The notes below the pieces were generated by a model. It saw nothing but the letters and a program-made list of their open reading frames with translations. It searched no databases and was not told the DNA's origin. A stretch of 64,000 nt of DNA from Microvirga terricola (lineage in GTDB: Bacteria > Pseudomonadota > Alphaproteobacteria > Rhizobiales > Beijerinckiaceae), in NCBI RefSeq assembly GCF_011777495.1, contig NZ_JAATJS010000003.1, forward strand, positions 620,001-684,000, read 5' to 3'. The position numbers and the translations under genes were made by a program. Positions 1 to 64,000 of the stretch are shown here, in pieces; position 1 is the stretch's first letter; each line of letters begins with the position of its first letter.

Positions 1-702
1 CACACGGGAAAGTCCCCAGGAGATGGCAACGCACGCGAGAGCCACGAGCACAAGGATTCCCCCGCCTTTGCTTTTGCCTGAGCTGCTGTCTCGGCTCGAG
101 CCGCTCCCGAGGCCGCGAAAGATCAGCTCCCCAACGAACGATAGGATGCCGACGACGAACACCGCGATGATCATCATGCGCACATCGCCGTTGCGGATAT
201 GCGTCAGTTCGTGAGCGAGAACCGCTTCGAGTTCTGCATCGTCGAGCGTATCGAGCAGGCCGCGCGTGATAGTGATGGTGTATTGGTCGGGTCTCACGCC
301 GCTGGCAAAAGCGTTCAGGGCAGGGGTTTCGATGATCCGCAGATGCGGCATGCTCAGGCCGCGCGACAGGCAGAGATTTTCGAGCAGATTGTAGAGCCTC
401 GGATTCGTCGATCGCTCCACATGCGCAGCGCCCGTCACGAGCGCGAGGGCGAAGGTGTTGATGCGAAGGCCGATCCACACCCAGCCGGCTGCCACCGCCG
501 TCGTGAACGGCATCAGCCACAGGCTGTCGATAAAGGCCCGGCGGATCGCCTCCTCATAGCTGCCGAAAGCCTCCTCCGCCCGCAGCAACAGCGCGAGAGC
601 GAAGGCCATGAGGTAAAACAGAAGGACCAGGCCGACGATCAGAAAGGCCGAACGGCGGCGGTTCCGGGCAATCTGCGTATAAAGGCCGAAAGCGGGCAGC
701 AC
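1..702 (-). CDS. M48 family zinc metallopeptidase, C-terminus cut by window edge
   Basis: Membrane-associated peptidase of the M48 (HtpX/Ste24-like) family, which degrades or processes membrane and envelope proteins. The minus frame runs from a GTG at 702 to the window edge (234 residues, no stop). The zinc motif HELTH is at residues 164-168, followed by IRNGDVR. Hydrophobic segments lie at about 20-40 and 60-90, and two more follow the motif. The N-terminus (GLYTQIARNRRRS) looks like the usual start of this subfamily. It begins 4 bp after the lemA stop, so the two are cotranscribed; LemA-M48 pairs are common in bacteria. The third zinc ligand would lie beyond the window. The substrate is unknown. 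Confidence 0.9.
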   Translation of the reverse strand, partial: MLPAFGLYTQIARNRRRSAFLIVGLVLLFYLMAFALALLLRAEEAFGSYEEAIRRAFIDSLWLMPFTTAVAAGWVWIGLRINTFALALVTGAAHVERSTNPRLYNLLENLCLSRGLSMPHLRIIETPALNAFASGVRPDQYTITITRGLLDTLDDAELEAVLAHELTHIRNGDVRMMIIAVFVVGILSFVGELIFRGLGSGSSRDSSSGKSKGGGILVLVALACVAISWGLSRV

Positions 703-706
703 GGCC

Positions 707-1264
707 TTAGAAGGCTACCTTGGGAGGTGCGTCCAGCGTTTGGCGTTGTGCCTCGCCGAGGTCGAAGAACTCCCTCGGAGCAAAGCCCATGGCTCCGGCG
801 AAGAGGACGGCGGGGAAGGACTGGATCGCGGCGTTGTATTCCGCCACGCCGTTGTTGAAGAACCGCCGCGCCGCGGCCAGCTTGTTCTCGATATCCGACA
901 GGTCCATCTGCAATTGCTGGAAATTGGCGCTGGCCTTGAGGTCGGGATAGGCCTCGCCGAGAGCCAGCAGCCGCCCGAGCGCGCCGGAGAGAGCGCCTTC
1001 CGCGGCCGCCTGTTCGGTCGGATTGCGGGCCTGAAGGGCCGCGTTGCGGGTCTGCACCACGGCTTCCAGTGTCCCGCGCTCGTGGGCGGCGTAGCCCTTC
1101 ACGGTTTCAACCAGATTGGGAACAAGATCGTGCCGCTGCTTCAGCTGTACGTCGATATCGGCGAAGGCCTGAGTGACGCGCTGCCGCAGAGTCACGAGGC
1201 CGTTATAGACCCCGATCCCGTAGAGCAGGACGAGGACGACGATGCCAGCAATCACCCATTCCAA
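707..1264 (-). CDS. LemA family protein
   Basis: LemA-family protein of 185 residues. It has one N-terminal membrane helix (about residues 3-22) followed by a long helical domain with the family pattern of [20 protein letters not shown] and [18 protein letters not shown]. The start chosen is TTG at 1264 because a GGAGG lies just upstream and the helix starts directly after it; the open frame continues further upstream without family similarity. LemA proteins are membrane-anchored with the helical domain probably outside the cytoplasm, and their biochemical role is unsettled. The M48 peptidase starts 4 bp downstream. The gene is divergent from gatC. Confidence 0.88.
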
Positions 1265-1449
1265 AGCCAGACCCTCCAACGATTTTTCGAGACATCGCAC
1301 GGCTTGGCCGTTTGACTCAAGGGCCAAGTTTCCTAGGTCAACCTGTTGGAGGGGGGATCGCCACGTCGCGTCCGACACATCCGACATTGCCCCCCTGGGC
1401 GGCCGGGTGTTATAGCCCGCCAGACAGCATTCAAAGGGTTTGGCCATTC

Positions 1450-1737
1450 ATGTCGGTCGATCAGAAGACGGTTCGGCGCATTGCGCATCTGGCGCGTATT
1501 GCCGTGACGGACGAGGAGGTGCCGCACCTCCAGGGCGAGCTTAACGCCATTCTTTCCTTCGTGGAGCAACTCAACGAGGTGAATGTGGACGGCGTGGAGC
1601 CCATGACCTCCGTGACGCCCATGACCATGAAGAAGCGCCAGGATGGCGTGACCGACGGCGGCTACGCGAACAAGGTCGTCCAAAACGCCCCCTCGACGGA
1701 AGATAGCTTCTTCCTCGTGCCCAAGGTGATCGAGTAG
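1450..1737 (+). CDS. gatC: Asp-tRNA(Asn)/Glu-tRNA(Gln) amidotransferase subunit C
   Basis: Small subunit of the GatCAB amidotransferase, which converts misacylated Asp-tRNA(Asn) or Glu-tRNA(Gln) to the amide form using glutamine and ATP. It has 95 residues, the normal length. The N-terminal family pattern ([17 protein letters not shown]) and the mid motif ([17 protein letters not shown]) are clear. GatC wraps around and stabilises the GatA-GatB interface. gatA follows after about 90 bp. gatB lies about 3.4 kb further on, so the three subunits are not in one operon here. Confidence 0.97.
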
Positions 1738-1830
1738 GCCTTAGAGCCCCTTTGACCCGTCCCGGAGCGATCCGGGGATCGCCTGAGATTTGAGGGCGTC
1801 GAAGCGACGCCAATTGAGAGATCAAGTCCC

Positions 1831-3345
1831 GTGACCGAACTGACCCATCTCACCATTGCCGAAGCCCGCGACGGATTGAAGGCCAAGAGCTTCTCCGCAA
1901 CGGAACTGGCCAAGGCCCACATCGCCGCCGTCGAGAAGGCGAGGGCGCTCAACGCCTATGTGCTCGAGACGCCGGAGCACGCGCTTTCCATGGCCAAGGC
2001 TTCTGACGAGAAGATCGCCAAGGGCGAGGCACGGGCGCTGGAAGGCATTCCGCTCGGCATCAAGGATCTGTTCTGCACCGAGGGCGTCGTTTCGACCGCG
2101 GGCTCGAAGATTTTGGGCAATTTCAACCCGCCCTACGAATCCACTGTCACCAAAAACCTCTGGAATGACGGCGCGGTGATGCTCGGCAAGCTCAACATGG
2201 ACGAGTTCGCCATGGGCTCCTCCAACGAGACCAGCGCCTTCGGCCCCGTGGTGTCGCCCTGGCGACGCGAGGGCTCGAATGTGAGCGCGGGCGCATCCGG
2301 TGCGATCGAGGGCACACATCTCGTGCCCGGCGGCTCGTCGGGCGGTTCGGCGGCGGCGGTGGCGGCGCATCTCTGCCTCGGCGCAACCGCGACCGATACC
2401 GGCGGCTCGATCCGCCAGCCGGCGGCGTTCACCGGCACGGTCGGTATCAAGCCGACCTATGGCCGCGTGTCCCGCTGGGGCACGGTGGCTTTCGCGTCGT
2501 CGCTCGATCAGGCCGGACCGATCACCCGCACGGTGCGCGATGCTGCGATCATGCTGCGCTCCATGTCCGGGCCGGATGCCAAGGACACCACTTGCGTCGA
2601 TCTGCCGGTGCCGGATTACGAGGCTGCCGTCACGCGCGGCGTGAAGGGCCTGAAGATCGGCATTCCGAAGGAATACCGTGTCGACGGCATGTCGCCGGAG
2701 ATCGATGCCCTCTGGGCCAAGGGCGTCGAGTGGCTGCGTCAGGCGGGCGCCGAAATCGTCGAAGTTTCGTTGCCGCACACCAAGTATGCGCTGCCCGCCT
2801 ACTACATCGTGGCGCCAGCAGAAGCCTCCTCGAACCTCGCCCGTTATGACGGCGTGCGCTATGGCCTGCGCGTTCCGGGCAAGGACATCGTCGACATGTA
2901 CGAGAAGACCCGCGCCGCCGGTTTCGGCCGCGAGGTCAAGCGCCGCATCATGATCGGCACCTATGTGCTCTCGGCCGGCTATTACGATGCCTACTACGTC
3001 CGCGCGCAGAAAATCCGCACGCTGATCAAGCAGGACTTTGAGAAGGTCTATGCGTCCGGTGTCCACGCCATCCTCACCCCCGCGACCCCGTCGGCGGCCT
3101 TCGGCATCGGCGAGAAAGGTTCGGGCGATCCGGTCGAGATGTATCTGAACGACATCTTCACCGTGACCGTGAACATGGCGGGCCTGCCGGGCATCGCCGT
3201 TCCGGCGGGTCTCGACTCACAGGGGCTGCCGCTTGGGCTCCAGCTCATCGGCCGCGCCTTCGACGAAGAGACCCTTTTTGCCGTCGGTCAGGTGATCGAG
3301 GACGCAGCGGGCCGCATCAAGCTGCCGCAGCCCTGGTGGGCTTAA
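1831..3345 (+). CDS. gatA: Asp-tRNA(Asn)/Glu-tRNA(Gln) amidotransferase subunit A, with an insertion
   Basis: Glutaminase subunit of GatCAB: it releases ammonia from glutamine and channels it to GatB. It has 504 residues and starts at GTG 1831. The amidase-signature triad is visible: Lys78 ([10 protein letters not shown]), cis-Ser169 (PGGSSGGS) and nucleophile Ser193 ([11 protein letters not shown]). Between the conserved SPWRREGSN (about 142-150) and [10 protein letters not shown] (from 164) there is an Ala/Gly-rich stretch not expected in the family (see findings). Otherwise the protein looks complete and active. It is expressed together with gatC just upstream. Confidence 0.97.
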
Positions 3346-3351
3346 AAAGCG

Positions 3352-3645
3352 GTGGCGCCTCCCGTCATCCCGCTCTCGGTCTGGCTCCTCGGAGCCTTCG
3401 ACCCGGTGCTGATCGTGATTGCTGTCTGGCTCGGCTGGAAGGCCGATCAGATCGGCAAGGTGTTCATCGCCGCCATCGCCGCGCTGGCGGTGTCGGTCAT
3501 CACCTCTTGGCTGATCCACAGCATCGGTCTGCCGTGGATCGCTCCCATCGGTCAGGACGCGCCGACGCTTCTACCGATCCGCTCAGTGGCGGCGGTGGTC
3601 TGGGCCTTGGTCGGGTATTTCGCCCGGCGATGGTCCAAGCGATGA
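3352..3645 (+). CDS. small integral membrane protein, unknown function
   Basis: A 97-residue hydrophobic protein starting at GTG 3352, 6 bp after the gatA stop and therefore probably translated from the same transcript. Three membrane segments are apparent at about residues 7-27, 35-57 and 72-92, and it ends in a basic tail (RRWSKR). I recognise no enzymatic motif and cannot assign a family. It converges with the next gene on the minus strand, with only about 9 bp between them. Confidence 0.7.
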   Translation: MAPPVIPLSVWLLGAFDPVLIVIAVWLGWKADQIGKVFIAAIAALAVSVITSWLIHSIGLPWIAPIGQDAPTLLPIRSVAAVVWALVGYFARRWSKR

Positions 3646-3654
3646 GGCGAGGGC

Positions 3655-4164
3655 TCAGGCCGTCACGTGGCCGAGTCCCAGGATGTTCGCGATTTCATCC
3701 AACGTGGTCTTCTCGGCGTCGCTGACGGCGACGCCGCCGATGCCGAGAAAGCCGCCCTCCGTGCTCGCCTCGGCGGTCTTTTGAGCGACGGTCAACAGCC
3801 ATCTCTTGAAGGCCGGTGCGTCATCCGGTGCTTTCTGGTCGAGGATTTCCGCGACGGCCTGAAGCTCGCTTTCCGCCTTCGCTTTCGCATCGGGAAGTGT
3901 GCTCCCTTTGAAGCGTTCCTGAAACGCGTTCTTGATGGCGTCTCGCGTCGCGGGGTCGGCAATGTCGTCGGCGACCGCTTTCACGAGCGGGTTGGCGCTC
4001 TCGTCATGCTGCGCTTCCAGCACCGCCCATCCGCCCGCCATGGATTCCTTCAAAAGACCCCAGATGCCGCTGGGTTCTGCGGCGGTGATCGCGATGCCCG
4101 CGACCATGGGGCTGCCTGCCACGTGCGCCCATTCCTCAGGCGTGAAATTGGCTTTCGTGGACAT
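3655..4164 (-). CDS. conserved hypothetical protein, helical and soluble
   Basis: A 169-residue predicted cytoplasmic protein with no signal peptide or membrane segment. Its composition (many Ala, Glu and Lys) suggests mainly helix. It opens with MSTKANFTPEEWAHVAGSP and carries a glycine-rich stretch, GGFLGIGGVAVS, near residues 138-150. Proteins with this layout occur in other Hyphomicrobiales to my recollection, but I know no function. The upstream gene on the same strand is the ArsR-type regulator (start 4919), whose stop is about 50 bp away, so the two could be cotranscribed. Confidence 0.75.
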   Translation of the reverse strand: MSTKANFTPEEWAHVAGSPMVAGIAITAAEPSGIWGLLKESMAGGWAVLEAQHDESANPLVKAVADDIADPATRDAIKNAFQERFKGSTLPDAKAKAESELQAVAEILDQKAPDDAPAFKRWLLTVAQKTAEASTEGGFLGIGGVAVSDAEKTTLDEIANILGLGHVTA

Positions 4165-4214
4165 GTCGAAAGCTCCTCGATGCGATCAAGATTTCCTCCT
4201 GGGCGAACCGGTCG

Positions 4215-4919
4215 CTAGGAGCTTTGTTCCGTAATACCGAAAAACTCTTCAAGACCGCTTTTGCCGGTGGGCGTGACGGCAAGCGCCCGGCTGTCCTTGA
4301 TGCGCTCCACCCAACCTAATTCGAACATCCGCGCACAGAGCGCCGCGCCGAGACGTCCGGCGAGGTGAGGGCGGCGCTCGCTCCAGTCGAGGCAGGTGCG
4401 GCAGAGTGCGCGGTGGTGGCCACGTCGCTCTTGGAGATCTATGCCGAGATCGCACAGGAAGCGTTGGCCCTCGTTCGTCACCGCGCCTGCGCTCTCCGAC
4501 AACACGATGTAATTCTTCTCCGTCAGCGCATCCGCGACGGCGATGCCGAGACGGCCAGCGAGATGATCGTAGCAGGTGCGGGCGTTGCGCAGGGCCTCGT
4601 CCTTGGGACCAAGCGGGCGATGGCGCTTGGGGCCAAAGGAGGCGACCGACATCAGTGCCTCGATAGCCTGCGCCACTTCCGGCGAAGCTAGCCTGTAATA
4701 GCGATGGCGGCCCTGTCGCGTCATCGCGATCAGGTTCGCTTCGCTCAGCTTGGCGAGATGTCCACTCGTCGTTTGCGGACTGACGCCGCTGTGCCAGGCG
4801 AGTTCGCTCGCAGTGAGCGCCCGTCCGTCCATGAGGGCGGAGAGAATGTTCGCGCGGGCGACATCGCCGATCAGGGCGGCGATTTCCGCGAGCGTGTTGC
4901 CTGAAACCATGGATGCCAT
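4215..4919 (-). CDS. ArsR-family winged-helix transcriptional regulator
   Basis: A 234-residue regulator. The N-terminal winged helix-turn-helix (about residues 5-85) has the ArsR pattern, with MDGRALTASELAWHSGVSPQTTSGHLAKLSEANLI as helices 2-4 and RQGRHRYYRLA as the wing. The C-terminal half is a longer domain than in minimal ArsR proteins. It holds two cysteines in the context CRTCLDWSERRPH, a possible metal or redox site, though this is inference. The start chosen is ATG 4919 (MASMVSG). It is divergent from the EamA transporter at 5048, and a perfect 8-bp inverted repeat lies between the two genes. It probably represses itself and perhaps the transporter. Confidence 0.88.
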   Translation of the reverse strand: MASMVSGNTLAEIAALIGDVARANILSALMDGRALTASELAWHSGVSPQTTSGHLAKLSEANLIAMTRQGRHRYYRLASPEVAQAIEALMSVASFGPKRHRPLGPKDEALRNARTCYDHLAGRLGIAVADALTEKNYIVLSESAGAVTNEGQRFLCDLGIDLQERRGHHRALCRTCLDWSERRPHLAGRLGAALCARMFELGWVERIKDSRALAVTPTGKSGLEEFFGITEQSS

Positions 4920-4939
4920 GGACTGATCATAGGCCTTAT

Positions 4940-4966
4940 AAACGTCCGGGTCAGCACAGGACGTTT
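4940..4966. promoter_or_regulatory. candidate operator: 8-bp inverted repeat upstream of the ArsR gene
   Basis: Perfect inverted repeat AAACGTCC (4940-4947) and GGACGTTT (4959-4966), separated by 11 bp. It sits 21 bp upstream of the regulator start codon and about 80 bp upstream of the EamA gene. The centre-to-centre spacing of the arms is 19 bp, roughly two helical turns, as for a dimeric winged-helix repressor. Assignment to the neighbouring ArsR protein is inference from position. Confidence 0.5.
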
Positions 4967-5047
4967 CGGCCGTCGCCGAAGCGTTCCAAGAGGACTTGCG
5001 CCGAGCGCCATGACACTGTGCTCGCATCACCCCGAAACGAACGGAAA

Positions 5048-5977
5048 ATGTCCATGGCTCCCGATTCATCGAAGACGCCGCGCTATGCCGTCGAACTGGC
5101 GCTGCTGGCGGCGCTCGCGACCCTTTGGGGCGCGTCCTACACCTTCATCAAGCTCGGTATCGAGACGATCCCGCCCGTCACGCTCATTGCCGGGCGCACC
5201 ATTATCGCGGGCGCGGTACTGCTGGTCATCCTGCGTCTGCGCGGCATCACGCTTCCGCGCGATGCGGCGAGTTGGCGAAACTTCGCCATTCAGGCCTGTC
5301 TCAACAGCGTCATCCCCTTCACGCTCATCGCCTGGGCGGAAAAGTCGGTCGATGCGGGGCTTGCGGTGATCCTGAACTCCATGACCCCGGTCTTCACCTT
5401 CCTCATCACCCTCGTCTGGTCCCGCCACGAGCCCACGACCTTTCGCAAGATGGCGGGGGTGTTGATCGGCCTTTCGGGAACCTGCGTCATCGTCGGCGCG
5501 CAGGCCTTCACGCATATCGGGCAGGAGTTGGTGTCCCAGCTCGCCGTAGTGCTGGCGACGGTCTGCTATGCCGGGGCGGCAATCTTTGGACGCAACTTCA
5601 AGGACCTCGATCCCATGGCCCCGGCGGCGGGCTCGCTTGTCGCTGGAGCGGCCATGCTGATCCCGGTCAGCCTCATCGTCGACCGGCCCTGGACGCTGTC
5701 GCCCTCGGCCTCGTCGATCATGGCGCTGGCCGGCCTTGCGGTGTTCTCCACCTCAATCGCCTTCGCTATCTATTTCAGGCTCATCAGGACGCTCGGCTCA
5801 GTCGGGACGACCGCGCAGGCCTATCTCCGCGCGCCCATCGGCGTGGCGATTGGAGCTTATTTCCTCGGCGAGCGGCTGAGTTCCTCGGCCTGGATCGGCC
5901 TTGCCTGCATCTTGGTCGGCGTGGCGCTGATGACGATTCCGCGAAGGGAGAAGGCACCGGTTCCGAAATTGGCGTGA
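5048..5977 (+). CDS. EamA/DMT-superfamily transporter (drug/metabolite exporter type)
   Basis: Inner-membrane protein of 309 residues with ten predicted membrane helices in two homologous halves, typical of the EamA (DUF6) fold. The first half begins with LLAALATLWGASYTFIKLGIETIPP, the second with QLAVVLATVCYAGAAIFGRNF. The substrate is unknown; the family includes amino acid and metabolite exporters. The start is ATG 5048, with an alternative ATG at 5054. It is divergent from the ArsR-type regulator, which suggests regulation by it. A strong hairpin follows the gene at 6011-6037. Confidence 0.88.
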   Translation: MSMAPDSSKTPRYAVELALLAALATLWGASYTFIKLGIETIPPVTLIAGRTIIAGAVLLVILRLRGITLPRDAASWRNFAIQACLNSVIPFTLIAWAEKSVDAGLAVILNSMTPVFTFLITLVWSRHEPTTFRKMAGVLIGLSGTCVIVGAQAFTHIGQELVSQLAVVLATVCYAGAAIFGRNFKDLDPMAPAAGSLVAGAAMLIPVSLIVDRPWTLSPSASSIMALAGLAVFSTSIAFAIYFRLIRTLGSVGTTAQAYLRAPIGVAIGAYFLGERLSSSAWIGLACILVGVALMTIPRREKAPVPKLA

Positions 5978-6010
5978 CTTGGGAGCGGCGTCAGGCTGCA
6001 ACATAAGAAA

Positions 6011-6045
6011 AAGGGCCGTGGCAATGCCGCGGCCCTTCGCGTTTT
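6011..6045 (+). terminator. rho-independent terminator after the EamA gene
   Basis: A 12-bp stem with one G-U pair (AAGGGCCGTGGC and GCCGCGGCCCTT) and a short loop at 6011-6037, followed by CGCGTTTTC. It lies 33 bp after the transporter stop. Confidence 0.7.
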
Positions 6046-6140
6046 CAAATGTGCTGTCCGATCAGACGAACGGAAGTCGTCGGCGGCAAATTGGGTCTTC
6101 GTCGTCCACATGTGTGGGCGCGCTGGGTGGCGCCCTAAGA

Positions 6141-6167
6141 CGTTGCGCCTCATGCGGAGGCGCAACG
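6141..6167 (-). terminator. perfect 11-bp hairpin, probably the terminator of the minus-strand gene at 6208
   Basis: Stem CGTTGCGCCTC (6141-6151) and GAGGCGCAACG (6157-6167) with a 5-nt loop. It lies 40 bp downstream of the stop of the small membrane protein gene read on the minus strand. The following bases on that strand are only weakly T-rich, so it may act as an imperfect terminator or as an mRNA 3'-end structure. Confidence 0.5.
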
Positions 6168-6207
6168 AGAGGACCTGACTTTCGCCAGGCCCTCAAAGAG
6201 ATCGCTT

Positions 6208-6495
6208 CTATTGATTGGGAGTGGTCGGGTTGCCGGTGTTGGGCGACATGGGGGTCGCGGGCGCTGACGTCGGCGGCTCCGGAGCCGTGCGCGGTTCGGT
6301 CTGCGTCGGTGTGCTGCCCGTCGTCGTCGGTTCGCGGTTGCCGCCGCTATAGAAAAGGAAGGCCAGCAGACCAAGGGCGACAACAAGACCGGCGATCAGA
6401 TAAGCAAGAGTGTTGGAGCCTCGCGTTTCCGTCTCATAAAGATCAGCATCGCGGTTGTAGAGATTAGGTTCCCGATCCATAGGATCCATAGCCAT
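6208..6495 (-). CDS. small single-pass membrane protein with Pro/Thr-rich tail
   Basis: A 95-residue protein. The N-terminal 27 residues are charged and hydrophilic (MAMDPMDREPNLYNRD...). One membrane helix lies at about residues 29-50 (LAYLIAGLVVALGLLAFLFY), followed by a low-complexity Pro/Thr tail, probably periplasmic. A second in-frame ATG (MDPMDRE) is also possible. No enzymatic motif is present and the function is unknown. It stands alone on the minus strand between the EamA and gatB genes. Confidence 0.68.
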   Translation of the reverse strand: MAMDPMDREPNLYNRDADLYETETRGSNTLAYLIAGLVVALGLLAFLFYSGGNREPTTTGSTPTQTEPRTAPEPPTSAPATPMSPNTGNPTTPNQ

Positions 6496-6716
6496 TGTCT
6501 ACTCCTTGCCCGTTTTGTAGGTGTGTCAACGCTCAAGGGGAGATGCGGTTTCATTCCGGCTTGGCCATGAACTTGAAAGATCATAAGAATATCATCGTTT
6601 ATCTTGACGCTGGCGAGGCTGTTCTGGGCGGGTGTTCGGATTGAAAGGGGTTGACCCGGACGGGTGGAGGCTCTTACTCCGGGCATGAAACGTTGAGAGA
6701 TGAAGGCGCGAAGGTC

Positions 6717-8192
6717 ATGAACGCTCCGGTCAATCCGAAGAAACTCATCAAGGGCGCGACAGGCGATTGGGAAGTCATCGTCGGCATGGAGATCCATGCC
6801 CAGGTGACGAGCCAGGCGAAGCTGTTTTCCGGTGCCTCGACGGCTTTCGGCGGCGACCCCAACAGCCACGTCTCGCTTGTCGATGCGGCCATGCCCGGCA
6901 TGCTGCCCGTGATCAACGAGGAATGCGTGCGTCAGGCCATCCGTACGGGTCTCGGGCTGAAGGCTGAGATCAACCTGAAGAGCACCTTCGACCGCAAGAA
7001 TTATTTCTATCCGGATCTGCCCCAGGGCTACCAGATCAGCCAGTACAAGAGCCCCATCGTGGGCGAGGGCGAGGTCATCGTTGACGTCCCGGAAAGCGGT
7101 GAGACGATCACGGTGCGCATCGAGCGCCTGCACCTCGAGCAGGATGCGGGCAAGTCGATCCACGACCTGCACCCGACCATGAGCTTCGTCGATCTCAATC
7201 GCTCTGGCGTGGCGCTGATGGAAATCGTGTCGAAGCCGGACATCCGCTCGTCGGACGAGGCGCGCGCTTATGTGACCAAGCTGCGCACGATCCTGCGCTA
7301 TCTCGGCACCTGCGACGGCGACATGGACAAGGGCAACCTGCGCGCGGACGTGAACGTCTCAGTGCGCCGTCCCGGCGAGCCGTTGGGCACGCGCTGCGAA
7401 ATCAAGAACGTCAACTCCATCCGCTTCATCGGCCAAGCCATCGAGGTCGAGGCGCGCCGCCAGATCGGCATTCTGGAAGATGGTGGCACCATCGACCAGG
7501 AAACCCGCCTCTTCGATCCCGGCAAGGGCGAGACACGCTCCATGCGCTCGAAGGAAGAAGCGCACGACTACCGCTACTTCCCCGATCCGGACCTGCTGCC
7601 GCTCGAATTCGACCAGGCTTATGTGGACGATCTCGCGCAGCACCTGCCGGAACTGCCGGACGCCAAGAAGGCGCGTTTCATGGGCGATTATGGCCTCTCG
7701 GCCTACGACGCGAGCGTGTTGGTGGCCGAGCGCGCCTCCGCCGATTATTTCGAGGAAGCCACCAAGGGCCGCGACGGCAAGGCCGCCGCGAACTGGATCA
7801 TCAACGAACTGTTCGGACGCCTGAACAAGGAAGGCAAGGACATCTCCTCCTCGCCGGTTTCCGCCGCGCAGATCGGCGCGATCATCGACCTGATCGGCGA
7901 GAACGTGATCTCCGGCAAGATCGCCAAGGACCTGTTCGAGATCGTCTTCACCGAAGGCGGCGACCCGCGTCAGATCGTCGAAGCGCGCGGCATGAAGCAG
8001 GTCACCGATACCGGCGCCATCGAAAAGGCCATCGACGAAGTGATTGCCTCCAACCCGGACAAGGTGGAGCAGGCGAAGGCGAAGCCGACGCTACTCGGCT
8101 GGTTCGTCGGCCAGGTCATGAAACAGACCGGCGGCAAGGCGAACCCGCAAGCCGTGAACGAGCTTCTGAAGTCGAAGCTCGGCATCGAGTGA
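6717..8192 (+). CDS. gatB: Asp-tRNA(Asn)/Glu-tRNA(Gln) amidotransferase subunit B
   Basis: Kinase and transamidase subunit of GatCAB: it phosphorylates the misacylated amino acid on the tRNA and amidates it with ammonia from GatA. It has 491 residues. The catalytic cradle domain is marked by [13 protein letters not shown] (about 19-31) and [16 protein letters not shown] (about 92-107). The C-terminal YqeY/tail domain runs from about 345 and ends [15 protein letters not shown]. The start is placed at ATG 6717 because the family similarity begins just after it; the frame is open further upstream. It is followed by a clear terminator. It is separated from gatCA by about 3.4 kb of unrelated genes. 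Confidence 0.97.
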
Positions 8193-8200
8193 TTGAAACG

Positions 8201-8230
8201 GCCCGGTGATGACATCGCCGGGCTTTTTCT
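8201..8230 (+). terminator. rho-independent terminator after gatB
   Basis: Stem GCCCGGTGAT and ATCGCCGGGC (one T-G pair) with a 3-nt loop, followed immediately by TTTTTCTTTT. It lies 8 bp after the gatB stop, between gatB and the next start at 8249. Confidence 0.88.
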
Positions 8231-8248
8231 TTTCGGGCATGTGAAATC

Positions 8249-8881
8249 ATGACCGCGCAGCAGCCCAATCCCTTCGCGCCGCACTGGCTGATCCGCGACA
8301 TCGTCATCGGATCGCATATTCCAGCCGCGGGGCCGGGCAATTTGCTGTTCATCGGCGATTCCATCGTCGAGGGTTTTTACTGGAACCGCGTGGCCGCGCT
8401 GCCGGTCGTCAATGCGGGCTATTCAGGCATATGGACCGAGGCGCTGGAGCCGAAGGTGCCGCGCCTCGTGGAAGCAGCGAAGCCGCGTATCGTCGCGCTG
8501 CTCGTCGGCACCAACGATGCCAAGAAGGGACAGACCGAAAGCGGCCTCGATGCGGTTATCGACGTCTTTTCGCGCACGGTGCGCCAGGCTGTGAGTGCGG
8601 GCGCGCCGGTCATCGTCGTCACGCCGCCGCCGGTCGAGACAAGTAAGCGCCTTACAAACTTCTATTCGGTCGAGGCCATGAGCCTCCTCAGCCGCCGCAT
8701 TATGAGTATCGCGGAGGGCGAGGGAGTGCATGTCGTGGACATGCACGGCGCCTTTGCAGCCGAGAACGGCGATGCGAAGGCGGGCGTGACGACCGATGGC
8801 GTCCACCTGTCGGCCCAGGCCTATCGCGCCATGCACGATATGCTGGAGCGCAAGATTGCACATCTCACGGATCGCACCTGA
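8249..8881 (+). CDS. SGNH/GDSL-type hydrolase
   Basis: Predicted esterase or lipase-type hydrolase of 210 residues with the SGNH blocks: block I FIGDSIVEG (nucleophile Ser, about residue 38), block III VGTND (Asn, about 88-90) and block V DGVHL (Asp and His, about 178-181). No signal peptide is apparent, so it is probably cytoplasmic. A conserved Gly at block II is in NAGYSG. The substrate cannot be inferred; relatives act on acylated carbohydrates, lipids or thioesters. It follows the gatB terminator and has no obvious partner gene downstream. Confidence 0.88.
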   Translation: MTAQQPNPFAPHWLIRDIVIGSHIPAAGPGNLLFIGDSIVEGFYWNRVAALPVVNAGYSGIWTEALEPKVPRLVEAAKPRIVALLVGTNDAKKGQTESGLDAVIDVFSRTVRQAVSAGAPVIVVTPPPVETSKRLTNFYSVEAMSLLSRRIMSIAEGEGVHVVDMHGAFAAENGDAKAGVTTDGVHLSAQAYRAMHDMLERKIAHLTDRT

Positions 8882-9418
8882 CGATCCGCGTGGGGTTGGC
8901 AACACGCCTGACCTGCCCTAATATTCGCCCACGGCTGAAGTCTCAGCCGGTTCTCATCAACCCGCAGCCGAAGGAGGCGTCACATGGCTCTGCCTTGCTC
9001 ATGCGCACGCGCGCGCCTTCACCCCATTCACGTTGCAGGTTTCGATGAAACAAATCACGCTGGCTCTTGTCTGGCTGACAATTAGAATTGACATTCTCCC
9101 GGCTTTTGAACGCACGCCGAAAACACACTCCACGACACGTCTTTCTCCCTCCGCGCTGAGAACCATGCTCGGTACGAGACTGAGCCACCATTTGCTGAAG
9201 GACATCGGCGGAGACAGAGGGGCGCAGGACTGACCGGTATCTTACGGAAATTCATAGACCGAGACCTTATGCATCCCGGTCAGCTTCGGGGACTTCGTGC
9301 CTTCGCTCATGCAGCGCGTCGCGGCAATGGATTGCGACGCGCAAGGTGCGAGGTCGGCTGCTTTCGATAAAAAAGCCGATGGGCTAAGGTCGGTCACCCG
9401 ATATCGCGAGGTTGATTC
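8882..9418. other. 537-bp stretch between the SGNH hydrolase and glutathione-transferase genes
   Basis: It contains only the tentative DUF1127-like frame (9045-9233), a 33-codon frame with a good ribosome-binding sequence at 8984 that has no recognisable product, and a 9-bp perfect inverted repeat GCGCGTCGC / GCGACGCGC at 9314-9322 and 9334-9342. The inverted repeat has no T-run, so it is not an obvious terminator. No RNA gene was recognised. Confidence 0.6.
9045..9233 (+). CDS. possible DUF1127-like (YjiS-like) micro-protein
   Basis: A 62-residue open frame from ATG 9045, preceded by GCAGG at suitable spacing. The C-terminal part, LGTRLSHHLLKDIGGDRG, resembles the DUF1127 core (LxxLsdreLkDIGl). 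The N-terminal half (KQITLALVWLTIRIDIL) is hydrophobic and not typical. Lower codon-position bias than the neighbours makes this weak evidence; it may be a decayed copy. A clear DUF1127 gene is present at 60204-60359 for comparison. Confidence 0.4.
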   Translation: MKQITLALVWLTIRIDILPAFERTPKTHSTTRLSPSALRTMLGTRLSHHLLKDIGGDRGAQD

Positions 9419-10060
9419 ATGTCCGCACGCTTCGAACTCCATGGCACGTTTCTGTCCGGTCCGACCTACAAGGTCGGCCTCGCGCTGTCCCTTGCGGGTG
9501 AACCTTTCGATTATGTGCATGTGAGCTTGCGTGACGGCGAGCATAAGCAGTCCGCCTACATGTCGAAGCAGCGTTATGGGCAGGTGCCGCTTCTCGTTGA
9601 CAGGTCGAACGGGCGCCAGCTTTGCCAGTCCGCTGCGATCCTCGAATACCTGGCTGACAAGCTTGGCAAATTCGGCGGCGCCACGCTCGATGAGCGCCTG
9701 GAAATCCGCGAATGGCTCTTTTGGGACTTCGACCGCCTCGCGCCGCCGATCTATCGCACGCGGGCGATCAAGGCCGGCTACCGCAAGGGCGGGCCGGAAA
9801 TCCTTGAAATGTACGCGACGGAAGCGCCGCTTGCGCTTGGCGTGCTCGACAAGCACCTTGCCGGTCGCGATTGGATGGTCGGAGAGGGCGTCTCCATCGC
9901 CGACATCGACATTTTTGGCGTGCTGACTTACGCGGCCGAGGGCGGGTTCGACCTCAGCGCGTATACCAATATTGCCGCCTGGATGAAGCGCATGGAAGCG
10001 CTGCCGGGCTTCGGCGCGCAGCCGGGGCTTCTGCCGCAGGCCTCCCGCGAGGCCGCATGA
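9419..10060 (+). CDS. glutathione S-transferase family protein
   Basis: A 213-residue protein with the two-domain glutathione-transferase layout. The thioredoxin-like N-terminal domain (about 1-85) opens ARFELHGTFLSGPTYKVGLALSLAGEPFDY and contains YGQVPLLVD with the cis-proline, then QSAAILEYLADK. The all-helical C-terminal domain (about 90-205) contains VGEGVSIADIDIFGVL, the usual N-capping Asp motif. No CxxC is present. The family conjugates glutathione or acts as a peroxidase or isomerase; the substrate is unknown. The GNAT gene overlaps its stop by 4 bp (ATGA), so the two are translationally coupled. Confidence 0.9.
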   Translation: MSARFELHGTFLSGPTYKVGLALSLAGEPFDYVHVSLRDGEHKQSAYMSKQRYGQVPLLVDRSNGRQLCQSAAILEYLADKLGKFGGATLDERLEIREWLFWDFDRLAPPIYRTRAIKAGYRKGGPEILEMYATEAPLALGVLDKHLAGRDWMVGEGVSIADIDIFGVLTYAAEGGFDLSAYTNIAAWMKRMEALPGFGAQPGLLPQASREAA

Positions 10061-10515
10061 GCGCGTTGTCGTTCCGCGAGGCGACGGCGGATGATCTGGA
10101 AGCGATCATCCGCCTGCACGAGGAAGACGAACTCGGCTCGCACGGCGACGCCTGGACGCCGGAGAACCGGCCTGCCTATGAGGCTGCGTTCAAGGCCATT
10201 GCCGCGAGCGCCGAGAACAAGCTCTTCGTCGCCCTGCAGGATGGTGAGATCGTCGGTACATTCCAGCTCACCTTCATTCCCAACCTGACGAGCCGAGGCG
10301 CTTTACGGGTGAAGGTGGAGAGCGTGAAGGTGAAAGCCGCCAAGCGCTCCCTCGGCATCGGCGCTCAGATGATCGCCTTCGCGGAGGAGGAAGCGCGCAA
10401 GGGCGGGGCGGCCATGTTGGAACTGACCTCCAACAAGACCCGCAAAGAGGCGCACCGCTTCTACGAGCGCATCGGCTTCTCGCGCAGCCACGAGGGGTTC
10501 AAGAAGAAGTTTTGA
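10057..10515 (+). CDS. GNAT family N-acetyltransferase
   Basis: A 152-residue acetyl-CoA-dependent N-acetyltransferase. The start ATG overlaps the stop of the upstream glutathione-transferase gene. The GNAT core is visible: a central strand and the CoA pyrophosphate loop in AAKRSLGIGAQMIAFAEEEARKGG (about 103-126, in place of the usual Q/RxxGxG/A), then the last motif HRFYERIGFSRSHEGFKKKF. The acceptor is unknown. The product is cytoplasmic. Coupling with the transferase suggests a shared detoxification role, but that is inference. Confidence 0.9.
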   Translation: MSALSFREATADDLEAIIRLHEEDELGSHGDAWTPENRPAYEAAFKAIAASAENKLFVALQDGEIVGTFQLTFIPNLTSRGALRVKVESVKVKAAKRSLGIGAQMIAFAEEEARKGGAAMLELTSNKTRKEAHRFYERIGFSRSHEGFKKKF

Positions 10516-10543
10516 CTGGGCGCCGCGGAGCTTATGCCGTGGT

Positions 10544-10909
10544 TCAAACGCCCGCTTCAGGGCGGCAGCGGAACCAGACGACTTCATCTTCTTGATTGAG
10601 GACAACATCGGTGAATCTTGCGCCCGTCGTCAGACACCGCAGGTGAAAGCCACCTTTCAACTTCACCTCGGAGCAGAGTTGATCAAGCTCTTGATCATCG
10701 TCCGGCCATGAGGAGGCGTCGGTAAAATAGGGGCGGTAACGCTCGAACTTGGACGTGTCGAGCAAGCGCCCATAAGTCCACGGAAAGTCGATCGCCTTGA
10801 CCGCTATTTCCGCGATGGCTTCGCCACCAAGCTCTAGGACAAGCCGCTCAGGGAAATGCTCAGGAGGCGGCGCGGCAAGAGCAACGATCCGTTTCAGCCG
10901 GTTCCACAT
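10544..10909 (-). CDS. hypothetical protein
   Basis: A 121-residue predicted soluble protein without signal peptide or recognisable motif. It begins MWNRLKRIVALAAPPPEHFPERLVLELGG, contains an acidic segment (SSWPDDDQELDQL) and ends in VVWFRCRPEAGV. The gene is convergent with the GNAT gene, with 28 bp between stops. Codon use matches its neighbours, which supports a real gene. I can offer no function. Confidence 0.6.
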   Translation of the reverse strand: MWNRLKRIVALAAPPPEHFPERLVLELGGEAIAEIAVKAIDFPWTYGRLLDTSKFERYRPYFTDASSWPDDDQELDQLCSEVKLKGGFHLRCLTTGARFTDVVLNQEDEVVWFRCRPEAGV

Positions 10910-10969
10910 CCTGAGGCTCGTCCGAAGGGACGCGTGCGTGACCGTTTATCTATCACGCACGCTGTCGTC

Positions 10970-11221
10970 TTAAGCCTTCCCAGCCTTTAGGCGCTTGTTG
11001 CACTCGCTCCAGAACTGCGGCCACTTCGCATCCTTGGCGACGGCGCCCTTGGCCTTGGCTTCCTTCCATTCGGCGCTGCACTTGTGCATCCGCTCGCGGG
11101 CGGCGAGTTGGCCGGCGGTCGGCTCTTTCTTCGGTGCATCCTGAGCCAGAGCCTCGAGCGGCCAGGCGAGCGACAGCACGGTGGCGGCGGCAAGCGCAGT
11201 GCGGAGAACGCGGTTCGTCAT
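10970..11221 (-). CDS. small secreted protein with two conserved-type cysteines (PsiF-repeat-like)
   Basis: An 83-residue product. Residues 1-27 form a signal peptide ending in ALA-QD. The mature part contains RERMHKCSAEWKEAKAKG and WPQFWSECNKRLK, a pattern seen in many small periplasmic proteins of Hyphomicrobiales and loosely like PsiF repeats. The two cysteines probably form a disulfide. The start is ATG 11221, with GGGAG upstream; a TTG one codon earlier is possible. The function is unknown. Confidence 0.75.
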   Translation of the reverse strand: MTNRVLRTALAAATVLSLAWPLEALAQDAPKKEPTAGQLAARERMHKCSAEWKEAKAKGAVAKDAKWPQFWSECNKRLKAGKA

Positions 11222-11408
11222 CAAAAAACTCCCAGATGCCGTCGGAACGGCGGCTAGGGTTCATCTCATAGTGAAATATTGAAACATGCAAGCGCGGCCG
11301 GGGAGGCATGCGGCCTATCCACCGGATTTCGCCTGGAGTCGTGCGCCGATCGATCATATGTCTTAAGTTCCGGCATCAGACGATGTCACGAACTTGAAGA
11401 GGCGTTTT

Positions 11409-12116
11409 ATGGCGGGTTCCGCACAACAGCCCATCGATCTCTATTACTGGCCGACTCCGAACGGATGGAAGATCTCCATCATGCTGGAAGAGACGGGGCT
11501 GCCTTATACGGTCCATCCGGTGAACATCGGCAAGGGTGACCAGTTCAAGCCGGAATATCTGGCGATCTCGCCCAACAACAAGATGCCCGCCATCGTGGAC
11601 CCGAACGGGCCGGGCGGCCAGCCGATCTCGGTGTTTGAATCCGGCGCGATCCTGCAATATCTCGGTCGCAAGACCGGCCAGTTCTATCCGCAGGACGAGC
11701 GCAAGCGGGTCGATGTCGATCAATGGCTGTTCTGGCAGATGGGCGGTTTCGGCCCCATGCTCGGCCAGACGCATCATTTCCGCATCTATGCGCCGGAAAA
11801 GATCCCTTACGCCGTCGACCGCTACACCAACGAGGCCAACCGGCTCTATGGCGTCCTGAACAAGCAGCTTGCGACCCGTGAATTCGTGGCGGGCGAGTAT
11901 TCCATCGCCGACATGGCTATCCTGCCCTGGGCGAAGCTGTGGGAGCGCCAGGGCCAGAACATCGAGGACTTCCCGCACGTGAAGCGCTGGCTCGACACCG
12001 TGCTCGCGCGTCCCGCAGTCCAGCGCGGCATCACGGTCAGCGCCGAGGAGCGCGGCAAGACCGACCTGACGGACCCGAAGGTCCAGGCGGTCCTGTTCGG
12101 ACAGCGGGCGCGGTAA
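11409..12116 (+). CDS. glutathione S-transferase-like protein (YfcG/YghU type)
   Basis: A 235-residue protein resembling the nu-class glutathione transferases (YfcG/YghU), which act as glutathione-dependent disulfide reductases. The N-terminal domain has IDLYYWPTPNGWKISIMLEETGLPY and then SPNNKMPAIVDPNG, with a FESGAILQYLGRKTG helix. The C-terminal domain has the insertion-rich GGFGPMLGQTHHF segment typical of this class. The start is ATG 11409, with an AGAGG ribosome-binding site; a TTG at 11394 is an alternative. It has no operon partner. A palindromic repeat element lies directly downstream. Confidence 0.9.
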   Translation: MAGSAQQPIDLYYWPTPNGWKISIMLEETGLPYTVHPVNIGKGDQFKPEYLAISPNNKMPAIVDPNGPGGQPISVFESGAILQYLGRKTGQFYPQDERKRVDVDQWLFWQMGGFGPMLGQTHHFRIYAPEKIPYAVDRYTNEANRLYGVLNKQLATREFVAGEYSIADMAILPWAKLWERQGQNIEDFPHVKRWLDTVLARPAVQRGITVSAEERGKTDLTDPKVQAVLFGQRAR

Positions 12117-12122
12117 AGGGCC

Positions 12123-12150
12123 TGTCATGGCCGGGCATGTCCCGGCCATC
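12123..12150. repeat. intergenic palindromic repeat, copy 1
   Basis: ATGGCCGGG (12127-12135), a 5-nt loop, CCCGGCCAT (12141-12149), preceded by TGTC. The same element is found at 26158-26185 and 35675-35702. It is located between the convergent glutathione-transferase and DUF2147 genes. Confidence 0.85.
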
Positions 12151-12167
12151 CATCCCCGATCCGGTCT

Positions 12168-12572
12168 CTAATTCACCTTCGTCCAGGTCTGCGAACGGCA
12201 GATCAGGCCGCCGAAAACGCAGCCGGAGAGCTTCATGGCCTGGCCTTGGAAGCTCATCTTGCCCGTATAGGTCTTGCCGTCCTTGTAGTTGTAGAGTTGG
12301 CCGGAAAATCCGTCGCCGGCGGGCTGGATGTCGGTGATCATGTGGACGCCGACGAGATTGCGGCTGCGCAGAGAGGCATCCGGGTTGTTCACGTCCTTGG
12401 CCTCGCCCTGGACGCTGACGATGGTGCCACAATAGGCCGAGCCGCATTTGGCGATCTTCACGCGGGTTTCGCCGCTTTCGCTGAGGTAGGTTCCGCTGGG
12501 ATCGGCGGGCTGAGCGTTCACGGCCCCAGCAAGAAGAAGCAGGCCGAGGCCGGCAAGCGTGGCGGATTTCAT
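12168..12572 (-). CDS. secreted DUF2147 family protein
   Basis: A 134-residue exported protein. The signal peptide is about residues 1-20 (LAGLGLLLLAGAVNA-QP). The mature part has the DUF2147 layout: DPSGTYLSESGETRVKIAKCG at the start, a SAYCGTIV segment, then SGQLYNYKDGKTYTGKMSFQG and a final cysteine pair (GCVFGGLICRSQTW). This beta-rich periplasmic family has no established biochemical function. The gene is convergent with the glutathione-transferase gene; its promoter region is shared with the start of the ndk region on the opposite strand. Confidence 0.85.
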   Translation of the reverse strand: MKSATLAGLGLLLLAGAVNAQPADPSGTYLSESGETRVKIAKCGSAYCGTIVSVQGEAKDVNNPDASLRSRNLVGVHMITDIQPAGDGFSGQLYNYKDGKTYTGKMSFQGQAMKLSGCVFGGLICRSQTWTKVN

Positions 12573-12718
12573 GATTCACTCCCGAAGTGCCGGTCTTCAT
12601 CCTGACGCCGGCTCTTTCGAGAACATTAGCGCATTTTTCGGGAAAAGGGAGATTGCGGTCTTAAAGGGGGCTCGAGCGTTTCCCTTTCGCAAGGGGCTTC
12701 GCAGGCGCGAAAAGGCGC

Positions 12719-12747
12719 TTGAGAGGGGCCGGAAGCGCGGCTATAAG
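12719..12747 (+). promoter_or_regulatory. sigma70-type promoter of ndk
   Basis: TTGAGA (12719-12724) and TATAAG (12742-12747) are separated by exactly 17 bp, giving a 5' leader of about 35 bases before the ndk ATG at 12788. Both boxes differ from consensus by one position. This is the cleanest promoter match I noticed. Confidence 0.6.
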
Positions 12748-12787
12748 CGCGGCACTTTCCACATTTTGACCTCAAGAGTGAACAGTC

Positions 12788-13210
12788 ATGGCCCTCGAGC
12801 GCACTTTTTCCATCATCAAGCCCGACGCGACCGCCCGTAACCTTACCGGCGCGGTCAATGCCGTCATCGAAAAGTCGGGCCTGCGCATCGTGGCGCAGAA
12901 GCGCATTCTCATGAGCCGCCGCGAGGCTGAGACCTTCTATGCGGTCCACAAGGAGCGTCCCTTCTTCGGTGAGCTCGTGGACTTCATGATCTCCGGCCCG
13001 GTCGTCGTGCAGGTTCTCGAAGGCGAGGGCGCGGTGCTCCGCTACCGCGAGATCATGGGCGCCACCAACCCGGAGAGCGCTGCTGAGGGCACCATCCGCA
13101 AGCTCTACGCCAAGTCCATCGGCGAGAACTCGGTGCACGGCTCGGACAGCACCGACAACGCCAAGATCGAGATCGCCCAGTTCTTCTCGGGCAACGAGAT
13201 CGTCGGCTAA
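12788..13210 (+). CDS. ndk: nucleoside diphosphate kinase
   Basis: Transfers the gamma-phosphate from ATP to nucleoside diphosphates through a phosphohistidine, balancing NTP and dNTP pools in the cytoplasm. It has 140 residues, the standard length. The catalytic His117 sits in the signature NSVHGSDS. The opening [12 protein letters not shown] provides the conserved Lys11. It is monocistronic, with its own promoter (12719-12747) and a strong terminator with a UUCG loop (13251-13280). Confidence 0.98.
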
Positions 13211-13250
13211 CGCCGACCTTGGCCCCCGCCTGGGTGACTATAAGACCTCA

Positions 13251-13280
13251 AAGGGCCGCCTTCGGGCGGCCTTTTCTTTT
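13251..13280 (+). terminator. rho-independent terminator of ndk (UUCG tetraloop)
   Basis: Stem AAGGGCCGCC (13251-13260) and GGCGGCCTTT with one G-T pair, closed by TTCG (13261-13264), followed by TTTTCTTTT. It lies 40 bp after the ndk stop. Confidence 0.92.
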
Positions 13281-13309
13281 CCAGGGCTCACCGCCATCAT
13301 GCGCCCGCC

Positions 13310-15439
13310 ATGAATCAAGCTCCCCGCATCGATCGCCGCACCTCCGTTTGCCCGCACGATTGCCCGTCCTCATGCTCGCTCGACGTGGAGGTCATCGATG
13401 GCCGGTCCATCGGTCGGGTGCATGGGGCGAAGACCAACAGCTACACGGCGGGCGTGATCTGCGCGAAGGTGGCGCGCTATGCCGAGCGCATCCATCATCC
13501 CGACCGGCTGCAATACCCGCTGAGGCGAACCGGGCCGAAGGGTTCTGGGCAGTTCGAGCGCATTTCGTGGGACGAGGCGCTCGACATCGTGGCCAATCGG
13601 TTTCTGGCGGCCGAGCGCGATTTCGGGGCGCAATCCGTCTGGCCCTATTACTACGCGGGCACGATGGGCTTCGTCATGCGCGACGGCATCAACCGCCTGC
13701 GGCATGTCAAAAAGTATTCGGGCCAATATTCCACCATCTGCACCACCATGGCTTGGACCGGTTACATCGCCGGGACGGGCAAGCTCGCGGGGCCGGATCC
13801 GCGCGAGATGGCCGTGTCGGATTGTGTGGTGATCTGGGGCACGAACCCGGTGCACACCCAGGTCAACGTGATGACGCACGCGATGCGCGCCCGCAAGGAA
13901 CGCGGCGCGAAGATCGTCGCCATCGACATCTACATGAACGCCACCATGAAGCAGGCCGACATGGCGCTGCTCGTGAAGCCGGGCACGGACGGCGCGCTCG
14001 CCTGCGCGGTGATGCACGTGCTCTTCCGCGACGGCTATGCGGATTGGGATTATCTCGAACGCTACACCGACCATCCGCGTGAGCTGGAAGAGCATCTGAA
14101 AAGCCGCGATCCGGTCTGGGCCGCCGCAATCACCGGGCTCTCCGTCGAAGAGATCGAGACCTTCGCCAAACTCGTGGGGGAGAGAAAGCGCACCTATTTC
14201 CGCCTCGGCTACGGCTTCGGACGCCAGCGCAACGGCGTCGTCAACATGCACGCGGCGGCTTCCATCGCGGCAGTGACGGGAGCCTGGAAATACGAAGGTG
14301 GCGGCGCATTCCACAACAACGGCGCGATCTATCACTGGAACAAGGCGCTGATCGAGGGACATGACGCCATCGACCCCACGATCCGCAGACTCGATCAATC
14401 GCAGATCGGCCGCGTGCTGACAGGCGATGCGACGGCTCTCTTCAATGGCCCTCCGGTGAAGGCAATGCTGATTCAGAACACCAATCCGGTCTCCGTCGCG
14501 CCGGAGCAGGAGTTGGTGAAGTCGGGTTTCTTGCGGGATGACCTGTTCGTCTGCGTGCACGAACAGTTCATGACCGAGACGGCGCTCATGGCCGATATCG
14601 TGCTGCCCGCGACCATGTTCATGGAGCATGACGATTTCTACCAGGGCGGCGGGCATCAATATTTCCAGCTGGGGCCGAAGCTGATCGACCCGCCGGGCGA
14701 GTGCCGCTCGAACCACGAGGTCATCCGCGATCTGGCGAAGCGCCTCGGCGCGCAGCATCGTGGGTTCGAGATGGCGCCGCGCCAGATCATCGACTGGACG
14801 CTCCAGAACTCCGGCTGGGGCACGCTGGAGAACCTGGAACGGCAGATCCATGTGGATGCGCAGCCCTCCTTCGAGGAGGCGCATTATCTCAACGGGTTCG
14901 GCTATCCGGACGGCAAGTTCCGCTTCAAGCCGGATTGGACCAAGGTGCCCAACAAGAATAACGGGCCGATGGGGCCGTGGGCCAAAATGCCCTCGCTGCC
15001 GGATCATTGGCCCGTGATCGAGGAAGCAACGGAGGACTACCCCTTCCGCCTCGCCACAAGCCCGGCGCGAAACTTCCTCAATTCCACTTTCAACGAAACC
15101 CCGACATCGCAGGCGAAGGAGGGGCGACCGGAGGTGATGATCCATCCGGATGATGCGGAAGCGCTCGCCATCGCAGACGGCGATTGGGTGAAGCTGCAGA
15201 ACCAGCGCGGCGAGGTCTTTTCGCGGGCACGCTTGTTCGATGGTGTGCGGCGTGGCGTCGTGATCGCGGAGTCGATCTGGCCGAATGCGGCGCATCCTTT
15301 TGGACGCGGCATCAACACGCTGACTGGCGCGGATCAACCCGCGCCCTATGGCGGCGCGGCCTTTCACGACAACCGCGTTGCGGTGAACAAGCAGGCGCCT
15401 GGAGGGGAATGGGAAGCCGCGACATCGGCGAAAGCTTAA
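13310..15439 (+). CDS. molybdopterin-dependent oxidoreductase (DMSO reductase family)
   Basis: Large subunit of a molybdenum/tungsten bis-MGD enzyme, 709 residues. The N-terminal [4Fe-4S] site is Cys14, Cys18, Cys22 and Cys51 (CPHDCPSSC and GVICAK). The catalytic domain follows, with YYYAGTMG, WGTNPVHTQ and VLPATMFMEHDDFYQGGG. The molybdopterin-dinucleotide binding domain is C-terminal (about 580-690), with FRLATSPARNFLNSTFNETP and IADGDWVKLQNQRG. No twin-arginine signal is present, so it is cytoplasmic. No small subunit or cofactor-insertion chaperone is adjacent, so it resembles the single-subunit MopB_3-type proteins. The substrate is unknown. Confidence 0.92.
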   Translation: MNQAPRIDRRTSVCPHDCPSSCSLDVEVIDGRSIGRVHGAKTNSYTAGVICAKVARYAERIHHPDRLQYPLRRTGPKGSGQFERISWDEALDIVANRFLAAERDFGAQSVWPYYYAGTMGFVMRDGINRLRHVKKYSGQYSTICTTMAWTGYIAGTGKLAGPDPREMAVSDCVVIWGTNPVHTQVNVMTHAMRARKERGAKIVAIDIYMNATMKQADMALLVKPGTDGALACAVMHVLFRDGYADWDYLERYTDHPRELEEHLKSRDPVWAAAITGLSVEEIETFAKLVGERKRTYFRLGYGFGRQRNGVVNMHAAASIAAVTGAWKYEGGGAFHNNGAIYHWNKALIEGHDAIDPTIRRLDQSQIGRVLTGDATALFNGPPVKAMLIQNTNPVSVAPEQELVKSGFLRDDLFVCVHEQFMTETALMADIVLPATMFMEHDDFYQGGGHQYFQLGPKLIDPPGECRSNHEVIRDLAKRLGAQHRGFEMAPRQIIDWTLQNSGWGTLENLERQIHVDAQPSFEEAHYLNGFGYPDGKFRFKPDWTKVPNKNNGPMGPWAKMPSLPDHWPVIEEATEDYPFRLATSPARNFLNSTFNETPTSQAKEGRPEVMIHPDDAEALAIADGDWVKLQNQRGEVFSRARLFDGVRRGVVIAESIWPNAAHPFGRGINTLTGADQPAPYGGAAFHDNRVAVNKQAPGGEWEAATSAKA

Positions 15440-15521
15440 GGGTATCTTCCTCGCCCCTTGATCCTGCGAAGCCAAGCCTATCCTTAAGATTGATAGGTTC
15501 GTTTCGCCCTCGGGGTTTCCC

Positions 15522-15884
15522 ATGACATTCATTCTTCGCACGACGCTCGCCGCTGCCGCGATTGCGGCCTCCGTAACAGCCGCCTTTGCCGCCGCCTCCA
15601 CCACGCCGACGGTGTATCAACCCGATCCGGCGCTGAAGACCGCGAGCCTCAGCGAGTTGCAGGCGCGTGTGCGCCAGGCCTGCTCCGTGACCCAGGCGCG
15701 GATGCAAAGCGTCAGCGAAGTCTCGCTCTCCCGCAAATGCGATTGTTACGCGGGACGCACCATGCGCTCCTTGAGCAGCGATGAGGTGCAGGCCTATCGC
15801 GACACGGGCGTTTTCAACGACGGGGCCCGCGCGAAGGCGTTCGGCGCCATCGACGCCTGCAAGCTGCAGCGGCCGACGCTGTAA
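15522..15884 (+). CDS. small secreted hypothetical protein
   Basis: A 120-residue product with an N-terminal signal peptide (about 1-24, TTLAAAAIAASVTAAFA-AA). The mature region contains four cysteines, in QACSVTQ, SRKCDCYAGRT and DACKLQRP, which could form two disulfides. A Cys-Asp-Cys-Tyr-Ala-Gly motif is its most distinctive part. The start is ATG 15522. It is transcribed after the molybdopterin oxidoreductase, about 80 bp downstream, but no functional link is evident. Confidence 0.7.
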   Translation: MTFILRTTLAAAAIAASVTAAFAAASTTPTVYQPDPALKTASLSELQARVRQACSVTQARMQSVSEVSLSRKCDCYAGRTMRSLSSDEVQAYRDTGVFNDGARAKAFGAIDACKLQRPTL

Positions 15885-15935
15885 TCCGTCCGCGATTTCC
15901 ATTCGATCTGGGAGGTGTCGGGAGTTCGGCGCGCC

Positions 15936-16580
15936 TTATTTTGGCGAGCGCAGAGAGCCTTCGGCGGACCAGGCGTTAGTGAAAACCACCTTGCCACCTT
16001 CGAGCCGTGCGCGGCCTTCGCAGATGAGACGCAGGGCCTGAGGATAGAGCGCGTGCTCCTGCATCAGGACGCGCGCTGCGAGCGTATCTTCCGTGTCTCC
16101 GGGGACGACCGGAACAACCGCCTGGGCGACGATGGGGCCGGCGTCGAGCTCCGGCACCACGAAGTGCACCGTGCAGCCGTGCACGAGCACGCCTTCCTCC
16201 AGCGCGCGCTGGTGGGTGTGTGTGCCGCGGAAGAGGGGGAGGAGGGAGGGGTGGATGTTCAGCATCCGGCCCGCCCAGCGCTCCACGAACCACGGCGTCA
16301 GCACGCGCATGAAGCCCGCAAGGCAGATGAAATCGATATTCCGCTCGCGCAAGGAGGCGTCCAGCGCTTGTTCGAAGCTCTCGCGGGAGGAATAGGCCTT
16401 GTGATCGATGGCGAGTGCCTCGATGTCCGCCTGCCGCGCCCGGTCCAGGCCGCCTGCATCGGGACGGTTGGAGAGCACGAGGGCGATCTCGGCGGGGAAA
16501 TCCGCGGCATGGGCGGCCTCGATGAGCGAGACCATGTTCGAGCCGCGCCCGGAGATCAGAATGGCGATGCGACGGGTCAT
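15936..16580 (-). CDS. purN: phosphoribosylglycinamide formyltransferase
   Basis: Third step of de novo purine synthesis: it formylates GAR with 10-formyl-tetrahydrofolate. It has 214 residues. The substrate loop ISGRGSN is near residue 10. The catalytic Asn-His-Asp set is in NIHPSLLPLFRG and in HFVVPELDAGPI. Its ATG shares one base with the purM stop (TGATG), so the two are translationally coupled, the usual purM-purN order. The C-terminus (AWSAEGSLRSPK) is slightly longer than in E. coli. Confidence 0.97.
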   Translation of the reverse strand: MTRRIAILISGRGSNMVSLIEAAHAADFPAEIALVLSNRPDAGGLDRARQADIEALAIDHKAYSSRESFEQALDASLRERNIDFICLAGFMRVLTPWFVERWAGRMLNIHPSLLPLFRGTHTHQRALEEGVLVHGCTVHFVVPELDAGPIVAQAVVPVVPGDTEDTLAARVLMQEHALYPQALRLICEGRARLEGGKVVFTNAWSAEGSLRSPK

Positions 16581-17653
16581 CAGAGCGTCAGGCTGCCGGA
16601 GGTTTTGACCGGTTCGCCATCCTCATGCGCGATGGTCTCGCCGATGTGGATGGGGTTTTCGCCAGCGTCCCGCAGGCTCGCCATGACGGCGTCGGCCTTG
16701 TCGGCGGCCGCGACCACGATCATGCCGATGCCGCAATTGAAGGTGCGCAGCATCTCGGCCTCGACCACGCCGCCGGTCTTGGCAAGCCAGCCGAACACGG
16801 GCGGGACGGGAATGGCGTTAAGATCGAGCCGCACGCCGACACCCGCGGGCAGGACGCGCGGAATGTTGTCGGGGAAGCCGCCGCCGGTGATGTGGCACAG
16901 CGCGTTGATGCCGTCCGTCGCCTTGAGGGCGGCCAGAAGCGGCTTCACGTAGATGCGGGTGGGGTCGAGCAGGGCCGCGCCGAGGGTGCGGCCCGGCGCG
17001 AAGGGGGCAGGAGCGTCCCAGGCGAGGCCGGACGCCTCGACGATGCGGCGCACCAGAGAAAAGCCGTTGGAATGGACGCCTGAAGAAGGCAGGCCGATCA
17101 AAACGTCGCCGACCTTGACCTCCTTCGGCAAAAGCGTGCCGCGCTCCGCCGCGCCCACGGCAAAGCCCGCAAGGTCGTAGTCGCCCCGGGCGTAGAGGCC
17201 CGGCATCTCCGCCGTCTCGCCGCCGATCAGCGCGCAGCCCGCAAGGCGGCAGCCTTCGGCGATGCCCTTGACGATGTCGACGCCGACGGAGGGCTCCAGC
17301 TTGCCCGTGGCGAAGTAGTCGAGAAAGAGCAGGGGCTCCGCGCCCTGCACGATGATGTCGTTCACGCACATGGCCACAAGGTCGATGCCGATGGTGTCGT
17401 GAATGCCGGTATCGATGGCGATCTTGACCTTGGTGCCGACGCCGTCATTGGCGGCGACCAGGATCGGGTCCTTGAAGCCAGCGGCCTTAAGGTCGAACAG
17501 CCCGCCGAACCCGCCGATCTCGGCATCCGCGCCGGGGCGGCGCGTGGCGCGCACGAGAGGCTTGATCTGATCGACCATCGCATTGCCCGCGTCGATATCG
17601 ACGCCCGCTTGCGCATAGGTCAGGCCGTTCTTCAGTTTCTCGGTCATCGGCAT
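16580..17653 (-). CDS. purM: phosphoribosylformylglycinamidine cyclo-ligase
   Basis: Fifth step of purine synthesis (AIR synthetase): ATP-dependent ring closure of FGAM. It has 357 residues. The N-terminal pattern [23 protein letters not shown], the ATP site region [14 protein letters not shown], and the motifs [12 protein letters not shown] and [16 protein letters not shown] are all present. The start is ATG 17653 (MPMTEKLKN), with an alternative ATG at 17647. It is coupled to purN. Upstream on the same strand are two tandem secreted-protein genes, the nearer one frameshifted. Confidence 0.97.
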
Positions 17654-17785
17654 ACCCCGTGTTGCTGGGGCAGTAAGGCGAGAGGGGGCCGGAAGCAAGG
17701 GGCATTGCGCCGCTGAGGGGGTATTCCTGGGGGGCGGGTCCTGAGCTCCTCCCTAAAGGGGAAGAGGCGCTCGCGAGCTTTTTGC

Positions 17786-18414
17786 CTAAGGCCGTGGCGC
17801 CGCTAATTGTGCGATATAGCGCTCATAGAATGAGCGAGCTCTACCAGAAGCGCCTTCCTTGTTGGATGTTGTGTATTCTATTTCAATTACTTTGTTTTGG
17901 GTTGGTGTTGCAAATTTGAACAGTTCATACTCGGTTGCTTCAGTTGTATATGAATAGTGTATATATGTTGTTTTTCCAAGTATTGGCTGTCAATGAGGCG
18001 AAATCTTAATTCTGGGTTCAACATAGATCTTAATTCCAGTTCGCGGCGCGCGAATTCCGATGCATATTTGGCAATATCAAGTGTGTTTTCTGGCGCTTTG
18101 CTTAAAGCAAAAAACTTTTGTTCGTATAAGTTGATCTTAATTTCGGCTAATTCAACATCTTCACGCTTATAAAGAACACCGAAATTCCGACCGTGCCGGA
18201 CACACGTGTACTCGCGCATCTTCTCGCGCCGGAGGCCATTGAGCTCGTCCGGAAACTGGAAGTCTTCGACAACGGACGAGGATTCCATCTCCTCAAAGCC
18301 TTTGCCTCGGCATGCCTCCGCAGGCGCAAGCGATAGCGCCAACAGCGGAAGAGCGAGGCCTGCGATGAGGCCGAGGCGGGCAACGGAGCGTCCGGGCATG
18401 GGAATGAAACGCAC
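17786..18414 (-). pseudogene. frameshifted gene for a secreted protein, paralogue of its upstream neighbour
   Basis: Starting from the TTG at 18426 or, better placed for a GAGG, the GTG at 18414, the frame encodes a signal peptide (LAGLALPLLALSLAPAEA-C) and a domain like the next gene (FQFPDELNGLRREKM against FPFPDAISGHARGQM). The frame ends at 17887 in a meaningless tail (MNCSNLQHQPKTK). Shifting to the -1 frame near the T5/A5 run at 17971-17975 gives GKTTYIHYSYTTEATEYELF, KVIEIEYTT and RARSFYERYIAQLA, stopping at 17786. This matches the C-terminus of the paralogue (FVKIRYSTP and KFRDDYFSRLKSL). One base is therefore missing: pseudogene, assembly error or, less likely, programmed frameshift. 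Confidence 0.75.
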
Positions 18415-18422
18415 GAGCTGCC

Positions 18423-19028
18423 TCAAATAGACTGCTGATCGCCGCGCTGTTTCGGCTGGGGAAGGGATTTCAGGCGAGAAAAGTAATCATCCCGGAATTT
18501 CGTCGCCGTCTTTTCGGCCTCCTTCTGCTGGGGCGTCGAATAGCGGATCTTCACGAACTTGCCGCCAGCAACGGTCACGAAGGCGAAAGAGGCGAGATTG
18601 ATGCTGTTGACCGTATAGGATGTCGCTGCGGAGGCAGTCTTCGCGTTGGTCGTCACTTTTTTGACGGCAAGATTTTTGATCCGGCCGATTTCGCTCATGG
18701 TCTGGATTTCGCGCAGGACCGTAGCCAGCTCTTCCGCAAGATCCGAGGGCCTGGCTGAGGAGAGATCCTTCTCCCGGTCATAGACGTAGATGTCGGCCCA
18801 GCCGGATTGGCTCTTGTAGCGCACGCTGAAGCCGAAGCCTCCCGGCCCCGGAAACCGCTGCATCTGCCCGCGAGCGTGACCACTGATCGCGTCCGGGAAA
18901 GGGAAGCCATCGATTGTGTCAGAGGATTCTTGCTGGACGCTCGATTGCGCCCAGGCGGGCGCGGATGAAAAGGCGGAGGCCGAGAGGGCCAGAATAGCCC
19001 CAAGAAGGATGAAAGCCCGGCCGATCAT
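18423..19028 (-). CDS. secreted hypothetical protein (intact paralogue)
   Basis: A 201-residue exported protein. The signal peptide is about residues 1-27 (FILLGAILALSASAFSSAPAWA-QS). The mature part contains DGFPFPDAISGHARGQMQRFPGPGGFGFSVRYKSQSGWADIYVYD, a helical middle (LATVLREIQTM) and a C-terminal strand-helix part (FVKIRYSTPQQKEAEKTATKFRDDYF). The start is ATG 19028, preceded by GAGGG; the open frame extends further up without signal-peptide logic. Its stop TGA overlaps the possible start of the downstream paralogue. The function is unknown; the tandem arrangement suggests duplication. Confidence 0.8.
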   Translation of the reverse strand: MIGRAFILLGAILALSASAFSSAPAWAQSSVQQESSDTIDGFPFPDAISGHARGQMQRFPGPGGFGFSVRYKSQSGWADIYVYDREKDLSSARPSDLAEELATVLREIQTMSEIGRIKNLAVKKVTTNAKTASAATSYTVNSINLASFAFVTVAGGKFVKIRYSTPQQKEAEKTATKFRDDYFSRLKSLPQPKQRGDQQSI

Positions 19029-19191
19029 GGTGCCCTCGCATTTTTCGAATGAGATAACGTGAGAATGGATGAGGTCGCGGGAGCGGGCAAGCGGCTCCAC
19101 CCGGAGCGGGCGGCGCTTCCATCGCCCTTATCCCCAGCCGTCCCCAACCTGACATTGAACTTGGCAGTCCGAGACGCCATCATCCCTACCG

Positions 19192-19722
19192 ATGACCATT
19201 CCGAACTTCATCACCATCGCCCGGCTCATCATCGTTCCGCTTGTCATCGTGATGATCATGCAGCAGCGATGGGAGACGGCTTTCATTCTGTTTGTGGTGG
19301 CCGGCGTCTCCGACGCCATCGACGGCTTCATCGCCCGCAATTTCAACATGCAGAGCGAGTTCGGGGCCTATATCGACCCCTTGGCCGATAAGGCTTTGCT
19401 GGTGTCGATCTATGTCTCGTTGGCCATCGTCGGGGCGATCCCCGGCTGGCTCGCCATCGTCGTCGTCTCGCGAGACGTGATGATCGTGTCGGCGGTGATG
19501 CTCTCTTGGGTCATGAGCCGTCCGGTGACGATCAAGCCGCTTCTCGTCAGCAAGCTTAACACCCTGGCGCAACTGGCCTTCGCGGCCTATGCGCTGGCAG
19601 CCAATGCCTACGGGGTCGACCTTGGCGGGTTCGATGAGGTGGCCATGCTGGTTGTCGCCGCCTTGACCGTCGCCTCTGCCGGTGCCTATCTCGGAGGCTG
19701 GTTGCGACATATGTCGAGTTGA
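19192..19722 (+). CDS. CDP-alcohol phosphatidyltransferase family protein
   Basis: Integral membrane enzyme of 176 residues that joins a CDP-alcohol or CDP-diacylglycerol to an alcohol, as in phosphatidylglycerol-phosphate or cardiolipin synthesis. The signature D-x2-D-G-x2-A-R-x8-G-x3-D-x3-D is complete: Asp41, Asp44, Gly45, Ala48, Arg49, Gly58, Asp62 and Asp66. About five membrane helices are predicted. The exact acceptor is uncertain, so I give no gene symbol. It begins a tightly packed series with the PerM-like, hdaA, ppk and ppx genes. Confidence 0.92.
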   Translation: MTIPNFITIARLIIVPLVIVMIMQQRWETAFILFVVAGVSDAIDGFIARNFNMQSEFGAYIDPLADKALLVSIYVSLAIVGAIPGWLAIVVVSRDVMIVSAVMLSWVMSRPVTIKPLLVSKLNTLAQLAFAAYALAANAYGVDLGGFDEVAMLVVAALTVASAGAYLGGWLRHMSS

Positions 19723-19730
19723 GGCTGCGG

Positions 19731-20831
19731 ATGGAGTTTGGGCGGACGATGACGATCCAACGGCAGATCGCATTCTGGATCGCGGCGCTGGTGGTGCTCG
19801 GCCTCATGCTGTTCACCCTCCGCACCATCCTTTTGCCTTTCGTGGCGGGCTTTGCGCTGGCCTATCTGCTCGACCCGCTGGCGGACCGGATGCAGAAGCT
19901 CGGCATCGGGCGGCTGGGGGCGAGCCTCGTCATCCTCGTTCTGTTTGTCCTCATCTTCATCCTGACCCTCGTCATCCTCGTGCCGCTCGCCGCGCAGCAG
20001 GTGGGGGCTTTCGTCGAGAAATTGCCGAGCTATGTGGCCCGGCTCCAGCAACTTGCGGCGGAGCAGGGCGGGCCGTTGATCGAACGGCTCGGCGGTTCGC
20101 GGGCGCTGCAGGAAATGCAGACCTCGGTCGGCAACCTGATCTCGCAGGGCATCGCGTGGATCGGGACCTTCCTGCAATCCCTGTGGTCGGGCGGCCAAGC
20201 GCTGCTCAGCATCTTCTCCCTGCTCGTCGTGACGCCGGTGGTGGCCTTCTACATGCTCGTGGACTGGGACCGCATGGTCGCGACCATCGATTCCTGGATG
20301 CCGGTGAAGCAGCGCGACACCGTGCGCGCCATCGCTCGCGACATTGACCGGGCGATTGCCGGCTTCGTGCGCGGCCAGGCTTTGGTGTGCCTCATCCTCG
20401 GCTCGTTCTACGCCATCGGCCTTTCGATCATCGGGCTGAATTTCGGCGGCATGATCGGCATGACCGCGGGCCTATTGAGCTTCATCCCCTATGTCGGGTC
20501 GCTCACGGGCCTCATCCTGTCCCTCGGCGTTGCCATCGTGCAGTTCTGGCCGGACTGGACGATGATCCTCGCGACGCTCGGAGTGTTCGTGTTCGGCCAG
20601 TTCGTCGAGGGCAATATTTTGTCGCCCAAGCTCGTCGGGGAATCCGTCGGGCTGCATCCGGTCTGGCTGATGTTCGCGCTGCTCGCCTTCGGCGCGCTGT
20701 TCGGCTTCGTCGGTCTGATACTCGCGGTTCCGCTCGCGGCGGCGCTCGGCGTGATTGCGCGCTTTGCCCTGAAGCAATATCTCGCCAGCCCGCTCTATCG
20801 CGGCAACGGGCAGGTTGACATCGATGCGTGA
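19731..20831 (+). CDS. AI-2E family transporter (PerM-like)
   Basis: A 366-residue inner-membrane protein of the AI-2E/PerM family, with about seven to eight helices. The N-terminus has IAFWIAALVVLGLMLFTLRTILLPFVAGFALAY in one run, the middle holds a soluble segment (about 95-150), and the family motif GLLSFIPYVGSLTGLILSL is near residue 245. The family includes exporters of autoinducer-2 and putative ion antiporters, so the substrate cannot be assigned. The start is ATG 19731 because GAGG, which overlaps the previous stop, precedes it; ATG 19749 is possible. PerM next to hdaA is a common alphaproteobacterial arrangement. Confidence 0.9.
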   Translation: MEFGRTMTIQRQIAFWIAALVVLGLMLFTLRTILLPFVAGFALAYLLDPLADRMQKLGIGRLGASLVILVLFVLIFILTLVILVPLAAQQVGAFVEKLPSYVARLQQLAAEQGGPLIERLGGSRALQEMQTSVGNLISQGIAWIGTFLQSLWSGGQALLSIFSLLVVTPVVAFYMLVDWDRMVATIDSWMPVKQRDTVRAIARDIDRAIAGFVRGQALVCLILGSFYAIGLSIIGLNFGGMIGMTAGLLSFIPYVGSLTGLILSLGVAIVQFWPDWTMILATLGVFVFGQFVEGNILSPKLVGESVGLHPVWLMFALLAFGALFGFVGLILAVPLAAALGVIARFALKQYLASPLYRGNGQVDIDA

Positions 20832-21516
20832 GGCTCCCCGGCAACTCGCCTTCGACCTGCCGCTCGACCCCCGATACGGGCGGGAGGATTTTCTGGTCAG
20901 CCCGTCGAACGAGCAGGCCTATGCGCTGATCGAAAGTTGGCCGGAATGGCCGGACAACATTCTCCTTCTCACCGGTCCACGCGGCAGCGGCAAGAGCCAC
21001 CTGGCCGCTATCTGGGCGGAGAGCGCCCACGCCTGGACCATCGACGCCTTCGAGGTCACGCAGGACAAGGTGCCTCACCTGATTTCCAACGGCGCGCTCG
21101 CCATCGAGGACATGGATGAAGCGGACCGCGACGAGGCGGCTTTGTTCCACCTGCTGAACCTCGCACGAGAGCGAAAGGCCTTCCTTCTCCTGACATCGGA
21201 GACGCCGCCGGATCGCTGGAACATCCGCACGCCGGACCTTCTCTCGCGCCTGCGTCTCGCGCCGAGCGTGTCGCTGGGCGCGCCCGACGACGCCTTGTTG
21301 AAAGCCGTGCTGGTGAAGCTATTTGTTGACCGGCAGCTCGTGGTCGATACCAGTGTGGTCGACTACATCGCGCTGCGGATCGAGCGGTCGCTGGCAAGGG
21401 CGGCGGAACTCGTGACCCTTCTCGACAAGGAGGCCCTCAGCCGGGGGCGGCGCGTTTCCCGCGCCATTGCGGCGGAAATGCTGGGTGCGGCGCAGGAAGC
21501 GGATGAGATCGAGTGA
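20824..21516 (+). CDS. hdaA: DnaA regulatory inactivator homologue HdaA (DnaA-like AAA+ protein)
   Basis: A 230-residue DnaA-related AAA+ protein without the DNA-binding domain IV. The N-terminal clamp-binding type motif is QLAFDL (residues 7-12). Walker A is GPRGSGKSH at 51-59, and the Walker B region is AIEDMDEAD. In alphaproteobacteria HdaA works with the beta-clamp to stimulate ATP hydrolysis by DnaA and prevent re-initiation of replication. The start is ATG 20824, overlapping the upstream stop; a TTG at 20815 is an alternative. Its stop overlaps the ppk start (GTGA). Confidence 0.92.
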
Positions 21517-23834
21517 AGCTGGAGCCGGAAGTCTTGTCACCCAACCGTCGTGAAACCGTCACGAAGTCCAAAGCAAAACGGACCTCGACCAAAAAGGCGG
21601 CGGAGGGCGACGTGAAAAGTGCCTTGGCGTTGAAAGAGACGGAAATTGTCGTCAGCGAGGCGCCGCTGCCGAAGGCTCCGCCGGACATCGAGCTTGACGG
21701 CGCGGTGCTGAGACAGTTCCCGCAACGCTTCATCAATCGCGAATTGTCGTGGCTTCAGTTTAACCGGCGCGTGCTGGAGGAGGCTTCCAACGGCAATCAT
21801 CCGCTGCTGGAAGAATTGCGCTTCCTGTCGATTTCCGCCGACAACCTCGACGAATTTTTCATGGTCCGTGTCGCGGGCCTGCGCGGGCAGGTGCGCTCCG
21901 GCGTGGCGACGCCGTCGCAGGATGGCCTCACTCCGCAAGACCAGCTTGCCAAGATCGCGGTTGAGGTTGCGCATTTGGCGTCCGACCAGCAGCGACGCTG
22001 GCGCGAATTGAAAAAATCGCTCGAGGACGAAGGCATCGTGCTCGTCGACGGGGCGGGGCTGACGAAGCCGGAAGCGACCTGGCTGGAGGATTATTTCCTC
22101 AATCACATCTTCCCAGTCCTGACACCGCTCGCCATCGACCCGGCGCATCCGTTCCCGTTCATTCCCAATCTCGGCTCGTCGATTGCGCTCAAGCTTGTGC
22201 GGAAGAGCGACGGCAAGGTGCTGAACGCGCTCATCCGCCTGCCGTCGCGCGCCGAGCGCTTCATCCGCCTGCCGGATTTCGCGGAAACGGGCTCGACTCG
22301 TTTCATGGCGCTGGAGCAGGTCATCGTGCTCTATACGAGCCGTCTCTTCCCCGGCTACGAGGTGCAGGGGCAGGGCGCTTTCCGCGTCATTCGCGACTCC
22401 GATCTGGAAATCGAGGAAGAGGCGGAAGATCTGGTGCGCCAGTTCGAGTCCGTGCTCAAGCAACGCCGTCGCGGCAGCGTCATCAGGCTCGAGGTCGAGG
22501 CGGCAATGCCGGAAGACCTGCGCCTGTTCGTGGCCGAGGAATCGGAAATCGCGAGCGACGAGATGTTCGTCGTCGAGGGCATGATGGGATTGAACGATCT
22601 CGCCCAGCTCGTCGCGCTCGACCGGCCGGATCTTAAGTTCAAGCCTTACAATCCGCGTTTCCCCGAGCGCATCCGCGAGCATAGCGGGGATTGCTTCGCG
22701 GCGATCCGGCAGAAGGACATCATCGTCCATCATCCTTACGAGTCTTTCGACGCGGTGGTGCAGTTCCTGCGTCAGGCGGCGCGCGATCCGAACGTGGTCG
22801 CGATCAAGCAGACGCTCTATCGCACGTCGTCGGATTCCCCCATCGTTGCGGCGCTGGCCGAAGCGGCGGAGGCGGGCAAGTCCGTCACCGCGTTGGTGGA
22901 GCTGAAGGCGCGCTTCGACGAAGAGGCCAATATCCGCTGGGCGCGTGACCTCGAACGCGCGGGCGCGCAGGTGGTGTTCGGCTTCATCGAGTTGAAGACG
23001 CACGCCAAACTGTCGATGATCGTGCGGCGCGAGGGCGGGCAGCTCATCACGTACTGCCATGTGGGCACCGGCAATTATCACCCCATCACGGCGCGCATCT
23101 ATACCGATCTGTCCTTCTTCACCGCCGATCCGGTGATCGGGCGCGATATCTCCCGCATCTTCAACTACGTCACTGGCTATGCGGAGCCTGCCGAGATGGA
23201 GCGCATGGCGGTGTCGCCGCTGACGCTGAAGAAGCGCCTGCTCCAGCATATCGAGGAGGAGGTCGCCCACGCGAAGGCCGGGCGCCCGGCAGCGATCTGG
23301 GGCAAGTGCAACTCGCTCGTCGATCCCGTCATCATCGATGCGCTTTATGACGCGAGCGCTGCCGGCGTGCAGATCGATCTTGTCGTGCGCGGCATCTGTT
23401 GCCTGCGTCCCGGCATCAAGGGCCTGTCGGAGAACATCCGCGTCAAGTCCATCGTCGGGCGCTTCCTGGAGCACACCCGCATTTACGCCTTCGGCAACGG
23501 CCAGGGACTGCCGAACCCGAAGGCGCATGTCTACATCTCGTCCGCCGATCTCATGCCGCGCAATCTCGACCGGCGCGTCGAGGCGTTGATGCCCGTGGTC
23601 AATCCCACCGTGCATCAGCAGGTGCTGGATCAGATCATGCTGGCGAACCTCCTCGACAACGAACAGAGCTGGACGGTGCTGCCCGATGGCACCAGTCGCC
23701 GGATCGTACCTACGAAGGGCGAGGAGCCGTTCAACGCCCACAAGTATTTCATGACGAATCCAAGCTTGTCGGGACGTGGAAAATCGCTCAAGACATCAAG
23801 CCCCAAGGCACTTGCAAAGCGCGGGCAACGCTGA
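21513..23834 (+). CDS. ppk: polyphosphate kinase 1
   Basis: Makes inorganic polyphosphate from ATP reversibly, through phosphohistidine. It has 773 residues and starts at GTG 21513, overlapping the hdaA stop. The N-terminal about 70 residues form a basic/low-complexity extension ([15 protein letters not shown]). The N domain starts at [12 protein letters not shown]. The autophosphorylated His497 is in [11 protein letters not shown]. The second conserved His654 is in [12 protein letters not shown], and the phosphate-binding [12 protein letters not shown] follows. ppx begins one base after its stop, so synthesis and degradation of polyphosphate are encoded together. Confidence 0.97.
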
Positions 23835-23835
23835 C

Positions 23836-25356
23836 ATGGCCCAAGGTTTCGAGGCTCCGGGACGGCTCAAAATCGGCCGCCCCGTCGCGATCATCGACAT
23901 CGGCTCAAACTCCGTGCGCCTCGTGGTGTACGAGGGTTTAGCGCGCGCGGTTACGCCGATGTATAATGAAAAGGTGCTCTGCGGCCTCGGTCGCCAGGTG
24001 GCGACGACCGGGCGTCTCGATCACGATGCGGTGGATCGCGCCCTGCGCGCGCTCGCCCGGTTCAAGGTGTTGTGCGAGACGATGCACGTCTCTGACATCT
24101 ATGTGCTGGCGACCGCCGCCGCGCGCGATGCGTCGAACGGGCCGGCCTTTCTGGAAGCTGCGTCCGAAGCCTGCGGCCAGCCGATCGATCTGCTCTCAGG
24201 TGCCAAGGAAGCGCAGTTTTCGGCCCTCGGAGTGGTCGCTGGCTTCCATGCGCCGGATGGCATCGTGGGCGACATGGGCGGCGGCAGCCTGGAACTCGTC
24301 GATGTCAACGGCTTTTCGGTCGGGGAGGGCGTCACGATGCCCCTCGGCGGCCTCGCCTTGCAGGACCTCAGCGGCGGCTCGCTGAAGAAGGCGCAGAAGA
24401 TCGTCCGGGCCGCCCTGGCCCGCGCGCCGGAATATCTCGAAAACCTGAACGGCCGCACCTTCTACGCGGTCGGCGGCACCTGGCGCGCTCTCGCGCGCCT
24501 GCACCAAGCGGCGCGGGATTATCCGCTCCATGTGATGCACAGCTACTTCATCAACCCGGATGACGGGCTCGACTTCCTGCATCTCGTGGAGGAGGTCGAT
24601 ACCAAGGCGCTCAAAGACATCGAGAGCATTTCCGAGGCTCGCCGCCCGCTTTTGGCCTATGGCGCGATCCTTCTGGAAGAGATCATCCGCCTCGGTCGTC
24701 CGAAGGACGTGGCGATTTCGGCCTACGGCGTGCGCGAAGGGCTTTTGTTCGACAAGCTCGACGGGGAGGCGCAGCGGCTCGACCCCCTGTTATCGTCGGC
24801 GACCGATCTGAACTTTCTGCGCTCGCGCTCGCCTCGCCATGGCGAGGAGCTATGCGACTGGACCGACCGGTTCATCGAGAGCCTCGGCCTGCCCGAAACG
24901 GAGACCGAACACCGGCTGCGCCATGCCGCTTGTCTCCTCGCCGATATCGGCTGGCGCGCTCACCCCGACTATCGGGGCGAGCAGAGCCTCAACCTCATCG
25001 CCTACGGTGCCTTTGCCGGGATCGACCATCCGGGGCGGGCCTATCTCGCCCTTGCCATCTTCTTCCGGCATGAGGGCCTGTCTCCCGACAAGGTCGGTTC
25101 GCGGATCAAGGTTTTGGCCGGGGCGCGCCTGATGGAACGCGCGCGCCTGCTCGCAGCCATGATGCGGGTGGCCTATCCGGTCTCGGTCGGGATGGGGGGC
25201 GTTCTGCCGCAGGCGTCATTACTCGCGCGGGACAATCAGATCGTTCTGCGGCTCCCGGCGGCGCTGGAGTCTCTGGCCAATGAGCGCCTCGCCGGGCGCG
25301 TCCGGGCTCTCGCCAAGCTTTTGAACATGGAATCCGTGATCGAGATCGTCCGCTAA
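23836..25356 (+). CDS. ppx: exopolyphosphatase (Ppx/GppA family)
   Basis: Hydrolyses terminal phosphate from polyphosphate or pppGpp; it belongs to the ASKHA phosphotransferase fold. It has 506 residues. The first phosphate loop is VAIIDIGSNSVRLVVYE (about 18-34), and the second is GIVGDMGGGSLELVDVNG (about 142-159). Catalytic Glu is expected in the SGAKEAQFSALGV segment. The C-terminal half, from about 315, is the helical HD-like domain. The start is ATG 23836, because this is where homology begins and it directly follows the ppk stop; the frame is open further upstream. Confidence 0.95.
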   Translation: MAQGFEAPGRLKIGRPVAIIDIGSNSVRLVVYEGLARAVTPMYNEKVLCGLGRQVATTGRLDHDAVDRALRALARFKVLCETMHVSDIYVLATAAARDASNGPAFLEAASEACGQPIDLLSGAKEAQFSALGVVAGFHAPDGIVGDMGGGSLELVDVNGFSVGEGVTMPLGGLALQDLSGGSLKKAQKIVRAALARAPEYLENLNGRTFYAVGGTWRALARLHQAARDYPLHVMHSYFINPDDGLDFLHLVEEVDTKALKDIESISEARRPLLAYGAILLEEIIRLGRPKDVAISAYGVREGLLFDKLDGEAQRLDPLLSSATDLNFLRSRSPRHGEELCDWTDRFIESLGLPETETEHRLRHAACLLADIGWRAHPDYRGEQSLNLIAYGAFAGIDHPGRAYLALAIFFRHEGLSPDKVGSRIKVLAGARLMERARLLAAMMRVAYPVSVGMGGVLPQASLLARDNQIVLRLPAALESLANERLAGRVRALAKLLNMESVIEIVR

Positions 25357-25504
25357 GCGGTTTTTCCTGTTCGCCGCGGGTTTACTTCAGCCAAAGTTTG
25401 TTCAGAGATAGCGGCCTGGGCGTGACAGGCGCGGATGTAAATTTACAACCGCGTCTGGAACGTATAACCGTCGCTGCAACCTAAGCGATGGGCTGTGGGA
25501 GAAC

Positions 25505-26131
25505 ATGATGAGCCTGATTAACCTCGCGTCTCTGCGGGCGGCGGAAGCCTCGCGCGATCCTTACAATTACGTTCTAGCGCCGGAATTTTTGCAAAAATCC
25601 GCCATCGACGATCTGCGCCGTGACTTCCCCGACATCACCAAGCCGGGCTACCTGACGGTCGACGAGGTCAAGCTCCACGGCAGGTTCAAGCAGCTGATCG
25701 AAGAACTCGAGGGTCCGGAGCTCACCGAGGAGCTGTCACGCAAGTTCGGACTGGATCTCCACCCTTATCCGCGCCTGACCACCATCATGAAGCGCTCGCA
25801 GCCGAAATACGGCGCGATCCACACCGATGGCCCGTCCAAGGTCATGACCATGCTCGTCTACATGAACGACGAGTGGGAGAAGGATGACGGCGGCCGCCTG
25901 CGCGTTCTCTACGACGGCCAGGACTACGAGAAGTACAAGCTCGAAGTGCCGCCGATGATGGGCACCATGTTCGCCTTCCTGCGCTCGGACAATTCCTGGC
26001 ACGGCCATCTGCCGTTCTCGGGAGAGCGCCGCGTCGTCCAGATCGCCTGGGTCAAGAGCCAGGCCGACGTGGAACGCAAGAAGAAGAACAACAAGGTCGC
26101 CCAGTTCTTCAAGGGCATTTTTGGGCGCTAA
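25505..26131 (+). CDS. 2-oxoglutarate/Fe(II)-dependent oxygenase
   Basis: A 208-residue 2OG-Fe(II) dioxygenase fold protein. The facial triad is visible as His106 and Asp108 (AIHTDG) and a distal His at 166 or 168 (SWHGHLPF), with Arg175/176 (GERRVVQIAW) as the probable 2-oxoglutarate ligand. It has no signal peptide but a basic C-terminal tail (VERKKKNNK). Relatives hydroxylate proteins or small molecules; the substrate is unknown. Two adjacent ATGs (25505, 25508) compete; a GGGAG precedes both. It is flanked downstream by a palindromic repeat. Confidence 0.85.
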   Translation: MMSLINLASLRAAEASRDPYNYVLAPEFLQKSAIDDLRRDFPDITKPGYLTVDEVKLHGRFKQLIEELEGPELTEELSRKFGLDLHPYPRLTTIMKRSQPKYGAIHTDGPSKVMTMLVYMNDEWEKDDGGRLRVLYDGQDYEKYKLEVPPMMGTMFAFLRSDNSWHGHLPFSGERRVVQIAWVKSQADVERKKKNNKVAQFFKGIFGR

Positions 26132-26157
26132 GGAGCGCTCCCGCGTAATACTTTCGC

Positions 26158-26190
26158 TGTCATGGCCGGGCATGTCCCGGCCATTTCTTT
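26158..26190. repeat. intergenic palindromic repeat, copy 2 (terminator-like)
   Basis: ATGGCCGGG (26162-26170), 5-nt loop CATGT, CCCGGCCAT (26176-26184), preceded by TGT-C and followed by TTCTTTTTT. The stem plus T-run makes it a plausible rho-independent terminator for the oxygenase gene. It is located 31 bp after that stop. Confidence 0.85.
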
Positions 26191-26203
26191 TTTGGACGAC
26201 GTC

Positions 26204-26746
26204 ATGCCGCCTGACATCAAGACCAATGCAACCCGCATCGTCTATGAGAACCGCTGGATGCGAGTACGGGAAGACTCCATCACCCGTAAGGACGGCTCAC
26301 AAGGCATCTACGGCGTGGTCGAAAAGTCCGACTTTGCGGTCATCGTGCCCCTCGATCAGGGAATGATCCATCTCGTCGAGCAATACCGCTATCCGGTCCA
26401 GGGCCGCTATTGGGAGCTTCCACAAGGCTCGTGGGAGCAGGCCCCGGACACCGATCCGCTCGATCTCGCCCGCGCGGAGCTGCGCGAGGAAACCGGTCTG
26501 ACCGCGCGGTCCATGCGCCATGTCGGCCACCTCTTCGAGTGCTACGGCTACTCGACTCAAGGCTACAACATCTATCTGGCGGAGGGCCTTGAGACCGGCG
26601 CGGCGGACCGGGAGCGGGAAGAGCAGGACATGATCTCCCGCGCTTTCCCCATCGCCGAGGTCAACGCCATGATCCTCGAAGGCGTGATCAAAGACGCCGC
26701 AACGGCCGCGGCCCTGGGGCTGCTGCGGTTGAAGGGGCTGCTTTAA
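26204..26746 (+). CDS. NUDIX hydrolase (ADP-ribose pyrophosphatase type)
   Basis: A 180-residue protein. The opening (TRIVYENRWMRVREDSITR, residues 10-28) and YRYPVQGRYWELPQGS (61-76) are typical of ADP-ribose or GDP-mannose pyrophosphatases. The NUDIX box is stretched and slightly degenerate: AELREETGL at 91-99 has Ala where the box normally has Arg, and the upstream glycine-glutamate spacing is longer than canonical. The start is ATG 26204. An upstream in-frame ATG at 26162 lies inside the palindromic repeat and is rejected. The substrate is inferred only from the family. Confidence 0.88.
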   Translation: MPPDIKTNATRIVYENRWMRVREDSITRKDGSQGIYGVVEKSDFAVIVPLDQGMIHLVEQYRYPVQGRYWELPQGSWEQAPDTDPLDLARAELREETGLTARSMRHVGHLFECYGYSTQGYNIYLAEGLETGAADREREEQDMISRAFPIAEVNAMILEGVIKDAATAAALGLLRLKGLL

Positions 26747-26788
26747 GATGGCCCGATTCATGGGCCGAATGGTAACGAGGTCATCGGC

Positions 26789-27418
26789 TCAAGTGATGTA
26801 AAGCCCCTCGCGTGCTCGGAGAAACCACTTACCCTTCCGTTTATGATAAATCTCCACCCACCCGGCCATGTCTGCCGGGGACTTCGAAATTTTTCCATCG
26901 GCCGCATGGAACCAGCGCTTCTCACCCGTGTGTATGAAAATGACCGCGCGCGTGAAGGTCGCGTTGAAAACGGGGAATGTAAACTCCGCCCGCCGCACGA
27001 ATAGCGGTTCATAGGAACCGTCCTGCCGCTTCATGGAGCTGGCATCGCCGCCCTTGTAGGCCTTCAGAAGCGCGTCTTCCTTACCTCTCGCCGCTTCTTC
27101 GTCGCAAAAAATTTCCCCCATTGCACCGGCCGGATCGAGAACGTCAGTCAGCTTGATCCAGTGATGGGGTGGTGAAATGTCGGCGTTGATCGTCAATCCG
27201 AGGTACTTCCGGGCCACCCAATGAGGGATGGGATAGCGGCGCCATTCCGTCGCGAATTCGCAGACCGTCGGTTTCTTGTCCCAATCCCCGAGGGCGATTT
27301 GGAAGATCCCAATGGCTTCCCGCCTTTGCCGTTGTTGAAGTTCGTCAGCTGCCAGAGCAGGCTGAACCGCTCCGACGGCAGTAAAAGTAGCAAGGATGGC
27401 GAGGCAAAATCGGAGCAT
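26789..27418 (-). CDS. secreted hypothetical protein
   Basis: A 209-residue exported protein with a signal peptide (residues 1-23, LRFCLAILATFTAVGAVQPALA-AD). The mature region includes ADELQQRQRREAIGIF, GDWDKKPTVCEFATEWRRYPIPHW and a beta-rich end (FTRAVIFIHTGEKRWFHAADG). Two cysteines (in TVCEF and IFCDEE) may be paired. I recognise no family. It is convergent with the NUDIX gene and lies 43 bp downstream of rnd on the same strand, so the two may be cotranscribed. Confidence 0.72.
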   Translation of the reverse strand: MLRFCLAILATFTAVGAVQPALAADELQQRQRREAIGIFQIALGDWDKKPTVCEFATEWRRYPIPHWVARKYLGLTINADISPPHHWIKLTDVLDPAGAMGEIFCDEEAARGKEDALLKAYKGGDASSMKRQDGSYEPLFVRRAEFTFPVFNATFTRAVIFIHTGEKRWFHAADGKISKSPADMAGWVEIYHKRKGKWFLRAREGLYIT

Positions 27419-27461
27419 GAGCGCAGGTCAACATCCTATCGGAAGGGAAAAGCACTTTCCG

Positions 27462-28637
27462 TCAGCTCGCCTCGGCGGCGCTGAAATGCCGGAGCTTCAC
27501 GCGGCCGCGTTCCAGCGCGAGGCCGATTTCGCCGTTCTTGAGGGCGAGGGCCTTTTCGCCGAAGAGTGCGCGCCGCCAGCCATGGAGGGAGGGGACCTCC
27601 GCCGTGTCGCTTTCGGCGATGGCTTCCAACTCCTCGACGGTAGCGATGATCTTCGGGGCAACGCCCTCCTGCTCGGCCACGGCCTTGAGCAACACTTTGA
27701 GCAATTCGACGACCGAGCCTGCGCCTCCGCGCCCGCGGGAGCGTTCCGGCATCGGCACGGCGGCGGGGTCGCGGGCGAGGCCACGCGCGACCGCATCGAG
27801 AATTTCTCCGCCGGTGCGCGACCTCTCGAAGCCGTTGGGGATCGAGCGCAGGCGGCCGAGCGCCTCGACGCTACGGGGGGCCGAAGTCGCGAGGTCGATC
27901 AGCGCGTCGTCCTTGAGGATGCGCCCGCGCGGCACGTCGCGGTTCTGCGCCTCGCGTTCGCGCCAGGCCGCGATTTCCATGAGAACCGCCACTTCCTTGG
28001 CCTTGCGCAGGCGCCCCGCCAGCCGCCGCCAGGCGTTTTCCGGGTCGGCCTGATAGGTCTCCGGCGAGGAGAGGATCGCCATTTCCTCGCTGAGCCAGGA
28101 CAGGCGACCGTTTTTCTGCAACTGCGCTATCAGCGCCTGATAGACGACGACGAGGTGCGTGACGTCGGACAGGGCGTAGGTGAGCTGCGCCTCGGTCAGG
28201 GGCCGGTGCGACCAGTCCGTGAAGCGGGAGGATTTGTCGACCCTGGCCTTCGCAAGGTCGTTGACCAGCTGCTCGTAGGAGACCGAGTCGCCATAGCCGC
28301 AGACCATGGCCGCGATCTGGGTGTCGAACAGCGGCTCGGGCACCAGCTTGCCGAGGTTCCAGACGATTTCCAAGTCCTGCCGGGCGGAGTGGAAGACCTT
28401 CACCACGTTGCGGTCGGCCATGAGCGCCATGAACGGCTCAAGGCTGATGTCCTCAGCGAGAGGGTCGATGAGAAAGGCATCCGCCGGGTCCGGCCCCGCC
28501 ATCTGGATCAGGCAGAGCTTGGGGTAATAGGTCGTCTCGCGCAGGAATTCCGTGTCGACGGTGACGAACGGGTGCTTCGCAAGGCGCGCGCAGGCGGCGG
28601 CAAGAGCGTCGGTGGAAGTGATCAAATCCATGGACAT
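27462..28637 (-). CDS. rnd: ribonuclease D
   Basis: A 3'-5' exoribonuclease that trims tRNA and other stable RNA ends. It has 391 residues. The DEDDy exonuclease domain (about 1-200) carries [13 protein letters not shown] (Exo I, Asp and Glu), the HSARQDLE segment (Exo II Asp) and YALSDVTHL (Exo III Tyr and Asp). It is followed by HRDC-type helical domains (about 215-380). The start is ATG 28637 (MSMDLI), with an alternative ATG at 28631; the frame is open about 70 bases further upstream without homology. It is divergent from aspS. Confidence 0.95.
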
Positions 28638-28885
28638 GTCTCTTAGCTCAAGCGCGGCGAGGAGGCGACCCCCTGACCTGGGGAGGTCCCCTTTCTTCCT
28701 ATGCAAGAGTGTGTGGATACCCCAGCCGGGGAAGGGCCGTTACGGACGGCGCTGACGCCGAAAAGCTGGGTGCTAGGCCATGCTTGGGCCTCCAAACGGC
28801 CCTTCCTCCTTGACTTCCCCGGGCTCCCATGGATGTTGCGGCAAACATTTCATCCAAGCAGGCTCCCAGTATTATGTCCGCCTCC

Positions 28886-30694
28886 ATGCACCGTTACCGT
28901 TCCCATACCTGCGGCGCGCTCCGCGAATCCGATGTTGGCCAGGTCGCCCGCCTGTCGGGCTGGTGCCACCGCATCCGCGACCACGGCGGCGTGCTCTTCA
29001 TCGACCTGCGCGACCATTACGGCATGACGCAGTGCGTGATCGACCCGGATTCCCCGGCCTTCAAGCAGGCCGAGACGGCCCGGTCGGAGTGGGTTGTGCG
29101 GGTGGACGGCAAGGTGCGCAAGCGCCCGGCGGGCACGGAGAACCCGGAGCTGCCGACCGGCCTGATCGAGGTCTACATCACCGACATGGAAGTGCTTGGC
29201 CCGGCGGCCGAGCTGCCGCTGCCGGTCTTCGGCGACCAGGAATACCCGGAAGAGACGCGCCTCAAGTACCGCTTCCTGGATCTGCGCCGCGAGAAGCTGC
29301 ACCACAACATCATGAAGCGCGGGGCGATCATCGACTCGCTTCGTCGTCGCATGAAGGGCAGCGGCTTCTTCGAGTTCACGACGCCAATCCTGACGGCGTC
29401 CTCGCCCGAAGGTGCGCGCGACTTCCTGGTGCCGTCGCGCCTGCATGGGGGCAAGTTCTACGCGCTGCCGCAGGCTCCGCAGCAGTACAAGCAGCTCATC
29501 ATGATCTCGGGCTTCGATCGCTATTTCCAGATCGCGCCCTGCTTCCGCGATGAGGACCCGCGCGCTGATCGCCTGCCGGGCGAGTTCTACCAGCTCGACG
29601 TGGAAATGAGCTTCGTCACGCAGGAAGACGTTTTCCGCACCATGGAGCCGGTGGTTCGCGACACCTTCAAGGAATTCGCGGACGGCAAGCCGGTGACGGA
29701 GGTCTTCCCGCGCATTCCGTACTTCGAGGCGATGCTGAAGTACGGCTCCGACAAGCCGGACCTGCGCAACCCGCTCATCATCTGCGACGTGTCGGACGAG
29801 TTCGCGCGCGACGATGTCAGCTTCAACGCTTTCAAGAACGTCATCAAGGCAGGTGGTGTCGTGCGCGCCATCCCGGCCACGGGCGCGGCCTCGCAGCCCC
29901 GTTCGTTCTTTGACAAGCTCAATGACTGGGCCCGCACGGAAGGCGCGCCGGGCCTTGGCTATGTGGTGTTCGAGGAAGAGGGCGGTCTGATCGTCGGCAA
30001 GGGCCCCATCGCCAAGTTCATCCCGGATGAGGTTCAAAAGCTCATCCGCGACAAGGCGGGCCTGAAGGCGGGCGATGCGGTGTTCTTCTCCGCTGGTGTA
30101 GAGGACAAGGCCGCCTCGCTTGCCGGCAAGGCGCGCGTACGCATCGGCGACGAGCTGGGCTTGGGCAACAAGGACCAGTTTGCCTTCTGCTGGATCGTCG
30201 ATTTCCCGCAATACGAGTGGAACGAGGACGAGAAGAAGATCGACTTCTCCCACAATCCGTTCTCCATGGCCAATATGGATCACGACGCCTTCATGGCCCT
30301 CGATCCGTCGGACAAGGAGAAGATCCTCAAGATGACGGCATTCCAGTACGACATGGTTTGCAACGGCTACGAGATGGCCTCGGGCTCGATCCGCAACCAC
30401 CGTCCCGACCGGATGGTGAAGGCTTTCGAGATCGCCGGGTACGGCGAGAAGGAAGTCATGGAGCGCTTCGGCGGCATGTATCGCGCCTTCCAGTACGGCG
30501 CGCCTCCGCACGGCGGCATGGCGGCGGGCATCGACCGCATCGTGATGCTGCTCTGCGGCGCCATTAACCTGCGCGAGATCACGCTGTTCCCGATGAACCA
30601 GCGGGCCGAAGACCTGTTGCTTGGTGGGCCCTCGGAGGCGACGCCAAAGCAGTTGCGTGAACTACACCTTCGCCTGAACGTTCAGGAGAAGTGA
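28886..30694 (+). CDS. aspS: aspartyl-tRNA synthetase
   Basis: Class IIb aminoacyl-tRNA synthetase of 602 residues. The N-terminal OB-fold anticodon domain contains [26 protein letters not shown]. Class II motif 2 is in [19 protein letters not shown]. The bacterial GAD insertion domain is at about 290-410. Motif 3 is [13 protein letters not shown]. Because gatCAB is present, it is likely non-discriminating and also charges tRNA(Asn), as in most bacteria lacking asparaginyl-tRNA synthetase; this is inference. The start is ATG 28886 ([10 protein letters not shown]), with an alternative in-frame ATG at 28874. Confidence 0.96.
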
Positions 30695-30706
30695 GCTTAG
30701 AGAGCC

Positions 30707-31573
30707 ATGTCCTCGGTCATCGCCATCGTCGTCGCCTTTGACAGTGCTGAGGCGCTGCCGGAGTGCCTCGGCGCCCTGAAGGCGGAAGGGGTCGGGGTGA
30801 TCGTCGTCGACAACGCGTCCAGCGACGGCAGCGGGACCGAGGCCGAGCGCCTGGGCGCGTGCGTCATCCGCAATGCGCGGAACGAGGGCTATGGCCGGGC
30901 CAACAATATCGGCGGATGGGCGGCGGACAGCGAGTTCCTGCTCATCGTCAACCCGGACGTGGTCGTCCAACCCGGAACGGTGGCGGCCCTGCTCGAAGCC
31001 GCAGGGCGCTATCCCGACGCAGCGTTGTTTGCGCCGCGGATCGTGGAGCCGAATGGGCGCGTCTTCTACCAGCCGCGCTCGCTTCTTGCGGGCTATCTCC
31101 CAAACCCAAGCGGCAAGCTTGTGGTGCCGACAGGCGAGGCCTGCGCGCCGTTCTTTTCCGGCGCGTGCTTCCTGATCCGCCGCGAAGCGTTTCTGAGACT
31201 GGGTGGGTTCGACGAAGAAATCTTCCTGTTCTATGAGGACGACGATCTCTGCCGCCGCATCACGGATTCCCACGAGGCTCTGGTCTACGTGCCATCGGCG
31301 ACAGTGCGGCATGGGCGAGGACGCTCCAGCACGCCGAAACCGGGACTCGTCTTCAAGTCGCGCTGGCATCAGGCGTGGTCGCGGGCCTATGTGAGCCACA
31401 AATACGGCCTCTACAGCCCAGCCGCCGGCATGTTCGCCGTCAACGCGGTGAAGACGCTGGGCGCTTTCCTCACCGGCCAGCGCAAGCTCGTCGAGCGTTA
31501 TGGCGGCTCGGCGGCCGGGGCGTTGGCCTTCATGAGAGGCCGCACGGCGCTGCAGCGGGAAGGGCTTTCATGA
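30707..31573 (+). CDS. glycosyltransferase family 2 (rhamnosyltransferase-like)
   Basis: A 288-residue GT2 family enzyme with GT-A fold and no membrane segment. Visible motifs are VIVVDNASSDGS (nucleotide site), RNARNEGYGRANNIGG, LLIVNPDVVV (the metal-binding DxD position), FSGACFLIRREAFLRLGGFDE and FLFYEDDDLCRRI (catalytic acid region). These resemble WbbL/RfbF-type rhamnosyltransferases of O-antigen or exopolysaccharide synthesis. The acceptor is unknown. Its stop overlaps the start of the membrane acyltransferase (ATGA), so the two are cotranslated and probably act on the same glycan. Confidence 0.88.
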   Translation: MSSVIAIVVAFDSAEALPECLGALKAEGVGVIVVDNASSDGSGTEAERLGACVIRNARNEGYGRANNIGGWAADSEFLLIVNPDVVVQPGTVAALLEAAGRYPDAALFAPRIVEPNGRVFYQPRSLLAGYLPNPSGKLVVPTGEACAPFFSGACFLIRREAFLRLGGFDEEIFLFYEDDDLCRRITDSHEALVYVPSATVRHGRGRSSTPKPGLVFKSRWHQAWSRAYVSHKYGLYSPAAGMFAVNAVKTLGAFLTGQRKLVERYGGSAAGALAFMRGRTALQREGLS

Positions 31574-32661
31574 AGGCCCTTTTTTTAGGCGCTCCGACCG
31601 TGGCCATGGCCTTGGAGCGGGACCGCAACAACTTCGCCGTGATCCGGCTCGCTCTCGCCATCGCAGTCGTTGTCTCCCACGCCTTCAGCGTCACCACGGG
31701 CGCCGTGACCGACGAGCCGCTGGCAGCCTCGACCGGATTCACGCTCGGCGAGCATGCGGTGAACGGCTTTTTCGCCATTTCCGGCTTTCTCGTGACCATG
31801 AGCTTCGACCGGCGCGGCTGGCGTGATTATGCCATCGCCCGGACCCTGCGCATCGCGCCCGGGCTGATCGTTGCGACTCTCGTGGTGGCTTTTCTCCTCG
31901 GGGGCGGGATGACCCGCTTGCCGGTCACGGACTATTGGCAGAGCCCGGGCGTTTTTCGCTTCGTCGGCGCGACGCTGTCGAGCTTCAAGAGCAACATCGC
32001 GCTTCCCGGCGTGTTCGAGAACAACCCCTTTACCTTCCCGATGGGGACGGTCTGGACCCTCAAATATGAGGTTCTCTGCTATCTCGGCGTGCTGGTTCTC
32101 GGTCTCGTCGGCCTGCTGCGTTCGCGCCTTGCCGCTCTTGTACTGCCCGTTGGCCTCGCTCTAGCGCTCCTCAGCCTCGGTCTTTTCCGGCCCGAAATTC
32201 CGAAGGGTGTGGAAACGGCGCTTCGCCTGCCGCTGATCTTCGCCTTCGGTGGCGCGCTTTATGTGTGGCGCTACAAGGCTCGCTTGTCGGGGCCGCTTCT
32301 CGCAATTCTTTTCGCGGCGACGTGGCTGGCCAGCGGCACGGTTCTTTACAAGACGCTGCTCTTCATCGTGTCCGCTTATGGGGTTTTATGGCTCGCCCTC
32401 GCGTCCGCTTTGACGCGCTGGTCCTATGAGCCGAAGACGGATCTCTCTTACGGCACCTATCTCTATGGCTGGCCGATCCAGCAGAGCCTGCACGCGCTGC
32501 TGCCCGCGGCCGCGCCACTCGTGCTGCTCGCGCCGGCGCTCCTCATCACGTTGGTGGTGGCGGCGGTGTCGTGGGTTATCGTCGAGAAGCCGGCCCTCGC
32601 CTTGAAGGCGAAGGCCTTGCGGCGTCGGACGCTTAAAGTGACTGAGCCCGCAGCACCCTGA
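31570..32661 (+). CDS. acyltransferase 3 family membrane protein
   Basis: A 363-residue multi-pass membrane acyltransferase (OafA/NodX type) that O-acylates sugars of surface or exported polysaccharides. The conserved His is in [10 protein letters not shown] (about residue 37), and the [15 protein letters not shown] segment is the family signature. About ten helices are predicted. The start is ATG 31570, coupled to the glycosyltransferase stop. The 3' end overlaps the convergent hexapeptide acetyltransferase gene by 29 bp. Confidence 0.88.
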
Positions 32662-33253
32662 CTGCCGCGATCAGTTCCCGCAGCCGGTCGCTTTGCAAAA
32701 GCGGGATCAGCGTGGCGATCTTTTCGCGCGGCAGGTCCCACCACTGGATATCCAGCAGAGCCTCGATGGTGGCGTCGTCGAAGCGCTTGCGGATGACTTT
32801 TGCCGGGTTCCCACCGACGATGGCGTAGGGCGGCACGTCCTTGGTCACGACCGCATGAGCCGCGACGACCGCCCCGTGCCCGATGGTGATTCCCGACAGA
32901 ATGATCGCCCCTGAGCCCAGCCACACATCGTGCCCGATGGTCACGTCTCCGCGGGAGGAATGGTAATCCTCGGTCTTCGGGGCGGCCGGCCACAGGTCGG
33001 GGAGGGCGGAGAAAGGATAGGTCGTTCCCCAATCCGTCCGGTGGTTGCCGCCGAGCAGGATCTCGACCTTGTCGGCAATGGAGCAGTAACGCCCGATGGT
33101 GAGCTTGGTCCCGGCTTCAGGGAAGCGCACCTTGGGACGCCCATAGGAGAACTCCCCAATCTCGTAGCCGTAGCGCGTCGTGAGTCGCGCCAGGTGCAAC
33201 CGGGTCTGATTATGCGGGTTCTTCCAATTCTTCAGGCGATGAAGCAGCCTCAT
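32633..33253 (-). CDS. hexapeptide-repeat O-acetyltransferase (CatB/Vat type)
   Basis: A 206-residue left-handed beta-helix acetyltransferase of the xenobiotic/CatB-related group. The hexapeptide region is about 50-165: [26 protein letters not shown], then [38 protein letters not shown], ending [18 protein letters not shown]. The catalytic His is in the GGNHRTDW segment. Members acetylate antibiotics or cell-surface sugars; the neighbours favour the latter. It converges on and overlaps the acyltransferase 3 gene. Its own upstream region is shared with maeB. Confidence 0.9.
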
Positions 33254-33358
33254 GCGCGGCCCTCCATTGCGCTAGAAGAGCGTTGACGGAAGGGGACAAG
33301 GCGCGCACAAGGGCCGCTCGCGAATGACGTGCGGCGACAGGTGCAAGGAGCGTTTCGG

Positions 33359-35653
33359 ATGGGTGACAACATCTCGCAGGATCTGAAATCGGGAGCCATC
33401 TTCTATCACCGCTACCCGCGCCCCGGAAAGCTCGAGATCCAGCCCACGAAGCCCCTAGGCAATCAGCGCGACCTCGCTTTGGCCTATTCGCCCGGTGTTG
33501 CGGCCCCTTGCGAGGCCATCGCCGCCGATCCGTCGGAGGCTGCAAACCTCACCTCCCGCCAGAATCTCGTGGCGGTCATTTCCAACGGCACGGCGGTTTT
33601 GGGCCTCGGCGACATCGGTCCGCTGGCCTCCAAACCCGTCATGGAAGGCAAGGCGGTCCTGTTCAAGAAGTTCTCCGGCATCGACGTCTTCGACATCGAA
33701 GTGGCGGAGAAGAGCGTCGACAAGCTCGTCGAGGTCATCGCAGCCCTCGAGCCGACCTTCGGCGGCATCAATCTCGAAGACATCAAGGCCCCCGAATGCT
33801 TCGAGGTGGAGGAGCAACTCAAAGCCCGCATGGGCATCCCGGTCTTCCACGACGACCAGCACGGCACGGCGATCATCGTGGGTGCCGCCGTCACCAACGC
33901 CCTGGAGCTTGCGGGCAAGCGCATCGAGGACGTGAAGATCGTCACCTCCGGCGCGGGCGCGGCGGCTTTGGCCTGCCTCAACCTCCTCGTCTCGCTCGGC
34001 GCGAAGCGCGAGAACATCTGGGTCACGGACATCGAAGGCGTCGTCTATGAGGGTCGCGAAAAGCTCATGGACCGCTGGAAGTCGGTCTATGCGCAGAAGA
34101 CCGATGCACGCACGCTGGCCGAAGTGATAGAGAACGCCGACGTGTTCCTCGGCCTTTCAGCAGGCGGCGTCCTCAAGCCGGATATGCTGAAGAAAATGGC
34201 CCCGCGCCCGCTCGTTATGGCGCTGGCGAACCCCAATCCAGAAATCATGCCGGAGGAGGCCGAGGCGGCCCGCCCCGACGCCATGATCTGCACCGGGCGC
34301 TCGGATTATCCGAACCAGGTCAACAACGTCCTGTGCTTTCCTTACATCTTCCGCGGCGCGCTCGATGTGGGCGCGACGACCATCAACGAGGAGATGAAGG
34401 CCGCCGCCGTGAAGGCCATCGCAGGTCTTGCGCGAGAAGCGCCGTCCGAAGTCGTGGCGCGCGCCTATGGCGGCGAGGCTCATCCCTTCGGCCCGAAGTC
34501 CCTCATCCCGAGCCCGTTCGATCCGCGCTTGATCCTGCGCATCGCACCTGATGTCGCGAAGGCGGCGATGGATTCCGGCGTCGCGACCCGGCCGCTGGAA
34601 GACCTCGAAGCTTACGCGGATTCGCTCGGCCGCTTCGTCTTCCGCTCCGGCTTCATCATGAAGCCGCTCTTCTCCAAGGCGAAGGCCGATCCCAAGCGTG
34701 TCATCTACGCCGAGGGTGAGGACGAGCGCGTGCTCCGCGCAGTGCAGGTGATTGTCGAGGAAGGCATCGCCAAGCCGATCCTCATCGGCCGTCCGAACGT
34801 CGTCGAGGCACGCATCAAGCGCTTCGGCCTCTCCATGGCGATCGGCAAGCACTTCGAGCTGGTGAACCCCGAGGACGATCCGCGTTATCGCGATTACGTT
34901 GCGTCCTATGTAGAAGCAGCGGGCCGCAAGGGCATTACACCCGACGCCGCGAAGACGTTGGTGCGCACCAACACCACGGTCATCGGCGCGCTCGCCGTGC
35001 GGCGCGGCGATGCGGATGCGCTGGTCTGCGGTCTCGAAGGGCGCTTCCAGTCGCGTCTGAAGCACATCAAGGACATCATCGGCTTCGCCCCCGGCGTGCA
35101 TGAGATGGCGGCGCTCTCGCTCGTCATCACGTCGAAGGGCGCGTATTTCCTCGCGGATACGCATGTGCAGTACAATCCGAACGCGCAGCAGATCGCGGAC
35201 ATGACGATTGCCTGCGCGAGCCACGTCCGCCGCTTCGGCATTGCGCCCAAAATCGCGTTGCTCTCGCACGCGGACTTTGGCGCGGCTGACACTCCTTCCG
35301 CCGTCAAGATGCGCGAGGCGCTGGAACTCATCAACGAGCGCGCGCCTGACCTCGAAGTCGATGGCGAGATGCAGGCCGACGCGGCACTCTCGGAAATGAT
35401 CCGCGAGCGGGTCTATCCGGCCTCGCGCCTGAAGGGTGAGGCGAATGTGCTGATTATGCCGAACCTGGACGCCGCCAATATCGCATTCCAGTTCACGAAG
35501 ATTTTGGCGGATTCGCTGCCCGTCGGCCCGATCCTGATCGGTCCCGCAAAGCCCGCGCACATCCTCACCCCGTCGGTGACGGCGCGCGGCATCGTCAACA
35601 TCACGGCGATTGCGGTGGTGGAGGCGCAGGCGGCGGAGCAGCAGCGCGGCTGA
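33359..35653 (+). CDS. maeB: NADP-dependent malic enzyme with C-terminal phosphotransacetylase-like domain
   Basis: A 764-residue MaeB-type malic enzyme that decarboxylates malate to pyruvate. The N-terminal malic domain includes [12 protein letters not shown]-like [16 protein letters not shown] and [14 protein letters not shown]. The NAD(P) domain has [16 protein letters not shown]. From about residue 440 to the end is a phosphotransacetylase-like domain ([34 protein letters not shown]). In the family this C-terminal domain is regulatory, mediating acetyl-CoA sensing, and lacks Pta activity. The start is ATG 33359 with an AAGGAG site 8 bp upstream. A palindromic repeat follows. Confidence 0.95.
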
Positions 35654-35674
35654 CCGTCAACGAACATTCTTCGA

Positions 35675-35710
35675 TGTCATGGCCGGGCCTGTCCCGGCCA
35701 TCTTGTTTTT
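35675..35710. repeat. intergenic palindromic repeat, copy 3 (terminator-like)
   Basis: ATGGCCGGG (35679-35687), 5-nt loop CCTGT, CCCGGCCAT (35693-35701), preceded by TGTC and followed by CTTGTTTTT. It lies between the convergent maeB and the large exported-protein gene and may terminate maeB transcription. The loop differs from copies 1 and 2 at one base. Confidence 0.85.
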
Positions 35711-35744
35711 GAGATCTCGCGCATCGAGGCGAGGAAGCCACCCG

Positions 35745-37604
35745 CTACTCCGCTTTCGCCGTCACGTTCAGCTTGACGAAGGCGTCTGCGGGTTCCTGCA
35801 AGGCGGTGATGTCCACAAGGCTCAGGCCACTTGGGTCCTTGGTCTTGGCATTGACCGTCAGTCGTCCGGGCTTGGCGATGAAGCGCGCGATAGCCTGGCT
35901 GAGGGCTTTTGCCTGTTCCGACGTGCCAATGATCGAGGGGAGGGCGACCGCTGCGGCGGTGCCGTAAGTGGCACGCAGGGTTTCCGGCTTGGTCTTCTGC
36001 TCCTTGGCCGCTTTCTCGAGATAGCGTTCGAACAGGCCCTTGTTCTCCACGGTGATGTCGAGCGCCTTGGCCTTCGCGCCCACCAAAGCGACGGCAGCGA
36101 TGGCGGTATCGGGATCGAACACGTCTTTCGTCACGCCGCCCAGCAGACCGGTCATGGAAATGCTGCCCATGTCCTGGCCGCTCAGCGAATATTCGCGAAT
36201 GTTCAGTTCTTCCGTTTCGGCGTTCCAGAGGGCCGACAGGAGGAGGGACAGGTCGAGGTTCTTGTAGCCGAGCGCGATGAGATCGCGGATGCCTTCCTCG
36301 TCGCTCTTCGCCGGCAATTCCATGGCGAGGTTCTGCAAGCCGATCCTGATATTGGTCGGGATGCCATTGACCGGCTTATCGGCGGTCAGCTCCAGATCCT
36401 TCCATCCGAGCTTTGCCCGCTCGTCCTTTTTGCCCTTGTCCGCCGAGACGTCGATATCTACGCCCGAAATGTGCATCGTGCCCCAGGTCGGGATAAGCGA
36501 GCGCACCGTCGCGGCGTCGGCATCCTTGATCGTTTTTGCGTCGAACTTCTTAAGGGCCTCAAAAGTTGGGCCGAAGGAAAAGCCGGTCAGGCTGATGGTG
36601 CCGATCTTGATGCTTTCGCTTTTGCCGAAAAATTCCATTCCCTCAATGCGTGCATCCGCTGGCCGGGAGGCCGTGGCGCCCGTGTAAGCCATACGATTGA
36701 TGCGCCCGGTCACATCGGTATCTTTTGCTTTCGACCCTGTGATCTCGATGCCGGTCGCCTCGACGGACGCGAAGTCGAAGGCGCTTAAGAGGTCGGCGGC
36801 CGTTCTGACAAGTTTTGCCTGGTCCTCCTCAGAGAGGTCGCCCTTTCCGCCAAGCTCGGCCAGGGCCGCAAGGCTGTCAGTCCACGAGTCTTTCGTCGTC
36901 CGCGCCATGAAGTCCCGGCCGGCCACGCGCGCGATCCGGACGTTCACGCCTTCCTCGCTGGCCTCGATGTTCTCAACCGTAAAGGCGCCGTGGATCTTGG
37001 TCGGCGGACTGGAGGCAGAATCCGCCCTCGTCTCGAAGAGTTTGGCGTAAGCCGGTAGGTCGAAATCACTGATCGACATCCGCCCGTAGCTCAATGCCAG
37101 CGTGGTCTTCGACCCGCTGGTCTCAACACCGATTGTGTCCGCGGTCGCGGTCGCGATCCGGCCATTGGCGACATCCTTCAGGACGACGTTCTTAAGGATA
37201 TTGGTCTGCGTCTCGGGGCCGAACTTTTGCGTCACCTTCAGTTCGGGAATCGTGATTTGCCGTGCGCCAATGGCGCTCAGGCGGGCCGAGACGGGTTCCG
37301 TCGAGGCGGAGGCGAACAGGGCCTCGATGGTCGCGCGCGGGGATGTTACGCCGGTGAGGTCGACCCGTTTGGCCTCATAGCTCGTCGTGCCGATGGTGAA
37401 GCGGACGTTCTCCAGACTGAAAGTGTCGGCGGCCTGCGCCCAGGCGGCGCTCCAGAGGGACGTGCGTACGGCTCCGATTTGCAGGGCGGTGCCGCTCCTC
37501 GCAAAGCCGATGTCATGGATGATGGCCGGTTCAAATTGCAGCGCGGCGGAGCCTGCGATTAACGCCAGTGCGCAAATTCCAGAACGATATATCGACCTTG
37601 TCAT
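35745..37604 (-). CDS. large secreted hypothetical protein
   Basis: A 619-residue protein with an N-terminal signal peptide or anchor (about 1-22, SGICALALIAGSAALQF). The rest is predicted soluble, with alternating strands and repeated short motifs of the type ISL-TG/ISGVDIDVSAD, LTGFSFGP and VKLNVTAKAE. It may therefore be a beta-rich repeat protein in the periplasm. No catalytic motif is recognised, and I can only call it conserved-looking. It is convergent with maeB and lies about 85 bp from the A-type Fe-S carrier gene on the same strand. Confidence 0.78.
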   Translation of the reverse strand: MTRSIYRSGICALALIAGSAALQFEPAIIHDIGFARSGTALQIGAVRTSLWSAAWAQAADTFSLENVRFTIGTTSYEAKRVDLTGVTSPRATIEALFASASTEPVSARLSAIGARQITIPELKVTQKFGPETQTNILKNVVLKDVANGRIATATADTIGVETSGSKTTLALSYGRMSISDFDLPAYAKLFETRADSASSPPTKIHGAFTVENIEASEEGVNVRIARVAGRDFMARTTKDSWTDSLAALAELGGKGDLSEEDQAKLVRTAADLLSAFDFASVEATGIEITGSKAKDTDVTGRINRMAYTGATASRPADARIEGMEFFGKSESIKIGTISLTGFSFGPTFEALKKFDAKTIKDADAATVRSLIPTWGTMHISGVDIDVSADKGKKDERAKLGWKDLELTADKPVNGIPTNIRIGLQNLAMELPAKSDEEGIRDLIALGYKNLDLSLLLSALWNAETEELNIREYSLSGQDMGSISMTGLLGGVTKDVFDPDTAIAAVALVGAKAKALDITVENKGLFERYLEKAAKEQKTKPETLRATYGTAAAVALPSIIGTSEQAKALSQAIARFIAKPGRLTVNAKTKDPSGLSLVDITALQEPADAFVKLNVTAKAE

Positions 37605-37689
37605 CTATCCCCCAAAACGCTGAAAAGTCTCGGGTTTCATAGACCGTCGCGAAGGCGTGCGGGAGAGGGGATGAGAATAAAAGCGAAGG

Positions 37690-38016
37690 TTAGAGCGAAA
37701 ACGACGTGCCGCAGCCGCAGGAGGCGGTCGCGTGGGGGTTCTCGATCTTGAACGACTGGCCGATCAGATCGTCCACGAAGTCGATCACCGAGCCGTCCAT
37801 GTATTGGATCGACACCTGATCCACGAGAACGGCGGCGCCGTCCCGCTCGATCACAAGGTCGTCGCCCTGCCGGGTCCGATCGACGTCGAAGGCGTATTGG
37901 AAGCCTGAGCAGCCACCGCCGTTGACGCTGATTCTCAGCATCGAGCCCGCCGGCTCCGAGGCCATGATCTCGTTGATGCGGCGGGCAGCGCGTTCCGTCA
38001 GGGTGATTTCGGACAT
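37690..38016 (-). CDS. erpA: A-type iron-sulfur carrier protein (ErpA/IscA-like)
   Basis: A 108-residue A-type carrier that delivers Fe-S clusters to apoproteins. The three conserved cysteines are Cys36 (GGGCSGFQY), Cys100 and Cys102 (SCGCGTSFSL). It opens with MSEITLTERAARRINEIM. The gene stands alone, divergent from dgt; this erpA-dgt-argS neighbourhood recurs in alphaproteobacteria. ErpA versus another A-type carrier (IscA, SufA) is decided only by context. Confidence 0.9.
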   Translation of the reverse strand: MSEITLTERAARRINEIMASEPAGSMLRISVNGGGCSGFQYAFDVDRTRQGDDLVIERDGAAVLVDQVSIQYMDGSVIDFVDDLIGQSFKIENPHATASCGCGTSFSL

Positions 38017-38111
38017 TGATTTTATCCAGTCGACGAGAAGACGTTATCTTGGACAAGCGGTTAAGAGCAAGGTAAGTGCCCGCTGACAAGCCTTCAACCC
38101 GAGGATGAGCT

Positions 38112-39317
38112 GTGCGGCCTTTTGGCGAACGATGGCGAGCCCCTTATGCCTGCGATCCGGGTGCGGCCCGGGGGCGGCTTTATCCGGAGGCGGTTTCCCC
38201 CACCCGCAGCGATTTTCAGCGCGACCGGGACCGGATCATCCATTCCTCGGCCTTCCGGCGGCTCAAGCATAAGACGCAAGTCTTCGTCTATCACGAGGGC
38301 GACCATTTCCGCACGCGCCTGACCCACACCATCGAGGTCAGCCAGATCGCCCGGGCGCTGGCGCGCTCGCTGGGGCTCGACGAGGATCTGGCCGAGGCGC
38401 TGGCCTTGTCCCATGACCTTGGCCACACCCCCTTCGGACACACGGGCGAGGACACCCTCGACGAATGCATGAGATCCTTCGGCGGGTTCGACCATAACGC
38501 CCAGGCGTTGCGGATCGTGACGCGGCTGGAGCGGCGCTATGCCGAATATGACGGCCTCAACCTGACCTGGGAGACCCTGGAGGGGTTGGTCAAGCACAAC
38601 GGCCCGCTGCTCGATGCCGACGGCAAGCCGACCTCGCGCTATGCGGAACGCGGGATTCCACTGGCGATCCTGGAATACAACGCCCAGCAGGACCTTGAAC
38701 TCGCGACCTATGCCAGCGCCGAAGCACAGGCTGCAGCGATTGCCGATGACATTGCCTATGATGCCCATGACATCGACGACGGCTTGAGAGCTGGCCTGTT
38801 CGGGGTCGAAGACCTGCGCGAGGTGCCGTTTCTCGACACGCTCCTGCGCGAGATCGAGGCGCGCTATCCGAAGCTCGACCTGTCCCGCCGCATTCATGAA
38901 CTGACCCGCCGGGTCATTACCCGCTTCGTGGAAGACGTGGTGGCGGAAGGCGACCGCCGGCTCGCGGCGCTGGCTCCCGCGTCCGCCGCTGATATCCGCC
39001 ACGCGAATGCGACGACCATCTGCTTTTCGCCCGCCATGCAGGAGGCCGAGGCGTCGGTGAAGCGATTCCTCTACGCCCACATGTATCGCCACCCCAAGGT
39101 CATGGAGGTCCGCCGGCAGGCGGATGACGTGCTCCGCGACCTTTTCCGGCGCTTCATGACCGATCCCCAGGCGATGCCGGAGGAGTGGAGGGCGGACCTT
39201 CCGACAGACGAGCCGCGTCTCGCCCGCCGTGTGGCGGACTACATCGCCGGCATGACCGACCGCTACGCGATCCTTGAACACCGGCGTCTGTTTGACGTAA
39301 CCCCCGACTTGCGTTAG
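38112..39317 (+). CDS. deoxyguanosinetriphosphate triphosphohydrolase-like HD protein
   Basis: A 401-residue HD-domain dNTP triphosphohydrolase (type 2 Dgt-like). It hydrolyses dNTPs to nucleoside plus tripolyphosphate. The metal ligands are His72 ([13 protein letters not shown]), His101-Asp102 ([13 protein letters not shown]) and a distal Asp in [27 protein letters not shown] marks the family N-terminus. The start is GTG 38112, with GAGG upstream. Followed by argS after 49 bp, so the two are probably one transcript. Substrate preference cannot be read from sequence. Confidence 0.93.
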
Positions 39318-39366
39318 GCGCGCCAAAGCTTTTTAAGGGCGAGTTGCCCTATCGAGATACAGTACC

Positions 39367-41127
39367 ATGAACATTTTCGCGTTGTTTGAGAAGCGGGTGG
39401 CGGATGCGCTTGGCCATCTGGCCGAGGCGGGAAAGATCCCATCGGGGCTCGATGTGAGCCGCGTGGTGGTCGAGCCGCCGCGCGACCCGTCTCACGGTGA
39501 TCTCGCCACCAACGCCGCCATGGTGCTCGCCAAGGAAGCGCGCATGAATCCGCGCGCCCTGGCCGATCTTCTCGTCGCCGAACTCCAAACCGACCCGCGC
39601 GTCACGAAGGTGGATGTCGCCGGTCCTGGCTTCATCAATCTCCGGCTCGCTCCGGAGGTTCTGCATGAGGTTCTGCGCGCCGCCGTCGCCGACAGCGAAG
39701 GCTTCGGCCGCAGCGGGCAGGGGGGCGGTGAACCCGTCAACGTAGAGTACGTCTCCGCCAACCCGACCGGGCCGATGCATGTGGGCCATGGCCGCGGCGC
39801 GGTGTTCGGCGATGCGCTCTCCGCGTTGCTCGCCTTCGCCGGCTACAAGGTGACGCGCGAATACTACATCAACGACGCGGGCGCGCAGGTGGATGTCGTC
39901 GCCCGCTCCGCCTTCCTCCGCTACCGGGAGGCGCTGGGCCAGGATATCGGCCCGATCCCGGAAGGGCTTTATCCGGGCGATTATCTCAAGCCGGTCGGCG
40001 AGCGCCTTGCGCGCGATTATGGAGCGAGCCTGCTCGATAAGCCGGAGGCAGAGTGGCTGCCGCAGCTGCGTGATATCTCGATCGACATGATGATGGACAT
40101 GATCCGCGCCGATCTCGCGGTGCTGAACATCCATCACGACGTCTTCTTCTCCGAGCGCACCTTGCAGGAGGGCAACGGCGGCGAGGTTGCCAAGACCATC
40201 GCCGAGATGAAGGCGCGCGACCTCGTCTATATGGGCCGTCTGCCGCCTCCGAAGGGCCAGAAGGACGATGACTGGGAGGACCGCGAGCAGCTCCTGTTCC
40301 GCGCCACCGCCTTTGGCGACGAGGTGGACCGCCCGCTGCTGAAGTCGGACGGCTCGTTCACTTATTTCGCCTCCGACATCGCCTATCACCGCTCCAAGTT
40401 CGAGCGCGGCTTCGCCTCTATGATCGACGTGTGGGGCGCGGACCATGGCGGCTATGTCAAGCGCATGCAGGCTGCGGTGAAGGCCGTCACGGGTGGCAAG
40501 GGCGACCTCGACGTGAAGCTCTGCCAGCTCGTGAAGCTTTTGCGCGGCGGCGAGCCGGTGAAGATGTCCAAGCGGGCCGGCGACTTTGTGACGCTGCGAG
40601 ATGTTGTGGATGAAGTGGGCCGCGACGCGGTGCGCTTCATGATGCTTTTCCGCAAGAACGACGCGACCCTGGACTTCGATCTGGCCAAGGTCGTCGAGCA
40701 GTCGAAGGACAATCCGGTCTTCTACGTGCAGTATGCCCATGCCCGCTGCGCCTCGGTCTTCAGACAGTCGGCGGAAGCTTTTCCTGGCACGAAGTTTTCT
40801 GCGGAAGAACTTTTAAAAGCGGACCTTTCCATCCTCGCCGATGAAGCGGAAACGGACCTGATTCACCGCATCGCGCAGTTTCCGCGCATGGTAGAGGCCG
40901 CGGCCGAAGCACATGAGCCTCACCGTGTGGCGTTTTACCTCTATGAGCTCGCCAGTGCGTTCCATAGTCTGTGGAACAAGGGCAAAGACTTGCCGCAATT
41001 ACGTTTTGTTAATCAAACTCATAAAGATTCAACTCAAGCGAGGCTCGCTCTCGTGCATGCCCTCAAGGGCGTGCTCGCATCTGGCCTCACAATTTTGGGC
41101 GTCACGGCACCTGATGAGATGCGCTGA
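39367..41127 (+). CDS. argS: arginyl-tRNA synthetase
   Basis: Class I aminoacyl-tRNA synthetase of 586 residues. The N-terminal Add-1 domain (about 1-110) contains the [16 protein letters not shown] motif. The HIGH-type signature is HVGHGRG (138-144), and the KMSKS-type signature is KMSKRAGDF. The C-terminal anticodon-binding domain is from about 455 to 586 (DALRY-type helices with [16 protein letters not shown]). Follows dgt and precedes the SPOR-domain protein gene, in a conserved alphaproteobacterial order. Confidence 0.97.
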
Positions 41128-41238
41128 CGGCCTTTGAAGCGGGGCTATCGTTTCAAGGTCTTCTGAGCCGGGTGGTTGAACGTCGTGTTCGGCGGGGGCG
41201 ATTGTCGCTCTCGTCGTGATTACCGGAGGTCCGGCGCA

Positions 41239-42705
41239 ATGAGCGAATCAGTAAAGCCCCGTTTTGCGGTGGATCTCGGCGAGATCGAGCGGCAGATTGC
41301 CCAGGCGCAGCCCGCGCCGTCTCAGCCCATTTCTGCGAGTCGGAACGACCCGCTGGCGGAGCTTGCCCGCATCGTGGGGCAGGACGATCCCTTTCAGTCT
41401 CTGCTGGCCAGCGAGCCACCGGCCCGGCGCGGTCAGGCCGGATCGAACCTGGATGATCTTTTTGCTGCAGAGCCTGCGCCGGCTGCGCGCGGTGCTGCCC
41501 AGCCTCAATCGCAGGTTCAGCCCCAGGCACGTCAAAGTGACTTCGATCTGACGGCTTTCGATCTCGATTCTTATCCGCAGGCCCCTGCGCGCGCCGCTGA
41601 GCCGGCCTATGCCTACCAGGCGCCGGCCGCCGCTCCCTCGCGCGGCCACGATACTTACGATGCTGGGGCTCACAGCCTGCATTATTACGATGAGGCGCCT
41701 CAAGGCGCCGCCGGCTATGAGCAGGCCAAGCCCATGGGTTACGAGCCGGTGGCCAAGCCGCGGTCCCGCAAGGGGCTGATTGCGGTGGGTGCGATTCTCG
41801 GGGCTGTCGTCATCGGCGGCGGCGGTGCGTACCTCATGAGCGGCAAGTCCGGCGTCGCCAGTGGCGGCCAGCCGCCGCTCATCAAGGCGACGAACGAGCC
41901 GGTCAAGGTCCAGCCGCAAAATCCCGGCGGAGTCGAGATTCCGAACCAGAACAAGCAGATCTACGAGCGCGCCAACACGAACACCGAGACCAAGGTCGTG
42001 AGCCGCGAGGAGCAGCCCGTCGATGTGAAGCAGGTGGCCCGGATGAATTCCGGCAACACCGATGCAACGGCTTCGACCAGCCTGAATCTCGGCGAGCCGC
42101 GCAAGGTGCGCACCGTCTCCATCAAGCCTGACGGCTCCGCGGCGAAGCCGGAGGCTCCGGCCAGCGCCGGTGCGAACACGAACGCTTCTGCCAACGCGAA
42201 TGCCCGTCCGGTCGCGATGCCCGCGCCCATGACCTTGCCGCCGGCAGCGCAGCCGACGCCTCCCGCGCCGACCCAGGCTCAGGCGGCTCAGCCGAAGCCG
42301 ACCGCCAACACGCCGGTCGCCGCGCCCGCGATCCCGGCGGCCAAGCCTGCCGCTACTGCAGCAGCGACGCCTGCACCTGCGGCTCCGGCCGCTCCTACGC
42401 CTGCTCCGCAGAAGGTGGCTTCGGCGCAGCCAATGGCCCCCGCGCCGGCAGCGACCGTTTCGGAAGGTGGCTATTCGGTCCAGCTGGCGGTCCGTGGCTC
42501 GGAAGGCGAAGCGCAGACGGCTTTCCAGCAGTTGCAGAAAAAATATGACGATCTCGATGGCGTGCCGTCGATGATCCGCAAGGCCGAGGTGAACGGCAAC
42601 ACCGTCTACCGCGTCCGCGTCGGCCCCTTGTCGCGGGAAGAGGCCTCGTCCCTCTGCTCGAAGCTGCAAGGGCAGGGCGGGCAGTGCTTTGTGGCCAAGA
42701 ACTAG
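41239..42705 (+). CDS. SPOR-domain membrane protein
   Basis: A 488-residue bitopic protein. The cytoplasmic N-terminal part is low-complexity (Ala/Gln/Pro/Tyr rich, residues 1-178). A membrane helix is at about 179-199, preceded by KPRSRKG. A long Ala/Pro-rich periplasmic linker (about 200-405) follows. The C-terminal SPOR domain (about 410-488, GGYSVQLAVRGSEGEAQTAFQQL and VNGNTVYRVRVGPLSREEA) binds glycan strands without stem peptides at the septum. This layout is typical of FtsN-like or DedD-like division proteins. The start is ATG 41239; it lies between argS and nagZ. Confidence 0.9.
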   Translation: MSESVKPRFAVDLGEIERQIAQAQPAPSQPISASRNDPLAELARIVGQDDPFQSLLASEPPARRGQAGSNLDDLFAAEPAPAARGAAQPQSQVQPQARQSDFDLTAFDLDSYPQAPARAAEPAYAYQAPAAAPSRGHDTYDAGAHSLHYYDEAPQGAAGYEQAKPMGYEPVAKPRSRKGLIAVGAILGAVVIGGGGAYLMSGKSGVASGGQPPLIKATNEPVKVQPQNPGGVEIPNQNKQIYERANTNTETKVVSREEQPVDVKQVARMNSGNTDATASTSLNLGEPRKVRTVSIKPDGSAAKPEAPASAGANTNASANANARPVAMPAPMTLPPAAQPTPPAPTQAQAAQPKPTANTPVAAPAIPAAKPAATAAATPAPAAPAAPTPAPQKVASAQPMAPAPAATVSEGGYSVQLAVRGSEGEAQTAFQQLQKKYDDLDGVPSMIRKAEVNGNTVYRVRVGPLSREEASSLCSKLQGQGGQCFVAKN

Positions 42706-42759
42706 CCGGTCGCGGCAAGACTCCTTGACCCTGCGTTGCAGGGGACGTAAGGCGCGGGA

Positions 42760-43779
42760 ATGACCACCCGCGCCTTTATTGCTGGTTGCTCCAGCCACGA
42801 GTTGAACCCCGACGAGGTGTCCTTCTTCCGAGATGCCGCGCCCTGGGGGTTCATTCTTTTCCGCCGGAACATCGACAATCCCGCTCAGGTCAAGGCGCTC
42901 TGCCACGCTTTGCGCGAGGCCGTGGGGCGGGCGGACGCCCCCATCCTCATCGACCAAGAGGGTGGGCGGGTCCAGCGCATGGGGCCGCCGCACTGGCCCA
43001 AATATCCATCGGGCCGCGCCTACGGGCAGGTCCATGCCAACGATCCCCTGATCCAGCGCGAAATCGCGCGGCTGGGAGCGCGCCTCATCGCCCATGATCT
43101 GCGTGCCGTCGGCATTACGGTCGATTGCCTGCCGGTGCTCGATGTGCCTTCGCCGGGAGCGCATGACGTCATCGGCGACCGGGCCTATGCCCGCAGCCCG
43201 GAACGGGTGGCGGTGCTGGGGAGGGCAGCGGCCGAGGGGCTGCTGGCGGGCGGCGTCCTGCCGGTCGTCAAGCACATGCCCGGCCACGGCCGCGCCGGGG
43301 CAGACAGCCACCTGGCACTTCCCGTGGTCGAGGCGTCTCGGCATGAGCTGGAAGCCCATGATTTCGCGCCCTTCCGGGTGCTGACGGACATGCCCCTCGC
43401 GATGACTGCCCACGTGGTCTACACGGCTCTCGACCCCGAAAAGCCGGCAACGACGTCGCCTATCGTCATGAAGGACATCATTCGGGGTCATATTGGCTAT
43501 GACGGCCTCGTCATGACCGATGACCTGTCTATGCAGGCCCTTTCCGGTACTTTGCGAGAGCGGGCGGAAGCCGCTTTTGCGGCCGGATGCGACATGGGCC
43601 TCCATTGCAACGGCAAGATGGACGAGATGGAGGCGGTCGTCGAGGCGGCTCCCATTCTGGAAGGCGTGGCCCTGCGCCGGGCCGATGCGGCCCTTTCGCG
43701 CATTCTCCATGAGCCGGAGCCGCTGGATCCTGTGGATGCCCGCGCAAGACTTGACGCTGCGCTCGCGATGGTGGCGTAA
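42760..43779 (+). CDS. nagZ: beta-N-acetylhexosaminidase (family GH3)
   Basis: Cytoplasmic GH3 enzyme that removes N-acetylglucosamine from muropeptides during peptidoglycan recycling. It has 339 residues, the single-domain NagZ size. The catalytic-type loop KHMPGHG (171-177) supplies the histidine, and the nucleophile Asp254 is in MTDDLSM. APILIDQEGGRVQRMGPPHWP is the other family hallmark. The start is ATG 42760. It is followed by scpA after 30 bp, the common alphaproteobacterial order nagZ-scpA-scpB. Confidence 0.95.
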   Translation: MTTRAFIAGCSSHELNPDEVSFFRDAAPWGFILFRRNIDNPAQVKALCHALREAVGRADAPILIDQEGGRVQRMGPPHWPKYPSGRAYGQVHANDPLIQREIARLGARLIAHDLRAVGITVDCLPVLDVPSPGAHDVIGDRAYARSPERVAVLGRAAAEGLLAGGVLPVVKHMPGHGRAGADSHLALPVVEASRHELEAHDFAPFRVLTDMPLAMTAHVVYTALDPEKPATTSPIVMKDIIRGHIGYDGLVMTDDLSMQALSGTLRERAEAAFAAGCDMGLHCNGKMDEMEAVVEAAPILEGVALRRADAALSRILHEPEPLDPVDARARLDAALAMVA

Positions 43780-43809
43780 GCTGCTCCCCATCTGAGTTGA
43801 GTAGCGGAA

Positions 43810-44610
43810 ATGGCGAAGACCTTACCTTTTGAGGACGTCGCGCCCACGGAGAGGGGCGAGACCGAGCCCGCGCTTCTGGTCGATGTGGATGGCTTCGAGG
43901 GGCCGCTCGATCTGCTGCTGGAGCTTGCCCGCCGTCAAAAGGTCGATCTGCACCGCATCTCGATCCTGGCCCTGGCCGAGCAATACCTCGTCTTTATCGA
44001 GGAAGCCCGCCGCATGCGCCTGGAGCTGGCGGCGGATTATCTCGTCATGGCGGCGTGGCTCGCCTATCTCAAGTCCCGCCTGCTGCTGCCCGAACCGCCG
44101 AAAGGTGAGGAGCCGAGCGCCGAGGACCTGGCGACCGCGCTGGCTTTGCGTTTGCGCCGCCTGGAGGCCATTCGCGAAGTGGCCAAGAAGCTGGGCGAGC
44201 GGAGCCTGCTTGGACGCGATGTTTTCGCCCGCGGCGCGCCGGAGCCGGTCGTCATCCACAGGGACTCGCGTTTCGAGGCCGCGCTCTACGATTTGCTTGC
44301 GGCTTACGCGCGTCAGCGCCAAATTCGGCTCAACGCTAGGGTTTCCCTCCATAAGCGGACCGTCTGGTCTCTTGTCGATGCGCGGGAGGCCCTGGAACGG
44401 CTTGTGGGCCACCTCAGCGACTGGGTGACCCTCGATACCTATCTCGTCGAGTACATGGTCGAGCCGGAGATGCGGCCGACCGTGCTGGCCTCGGCTCTGT
44501 CCGCCACCCTGGAGATGGTGCGGGAAGGCAAGCTCACCGTCCGGCAGGACGAAGCCTTCGCGCCCGTCTGGGTGAGACCTGTCGCAGATCCAGCCGAGGC
44601 AGGAGCCTGA
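43810..44610 (+). CDS. scpA: segregation and condensation protein A
   Basis: Kleisin subunit of the SMC-ScpAB condensin complex, which organises the chromosome for segregation. It has 266 residues. The N-terminal SMC-neck binding helix region is FEGPLDLLLELARRQKVDLHRISI. A helical linker follows, and a winged-helix C-terminal segment (about 200-255) binds the SMC head. scpB begins one base after its stop, as usual. smc itself is not in this window. Confidence 0.95.
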   Translation: MAKTLPFEDVAPTERGETEPALLVDVDGFEGPLDLLLELARRQKVDLHRISILALAEQYLVFIEEARRMRLELAADYLVMAAWLAYLKSRLLLPEPPKGEEPSAEDLATALALRLRRLEAIREVAKKLGERSLLGRDVFARGAPEPVVIHRDSRFEAALYDLLAAYARQRQIRLNARVSLHKRTVWSLVDAREALERLVGHLSDWVTLDTYLVEYMVEPEMRPTVLASALSATLEMVREGKLTVRQDEAFAPVWVRPVADPAEAGA

Positions 44611-44611
44611 T

Positions 44612-45319
44612 ATGGAAGAAGCAATCGAAGCGACCGAGGTGGAGGCCGTGGAGGTCAGCCACGTCCCGGATCACGGTGAGGCTTTGCGGATCGCCGAGGC
44701 TCTCCTGTTCGCCTCTGCCGAGCCCTTGAGCGTCGAGGAACTGACCGGCCGCCTGCCCGAAGGGGCCGATGTCGAGCGGATTCTCGAAGAGCTCGCATCC
44801 TTTTACGAGAGAAGGGGGGTCAACCTCGTCCGTGTGGCCGGGCGCTGGGCCTTCCGGACCGCGAGCGACCTTTCCTTCGTGCTCGCCCGCGACGTGGTGG
44901 AGCAGCGCAAGCTGTCCCGCGCCGCCATGGAAACCCTGGCAATCGTTGCCTACCACCAGCCCGTGACCCGCGCCGAGATCGAAGAAATCCGCGGCGTCGC
45001 GACCTCGAAGGGCACGCTCGACACGCTTCTGGAGACGGGCTGGATCCGGTTGCGGGGACGCCGCCGCGCACCGGGACGTCCGGTGACCTACGGCACGACC
45101 CCCGCCTTTCTGAACCATTTTGGCCTTGATGCCATCGACGATCTGCCGGGCCTCGAGGAGCTGAAGGGCGCAGGATTCCTTGAAGGCCGCGTTCCCTCCG
45201 ACCTGTCGGTGCCCGTGCCGTCCGACGACGAGACGCTCCGGCCTGACGAGGACCCTCTCGACCAGGACGATCTTTTCATGCCGATCGTGCCTGAACCGGA
45301 GGGACCGGAAGAGGAATGA
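44612..45319 (+). CDS. scpB: segregation and condensation protein B
   Basis: Winged-helix partner of ScpA in the SMC complex. It has 235 residues. Two winged-helix domains span about 20-180, with EALRIAEALLFASAEPLSVEEL at the start and SRAAMETLAIVAYHQPVTRAEIEEIRGV in the second. The acidic tail (DDETLRPDEDPLDQDD) is of variable length in the family. Its stop overlaps the ABC ATPase start (ATGA), so the ATPase gene is translationally coupled to scpB. Confidence 0.94.
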   Translation: MEEAIEATEVEAVEVSHVPDHGEALRIAEALLFASAEPLSVEELTGRLPEGADVERILEELASFYERRGVNLVRVAGRWAFRTASDLSFVLARDVVEQRKLSRAAMETLAIVAYHQPVTRAEIEEIRGVATSKGTLDTLLETGWIRLRGRRRAPGRPVTYGTTPAFLNHFGLDAIDDLPGLEELKGAGFLEGRVPSDLSVPVPSDDETLRPDEDPLDQDDLFMPIVPEPEGPEEE

Positions 45320-46437
45320 CCGAAGGCCCCCTGTCGGCCCGCGACCGCTTCCGCCTGCCGCGCTGGGGACAGCGCGGGACGGCGGGCGCCTCGATCCCGG
45401 CTCAGCTCTCGTTCGAGAATATCGTTCAGATCTATGGCAGCCAACGCGTGCTGGATGGCGTTTCGCTGACCGTTGAGCCGGGCGAGCTTGTCTGTCTGCT
45501 CGGCCATTCAGGGTGTGGAAAGACGACGCTGCTGCGCATTGCGGCGGGCGTAGAGACACCGACCTCGGGTCGTGTCCTGATGGATCGGCTCGAAGTCAGT
45601 GGGCCGGCGGCTTTCGTGGAGCCGGAACGGCGCGGCATCGGCCTGATGTTCCAGGATTATGCGCTCTTTCCGCACATGACGATTCTGGAAAACGTGAAGT
45701 TTGGCCTGAAGGATCTGTCGGTCGCGGAGGCGGATGTCGCAGCGCGGCGCGCCTTGTCCCGCGTTGGGCTTGAAAGCTTCGCGGACGAATTTCCGCATAC
45801 CTTGTCCGGCGGCGAGCAGCAGCGCGTGGCCTTGGCGCGGTCCATCGCGCCGCGCCCCGGCGTTCTTTTGATGGACGAGCCGTTTTCCAACCTCGACAAG
45901 CGGATGCGTGACGCCATCCGCGACGAAACCGTCGCGATCCTGCGCGAAACCGGGGCCACGACCATCGTCGTGACCCACGATCCGGAGGAGGCGATGCGGA
46001 TTGCCGACCGCATCGTCCTGATGCGCGCCGGCCGGATCATCCAGCAGGGACGGTCGGAGGAGATCTACCACCACCCCGCCAACCTTTTTGCTGCGCGGTT
46101 CTTCTGCGATTTCAATGAAATCAAGGCGACGGTGAAAGGCGGCCAAGCTCATTCTCCCGTCGGCATCTTCGCCGCGCCGCATGTTGAGGATGGTCCCGCA
46201 ATTGTTTGCATCCGCCCGCAGGGCCTGAGATTGAAGCCTTCCGGTTTCTGTCTGCCGGGGCGTGTGGTATCTCGCCGCTTTCTCGGGGAGGTCGAACTGG
46301 TTCATATTGGTGTACAGGGCGTGGAACGACCGCTCCAGGCCCGGGTTCACGATCCCGTGGGAGCCAAAGAAGGCCAGGACGTCGGGATTGAGATCGACCC
46401 GAAGGATGTTCTTGTTTTCGCCGCGTCCGATGCCTAG
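45316..46437 (+). CDS. orphan ABC transporter ATP-binding protein (FbpC/PotA-like)
   Basis: A 373-residue importer-type ABC ATPase with a 30-residue N-terminal extension. Walker A is GHSGCGKTT (63-71), Q-loop in MFQDYALFPHM, signature LSGGEQQR, Walker B LLMDEPFSNLD and H-loop VVTHDPEEAM. A TOBE-like C-terminal domain (from about 290) indicates a solute-importer ATPase such as iron(III), sulfate or polyamine. No permease or binding-protein gene is adjacent; its start overlaps the scpB stop (ATGA). The transported solute and the membrane partners must be encoded elsewhere. Confidence 0.92.
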   Translation: MTEGPLSARDRFRLPRWGQRGTAGASIPAQLSFENIVQIYGSQRVLDGVSLTVEPGELVCLLGHSGCGKTTLLRIAAGVETPTSGRVLMDRLEVSGPAAFVEPERRGIGLMFQDYALFPHMTILENVKFGLKDLSVAEADVAARRALSRVGLESFADEFPHTLSGGEQQRVALARSIAPRPGVLLMDEPFSNLDKRMRDAIRDETVAILRETGATTIVVTHDPEEAMRIADRIVLMRAGRIIQQGRSEEIYHHPANLFAARFFCDFNEIKATVKGGQAHSPVGIFAAPHVEDGPAIVCIRPQGLRLKPSGFCLPGRVVSRRFLGEVELVHIGVQGVERPLQARVHDPVGAKEGQDVGIEIDPKDVLVFAASDA

Positions 46438-46493
46438 GTTGGCCGCACATTCGAATTCAGTAGCCGCGCCGGATCCGGCGCAGGAGGATTGCC

Positions 46494-46736
46494 ATGGGTG
46501 GCGCTAGCATTTGGCATTGGATCGTCGTGGGTCTGCTTGTCGTCCTGCTCTTCGGACGCGGCAAGATTTCCGACATGATGGGCGATGTCGCGAAGGGCAT
46601 CAAAGCCTTCAAGAAGGGCATGGCCGAAGAGGACACCAACGCGGCAAATCCGGCTCAGCCGTCCGAGCCCGTCCGCACGCTCGATCACCAGTCCACAAGC
46701 ACAACTTCGGCGACGAGCGATCACAAGGTCGGCTGA
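46494..46736 (+). CDS. tatA: twin-arginine translocase subunit TatA
   Basis: An 80-residue TatA protein that forms the membrane pore or weakening patch for export of folded proteins. One N-terminal helix (about residues 5-19), the hinge FGRGK, and an amphipathic helix ([19 protein letters not shown]) are followed by a flexible polar tail. The start is ATG 46494. It opens a tatA-tatB-tatC operon, with 54 bp to tatB. Confidence 0.95.
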
Positions 46737-46789
46737 ACGGCGACAAGCCGCTCGGTGCGGCTTTCAAGAGGTGGAGTCGAGGCCACGCC

Positions 46790-47296
46790 ATGTTTGACAT
46801 GAGCTGGGGTGAGGTCCTGGTGATCGGCGGTGTTGCGCTGATCGTCATCGGCCCGAAGGATTTGCCGCGCGCCCTGCGCACGGTCGGCCAAGTCACGGGC
46901 AAAATCCGCCGTATGGCGGCGGAATTCCAGGGTCAGTTCCAGGAAGCGATGCGCGAGGCCGAGCTTGACGACGTCAAGCAGCAGCTTCAGGGCATGAACG
47001 AGTCGGTCTCGTCGATGAACAAGGGCTTCAACCCGATCCAGACGATCCGAGATGAGTTGAAATCGGCTGTCGAAACGCCGGTTGCGCCTACCGAAAAGCC
47101 TGCCTCCGAGCCAGTTGCCAACGCTCCCGCGGAAGGAGCGGCGACGCCCGATCCAGTCGAATTGCCTATTCCGACGCTGCCGCCGGTCGAGGACCCGGCC
47201 GAGCTGATCGCCGAATCCTTGCGGCGAGAGGCCGAAGCTGCCGAGCAGGCAGCAAGCCCTGCGCCCACCCCGAACGAACCGGACGCGAAATCCTGA
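46790..47296 (+). CDS. tatB: twin-arginine translocase subunit TatB
   Basis: A 168-residue TatB, which with TatC forms the receptor for twin-arginine signal peptides. The N-terminal membrane helix (MSWGEVLVIGGVALIVIGPKDLP, about 4-26) carries the conserved Glu and Pro hinge. An amphipathic segment (LPRALRTVGQVTGKIRRMAAEF) follows, then a long Pro/Ala/Glu-rich tail. The start is ATG 46790, because the helix begins right after it; the open frame starts much earlier in the shadow of tatA. The tatC start overlaps the stop (TGATG). Confidence 0.95.
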   Translation: MFDMSWGEVLVIGGVALIVIGPKDLPRALRTVGQVTGKIRRMAAEFQGQFQEAMREAELDDVKQQLQGMNESVSSMNKGFNPIQTIRDELKSAVETPVAPTEKPASEPVANAPAEGAATPDPVELPIPTLPPVEDPAELIAESLRREAEAAEQAASPAPTPNEPDAKS

Positions 47297-48096
47297 TGGC
47301 CAATGTCGAAGAGGATGAGGTCGAGGCATCACGTGCGCCTCTGATCGAGCACCTGATCGAACTGCGCAGCCGCCTCATCAAAGCGCTGATCGCGTTCATC
47401 GTGATGTTCTTCATCTGCTTTGCCGGGGCGAAGTACATCTACAACATCCTCGTGCTGCCTTACGTGCACGCGGTCGGCTCGCCGGAGAAGGCGCACCTCG
47501 TCTATACCCACGGCCTGGAATATCTGTTTACCCAGATCCAGGTGGCGGTTTTCGGCGCGGGTTTCCTGGCTTTCCCGGTCATCGCCGTTCAAGTCTACAA
47601 ATTCGTCGCGCCGGGCCTCTACAAAAACGAACGCCGCGCCTTCCTGCCTTACCTGATCGCGACGCCGGTCCTCTTCGCGCTGGGCGCGGCCTGCGTCTAT
47701 TTCATCGCGATGCCGGTGTTGATGCGCTTTTCGGTGGGAATGCAGCAGCTCGCCACGGATTCCTCGCCCGCCATCGAATTCTTGCCGAAGGTCAGCGAAT
47801 ATCTCTCGCTCATCATGACGCTGATCTTCGCCTTCGGCATCTGCTTCCAGCTTCCGGTCGTCCTGACCCTGCTGGCGCGGGCCGGGATCATCGATTCGCA
47901 GTTCCTCGTGGAGCGGCGGCGTTATGCGATCGTGCTGGTGTTCATTCTCGCGGCGGTGCTGACCCCGCCTGACGTGATCAGCCAGTTCGCCCTTGCGGTC
48001 CCCACCTTGGTTCTTTACGAGGCGTCCATCATCTCCGTCCGCATGGTGGAGAAGAAGCGTGCGGAAGCCGAGGCCGCGCGCGCGGCAGCCGGATAG
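47296..48096 (+). CDS. tatC: twin-arginine translocase subunit TatC
   Basis: A 266-residue polytopic membrane protein with six helices, the core of the Tat signal-peptide receptor. The cytoplasmic N-terminus carries LIEHLIELRSRLIKALI, and the first periplasmic loop follows. The conserved Phe-rich FVAPGLYKNERR and the mid helix IFAFGICFQLPVVL are typical. The start overlaps the tatB stop by one base. The C-terminal tail is Ala/Glu/Arg rich. serS follows about 95 bp later. Confidence 0.96.
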   Translation: MANVEEDEVEASRAPLIEHLIELRSRLIKALIAFIVMFFICFAGAKYIYNILVLPYVHAVGSPEKAHLVYTHGLEYLFTQIQVAVFGAGFLAFPVIAVQVYKFVAPGLYKNERRAFLPYLIATPVLFALGAACVYFIAMPVLMRFSVGMQQLATDSSPAIEFLPKVSEYLSLIMTLIFAFGICFQLPVVLTLLARAGIIDSQFLVERRRYAIVLVFILAAVLTPPDVISQFALAVPTLVLYEASIISVRMVEKKRAEAEAARAAAG

Positions 48097-48176
48097 GCAA
48101 AGAAGCCTTCCCTCCTGACCGCAATCCTTGGCATAATGTGGGGGCGGTCGTGTTCTCGGGCAGGACCGCCTCCTGA

Positions 48177-49556
<1,380 letters not shown>

Positions 49557-49557
49557 C

Positions 49558-50325
49558 ATGCGCATTCTCTGCACCAACGACGATGGCATCCACGCGCCCG
49601 GCCTCAAAATCCTTGAGGCCATCGCGCGGGCGCTGTCCGACGATGTGTGGGTGGTGGCGCCCGAAACCGACCAGAGCGGCGTGTCTCACTCGCTCTCGCT
49701 CAACGATCCGCTGCGCCTGCGCGAAATCTCCGGCCGCCACTTCGCGGTGAAGGGAACGCCGACTGATTGCGTCATCATGGGTGTGCGCCACCTTTTGCGC
49801 GATCAGAAGCCCGATCTCGTGCTCTCCGGCGTGAACCGGGGGCAGAATGTTGCTGAGGATGTGAGCTATTCCGGCACCGTCGCCGGAGCCATTGAAGGGA
49901 CGCTGCTCGGCGTTCCTTCCATCGCGCTCTCTCAGGCCTATGGGGCGGGTAATCGCAATCTGCTGAAATGGCACTGCGCGGAAACGCATGGTCCGCACGT
50001 CGTGCGCAAGATCCTCGACGCGGGTATCGAGAAGGGCGTTCTCGTCAACGTGAATTTTCCCGATGCCGAACCGGATGATGTCGAGGGGATTGCGCTCGTC
50101 AATCAGGGCCAGAGGACGCAGGAACTGCTGCGCCTCGACAAGCGCGAGGATGGGCGCGGCAACCCTTATTACTGGATTGCATTCGAACGCCGGCCCTTCA
50201 CGCCGGCCAATGGCACCGATCTCTGGGCCATCGCGAACCGACGCATCGCCGTCACTCCGCTGAGGCTCGACATGACCGACGAGCCGACGCTCACACGCTA
50301 CGCACGAGCCTTCGAGCAGGGGTGA
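49558..50325 (+). CDS. surE: 5'-nucleotidase SurE
   Basis: Metal-dependent nucleoside 5'-monophosphate phosphatase of 255 residues, linked to stationary-phase survival. The metal-binding acidic pair is in the N-terminal [15 protein letters not shown] (Asp8, Asp9). Further ligands are in [10 protein letters not shown] (Ser) and [19 protein letters not shown] (Asn). The start is ATG 49558, one base after the serS stop. pcm follows 10 bp later; surE and pcm are commonly paired. Confidence 0.96.
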
Positions 50326-50335
50326 GACAGAGCCG

Positions 50336-51037
50336 ATGAGCGAAGCCCCGCCGAAGCCAGGACAGATCGATCTGCCGTTTTTCCCGGCGGATTGTCGGGA
50401 GGATGAGGCGATCGGCGTCGCCTCGTTCATCCTGTCCTTGCGGGCACGGGGCATTCGCGACACGGCGGTGCTGCGGGCGATGGAACTTGTACCGCGCGAG
50501 GTCTTTGCGCCCCGGCGTTTCAGTGATCTGTCGCGCACGGATGTCGCGTTGCCGCTTCCCTGCGGGCAGACCATGACCTCGCCCGGAACCGTTGCGACGA
50601 TGCTTGTGGCGCTTGGGCTAGGGCAGGGCCAGCGCGTCCTCGAAGTCGGCACCGGCAGCGGTTATGTCACCGCCGTTCTGGCGAAGCTCGGTGCGGAGGT
50701 TCATTCCGTCGAGCGGTTCAGTACGTTGGCCGAGAGCGCCGCGCAGCATTTGAAAATCGTGGATGCGGGCAAGGTCCGCATCGAGATCGGCGACGGGCTC
50801 GCGACGCGGCCCCGCGAGCGGTTCGACCGCATTCTTTTGAACGGTGCGGTGGCTGAAATCCCCCACGCGGTGACGACTCTGCTCGGAATGGGCGGACGTC
50901 TGGTCGGGGCTCTCACCCTTGAAGGTTTGCCGCGCTTGGTGCGCATCGACAAGCTCGAAGGCGGGGAGTTCCGGCAGGAACTCGGAGCGCCGTTGCGGCT
51001 CTCGCCCCTGGTGCCCGGCGCCGCTACGACTCTGTAA
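50336..51037 (+). CDS. pcm: protein-L-isoaspartate O-methyltransferase
   Basis: Repairs isoaspartyl damage in proteins using S-adenosylmethionine. It has 233 residues. The AdoMet-binding motif I is VLEVGTGSGYVTAVLAKLG (about residues 101-119), preceded by the substrate-loop signature LPCGQTMTSPGTVATML. Post-motif region and final strands are present. The N-terminal about 25 residues are longer than in E. coli. Coupled to surE; the LytM lipoprotein gene is about 115 bp downstream. This surE-pcm-nlpD order is widespread in Proteobacteria. Confidence 0.93.
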   Translation: MSEAPPKPGQIDLPFFPADCREDEAIGVASFILSLRARGIRDTAVLRAMELVPREVFAPRRFSDLSRTDVALPLPCGQTMTSPGTVATMLVALGLGQGQRVLEVGTGSGYVTAVLAKLGAEVHSVERFSTLAESAAQHLKIVDAGKVRIEIGDGLATRPRERFDRILLNGAVAEIPHAVTTLLGMGGRLVGALTLEGLPRLVRIDKLEGGEFRQELGAPLRLSPLVPGAATTL

Positions 51038-51153
51038 GCGCGCCTCAGAAAATTCCGATCAAGGTTACGACAAAATTCAGGGCAGCAACGGTTGCTTAAC
51101 CTGAATAGGTTTTTAATGCGCCCCATAGCGTTGCGTTCGGTTGGGGTTGAGTC

Positions 51154-52359
51154 ATGCGTCTGAGTTTCGGTTCTGGGCTATCGCGGATCGCTCTCGCAGG
51201 CTTGGTCAGCAGCGCGGTGGCGTCCTGTAGTTCCGATACTTTGCGATTTACCGAGACGCCGTTCTCCAACCCGTTCTCGTCCAGCGATCGCGTCGCTGCG
51301 AGCGAGCCCATGCAGTCGCGCCCGATGGTCGCTTCCGTGCCGGCGGCTCCCGTTCAGTCGCAGGCGCTTCCTCCGGTCCAGACTCAGCCGCTCTCTCAGC
51401 CGATGCAGGCCACCGCGCCCGTTCCCGGTGGCGCAAGCGGATGGTCGGCCGCTGGTGGAACGCAGATCACGGTCGGCAACAACGACAATCTCAACATGAT
51501 TTCCCAGCGCTACGGCGTTCCTGCCAGCGCCATTCTGGCGGCGAGCGGTCTGTCTAGCCCGAGCCAGGTGGTGCCGGGCCAGCGCGTGGTGATCCCGGTT
51601 TACAATGCGGGTGGATCGCAGATGGCGGCCGCAGCGCAGGCTCCGTCGCGTGCTCCGCAGCCTGTCGCCGCGGCTCAGCCTGCAGGGCAGGGCAAGCTAC
51701 GCTTCGTCGACAGCTCCAAGGCGCCCGCTCGCGGCGTGCCGGAGCCGGTCGACGCCGGCAAGCGGGCGCGTCCTGGCACGGCCGCGACCGCACAGGCGGC
51801 CCCGATGGCAAAGGCGCCCGCTACCGTCGCCGCTGCACCCGCTCAGCCTCTCGTTTCCACGCCGAAGCCAGTCGAGGCTCCGAAGGTCGCAGCCGTCACC
51901 GCGCCTGAGCCGGTCAGGCCCGCCGCCGTCGCGCCGCAGGCCGAAGTCGCCAAGGCTCCGGCTCAGGACCCTGACCAGACCGCCAGCGTTTCGGGCGAGT
52001 TCCGTTGGCCCGCCCGTGGCCGCGTGATCGCCGGGTTCGGCGCCGATGGCGGCAATGAAGGCATCAATATCGCGGTTCCGGAAGGAACGCCGGTCAAGGC
52101 TGCAGAGGCCGGGACCGTGACCTATGCGGGCAGCGAGGTGAAGGGCTACGGCAACCTCGTCCTGATCCGCCATGAGAACGGGTACGTCTCGGCTTATGCC
52201 CATAACGGCTCGCTCAGCGTGAAGCGCGGCGAGCAGGTGAAGCGCGGACAGGTGATCGCCACCTCCGGCCAGAGCGGCAACGTGACCTCGCCGCAGCTGC
52301 ACTTCGAAATCCGCAAGGGCTCGACCCCGGTCGACCCGCTCAAGCACCTCGGCGGCTAA
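51154..52359 (+). CDS. NlpD-like LysM/LytM lipoprotein with degenerate peptidase domain
   Basis: A 401-residue envelope lipoprotein. The lipobox ends at Cys25 (SSAVASC). A LysM peptidoglycan-binding domain is at about 104-148 (TQITVGNNDNLNMISQRYG). A long Ala/Pro-rich linker (about 150-280) separates it from a C-terminal M23/LytM domain (about 285-400). The LytM zinc site is degraded: Asn301 and Asn305 replace the His and Asp of HxxxD, and Gln381 replaces the first His of HxH, while His350 and His383 remain. It is thus probably a non-catalytic amidase activator of the NlpD/EnvC kind. It follows surE-pcm, as nlpD does elsewhere. Confidence 0.92.
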   Translation: MRLSFGSGLSRIALAGLVSSAVASCSSDTLRFTETPFSNPFSSSDRVAASEPMQSRPMVASVPAAPVQSQALPPVQTQPLSQPMQATAPVPGGASGWSAAGGTQITVGNNDNLNMISQRYGVPASAILAASGLSSPSQVVPGQRVVIPVYNAGGSQMAAAAQAPSRAPQPVAAAQPAGQGKLRFVDSSKAPARGVPEPVDAGKRARPGTAATAQAAPMAKAPATVAAAPAQPLVSTPKPVEAPKVAAVTAPEPVRPAAVAPQAEVAKAPAQDPDQTASVSGEFRWPARGRVIAGFGADGGNEGINIAVPEGTPVKAAEAGTVTYAGSEVKGYGNLVLIRHENGYVSAYAHNGSLSVKRGEQVKRGQVIATSGQSGNVTSPQLHFEIRKGSTPVDPLKHLGG

Positions 52360-52412
52360 AGAGCCATTTCAGTTCCGACCGGCTTTCGTAACCCGAAGTC
52401 GGTCACGAGAAG

Positions 52413-52446
52413 GGGACGGCAGAGCTCAGCTGCCGTCCCTTTTGTC
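52413..52446 (+). terminator. rho-independent terminator after the LytM lipoprotein gene
   Basis: Perfect 10-bp stem GGGACGGCAG (52413-52422) and CTGCCGTCCC (52430-52439) with a 7-nt loop, followed by TTTTGTC. It is located between convergent genes. Confidence 0.88.
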
Positions 52447-52447
52447 G

Positions 52448-53341
52448 TTAGATGGCCTGACCCAACCGTCCCGCGAGATCCTGGATGAACTGCCAGGCCG
52501 TGCGGCCGGAGCGGGCGCCGCGGGTGGTGGCCCATTCAAGAGCCTCGGCACGGATCGCCTCCCGCTCTCCCTTCAGGCCGAGGTGGTCGACATAGGCGAA
52601 GACCATGTCGAGATATTCGTCCTGGCTGCATTTGTGGAAGCCGAGCCAGAGGCCGAAGCGGTCGGAGAGAGAAACCTTTTCCTCGATGGCCTCGCCGGGG
52701 TTGATGGCGGTGGAGCGCTCGTTGTCCATCATGTCGCGCGGCAACAGGTGACGGCGGTTGGACGTGGCGTAGAAGATCACGTTGTCCGGTCGCCCCTCGA
52801 TGCCGCCTTCGAGCACGGCCTTGAGGGATTTGTAGGAAGTGTCGTCGGCGTCGAAGGACAGGTCGTCGCAGAACACGATGAACCGGTGCGGGTCGGCACG
52901 CAGCAGCGCCATCAGGTCGGGGAGGGTTTCGATGTCCTCCCGGTGGATCTCGATAAGCTTGAGCGCGCGGGAGCCGGCTGAGCGGGTTTGGTTGATCTCC
53001 GCGTGGACCGCCTTCACCAGCGAAGACTTGCCCATGCCCCGCGCGCCCCAGAGGAGGGCGTTGTTGGCCGGCAGGCCCGTCGCAAAGCGTTGGGTGTTCT
53101 CGGCCAGCGTGTCCCGTACCCGATCGATTCCGCGCAGGAGCCCCATTTCGACCCGGTTCACCTTGGGCACGGGCGAGAGCCGCCGCGCCGCCGCGTGCCA
53201 CACGAATGCGTCGGCGGCCTGAAAATCCGCCTGCGGCGCTGCCGCTGGCGCAAGGCGCTCCAGGGCGTCGGCGATGCGCTTCAGGAGGGCCAGGGATTCG
53301 GGGGAGGCGGAGGCCGAAGGGTCTGACGAGGGATGGGACAT
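52448..53341 (-). CDS. AAA+ ATPase of the DUF815 family
   Basis: A 297-residue cytoplasmic P-loop ATPase of the DUF815 family. Walker A is GARGMGKSS (99-107). The Walker B-like acidic stretch is RFIVFCDDLSFDADD, and the family segments YKSLKAVLEGGIEGRPDNVIFYATSNRRHL and MDNERSTAINPGEAIEEKVSLSDRFGLW follow, with a sensor-2 type arginine in NERSTA. The function is unknown. It is convergent with the LytM lipoprotein gene (terminator between them) and divergent from yajC. Confidence 0.92.
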   Translation of the reverse strand: MSHPSSDPSASASPESLALLKRIADALERLAPAAAPQADFQAADAFVWHAAARRLSPVPKVNRVEMGLLRGIDRVRDTLAENTQRFATGLPANNALLWGARGMGKSSLVKAVHAEINQTRSAGSRALKLIEIHREDIETLPDLMALLRADPHRFIVFCDDLSFDADDTSYKSLKAVLEGGIEGRPDNVIFYATSNRRHLLPRDMMDNERSTAINPGEAIEEKVSLSDRFGLWLGFHKCSQDEYLDMVFAYVDHLGLKGEREAIRAEALEWATTRGARSGRTAWQFIQDLAGRLGQAI

Positions 53342-53521
53342 GACGCTCTCAAAACCGGTATCGGAGTTGATTACCGTGGAAGCTTGGCAGCGTCCATGGA
53401 CGCGACCTCTGGAAATCCCGGCAACTTCATTTGATTTCGTGGAGTCGATGGGTATAGTCCGCCCGCTTCTAGTCCCGTTTGGCGCGGGTGGGCGGCTCCC
53501 GCCTGCCTCGCGCCTTTATCC

Positions 53522-53866
53522 ATGGAGAGCCGCTTGTTCATTTCGCCAGCCTTCGCGCAAGGGGCCCCCGCTGGGGGCGGAACGGATATGATCCTTCAAT
53601 TCGTTCCGTTCATCCTCATCTTCGTCATCATGTGGTTCCTCATCATCCGTCCGCAGCAGCGCCGGGTGAAGGCTCACCAGGAGATGATCAAGAACGTCCG
53701 TCGCGGTGACACGGTCGTGACCTCCGGCGGCATCATCGGCAAGGTCACGAAGGTTCTCGAGGACTCGGCCGATGTCGAGGTCGAGATCGCCGAGGGCGTC
53801 AAGGTCAAGGTGGCCCGCGCCATGATCTCCGAAATGCGCACCAAGAGCGAGCCGGTCAAGGCTTAA
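53522..53866 (+). CDS. yajC: preprotein translocase accessory subunit YajC
   Basis: A 114-residue single-pass membrane protein that associates with SecDF in Sec export. The helix is at about 24-43 (ILQFVPFILIFVIMWFLIIRP), followed by QQRRVKAHQEMIKNVRRGDTVVTSGGIIGKV, the YajC signature. A short N-terminal extension (MESRLFISPAFAQGAPAGG) precedes the helix. It heads the block yajC-secD-secF, but about 190 bp separates it from secD. Confidence 0.95.
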   Translation: MESRLFISPAFAQGAPAGGGTDMILQFVPFILIFVIMWFLIIRPQQRRVKAHQEMIKNVRRGDTVVTSGGIIGKVTKVLEDSADVEVEIAEGVKVKVARAMISEMRTKSEPVKA

Positions 53867-53937
53867 GGGCACGATCCGACTTCGTGCTTGAAGAAAGACG
53901 ATAGGGCGGGCGCGACGACGATGATCGGCCCGTTCCC

Positions 53938-54046
53938 GCTCTAGAGCATGATCAGAACAAGTGGACACCGGTTGTTCGCTCGGATCATGCGGCAAAGGAA
54001 TCGAGAGCTTGGTCATGTTTCAAAGAGACATGATCAAACTCTAGAA
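53938..54046. repeat. intergenic repeat with inverted CTAGAG-CATGATC ends (rhizobial REP-like)
   Basis: Starts CTCTAGAGCATGATCAGAA (53938-) and ends CATGATCAAACTCTAGA (to about 54046), with an internal ACCGGTTGTTCGCTCGGATCATGC. The CTAGAGCATGATC / GGATCATGC pattern with an ACCGGTT core is, to my recollection, a multicopy intergenic element in Hyphomicrobiales. It occupies most of the yajC-secD gap. It is the only copy I found in the window. Confidence 0.65.
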
Positions 54047-54060
54047 AGGTTGAGTTGACG

Positions 54061-55668
54061 ATGCTGCGTTACTCGAGGTCGAAGATCATCGCCACCATGG
54101 CGGTTATCGTCATCGGTCTGCTTCTGGCAGTTCCGAGCATGATGAGCCGCGAACAGCGTCTGGCATTCCAGAACTCGCTGCCGAGCTGGGTGCCGTCCTG
54201 GCTCGTCCCGTCGCGCGCCATCGTCCTCGGCCTCGACCTTCAGGGCGGCTCGCACGTGCTGCTCGAAGTGGACGTGCCGGACCTTCTGCGCACGCAGACG
54301 ACGCAGTTGCGCGACGACGTTCGCCGGGTTCTGCGCGAAGCCCGCGTTTCGCCGCAGGGCGGCATTCAGCTCCTGCCGCGCGGCGTGCAGATCCGCGTGC
54401 CGGACGCCGCCGAGCGCGAAAAGCTGATGCCCAAGCTGCGCGAACTCACTCAGCCTATCGGCAATGCCGTTCTGGGCCAGAGCGGCAGCCGCGATATCGA
54501 GATCACCACCACGCCGGAAGGCCTGATCACGATGGCCTACACCGACGCCGGCGTGAACGAGAAGGTGCGCCGCGCGACCGAGCAGGCCATCGAAGTCGTT
54601 CGCCGCCGCATCGATATACAGGGAACGACGGAGCCCAGCATCCAGCGCCAGGGCGCGGACCGCATTCTGGTACAGGTGCCGGGGCTACAGGACCCGCAGC
54701 GTCTCAAGGAGCTTTTGGGCAAGACCGCCAAGCTCGAATTCCGTCTGCTGGCGCAGCCCGGCGCAACGGATGTCGACATGCTGGCCATGAAGGAAGCCGG
54801 TGGACAGAAGGTGCCGGTGGAGCGCCGCGTGATCGCCGAAGGCGGCGATCTCATCGACGCGCAACCCTCCTTCGACAGCCGCTCCAACGAGCCCATCGTC
54901 AATTTCCGCTTCAACATCCGCGGCGCGCAGCGCTTCGGCCAAGCGACGACCGAAAATCTCGAACGGTCGCTCGCCATCGTCCTCGACAACGAGGTGGTGT
55001 CCGCACCGACCATTAAGAGCCCGATCACCGGCGGTCAGGGCATGATTTCGGGCCGCTTCACCGTACAACAGGTGAACGATCTCGCCGTGCTCCTGCGCGC
55101 CGGTGCGCTGCCCGCGAAGCTGACCGTCGTGGAAGAGCGTACCGTCGGCCCCGGCCTCGGACAGGACTCGATTCAGGCCGGCAAGATGGCGACCTATGTC
55201 GCCACCGTTCTGGTCGTGGCCTTCATGTTCATGACCTACGGGCTCTTCGGCTTGTTCGCGAACATCGCGCTTCTGGTCCATGTGGGCCTGATCTTCGGCT
55301 TGATGTCTCTGCTCGAGGCGACGCTGACCCTGCCGGGCATTGCGGGCATCGTGCTCACCATCGGCACGGCGGTCGACTCCAACGTGCTGATCTATGAGCG
55401 CATCCGCGAGGAGGTCCATGCCGGACGATCGATCGTCTCAGGCATTCAGGCGGGCTTCGAGCGTGCTTTCGCGACCATCATCGATTCCAACAGCACCATG
55501 GCGATTGCGGCCGTGATCCTGTTCTTCCTCGGATCGGGTCCGGTCCGCGGCTTCGCCGTCGTGTTCATTCTCGGCATTCTGACCACGGTCATCACCGCCG
55601 TCACCCTGACGCGCATGATGATCGCGCTCTGGTATCATTGGGCCCGGCCCAAAGCCCTTCCGTTCTAA
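54061..55668 (+). CDS. secD: protein translocase subunit SecD
   Basis: A 535-residue RND-family membrane subunit that uses the proton gradient to pull proteins out of SecYEG on the periplasmic side. The first helix is at about 10-27, the P1 periplasmic domain spans about 50-360 (LGLDLQGGSHVLLEVD, VPGLQDPQRLKELLGKTA, LPAKLTVVEERTVGPGLGQDSI), and the last five helices begin at about 385 with the family TIGTAVDSNVLIYERIREE. The start is ATG 54061; a TTG at 54055 is possible. secF follows after 12 bp. Confidence 0.96.
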   Translation: MLRYSRSKIIATMAVIVIGLLLAVPSMMSREQRLAFQNSLPSWVPSWLVPSRAIVLGLDLQGGSHVLLEVDVPDLLRTQTTQLRDDVRRVLREARVSPQGGIQLLPRGVQIRVPDAAEREKLMPKLRELTQPIGNAVLGQSGSRDIEITTTPEGLITMAYTDAGVNEKVRRATEQAIEVVRRRIDIQGTTEPSIQRQGADRILVQVPGLQDPQRLKELLGKTAKLEFRLLAQPGATDVDMLAMKEAGGQKVPVERRVIAEGGDLIDAQPSFDSRSNEPIVNFRFNIRGAQRFGQATTENLERSLAIVLDNEVVSAPTIKSPITGGQGMISGRFTVQQVNDLAVLLRAGALPAKLTVVEERTVGPGLGQDSIQAGKMATYVATVLVVAFMFMTYGLFGLFANIALLVHVGLIFGLMSLLEATLTLPGIAGIVLTIGTAVDSNVLIYERIREEVHAGRSIVSGIQAGFERAFATIIDSNSTMAIAAVILFFLGSGPVRGFAVVFILGILTTVITAVTLTRMMIALWYHWARPKALPF

Positions 55669-55680
55669 GGAGTTTCCGTC

Positions 55681-56619
55681 ATGCGTCTTCTTCGGATCTG
55701 GCCGGAAAACTCCCATTTCGACTTCATGAGCCTGCGGCGCTTCTCGTTCCCGCTGTCGGCTTTCCTGTCGCTGCTGACCGTCGTGCTGCTCATGACCATC
55801 GGCCTCAATTTCGGCATCGACTTCAAGGGCGGCACGCTCATGGAGTTGCAGGCGAAATCGGGTCATGCCGACGTGGCGAAAATCCGCAAGGCCGCCGACT
55901 CCTTCGGCTTCGGCGAAGTCGAGGTGCAGGAGTTTGGCACCGCCGGAGGCGTATCGCTGCGTTTCCCCATCCAGCAGGGTGGCGAGTCCGCGCAGAGCGC
56001 CGTGGTGCAGAAGGCCCGCGATACGTTCAGCGACGAATATGAGTTCCGTCGCGTGGAGACCGTCGGTCCGCGCGTGTCGGGCGAGCTGGTTCAGTCCGGC
56101 ACCATCGGCATCATCCTCGCGGTGATCGCGGTGCTGTTCTATCTCTGGTTCCGCTTCGAGCGGGAGCTGGCGCTCGGCGCGATCTTCGGCACGCTGCACG
56201 ACATCGTGCTGACCATCGGCTTCTTCGTCATCACGCAGCACGAGTTCAACATGACCTCGATTGCGGCGATCCTGACCATCGTCGGTTACTCGCTGAACGA
56301 GACGGTGGTGGTGTTCGACCGTACGCGCGAACTGATGCGTCGCTACAAGACCATGCCGACAAAGGAACTGTTGAACCTGTCGATCAACACGACGATGTCG
56401 CGCACCGTGATGACCGCGGCGACCACGGCGTTGTCGCTGCTCGCGCTGGTAATCTTCGGCGGGCGGGCCATTGAGAGCTTCGCGCAGGTCATGCTGTCGG
56501 GCGTCGCCATCTGCACGTACTCGGCCATCTTCATCTCGTCGCCGATGTTGATCTATATCGGCCTGCGCAGCTCCGAGACTGCAAAGGCGCCGGAAGGAAA
56601 GGTCGCTCCGGCGGAGTAA
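55681..56619 (+). CDS. secF: protein translocase subunit SecF
   Basis: A 312-residue partner of SecD with six membrane helices. The first helix is near residues 18-36, and the periplasmic P1 domain follows (LNFGIDFKGGTLMELQAKS, EFGTAGGVSLRFPIQ). The conserved VGYSLNETVVVFDRTRELMRR is in the transmembrane domain. A TAAGGAG ribosome-binding site precedes ATG 55681. The next gene starts 4 bp after its stop, so the complex I assembly-like genes are in the same transcript. Confidence 0.96.
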   Translation: MRLLRIWPENSHFDFMSLRRFSFPLSAFLSLLTVVLLMTIGLNFGIDFKGGTLMELQAKSGHADVAKIRKAADSFGFGEVEVQEFGTAGGVSLRFPIQQGGESAQSAVVQKARDTFSDEYEFRRVETVGPRVSGELVQSGTIGIILAVIAVLFYLWFRFERELALGAIFGTLHDIVLTIGFFVITQHEFNMTSIAAILTIVGYSLNETVVVFDRTRELMRRYKTMPTKELLNLSINTTMSRTVMTAATTALSLLALVIFGGRAIESFAQVMLSGVAICTYSAIFISSPMLIYIGLRSSETAKAPEGKVAPAE

Positions 56620-56623
56620 GATA

Positions 56624-57010
56624 ATGGGCGAAGGTCGCCTCTATGACGGCTTCCTGCCGGGGCGCTACGCAATAGACGCCTACGGCAATGGCGGCTTTCG
56701 CTTCGCGGACATGTCCCATCGCGGGTCGATCCTCGTGCTGCCCTCGGGCATCCGCGCGTGGCCCGTGGTCTCGATGGCGGATGTGAACGAGGGCACGCTT
56801 GCGCCGATCTTCGCCGAGGGCGATGCTATCGAGCTGTTGTTGCTGGGGACGGGGCGCGAGGTGGCCGCGTTACCCGAGCCGTTGCGGGCGCGATTCCGCG
56901 AGGCGCGGGTCGGCCTCGATGTGATGCAGACCGGCGCGGCCGCGCGCACTTACAACATCCTGCTCGCGGAAAACCGTAAGGTCGGCGCAGCGCTCATCGC
57001 CGTGCCCTGA
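56624..57010 (+). CDS. Mth938-domain protein (NDUFAF3-like, DUF498)
   Basis: A 128-residue single-domain protein with the Mth938/DUF498 pattern: GGFRFADMSHRGSILVLPSGIRAWP near the start, IELLLLGTGREVAALPEPL in the middle, and VMQTGAAARTYNILLAENRKVGAALIAVP at the end. The mitochondrial member of this family is NDUFAF3, an assembly factor of respiratory complex I. The gene lies between secF and the NDUFAF6-like gene with tiny spacers. A role in complex I assembly is inferred from the family and neighbour, not shown by the sequence. Confidence 0.88.
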   Translation: MGEGRLYDGFLPGRYAIDAYGNGGFRFADMSHRGSILVLPSGIRAWPVVSMADVNEGTLAPIFAEGDAIELLLLGTGREVAALPEPLRARFREARVGLDVMQTGAAARTYNILLAENRKVGAALIAVP

Positions 57011-57012
57011 CC

Positions 57013-57861
57013 ATGGCGGATCACGATTTCGATTTTGCTTATTCCCATTGCGAAGGCCTTGTGCGGGACCTGGACCCGGATCGCTATTGGGCGAGCCTGT
57101 TCGCGCCGGCTGAGAAGCGCGGTCACCTCCATGCGCTTTACGCCTTCAGCATCGAGATCGCGCGGGTGCGGGAAGCTGTGCGCGAGGCGTTGGTCGGCGA
57201 GATCCGCCTGCAATGGTGGCGCGATGCGCTTCAGGGTGAGATGCGCGGCGACGTGCGCGCCAACCCGGTCGCTGCGGCGCTCGATGATACCATCGTCAAA
57301 TTCCGCCTGCCGCGACAGGCACTCGTCAACCTGATCGATGCACGCATCTTCGATCTCTATGATGATCCGATGCCGAGCCTGAACGACCTCGAAGGCTATT
57401 GCGGCGAAACCTCGTCTGTTCTCATCCAGCTCGCCAGCATGATCCTGGCCGATGGCGCCGATCCCGGTTCGGCAGACGCTGCCGGGCATGCGGGCGTCGC
57501 TTATGCAATCACCGGATTGCTACGCGCCTTCCCGTGGCATGCGCGGCAGGGGCAGATTTACATTCCGGCGGAGATTTTGGCTCGCCACGGCGTCGTGCGT
57601 GATGACATCGTAGCGGGACGCGGCGGTCCCGGCCTTGACCAGGCGCTGGCGGATATGCGCGCAGTGGCGCGCCGGCATGTCCAGCAGGCGCGCGAGTTGC
57701 GCTCGACGATCTCGCCACAAGTCTCTCCCGCGTTTCAGGGGCTGGCACTTGTCGGCCCTTACCTCAAAGCCATGGAGAGACGCGGCTACGATCCGTTCCA
57801 CACCGAGATCGAACTGCCCCGCTGGCGGAAGATCTGGGCTCTCTGGCACGGGCCTTTTTAA
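57013..57861 (+). CDS. phytoene/squalene-synthase-fold protein (NDUFAF6-like)
   Basis: A 282-residue protein of the phytoene/squalene synthase fold, with the pattern YWASLFAPAEKRGHLHALYAFSIEIARVREAV. The Asp-rich motifs needed for prenyl-diphosphate binding are missing: the first position reads IEIARVREAV and the second HAGVAYAITGLLRAFPW, without aspartates. It is therefore probably not a synthase but resembles NDUFAF6, a complex I assembly factor. It starts 2 bp after the NDUFAF3-like gene, and the two are cotranscribed with secDF. trmFO is convergent 4 bp downstream. Confidence 0.88.
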   Translation: MADHDFDFAYSHCEGLVRDLDPDRYWASLFAPAEKRGHLHALYAFSIEIARVREAVREALVGEIRLQWWRDALQGEMRGDVRANPVAAALDDTIVKFRLPRQALVNLIDARIFDLYDDPMPSLNDLEGYCGETSSVLIQLASMILADGADPGSADAAGHAGVAYAITGLLRAFPWHARQGQIYIPAEILARHGVVRDDIVAGRGGPGLDQALADMRAVARRHVQQARELRSTISPQVSPAFQGLALVGPYLKAMERRGYDPFHTEIELPRWRKIWALWHGPF

Positions 57862-57865
57862 GCCA

Positions 57866-59284
57866 TCATTCGGCCGCAGCCGGCAACGCGCTTTTCGCCA
57901 TCCACGCCGCCAAATCCGCCCGCGCGCGGTCCGTCAGCGCGCGCTTCTTGGCGACGGCCTTCGCCGGGCCGCGCAGACGCTTGCCGTTCTCGTCCTTGGG
58001 GGAGAACTCGAGCAGCGGGAACAGGCCGAAATTGACATTCATGGGCTGGAACGAGCGTGGGCCTTCATCGATGGTTTCGATGTGGCCACCCGTGATGTGG
58101 TTGATGAGCGCGCCCAAAGCCGTCGTGGACGGCAGCGGGTCGATGGGGCGGCCGAGCCGTTCGGCGGCTGCGAAACGGCCCGTCATGAGGCCGACGGCGG
58201 CGCTTTCCACATAGCCTTCGCAGCCGGTGATCTGACCCGCAAAGCGCAGGCGCGGCATGGCCCTCAGCCTGAGCGTATTGTCCAAAAGCTTTGGCGAATT
58301 GAGATAGGTGTTGCGATGCAGCCCACCGAGGCGCGCGAATTCCGCGTTCTCCAGGCCGGGGATCATCCGGAACACATTGCCCTGCACGCCATATTTCAGC
58401 TTGGTCTGGAAGCCGACCATGTTGAACAGGGTGCCGAGCGCGTTGTCCTGGCGCAATTGCACGATGGCGTAGGGCTTCTTGTCCGGGTTGTTTGGATCGG
58501 TCAGGCCGACTGGCTTCATGGGCCCGTGGCGCAAGGTCTCGCGGCCGCGCTCGGCCATGACCTCTATGGGAAGGCAACCGTCGAAATAGGGCGTGTTTGC
58601 TTCCCATTCCTTGAAATCGGTCTTGTCGCCCGTAATCAGCGCATCGATGAAGGCGTCGTATTGCTCCTTGGTCATCGGGCAGTTGATGTAGTCCTTGCCA
58701 GTACCGCCCGGGCCGACCTTGTCATAGCGTGACTGGAACCAGGCCACGTCCATGTTGATGGACTCGCGATAGACGATGGGCGCGATGGCGTCGAAGAAGG
58801 CGAGTTCCTTTTCGCCCGTCAGGCCGAGAACCGCTTGGGCCAAAGCCGGCGAGGTGAGGGGACCTGTCGCCACGATGACGGACGACCAATCCTCCGGCGG
58901 GAGGCCTGCGACTTCGCCGCGTTCGATGGTGACGAGGGGATGAGCCTCGAGCGTCGCCGTCACAGCATTCGAGAAACCGTCACGGTCGACCGCAAGCGCG
59001 CCGCCCGCGGGAACTTGGTTCGCATCGCCCTTGGCCATGATGAGCGAGCCGAGGCTGCGCATCTCCTGGTGCAGCAGGCCGACCGCATTCGCCTCCGCAT
59101 CGTCGGAGCGGAAGGAATTGGAGCAGACGAGTTCGGCAAGCCCGTCGGTCTTGTGGGCGTCGGTGCCGCGCACCGGGCGCATCTCGTGCAGGATGACGGG
59201 CACGCCCGCCTGCGCGATTTGCCAAGCGGCTTCCGAACCGGCGAGACCGCCGCCGATGACGTGGATGGGTTGCAAGCTGCTCAT
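57866..59284 (-). CDS. trmFO: methylenetetrahydrofolate-tRNA-(uracil-5-)-methyltransferase TrmFO
   Basis: FAD- and folate-dependent enzyme that makes 5-methyluridine at tRNA position 54. It has 472 residues. The FAD-binding Rossmann motif is [15 protein letters not shown] (about 8-22), followed by [47 protein letters not shown] is a late family marker. The start is ATG 59284, because the dinucleotide fold begins at once; the open frame continues 22 codons upstream. Convergent with the NDUFAF6-like gene and divergent from the SDR gene. Confidence 0.95.
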
Positions 59285-59373
59285 CTTATCCCTCTCGAAC
59301 GGGGTCTTGTTGACCCTCAAGACGGCGCGGGTCAAGCTGAGCCTTTCCATTTAAAGACACAGGCTCTCAATCA

Positions 59374-60132
59374 ATGTCTCCGAAGCGACCGGTCGTTCTT
59401 ATTACAGGTGGTGGCCGCGGAATAGGAGCGGCGGTGGCGCAGCTCGCTGCCGCACGCGGCTACGACGTCGCCATCAATTTCAAATCCGACCGGGCCTCCG
59501 CGGAGCACGTCTTGGAAACATGCCGGGCCTCCGGCGCGGCGGCGGTCGCGTTGCCAGGAGATGTGACGAATGAGAATGACGTCACGCGCATGTTCGATGA
59601 GGCTGAGGCCGCGCTTGGCCGCATCTCCCATGTCGTCAACAACGCAGGGATCACCGGCCGGTCGGGACGGCTGGAGGCGACGGCCGCAGAGACGATCCGC
59701 GCCTGCATCGACATCAACGTGCTTGGAGCCCTCTGGGTCGCGCGGGAGGCCGCCAGGCGGCTTTCGACTCGCCAGGGCGGCACTGGCGGCTCCATCGTCA
59801 GCATCTCGTCCGTTGCCGCGCGGCTCGGCAGCGCCGGCGAGTATGTCTGGTACGCCGCCTCGAAAGGCGCCATCGATTCGCTGACGATCGGGCTGTCGCA
59901 GGAACTGGCGGCAGACGGGATCCGGGTCAACGCCGTGTCGCCGGGGATCACGCGAACCGACATTCATGAGCGCAGCACGGGCGATGCCGGGCGGATGGAG
60001 CGCTTCCGGTCGAAAATTCCGCTCAATCGGATCGGCGAGCCGGAGGAGATTGCCGAGGCAGTGCTGTTTCTGATGTCGGACGCCGCATCCTACATCACCG
60101 GCGCCAATATCCCGGTCTCAGGCGGCCGGTAA
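59374..60132 (+). CDS. short-chain dehydrogenase/reductase (FabG-like SDR)
   Basis: A 252-residue NAD(P)-dependent classical SDR. The cofactor loop is TGGGRGIG (about 11-18), NNAG is at about 91-94, and the active-site Ser, Tyr and Lys are in SIVSISSVAARLGSAGEYVWYAASK. The end is ITGANIPVSGGR, typical of FabG-like or glucose-dehydrogenase-like enzymes. The substrate is unknown. It is divergent from trmFO and followed by a hairpin that acts on the opposite strand. Confidence 0.93.
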   Translation: MSPKRPVVLITGGGRGIGAAVAQLAAARGYDVAINFKSDRASAEHVLETCRASGAAAVALPGDVTNENDVTRMFDEAEAALGRISHVVNNAGITGRSGRLEATAAETIRACIDINVLGALWVAREAARRLSTRQGGTGGSIVSISSVAARLGSAGEYVWYAASKGAIDSLTIGLSQELAADGIRVNAVSPGITRTDIHERSTGDAGRMERFRSKIPLNRIGEPEEIAEAVLFLMSDAASYITGANIPVSGGR

Positions 60133-60143
60133 AACTCGGCCCC

Positions 60144-60174
60144 AAAAAAGCGAACGCCCGCCGAGGGGCGGGCG
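60144..60174 (-). terminator. rho-independent terminator of the DUF1127 gene
   Basis: On the minus strand: CGCCCGCC, loop CCTC, GGCGGGCG, then TTCGCTTTTTT (plus-strand stem 60155-60162 and 60167-60174, A-run 60144-60149). It lies about 30 bp downstream of the DUF1127 stop. Read on the plus strand it lacks a T-run. Confidence 0.85.
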
Positions 60175-60203
60175 AGGGCCTATGCTGCAGTGCAGCGAGT
60201 TTT

Positions 60204-60359
60204 TTACGCGAGAGCGTGTTCGCGAGCGATGTTCTCGATCTGGAAGCGCGAGATACCGAGATCGTCGAGCTCACGGTCAGAAAGCTGCGAGAGCTCGCGG
60301 ACGGTATCGCGATAACGCAGGTAAGAGCGGACCTTAGAGAGGATGTAGGACACGAACAT
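60204..60359 (-). CDS. DUF1127 (YjiS-like) micro-protein
   Basis: A 51-residue protein with the full DUF1127 pattern: an arginine-rich first half (SKVRSYLRYRDTVREL) followed by SQLSDRELDDLGISRFQIENIAREHA. An AGGAG lies 6 bp before the ATG at 60359. In related bacteria such arginine-rich small proteins influence phosphate or carbon metabolism and RNA turnover, but the role here is unknown. It has its own terminator on the minus strand. It lies between the SDR and copper-protein genes. Confidence 0.9.
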   Translation of the reverse strand: MFVSYILSKVRSYLRYRDTVRELSQLSDRELDDLGISRFQIENIAREHALA

Positions 60360-60717
60360 TGGGGTCTCCTATTAGTTAGCCGGTCCGAAGTGACCGACAG
60401 CCTTTGTTCTTGCGTGTGCGATGCAGCATATAGACGCGTGCGGCGCGAAACGGGAGTGGTAATAATGTAGGTCTGTTATGCTTTAGTAGCATAGCGACTT
60501 AAGGCCGGGTTAATCGGGCCTGCATCTGCCGCATGGGCGTTAACCCTGTTCCCGCCGGGCCAGCGGAAATTCCTTCAAGGCATTGTTTTGAAAACATTAT
60601 TTTCAGCGTGCCGCTGGCGGAAGCCTCGGGGCAGGATTGCACACGCCCAACGTCGGCCCCTTCGTCGAGGCCGGCGAATGTGAATGTAGTCTGTACGTCG
60701 GATGACGCTTTTATGAA
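60360..60717. other. 358-bp intergenic stretch without gene
   Basis: It holds the 5' region of the DUF1127 gene and the 3' region of the cysteine-rich protein gene. Visible structure: inverted repeat TATGCT / AGCATA with a 5-nt spacer at 60477-60493, and a GGTC / GACC pair near 60385. The first is close to the DUF1127 start and may be regulatory. I see no RNA gene or further coding frame. Confidence 0.6.
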
Positions 60718-61128
<411 letters not shown>

Positions 61129-61288
61129 TGGCGACTCCTTCTTGCAACGGGGACCGGGGGCCGGCCTTAAGGAAGCAACAGGGAGGAGGGCCGCTCGTTC
61201 CCTGAATGAGACGAGGCGCTGAGGCGAGGCTTACGCGAAAAGACGCCGCTTGAATGCGGCGTCTCTCTCAGTTTCTGCTGTTCGCGTC

Positions 61289-62002
61289 CTAGTAGCGGAC
61301 GCGGCGAACCGTGTGGCGAACGGGGGCGACGTGGCGGATGGTGGCCGTGTGATAAACCGGCCTGAAGGCGCGATGATAGACCACGCGCGTCCGATAAATG
61401 GGCCGATAGGCGACCCGATAGCCAAGAGGCCTGTAGTAGGCGAAGCGGCGGTAATAGCCGAGAGGCCGGTAGTACGCGAACCGGCGGTAGTAGCCGGGCC
61501 TGTAATAGGCGTAACGGCGGTAATAGCCGGCGACGAGGGGACGGCGGTAGTAGCCGCCGTAATAACTCGCGACCGGATAGTTATAGTAGGAGGACGGATA
61601 ATACGCGTAGGGAGAGCCGTAGCCGTATCCGCCGTAATACGGATAATACGACGAGTAGTCGTAATACGGATATGCTGCCGCAGCGCTTCCGATGATCGCG
61701 CCGCCGACCAGGCCGGCGGCTAAGGCGCCTCCGTCCCACCAGCCGCGATTCCATTCCCAGCCGCGACCCCATCCCCAGCCGCCACCGCGCCAGGCAGCAC
61801 CACGCCAACCCCAGCCACCACCACGCCAGCCGCCGAAACCACCGCCACGGAAGGCGGCGCCGCGGAAGCCTCCGAATCCTCCATGGAAGCCGCCAAATCC
61901 CCCATGGAAGCCGTGGAAACCACGTTGAGCTTGGGCTTCATTGGCACCGCAGAGAGCGAAAGCGATAACGGCGGTGCCCGCGAGAAGAGTAGACTTGAAC
62001 AT
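61289..62002 (-). CDS. secreted Gly/Tyr/Arg-rich repeat protein
   Basis: A 237-residue product with a signal peptide (MFKSTLLAGTAVIAFALCGANEAQA). The mature part starts with a Gly/Phe/Trp-rich stretch (FHGGFGGFHGGFGGF...), then a central hydrophobic segment (AAGLVGGAIIGSAAAA), then a Tyr-rich part and tandem YYRRFAYYRPLG units (plus-strand repeat 61421-61525). The C-terminus is basic (RHVAPVRHTVRRVRY). No enzymatic motif; it may be a surface or structural protein. Start is ATG 62002. Its upstream region is adjacent to acetate kinase. Confidence 0.85.
   Translation of the reverse strand: MFKSTLLAGTAVIAFALCGANEAQAQRGFHGFHGGFGGFHGGFGGFRGAAFRGGGFGGWRGGGWGWRGAAWRGGGWGWGRGWEWNRGWWDGGALAAGLVGGAIIGSAAAAYPYYDYSSYYPYYGGYGYGSPYAYYPSSYYNYPVASYYGGYYRRPLVAGYYRRYAYYRPGYYRRFAYYRPLGYYRRFAYYRPLGYRVAYRPIYRTRVVYHRAFRPVYHTATIRHVAPVRHTVRRVRY
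61421..61525 (-). repeat. in-frame tandem repeat of about 36 bp within the Gly/Tyr-rich gene
   Basis: Three consecutive units of 36, 36 and 33 bp (61421-61456, 61457-61492, 61493-61525). On the coding strand they translate as YYRRFAYYRPLG, YYRRFAYYRPLG and a shorter YYRRYAYYRPG. The unit length keeps the frame. Confidence 0.8.
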
Positions 62003-62328
62003 CACTCGACTCCTCAATGACTCGCACAAGACGGAAGAATGATATCCAAGCTAAGGGCGATGGCTTCCGCGGTGATTGACTAAAGTCAGATTAGCCGACC
62101 TTCCATGGTGCGCGAGGCACATGGCTCATGCGACAAATCAGCAATGCGGCACTGAGGACCGAAGCAATGCCATTCTGCCCATTGCTGCCACGGCACCATT
62201 GATATTTCGCAATGCTCTAGCCCGCGATCTTCCTACCGTCGTGGAGCAAACGAGGCATTCCGCGCATCTCCATACCGCTTTTGAATTGCCACGTCCGCAG
62301 CGTCCCGATCTTGCAGGGGGAACACGCG
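62003..62328. other. 326-bp intergenic stretch without gene
   Basis: It lies between the divergent Gly/Tyr-rich and acetate kinase genes and contains a short palindrome, TGACT-AA-AGTCA (62077-62088), that could be an operator. No convincing coding frame or RNA gene was found. Confidence 0.6.
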
Positions 62329-63537
62329 ATGATGCCGGTTTTTGCGGCTATCAATGCCGGACTATCCAGCTTGAAATTCCAGATTTTCGAGGTTTCGAAT
62401 CTGGCAGAACCGCGCGCCGTCTTTCGCGGTGTGTTCGAGGGACTAAAGGAGAGCGCGCAGCTGATCGTCAAGGATCGGTGCGGAATGGTCTGCGCGAAAC
62501 TAGCCTGGGGAGCGGACGAGGGATTCGATCATGAGGCCGCGCTTGCTCATGTCGCGTCATGGGTGAGTGAGCATCAGGCGCGTTACAAGCTCGTTGCGGT
62601 CGGACACAGGGTGGTTCACGGCGGCCATGCCTTCACCGGGCCGGTTCTTGTCGACGACCATGTCCTCAAGAGGATGGAAGAGCTGATCCCCCTCGCGCCG
62701 TTGCACCAGCCGCACAACCTTGAACCTATCAGAGCCATCCGCAGAAGGCTGCCGCACGTGCCGCAGGTGGCGTGCTTCGACACGGCTTTCCACCATGATT
62801 TGCCGCAGCTCTCGCAGCTCTTCGCGCTTCCGAAGGGGATGACGCAGCAAGGCATCAGGCGCTACGGCTTCCACGGCTTGTCTTACGAATACATCGCGTC
62901 GGTTCTCGGCCGCCACGACCGTAGCCTTGCGTCGGCGCGGGTGATCGTCGCGCATCTGGGAAACGGCGCGAGTCTTTGTGCGCTCAAAGGCGGCGTCAGC
63001 GTCGCCACCACCATGGGTTTTTCTGCCCTTGATGGCCTGCCGATGGCAACGCGCTGCGGTGCGTTGGACCCTGGCGTGATCTTCTACATGCTTCGGGAGA
63101 TGAAGCTAGATCCTCATGAAGTCGAGCGCATCCTCTACTCGGCATCGGGCCTTCTCGGCGTCTCGGGCATCTCCGGCGACATGCGCACCTTGCGCGCGCT
63201 TGCACCGACCGACGCGGATGCCCGGCAGGCGATCGATCTCTTCATCTACCGCATCGTGCGCGAGACCGGCTCGCTCATCGCGGCGCTCGGCGGTCTCGAC
63301 GCATTCGTATTCACGGGTGGAATCGGCGAGAATGATGCCGCCACCCGCGCCGAGGTCCTTTCCGCGCTCTCGTGGGTCGGTTTCAACATCCACGAAAGAT
63401 CCAACTGGGGAGGGGCGCGGCGCATCACGCGCGGCCGCGGACCGTCCGCCTGGGTCATTCCGACCGATGAGGAACTGGTTATCGCCCGGCAGATGAGCTG
63501 CGTGCTCGATGCGGAGCGCCAGCGCCTTGCATCCTAG
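62329..63537 (+). CDS. ackA: acetate kinase
   Basis: Reversible acetate/acetyl-phosphate kinase of 402 residues in the ASKHA fold. The N-terminal INAG-SSLKF signature has Leu in place of one Ser (INAGLSSLKF). RVVHGG, FDTAFH, RYGFHGLSYEY, VIVAHLGNGASL and FTGGIGEND carry the usual active-site residues. The start is ATG 62329 with a GGGGGA upstream; the open frame runs back to a TTG at 62281. No phosphotransacetylase gene is adjacent. It may serve acetyl phosphate made by another enzyme, such as a phosphoketolase beyond the window. Confidence 0.94.
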   Translation: MMPVFAAINAGLSSLKFQIFEVSNLAEPRAVFRGVFEGLKESAQLIVKDRCGMVCAKLAWGADEGFDHEAALAHVASWVSEHQARYKLVAVGHRVVHGGHAFTGPVLVDDHVLKRMEELIPLAPLHQPHNLEPIRAIRRRLPHVPQVACFDTAFHHDLPQLSQLFALPKGMTQQGIRRYGFHGLSYEYIASVLGRHDRSLASARVIVAHLGNGASLCALKGGVSVATTMGFSALDGLPMATRCGALDPGVIFYMLREMKLDPHEVERILYSASGLLGVSGISGDMRTLRALAPTDADARQAIDLFIYRIVRETGSLIAALGGLDAFVFTGGIGENDAATRAEVLSALSWVGFNIHERSNWGGARRITRGRGPSAWVIPTDEELVIARQMSCVLDAERQRLAS

Positions 63538-63709
63538 CGGCTGGGTACGAGGTTTTTGCGCCAAACGTGGGACCAAATAAAAGCTTGGGCGTTGTCTGCT
63601 TAACATCTGGGAGAGAGAGATGCCGCCCCATCGCAGACCATCCGTCGAGCCTCCGCACGGTCACGCGCGTGACAAGTATCTCACGTAGCTTTCTGTTCGG
63701 AGGAGAACC

Positions 63710-63946
63710 ATGCGCCAACATCCGATGTCGTCGAGTTTCACGCCCCTCGGGCGAGCGGAGGCCGTTCTCTATAGCTACCTCCCCAATTCCGCGTGGAGCC
63801 ACGAAGCGGCGCGTGAATTGGTCGAGTATCACATGTACGTGGCTCTTGAATTGGAGCTTTTCGAGCGCGCCAGCGAGCTCAGCGCGGCTTTAAGCCTGAT
63901 GGGCGCGATCGGCCCAGCCAGCCTCGCCAAAGGACGCTCTTCATAG
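63710..63946 (+). CDS. small hypothetical protein
   Basis: A 78-residue frame with a strong ribosome-binding site (GGAGG, 6 bp before ATG 63710). It is helical and contains SHEAARELVEYHMYVALELELFERASELSAALSLMG. No signal peptide or known motif. It follows ackA by about 170 bp. Small size and no homologue I recognise make this a moderate call. Confidence 0.6.
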   Translation: MRQHPMSSSFTPLGRAEAVLYSYLPNSAWSHEAARELVEYHMYVALELELFERASELSAALSLMGAIGPASLAKGRSS

Positions 63947-64000
63947 GCTGAACGTCGACTTGCCGCCATCGGTCGCTTCGGTCAGGAATAAAGGCAGGTC

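Follow-up and report, generated by a model that had tools for sequence, protein, structure and literature searches.

Frame transitions in prokaryotic genes were surveyed by Antonov et al. in 2013 (PMC3711429). For frame breaks that are validated by BLASTp but are not clustered, that study expects a sequencing error and not an indel as the cause. It also lists seven A-rich slippery heptamers, and it reports transcriptional slippage for runs above 7 A. The locus described below resembles the classes set out in that text in having one frame change with both parts of the gene still recognisable, an intact relative elsewhere, and the standing of an accessory gene, and nothing in it goes beyond the ordinary. 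Among the titles and abstract openings listed for Microvirga pseudogenes and frameshifts, none concerned the broken gene, and no paper was returned on Microvirga and PsbP.

The locus lies in the window that was analyzed, a stretch of 64,000 nucleotides from Microvirga terricola (contig NZ_JAATJS010000003.1, positions 620,001 to 684,000). It holds two tandem genes for paralogous proteins that are predicted to be secreted, one of which is intact and one of which is broken in its reading frame (Table 1).

Table 1. Coordinates of the features at the locus, given in the numbering of the window unless a contig handle precedes them
Feature	Position	Strand	Details
Broken gene, open reading frame	17887-18426	-	179 aa from TTG at 18426; TAA at 17889-17887
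Broken gene, in-frame 5' part	17971..18426	-	signal-peptide-like N-terminus and family core
A5/T5 run, likely frame-shift site	17971..17975	.	T5 on the + strand
Out-of-frame tail of the open frame	17887..17970	-	27 residues (QHIYT...PKTK) and TAA stop
Family C-terminus in the -1 frame	17786..17977	-	TAG at 17788-17786
Intact tandem paralogue	18423..19028	-	201 aa from ATG; stop in range
Lineage-specific insert (approximate)	17735..19111	.	between purM and the CDP-alcohol phosphatidyltransferase-like gene
purM-like gene	16580..17653	-	likely start ATG 17653; ORF listed from TTG 17698
CDP-alcohol phosphatidyltransferase-like gene	19192..19722	+	other flank
M. zambiensis WSM3693 orthologue	L003:1492-2121; also L030:3001-3627		209 aa, single frame

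The reading frame is broken once

From its likelier start, an ATG at 18399, the broken gene reads for 143 residues up to the switch of frame. It begins with a hydrophobic N-terminus that was called signal-peptide-like by eye, and on this basis the product would probably be exported. The break in the frame and the presence of the family C-terminus in the second frame were observed directly. In the -1 frame, stops occur at a TGA (first base 17992) and at a TAG (first base 17788) with none between them, and for 63 consecutive codons without a stop the probability is 0.035 in sequence with the same first-order composition. The 68 codons of this frame from 17989 to the stop include one CTG and some ATA, ATT, and ATC codons but no ATG, GTG, or TTG, so the C-terminal part cannot start alone from a common start codon.

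Similarity to intact relatives was assessed by testing each alignment score against 2000 shuffles per comparison. The second-frame C-terminus scored 76 against the intact neighbour (shuffles with a mean of 27.0, sd of 4.6, and maximum of 48) and 53 against the orthologue from M. zambiensis (mean 25.2, sd 4.2, maximum 48), and in both comparisons 0 of the 2000 shuffles were as good. The tail of the open frame scored 18 against the neighbour, where 1291 of 2000 shuffles were as good, and 23 against the orthologue, where 353 were. For the in-frame 5' part the scores were 138 against the orthologue and 90 against the paralogue, neither of which was reached by any of the 2000 shuffles. As is expected of a frameshift pseudogene, the homology of the broken gene to its intact relatives runs on across the frame change, and an intact orthologue exists in a relative, namely in one of the 47 other same-genus genomes. 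It was noted that the second-frame piece had been included in the family profile, and its own match to that profile therefore carries no weight.

Taken together, the pattern of similarity and the stops of the -1 frame place the frame change between about 17992 and 17970. Three runs of at least five A or T bases are found within 17701-18450; the one at the switch is the T5 of the forward strand, and this A5 run is likely the exact site of the shift. The broken gene carries a single lesion, with no in-frame stop before the shift and no second-frame stop after it. At the 5% level, the absence of stops caps the drift since the break at approximately 0.1 substitutions per site; this rough figure is drawn from stops alone and assumes neutral and equally likely substitutions.

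The initial annotation had described one of two tandem paralogues as disrupted by a frameshift, with an unlikely tail on an open frame ending at 17887, a -1 frame that stays open past the A5/T5 run to 17786, and a second-frame C-terminus that aligns with the intact neighbour. Each of these descriptions is borne out by the results above, and the disruption itself is backed both by the paralogue and by the intact M. zambiensis orthologue at the same locus. Two contrary observations had also been named, that relatives share the short PKTK C-terminus or that the second frame lacks similarity to the paralogue, and neither was seen. The description of a single-base frameshift stands as a net shift of -1 (mod 3) in the interval given above, and the wording of a single base is narrower than the evidence.

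Base composition of the broken gene

The GC content of the broken gene is 63.5% in its first third and 40-41% in the remainder, and that of the window is 63.2%. The lowest-GC 380 bp of the whole window lie in this gene (0.384 vs a mean of 0.632), and none of 2080 stretches sampled over 400 kb of the same genome was as low as 0.384. The M. zambiensis orthologue is also low in GC (46.4%, with flanks of 65.5% and 67.2%), so the low GC seems to belong to the gene itself and to predate the break, and not to be a sign of long decay.

It was also noted that the GC step is sharp inside the broken gene (17788-18399), whereas in the orthologue the GC content falls gradually, from 52.6 to 42.1%. One origin considered for this step was a chimera formed with the neighbouring paralogue. 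By the scores given above, the in-frame part is closer to the orthologue than to the neighbour, which lends no support to a recent conversion by the neighbour.

A patchy insert beside purM

The two genes are flanked by what we take, from the protein sequences, to be purM and a CDP-alcohol phosphatidyltransferase-like gene. Of the 48 same-genus genomes searched, purM is present in 47, and the comparison of the locus covered 30 of these 47 (our own and 29 others). No family member was within reach in 28 of the 29 other loci. Both flanking genes were located in 27 of the 29, and 26 of these 27 have no family member between them, M. zambiensis being the exception; the two other loci, in which both flanks were not placed, gave no family match in the stretch that was fetched. 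Immediately upstream of purM, the sequence that begins at 17654-17662 is shared with 28 of the 29 other loci, up to a point between 17700 and 17745; at the opposite end of the interval, a match within 19112-19191 was found in only 4 of the 29. From these flank matches and from the intervals that lack a family member, the pair is placed in a lineage-specific insert with the approximate bounds of Table 1, and its patchy occurrence is a direct observation. In the 26 relatives without the pair, the gap between purM and the phosphatidyltransferase-like gene measures from 137 to 1329 bp, and this variability suggests that the interval is a spot that accepts insertions.

The intact orthologue in M. 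zambiensis, likewise observed directly, sits at the same locus and is flanked by the same two neighbours as the pair in the window. It is similar to the broken gene in lying beside purM, in its identity of 30% in the alignment, in its low GC, and in a CRG motif that follows a signal-like N-terminus. It differs in being full length in a single frame and in having no tandem partner in the fetched stretch.

When the orthologue was used as a query at E <= 0.01, matches were found in 7 of 48 same-genus genomes, our own included. Besides the matches in M. zambiensis and in the genome studied here, five weaker ones were recorded (E from 1.2e-6 to 0.0098; 23-30% identity), and these were taken as probable members of a wider paralogue family. 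Judged on identity and place, the gene is held by 2 of the 48 same-genus genomes. The wider family, including the intact neighbour, was found in 15 of 61 searched genomes (own included), all from this genus, and the family profile at E <= 0.001 matched 6 of 298 genomes drawn from the taxonomic family, all from this one genus of 43. With the open frame as the query, 3 of 61 genomes gave a match: our own, M. zambiensis, and G012. The G012 match (E 0.005) lies in another large frame that contains an internal stop and was taken as chance. A DNA search with the locus in the 48 same-genus genomes returned, beyond our own, only matches of approximately 75-80 bp in three genomes, and when 91 loci were searched for a short DNA pattern taken from the second-frame part, the 11 that matched all belonged to our own genome. 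No relatives of the orthologue were found in viral contigs or in plasmids.

Four family members that were inspected (L006, L007, L025, and L010) lie near genes that are presumably gyrA-like, and three of them (L006, L007, and L025) also lie near genes that we take to be coaD-like and peptidylprolyl-isomerase-like. In genome G005, a second tandem pair of this predicted secreted family (L010 and L020) occurs near gyrA with both frames open. In the members scanned, the family of this one genus has no Pfam or NCBIfam name.

Predicted fold and the part that was lost

The intact neighbour was modelled with AlphaFold2 (pLDDT 75.3, pTM 0.70) from a four-row alignment in which two rows are pieces of the broken gene. 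For the orthologue, modelling gave a poorer result, with a pLDDT of 63.5. A Foldseek search with the neighbour model returned PsbP and DcrB at E 5.4e-4 with TM-scores of 0.33-0.45; normalized by query length, the TM-scores of the first five rows were a modest 0.33-0.43. Structure alignment with VIA-align 2 gave Z values up to 11.3, with DcrB (6e8a; Z 11.3, 109 residues, 2.6 A), CyanoP (2xb3; Z 11.2, 137 residues, 3.4 A), LpqN (6e5d; Z 10.2, 130 residues, 3.4 A), and human Mog1 (5yfg; Z 9.8, 141 residues, 4.0 A). The Foldseek and VIA-align 2 matches lead us to predict a PsbP/DcrB/Mog1-like fold for the intact neighbour, and a shared fold of this kind shows no function. These structural matches share at most 13% sequence identity with the neighbour, whose sequence is matched by no Pfam or NCBIfam model of the group. 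Pfam returned no family at E <= 1 for three stretches of the window or at E <= 5 for three relatives, and NCBIfam returned only two unrelated rows far below their cut-offs. A search of solved structures with the family profile gave one chance-like row, InaD-like, at E 0.26, which was set aside.

The part that the broken gene has lost corresponds to residues 130 onward of the neighbour, comprising strands 131-140, 143-154, and 157-165 and a helix at 168-188. Of the six nearly invariant columns in the family alignment, four fall in the part that is kept and two are lost (I170 and A184 of the orthologue). Because three strands and the C-terminal helix of the modelled fold are missing, the truncated product most likely would not fold.

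Origin of the frame break

We consider it probable that the gene has suffered a recent loss-of-function indel (net -1), and that this low-GC accessory gene is now a young pseudogene beside an intact paralogue. On this reading, the insert that the lineage carries between purM and the phosphatidyltransferase gene holds a tandem pair of genes whose products are predicted to be secreted and PsbP/DcrB/Mog1-like. The downstream, low-GC gene would recently have been hit by an indel at or near the short A run. If a product is made, it would consist of 143 family residues followed by 27 nonsense residues, would be without the three beta strands and the C-terminal helix, and would be non-functional, while the neighbouring paralogue stays intact.

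The main rival to a real indel is a base-calling or assembly error, by which the gene would be intact in the organism and only the draft would be out of frame, through a miscalled homopolymer. We hold this to be a tentative possibility, considerably less likely than a real indel. In its favour, the lesion is known from a single assembly, and the frame changes at or close to an A5 run within the 380 bp of lowest GC in the window. As a lone lesion, the break is also of the singleton kind that would be expected to be an error by the 2013 study (PMC3711429). Against it, most sequencing methods seldom err on homopolymers as short as five bases.

The assembly was also examined for other frame changes. 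ORFs from 400 kb of a relative, G029, were aligned to 464 kb of the assembly, which gave 128 well-covered matches (100,275 bp). A change of frame was seen in 5 of them, and on codon-position GC and position each was put down to a shadow frame, a gene boundary, or an extension upstream of the start. The lack of any clean frameshift among them counts against an assembly error, within a test that spans approximately 100 kb of GC-rich sequence and ORF sets that include non-coding frames, so that fewer than 128 real genes were tested. The reverse comparison gave 2 of 113 matches (90,357 bp) with a changed frame, which were judged likewise and again included no clean frameshift. A coding-model scan of 464 kb of the assembly recorded 70 frame switches, a count that may include real gene boundaries; the model was tuned to GC-rich genes and left the break in the broken gene unflagged, and the scan was given no weight. 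We infer that the lesion is located in the cell and not just in the reads, and that the product of the broken gene is non-functional.

Joining of the two frames into a full-length product, by programmed -1 ribosomal frameshifting or by transcriptional slippage, appears very improbable. The second frame does begin close to a short run of A, and the surrounding RNA can be drawn as a hairpin of -11 kcal/mol; this fold looks unremarkable (z -1.32, with a fold at least as good in 19 of 200 shuffles). The open-frame context, TTG GAA AAA CAA, is none of the seven listed heptamers, and the run of 5 bases compares with the runs above 7 A for which transcriptional slippage is reported (PMC3711429 for both). 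The only orthologue that was found reads in one frame, and the frame break is thus not conserved. A low-frequency slippage at the A run that needs no listed slippery motif and yields both truncated and full-length secreted protein in a regulated manner is, in our estimation, just as improbable.

Switching of a phase-variable surface protein on and off, through replication slippage in the A run, is similarly hard to credit. The protein is predicted to be secreted, and many of the large frame-transition clusters in the 2013 study encode cell-surface or secretory proteins, but poly-AT stretches were counted there from at least 7 bases (PMC3711429) and the run here has 5. By eye, the orthologue has no such run at the corresponding place. 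Least probable of all is that the short product is a true functional protein and the second-frame similarity a relic, since, for all the length of the open frame (179 aa from TTG) and the four of six nearly invariant columns that it keeps, the tail scores fall inside the shuffle range, the lost part holds two of these columns as well as three strands and a helix of the predicted fold, and the sole orthologue is full length.

Among the causes that the initial annotation had put forward, slippage is unlikely; of the other two, we lean to a real indel, although the evidence does not separate it from an assembly error. If the indel is real, an accessory gene of low GC and patchy occurrence would have become a further young pseudogene, an ordinary event that raises no wider question. 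For annotation, the 179-aa product should carry a frameshifted label, and the intact neighbour may be described as a predicted secreted PsbP/DcrB-like protein that has no Pfam or NCBIfam name.
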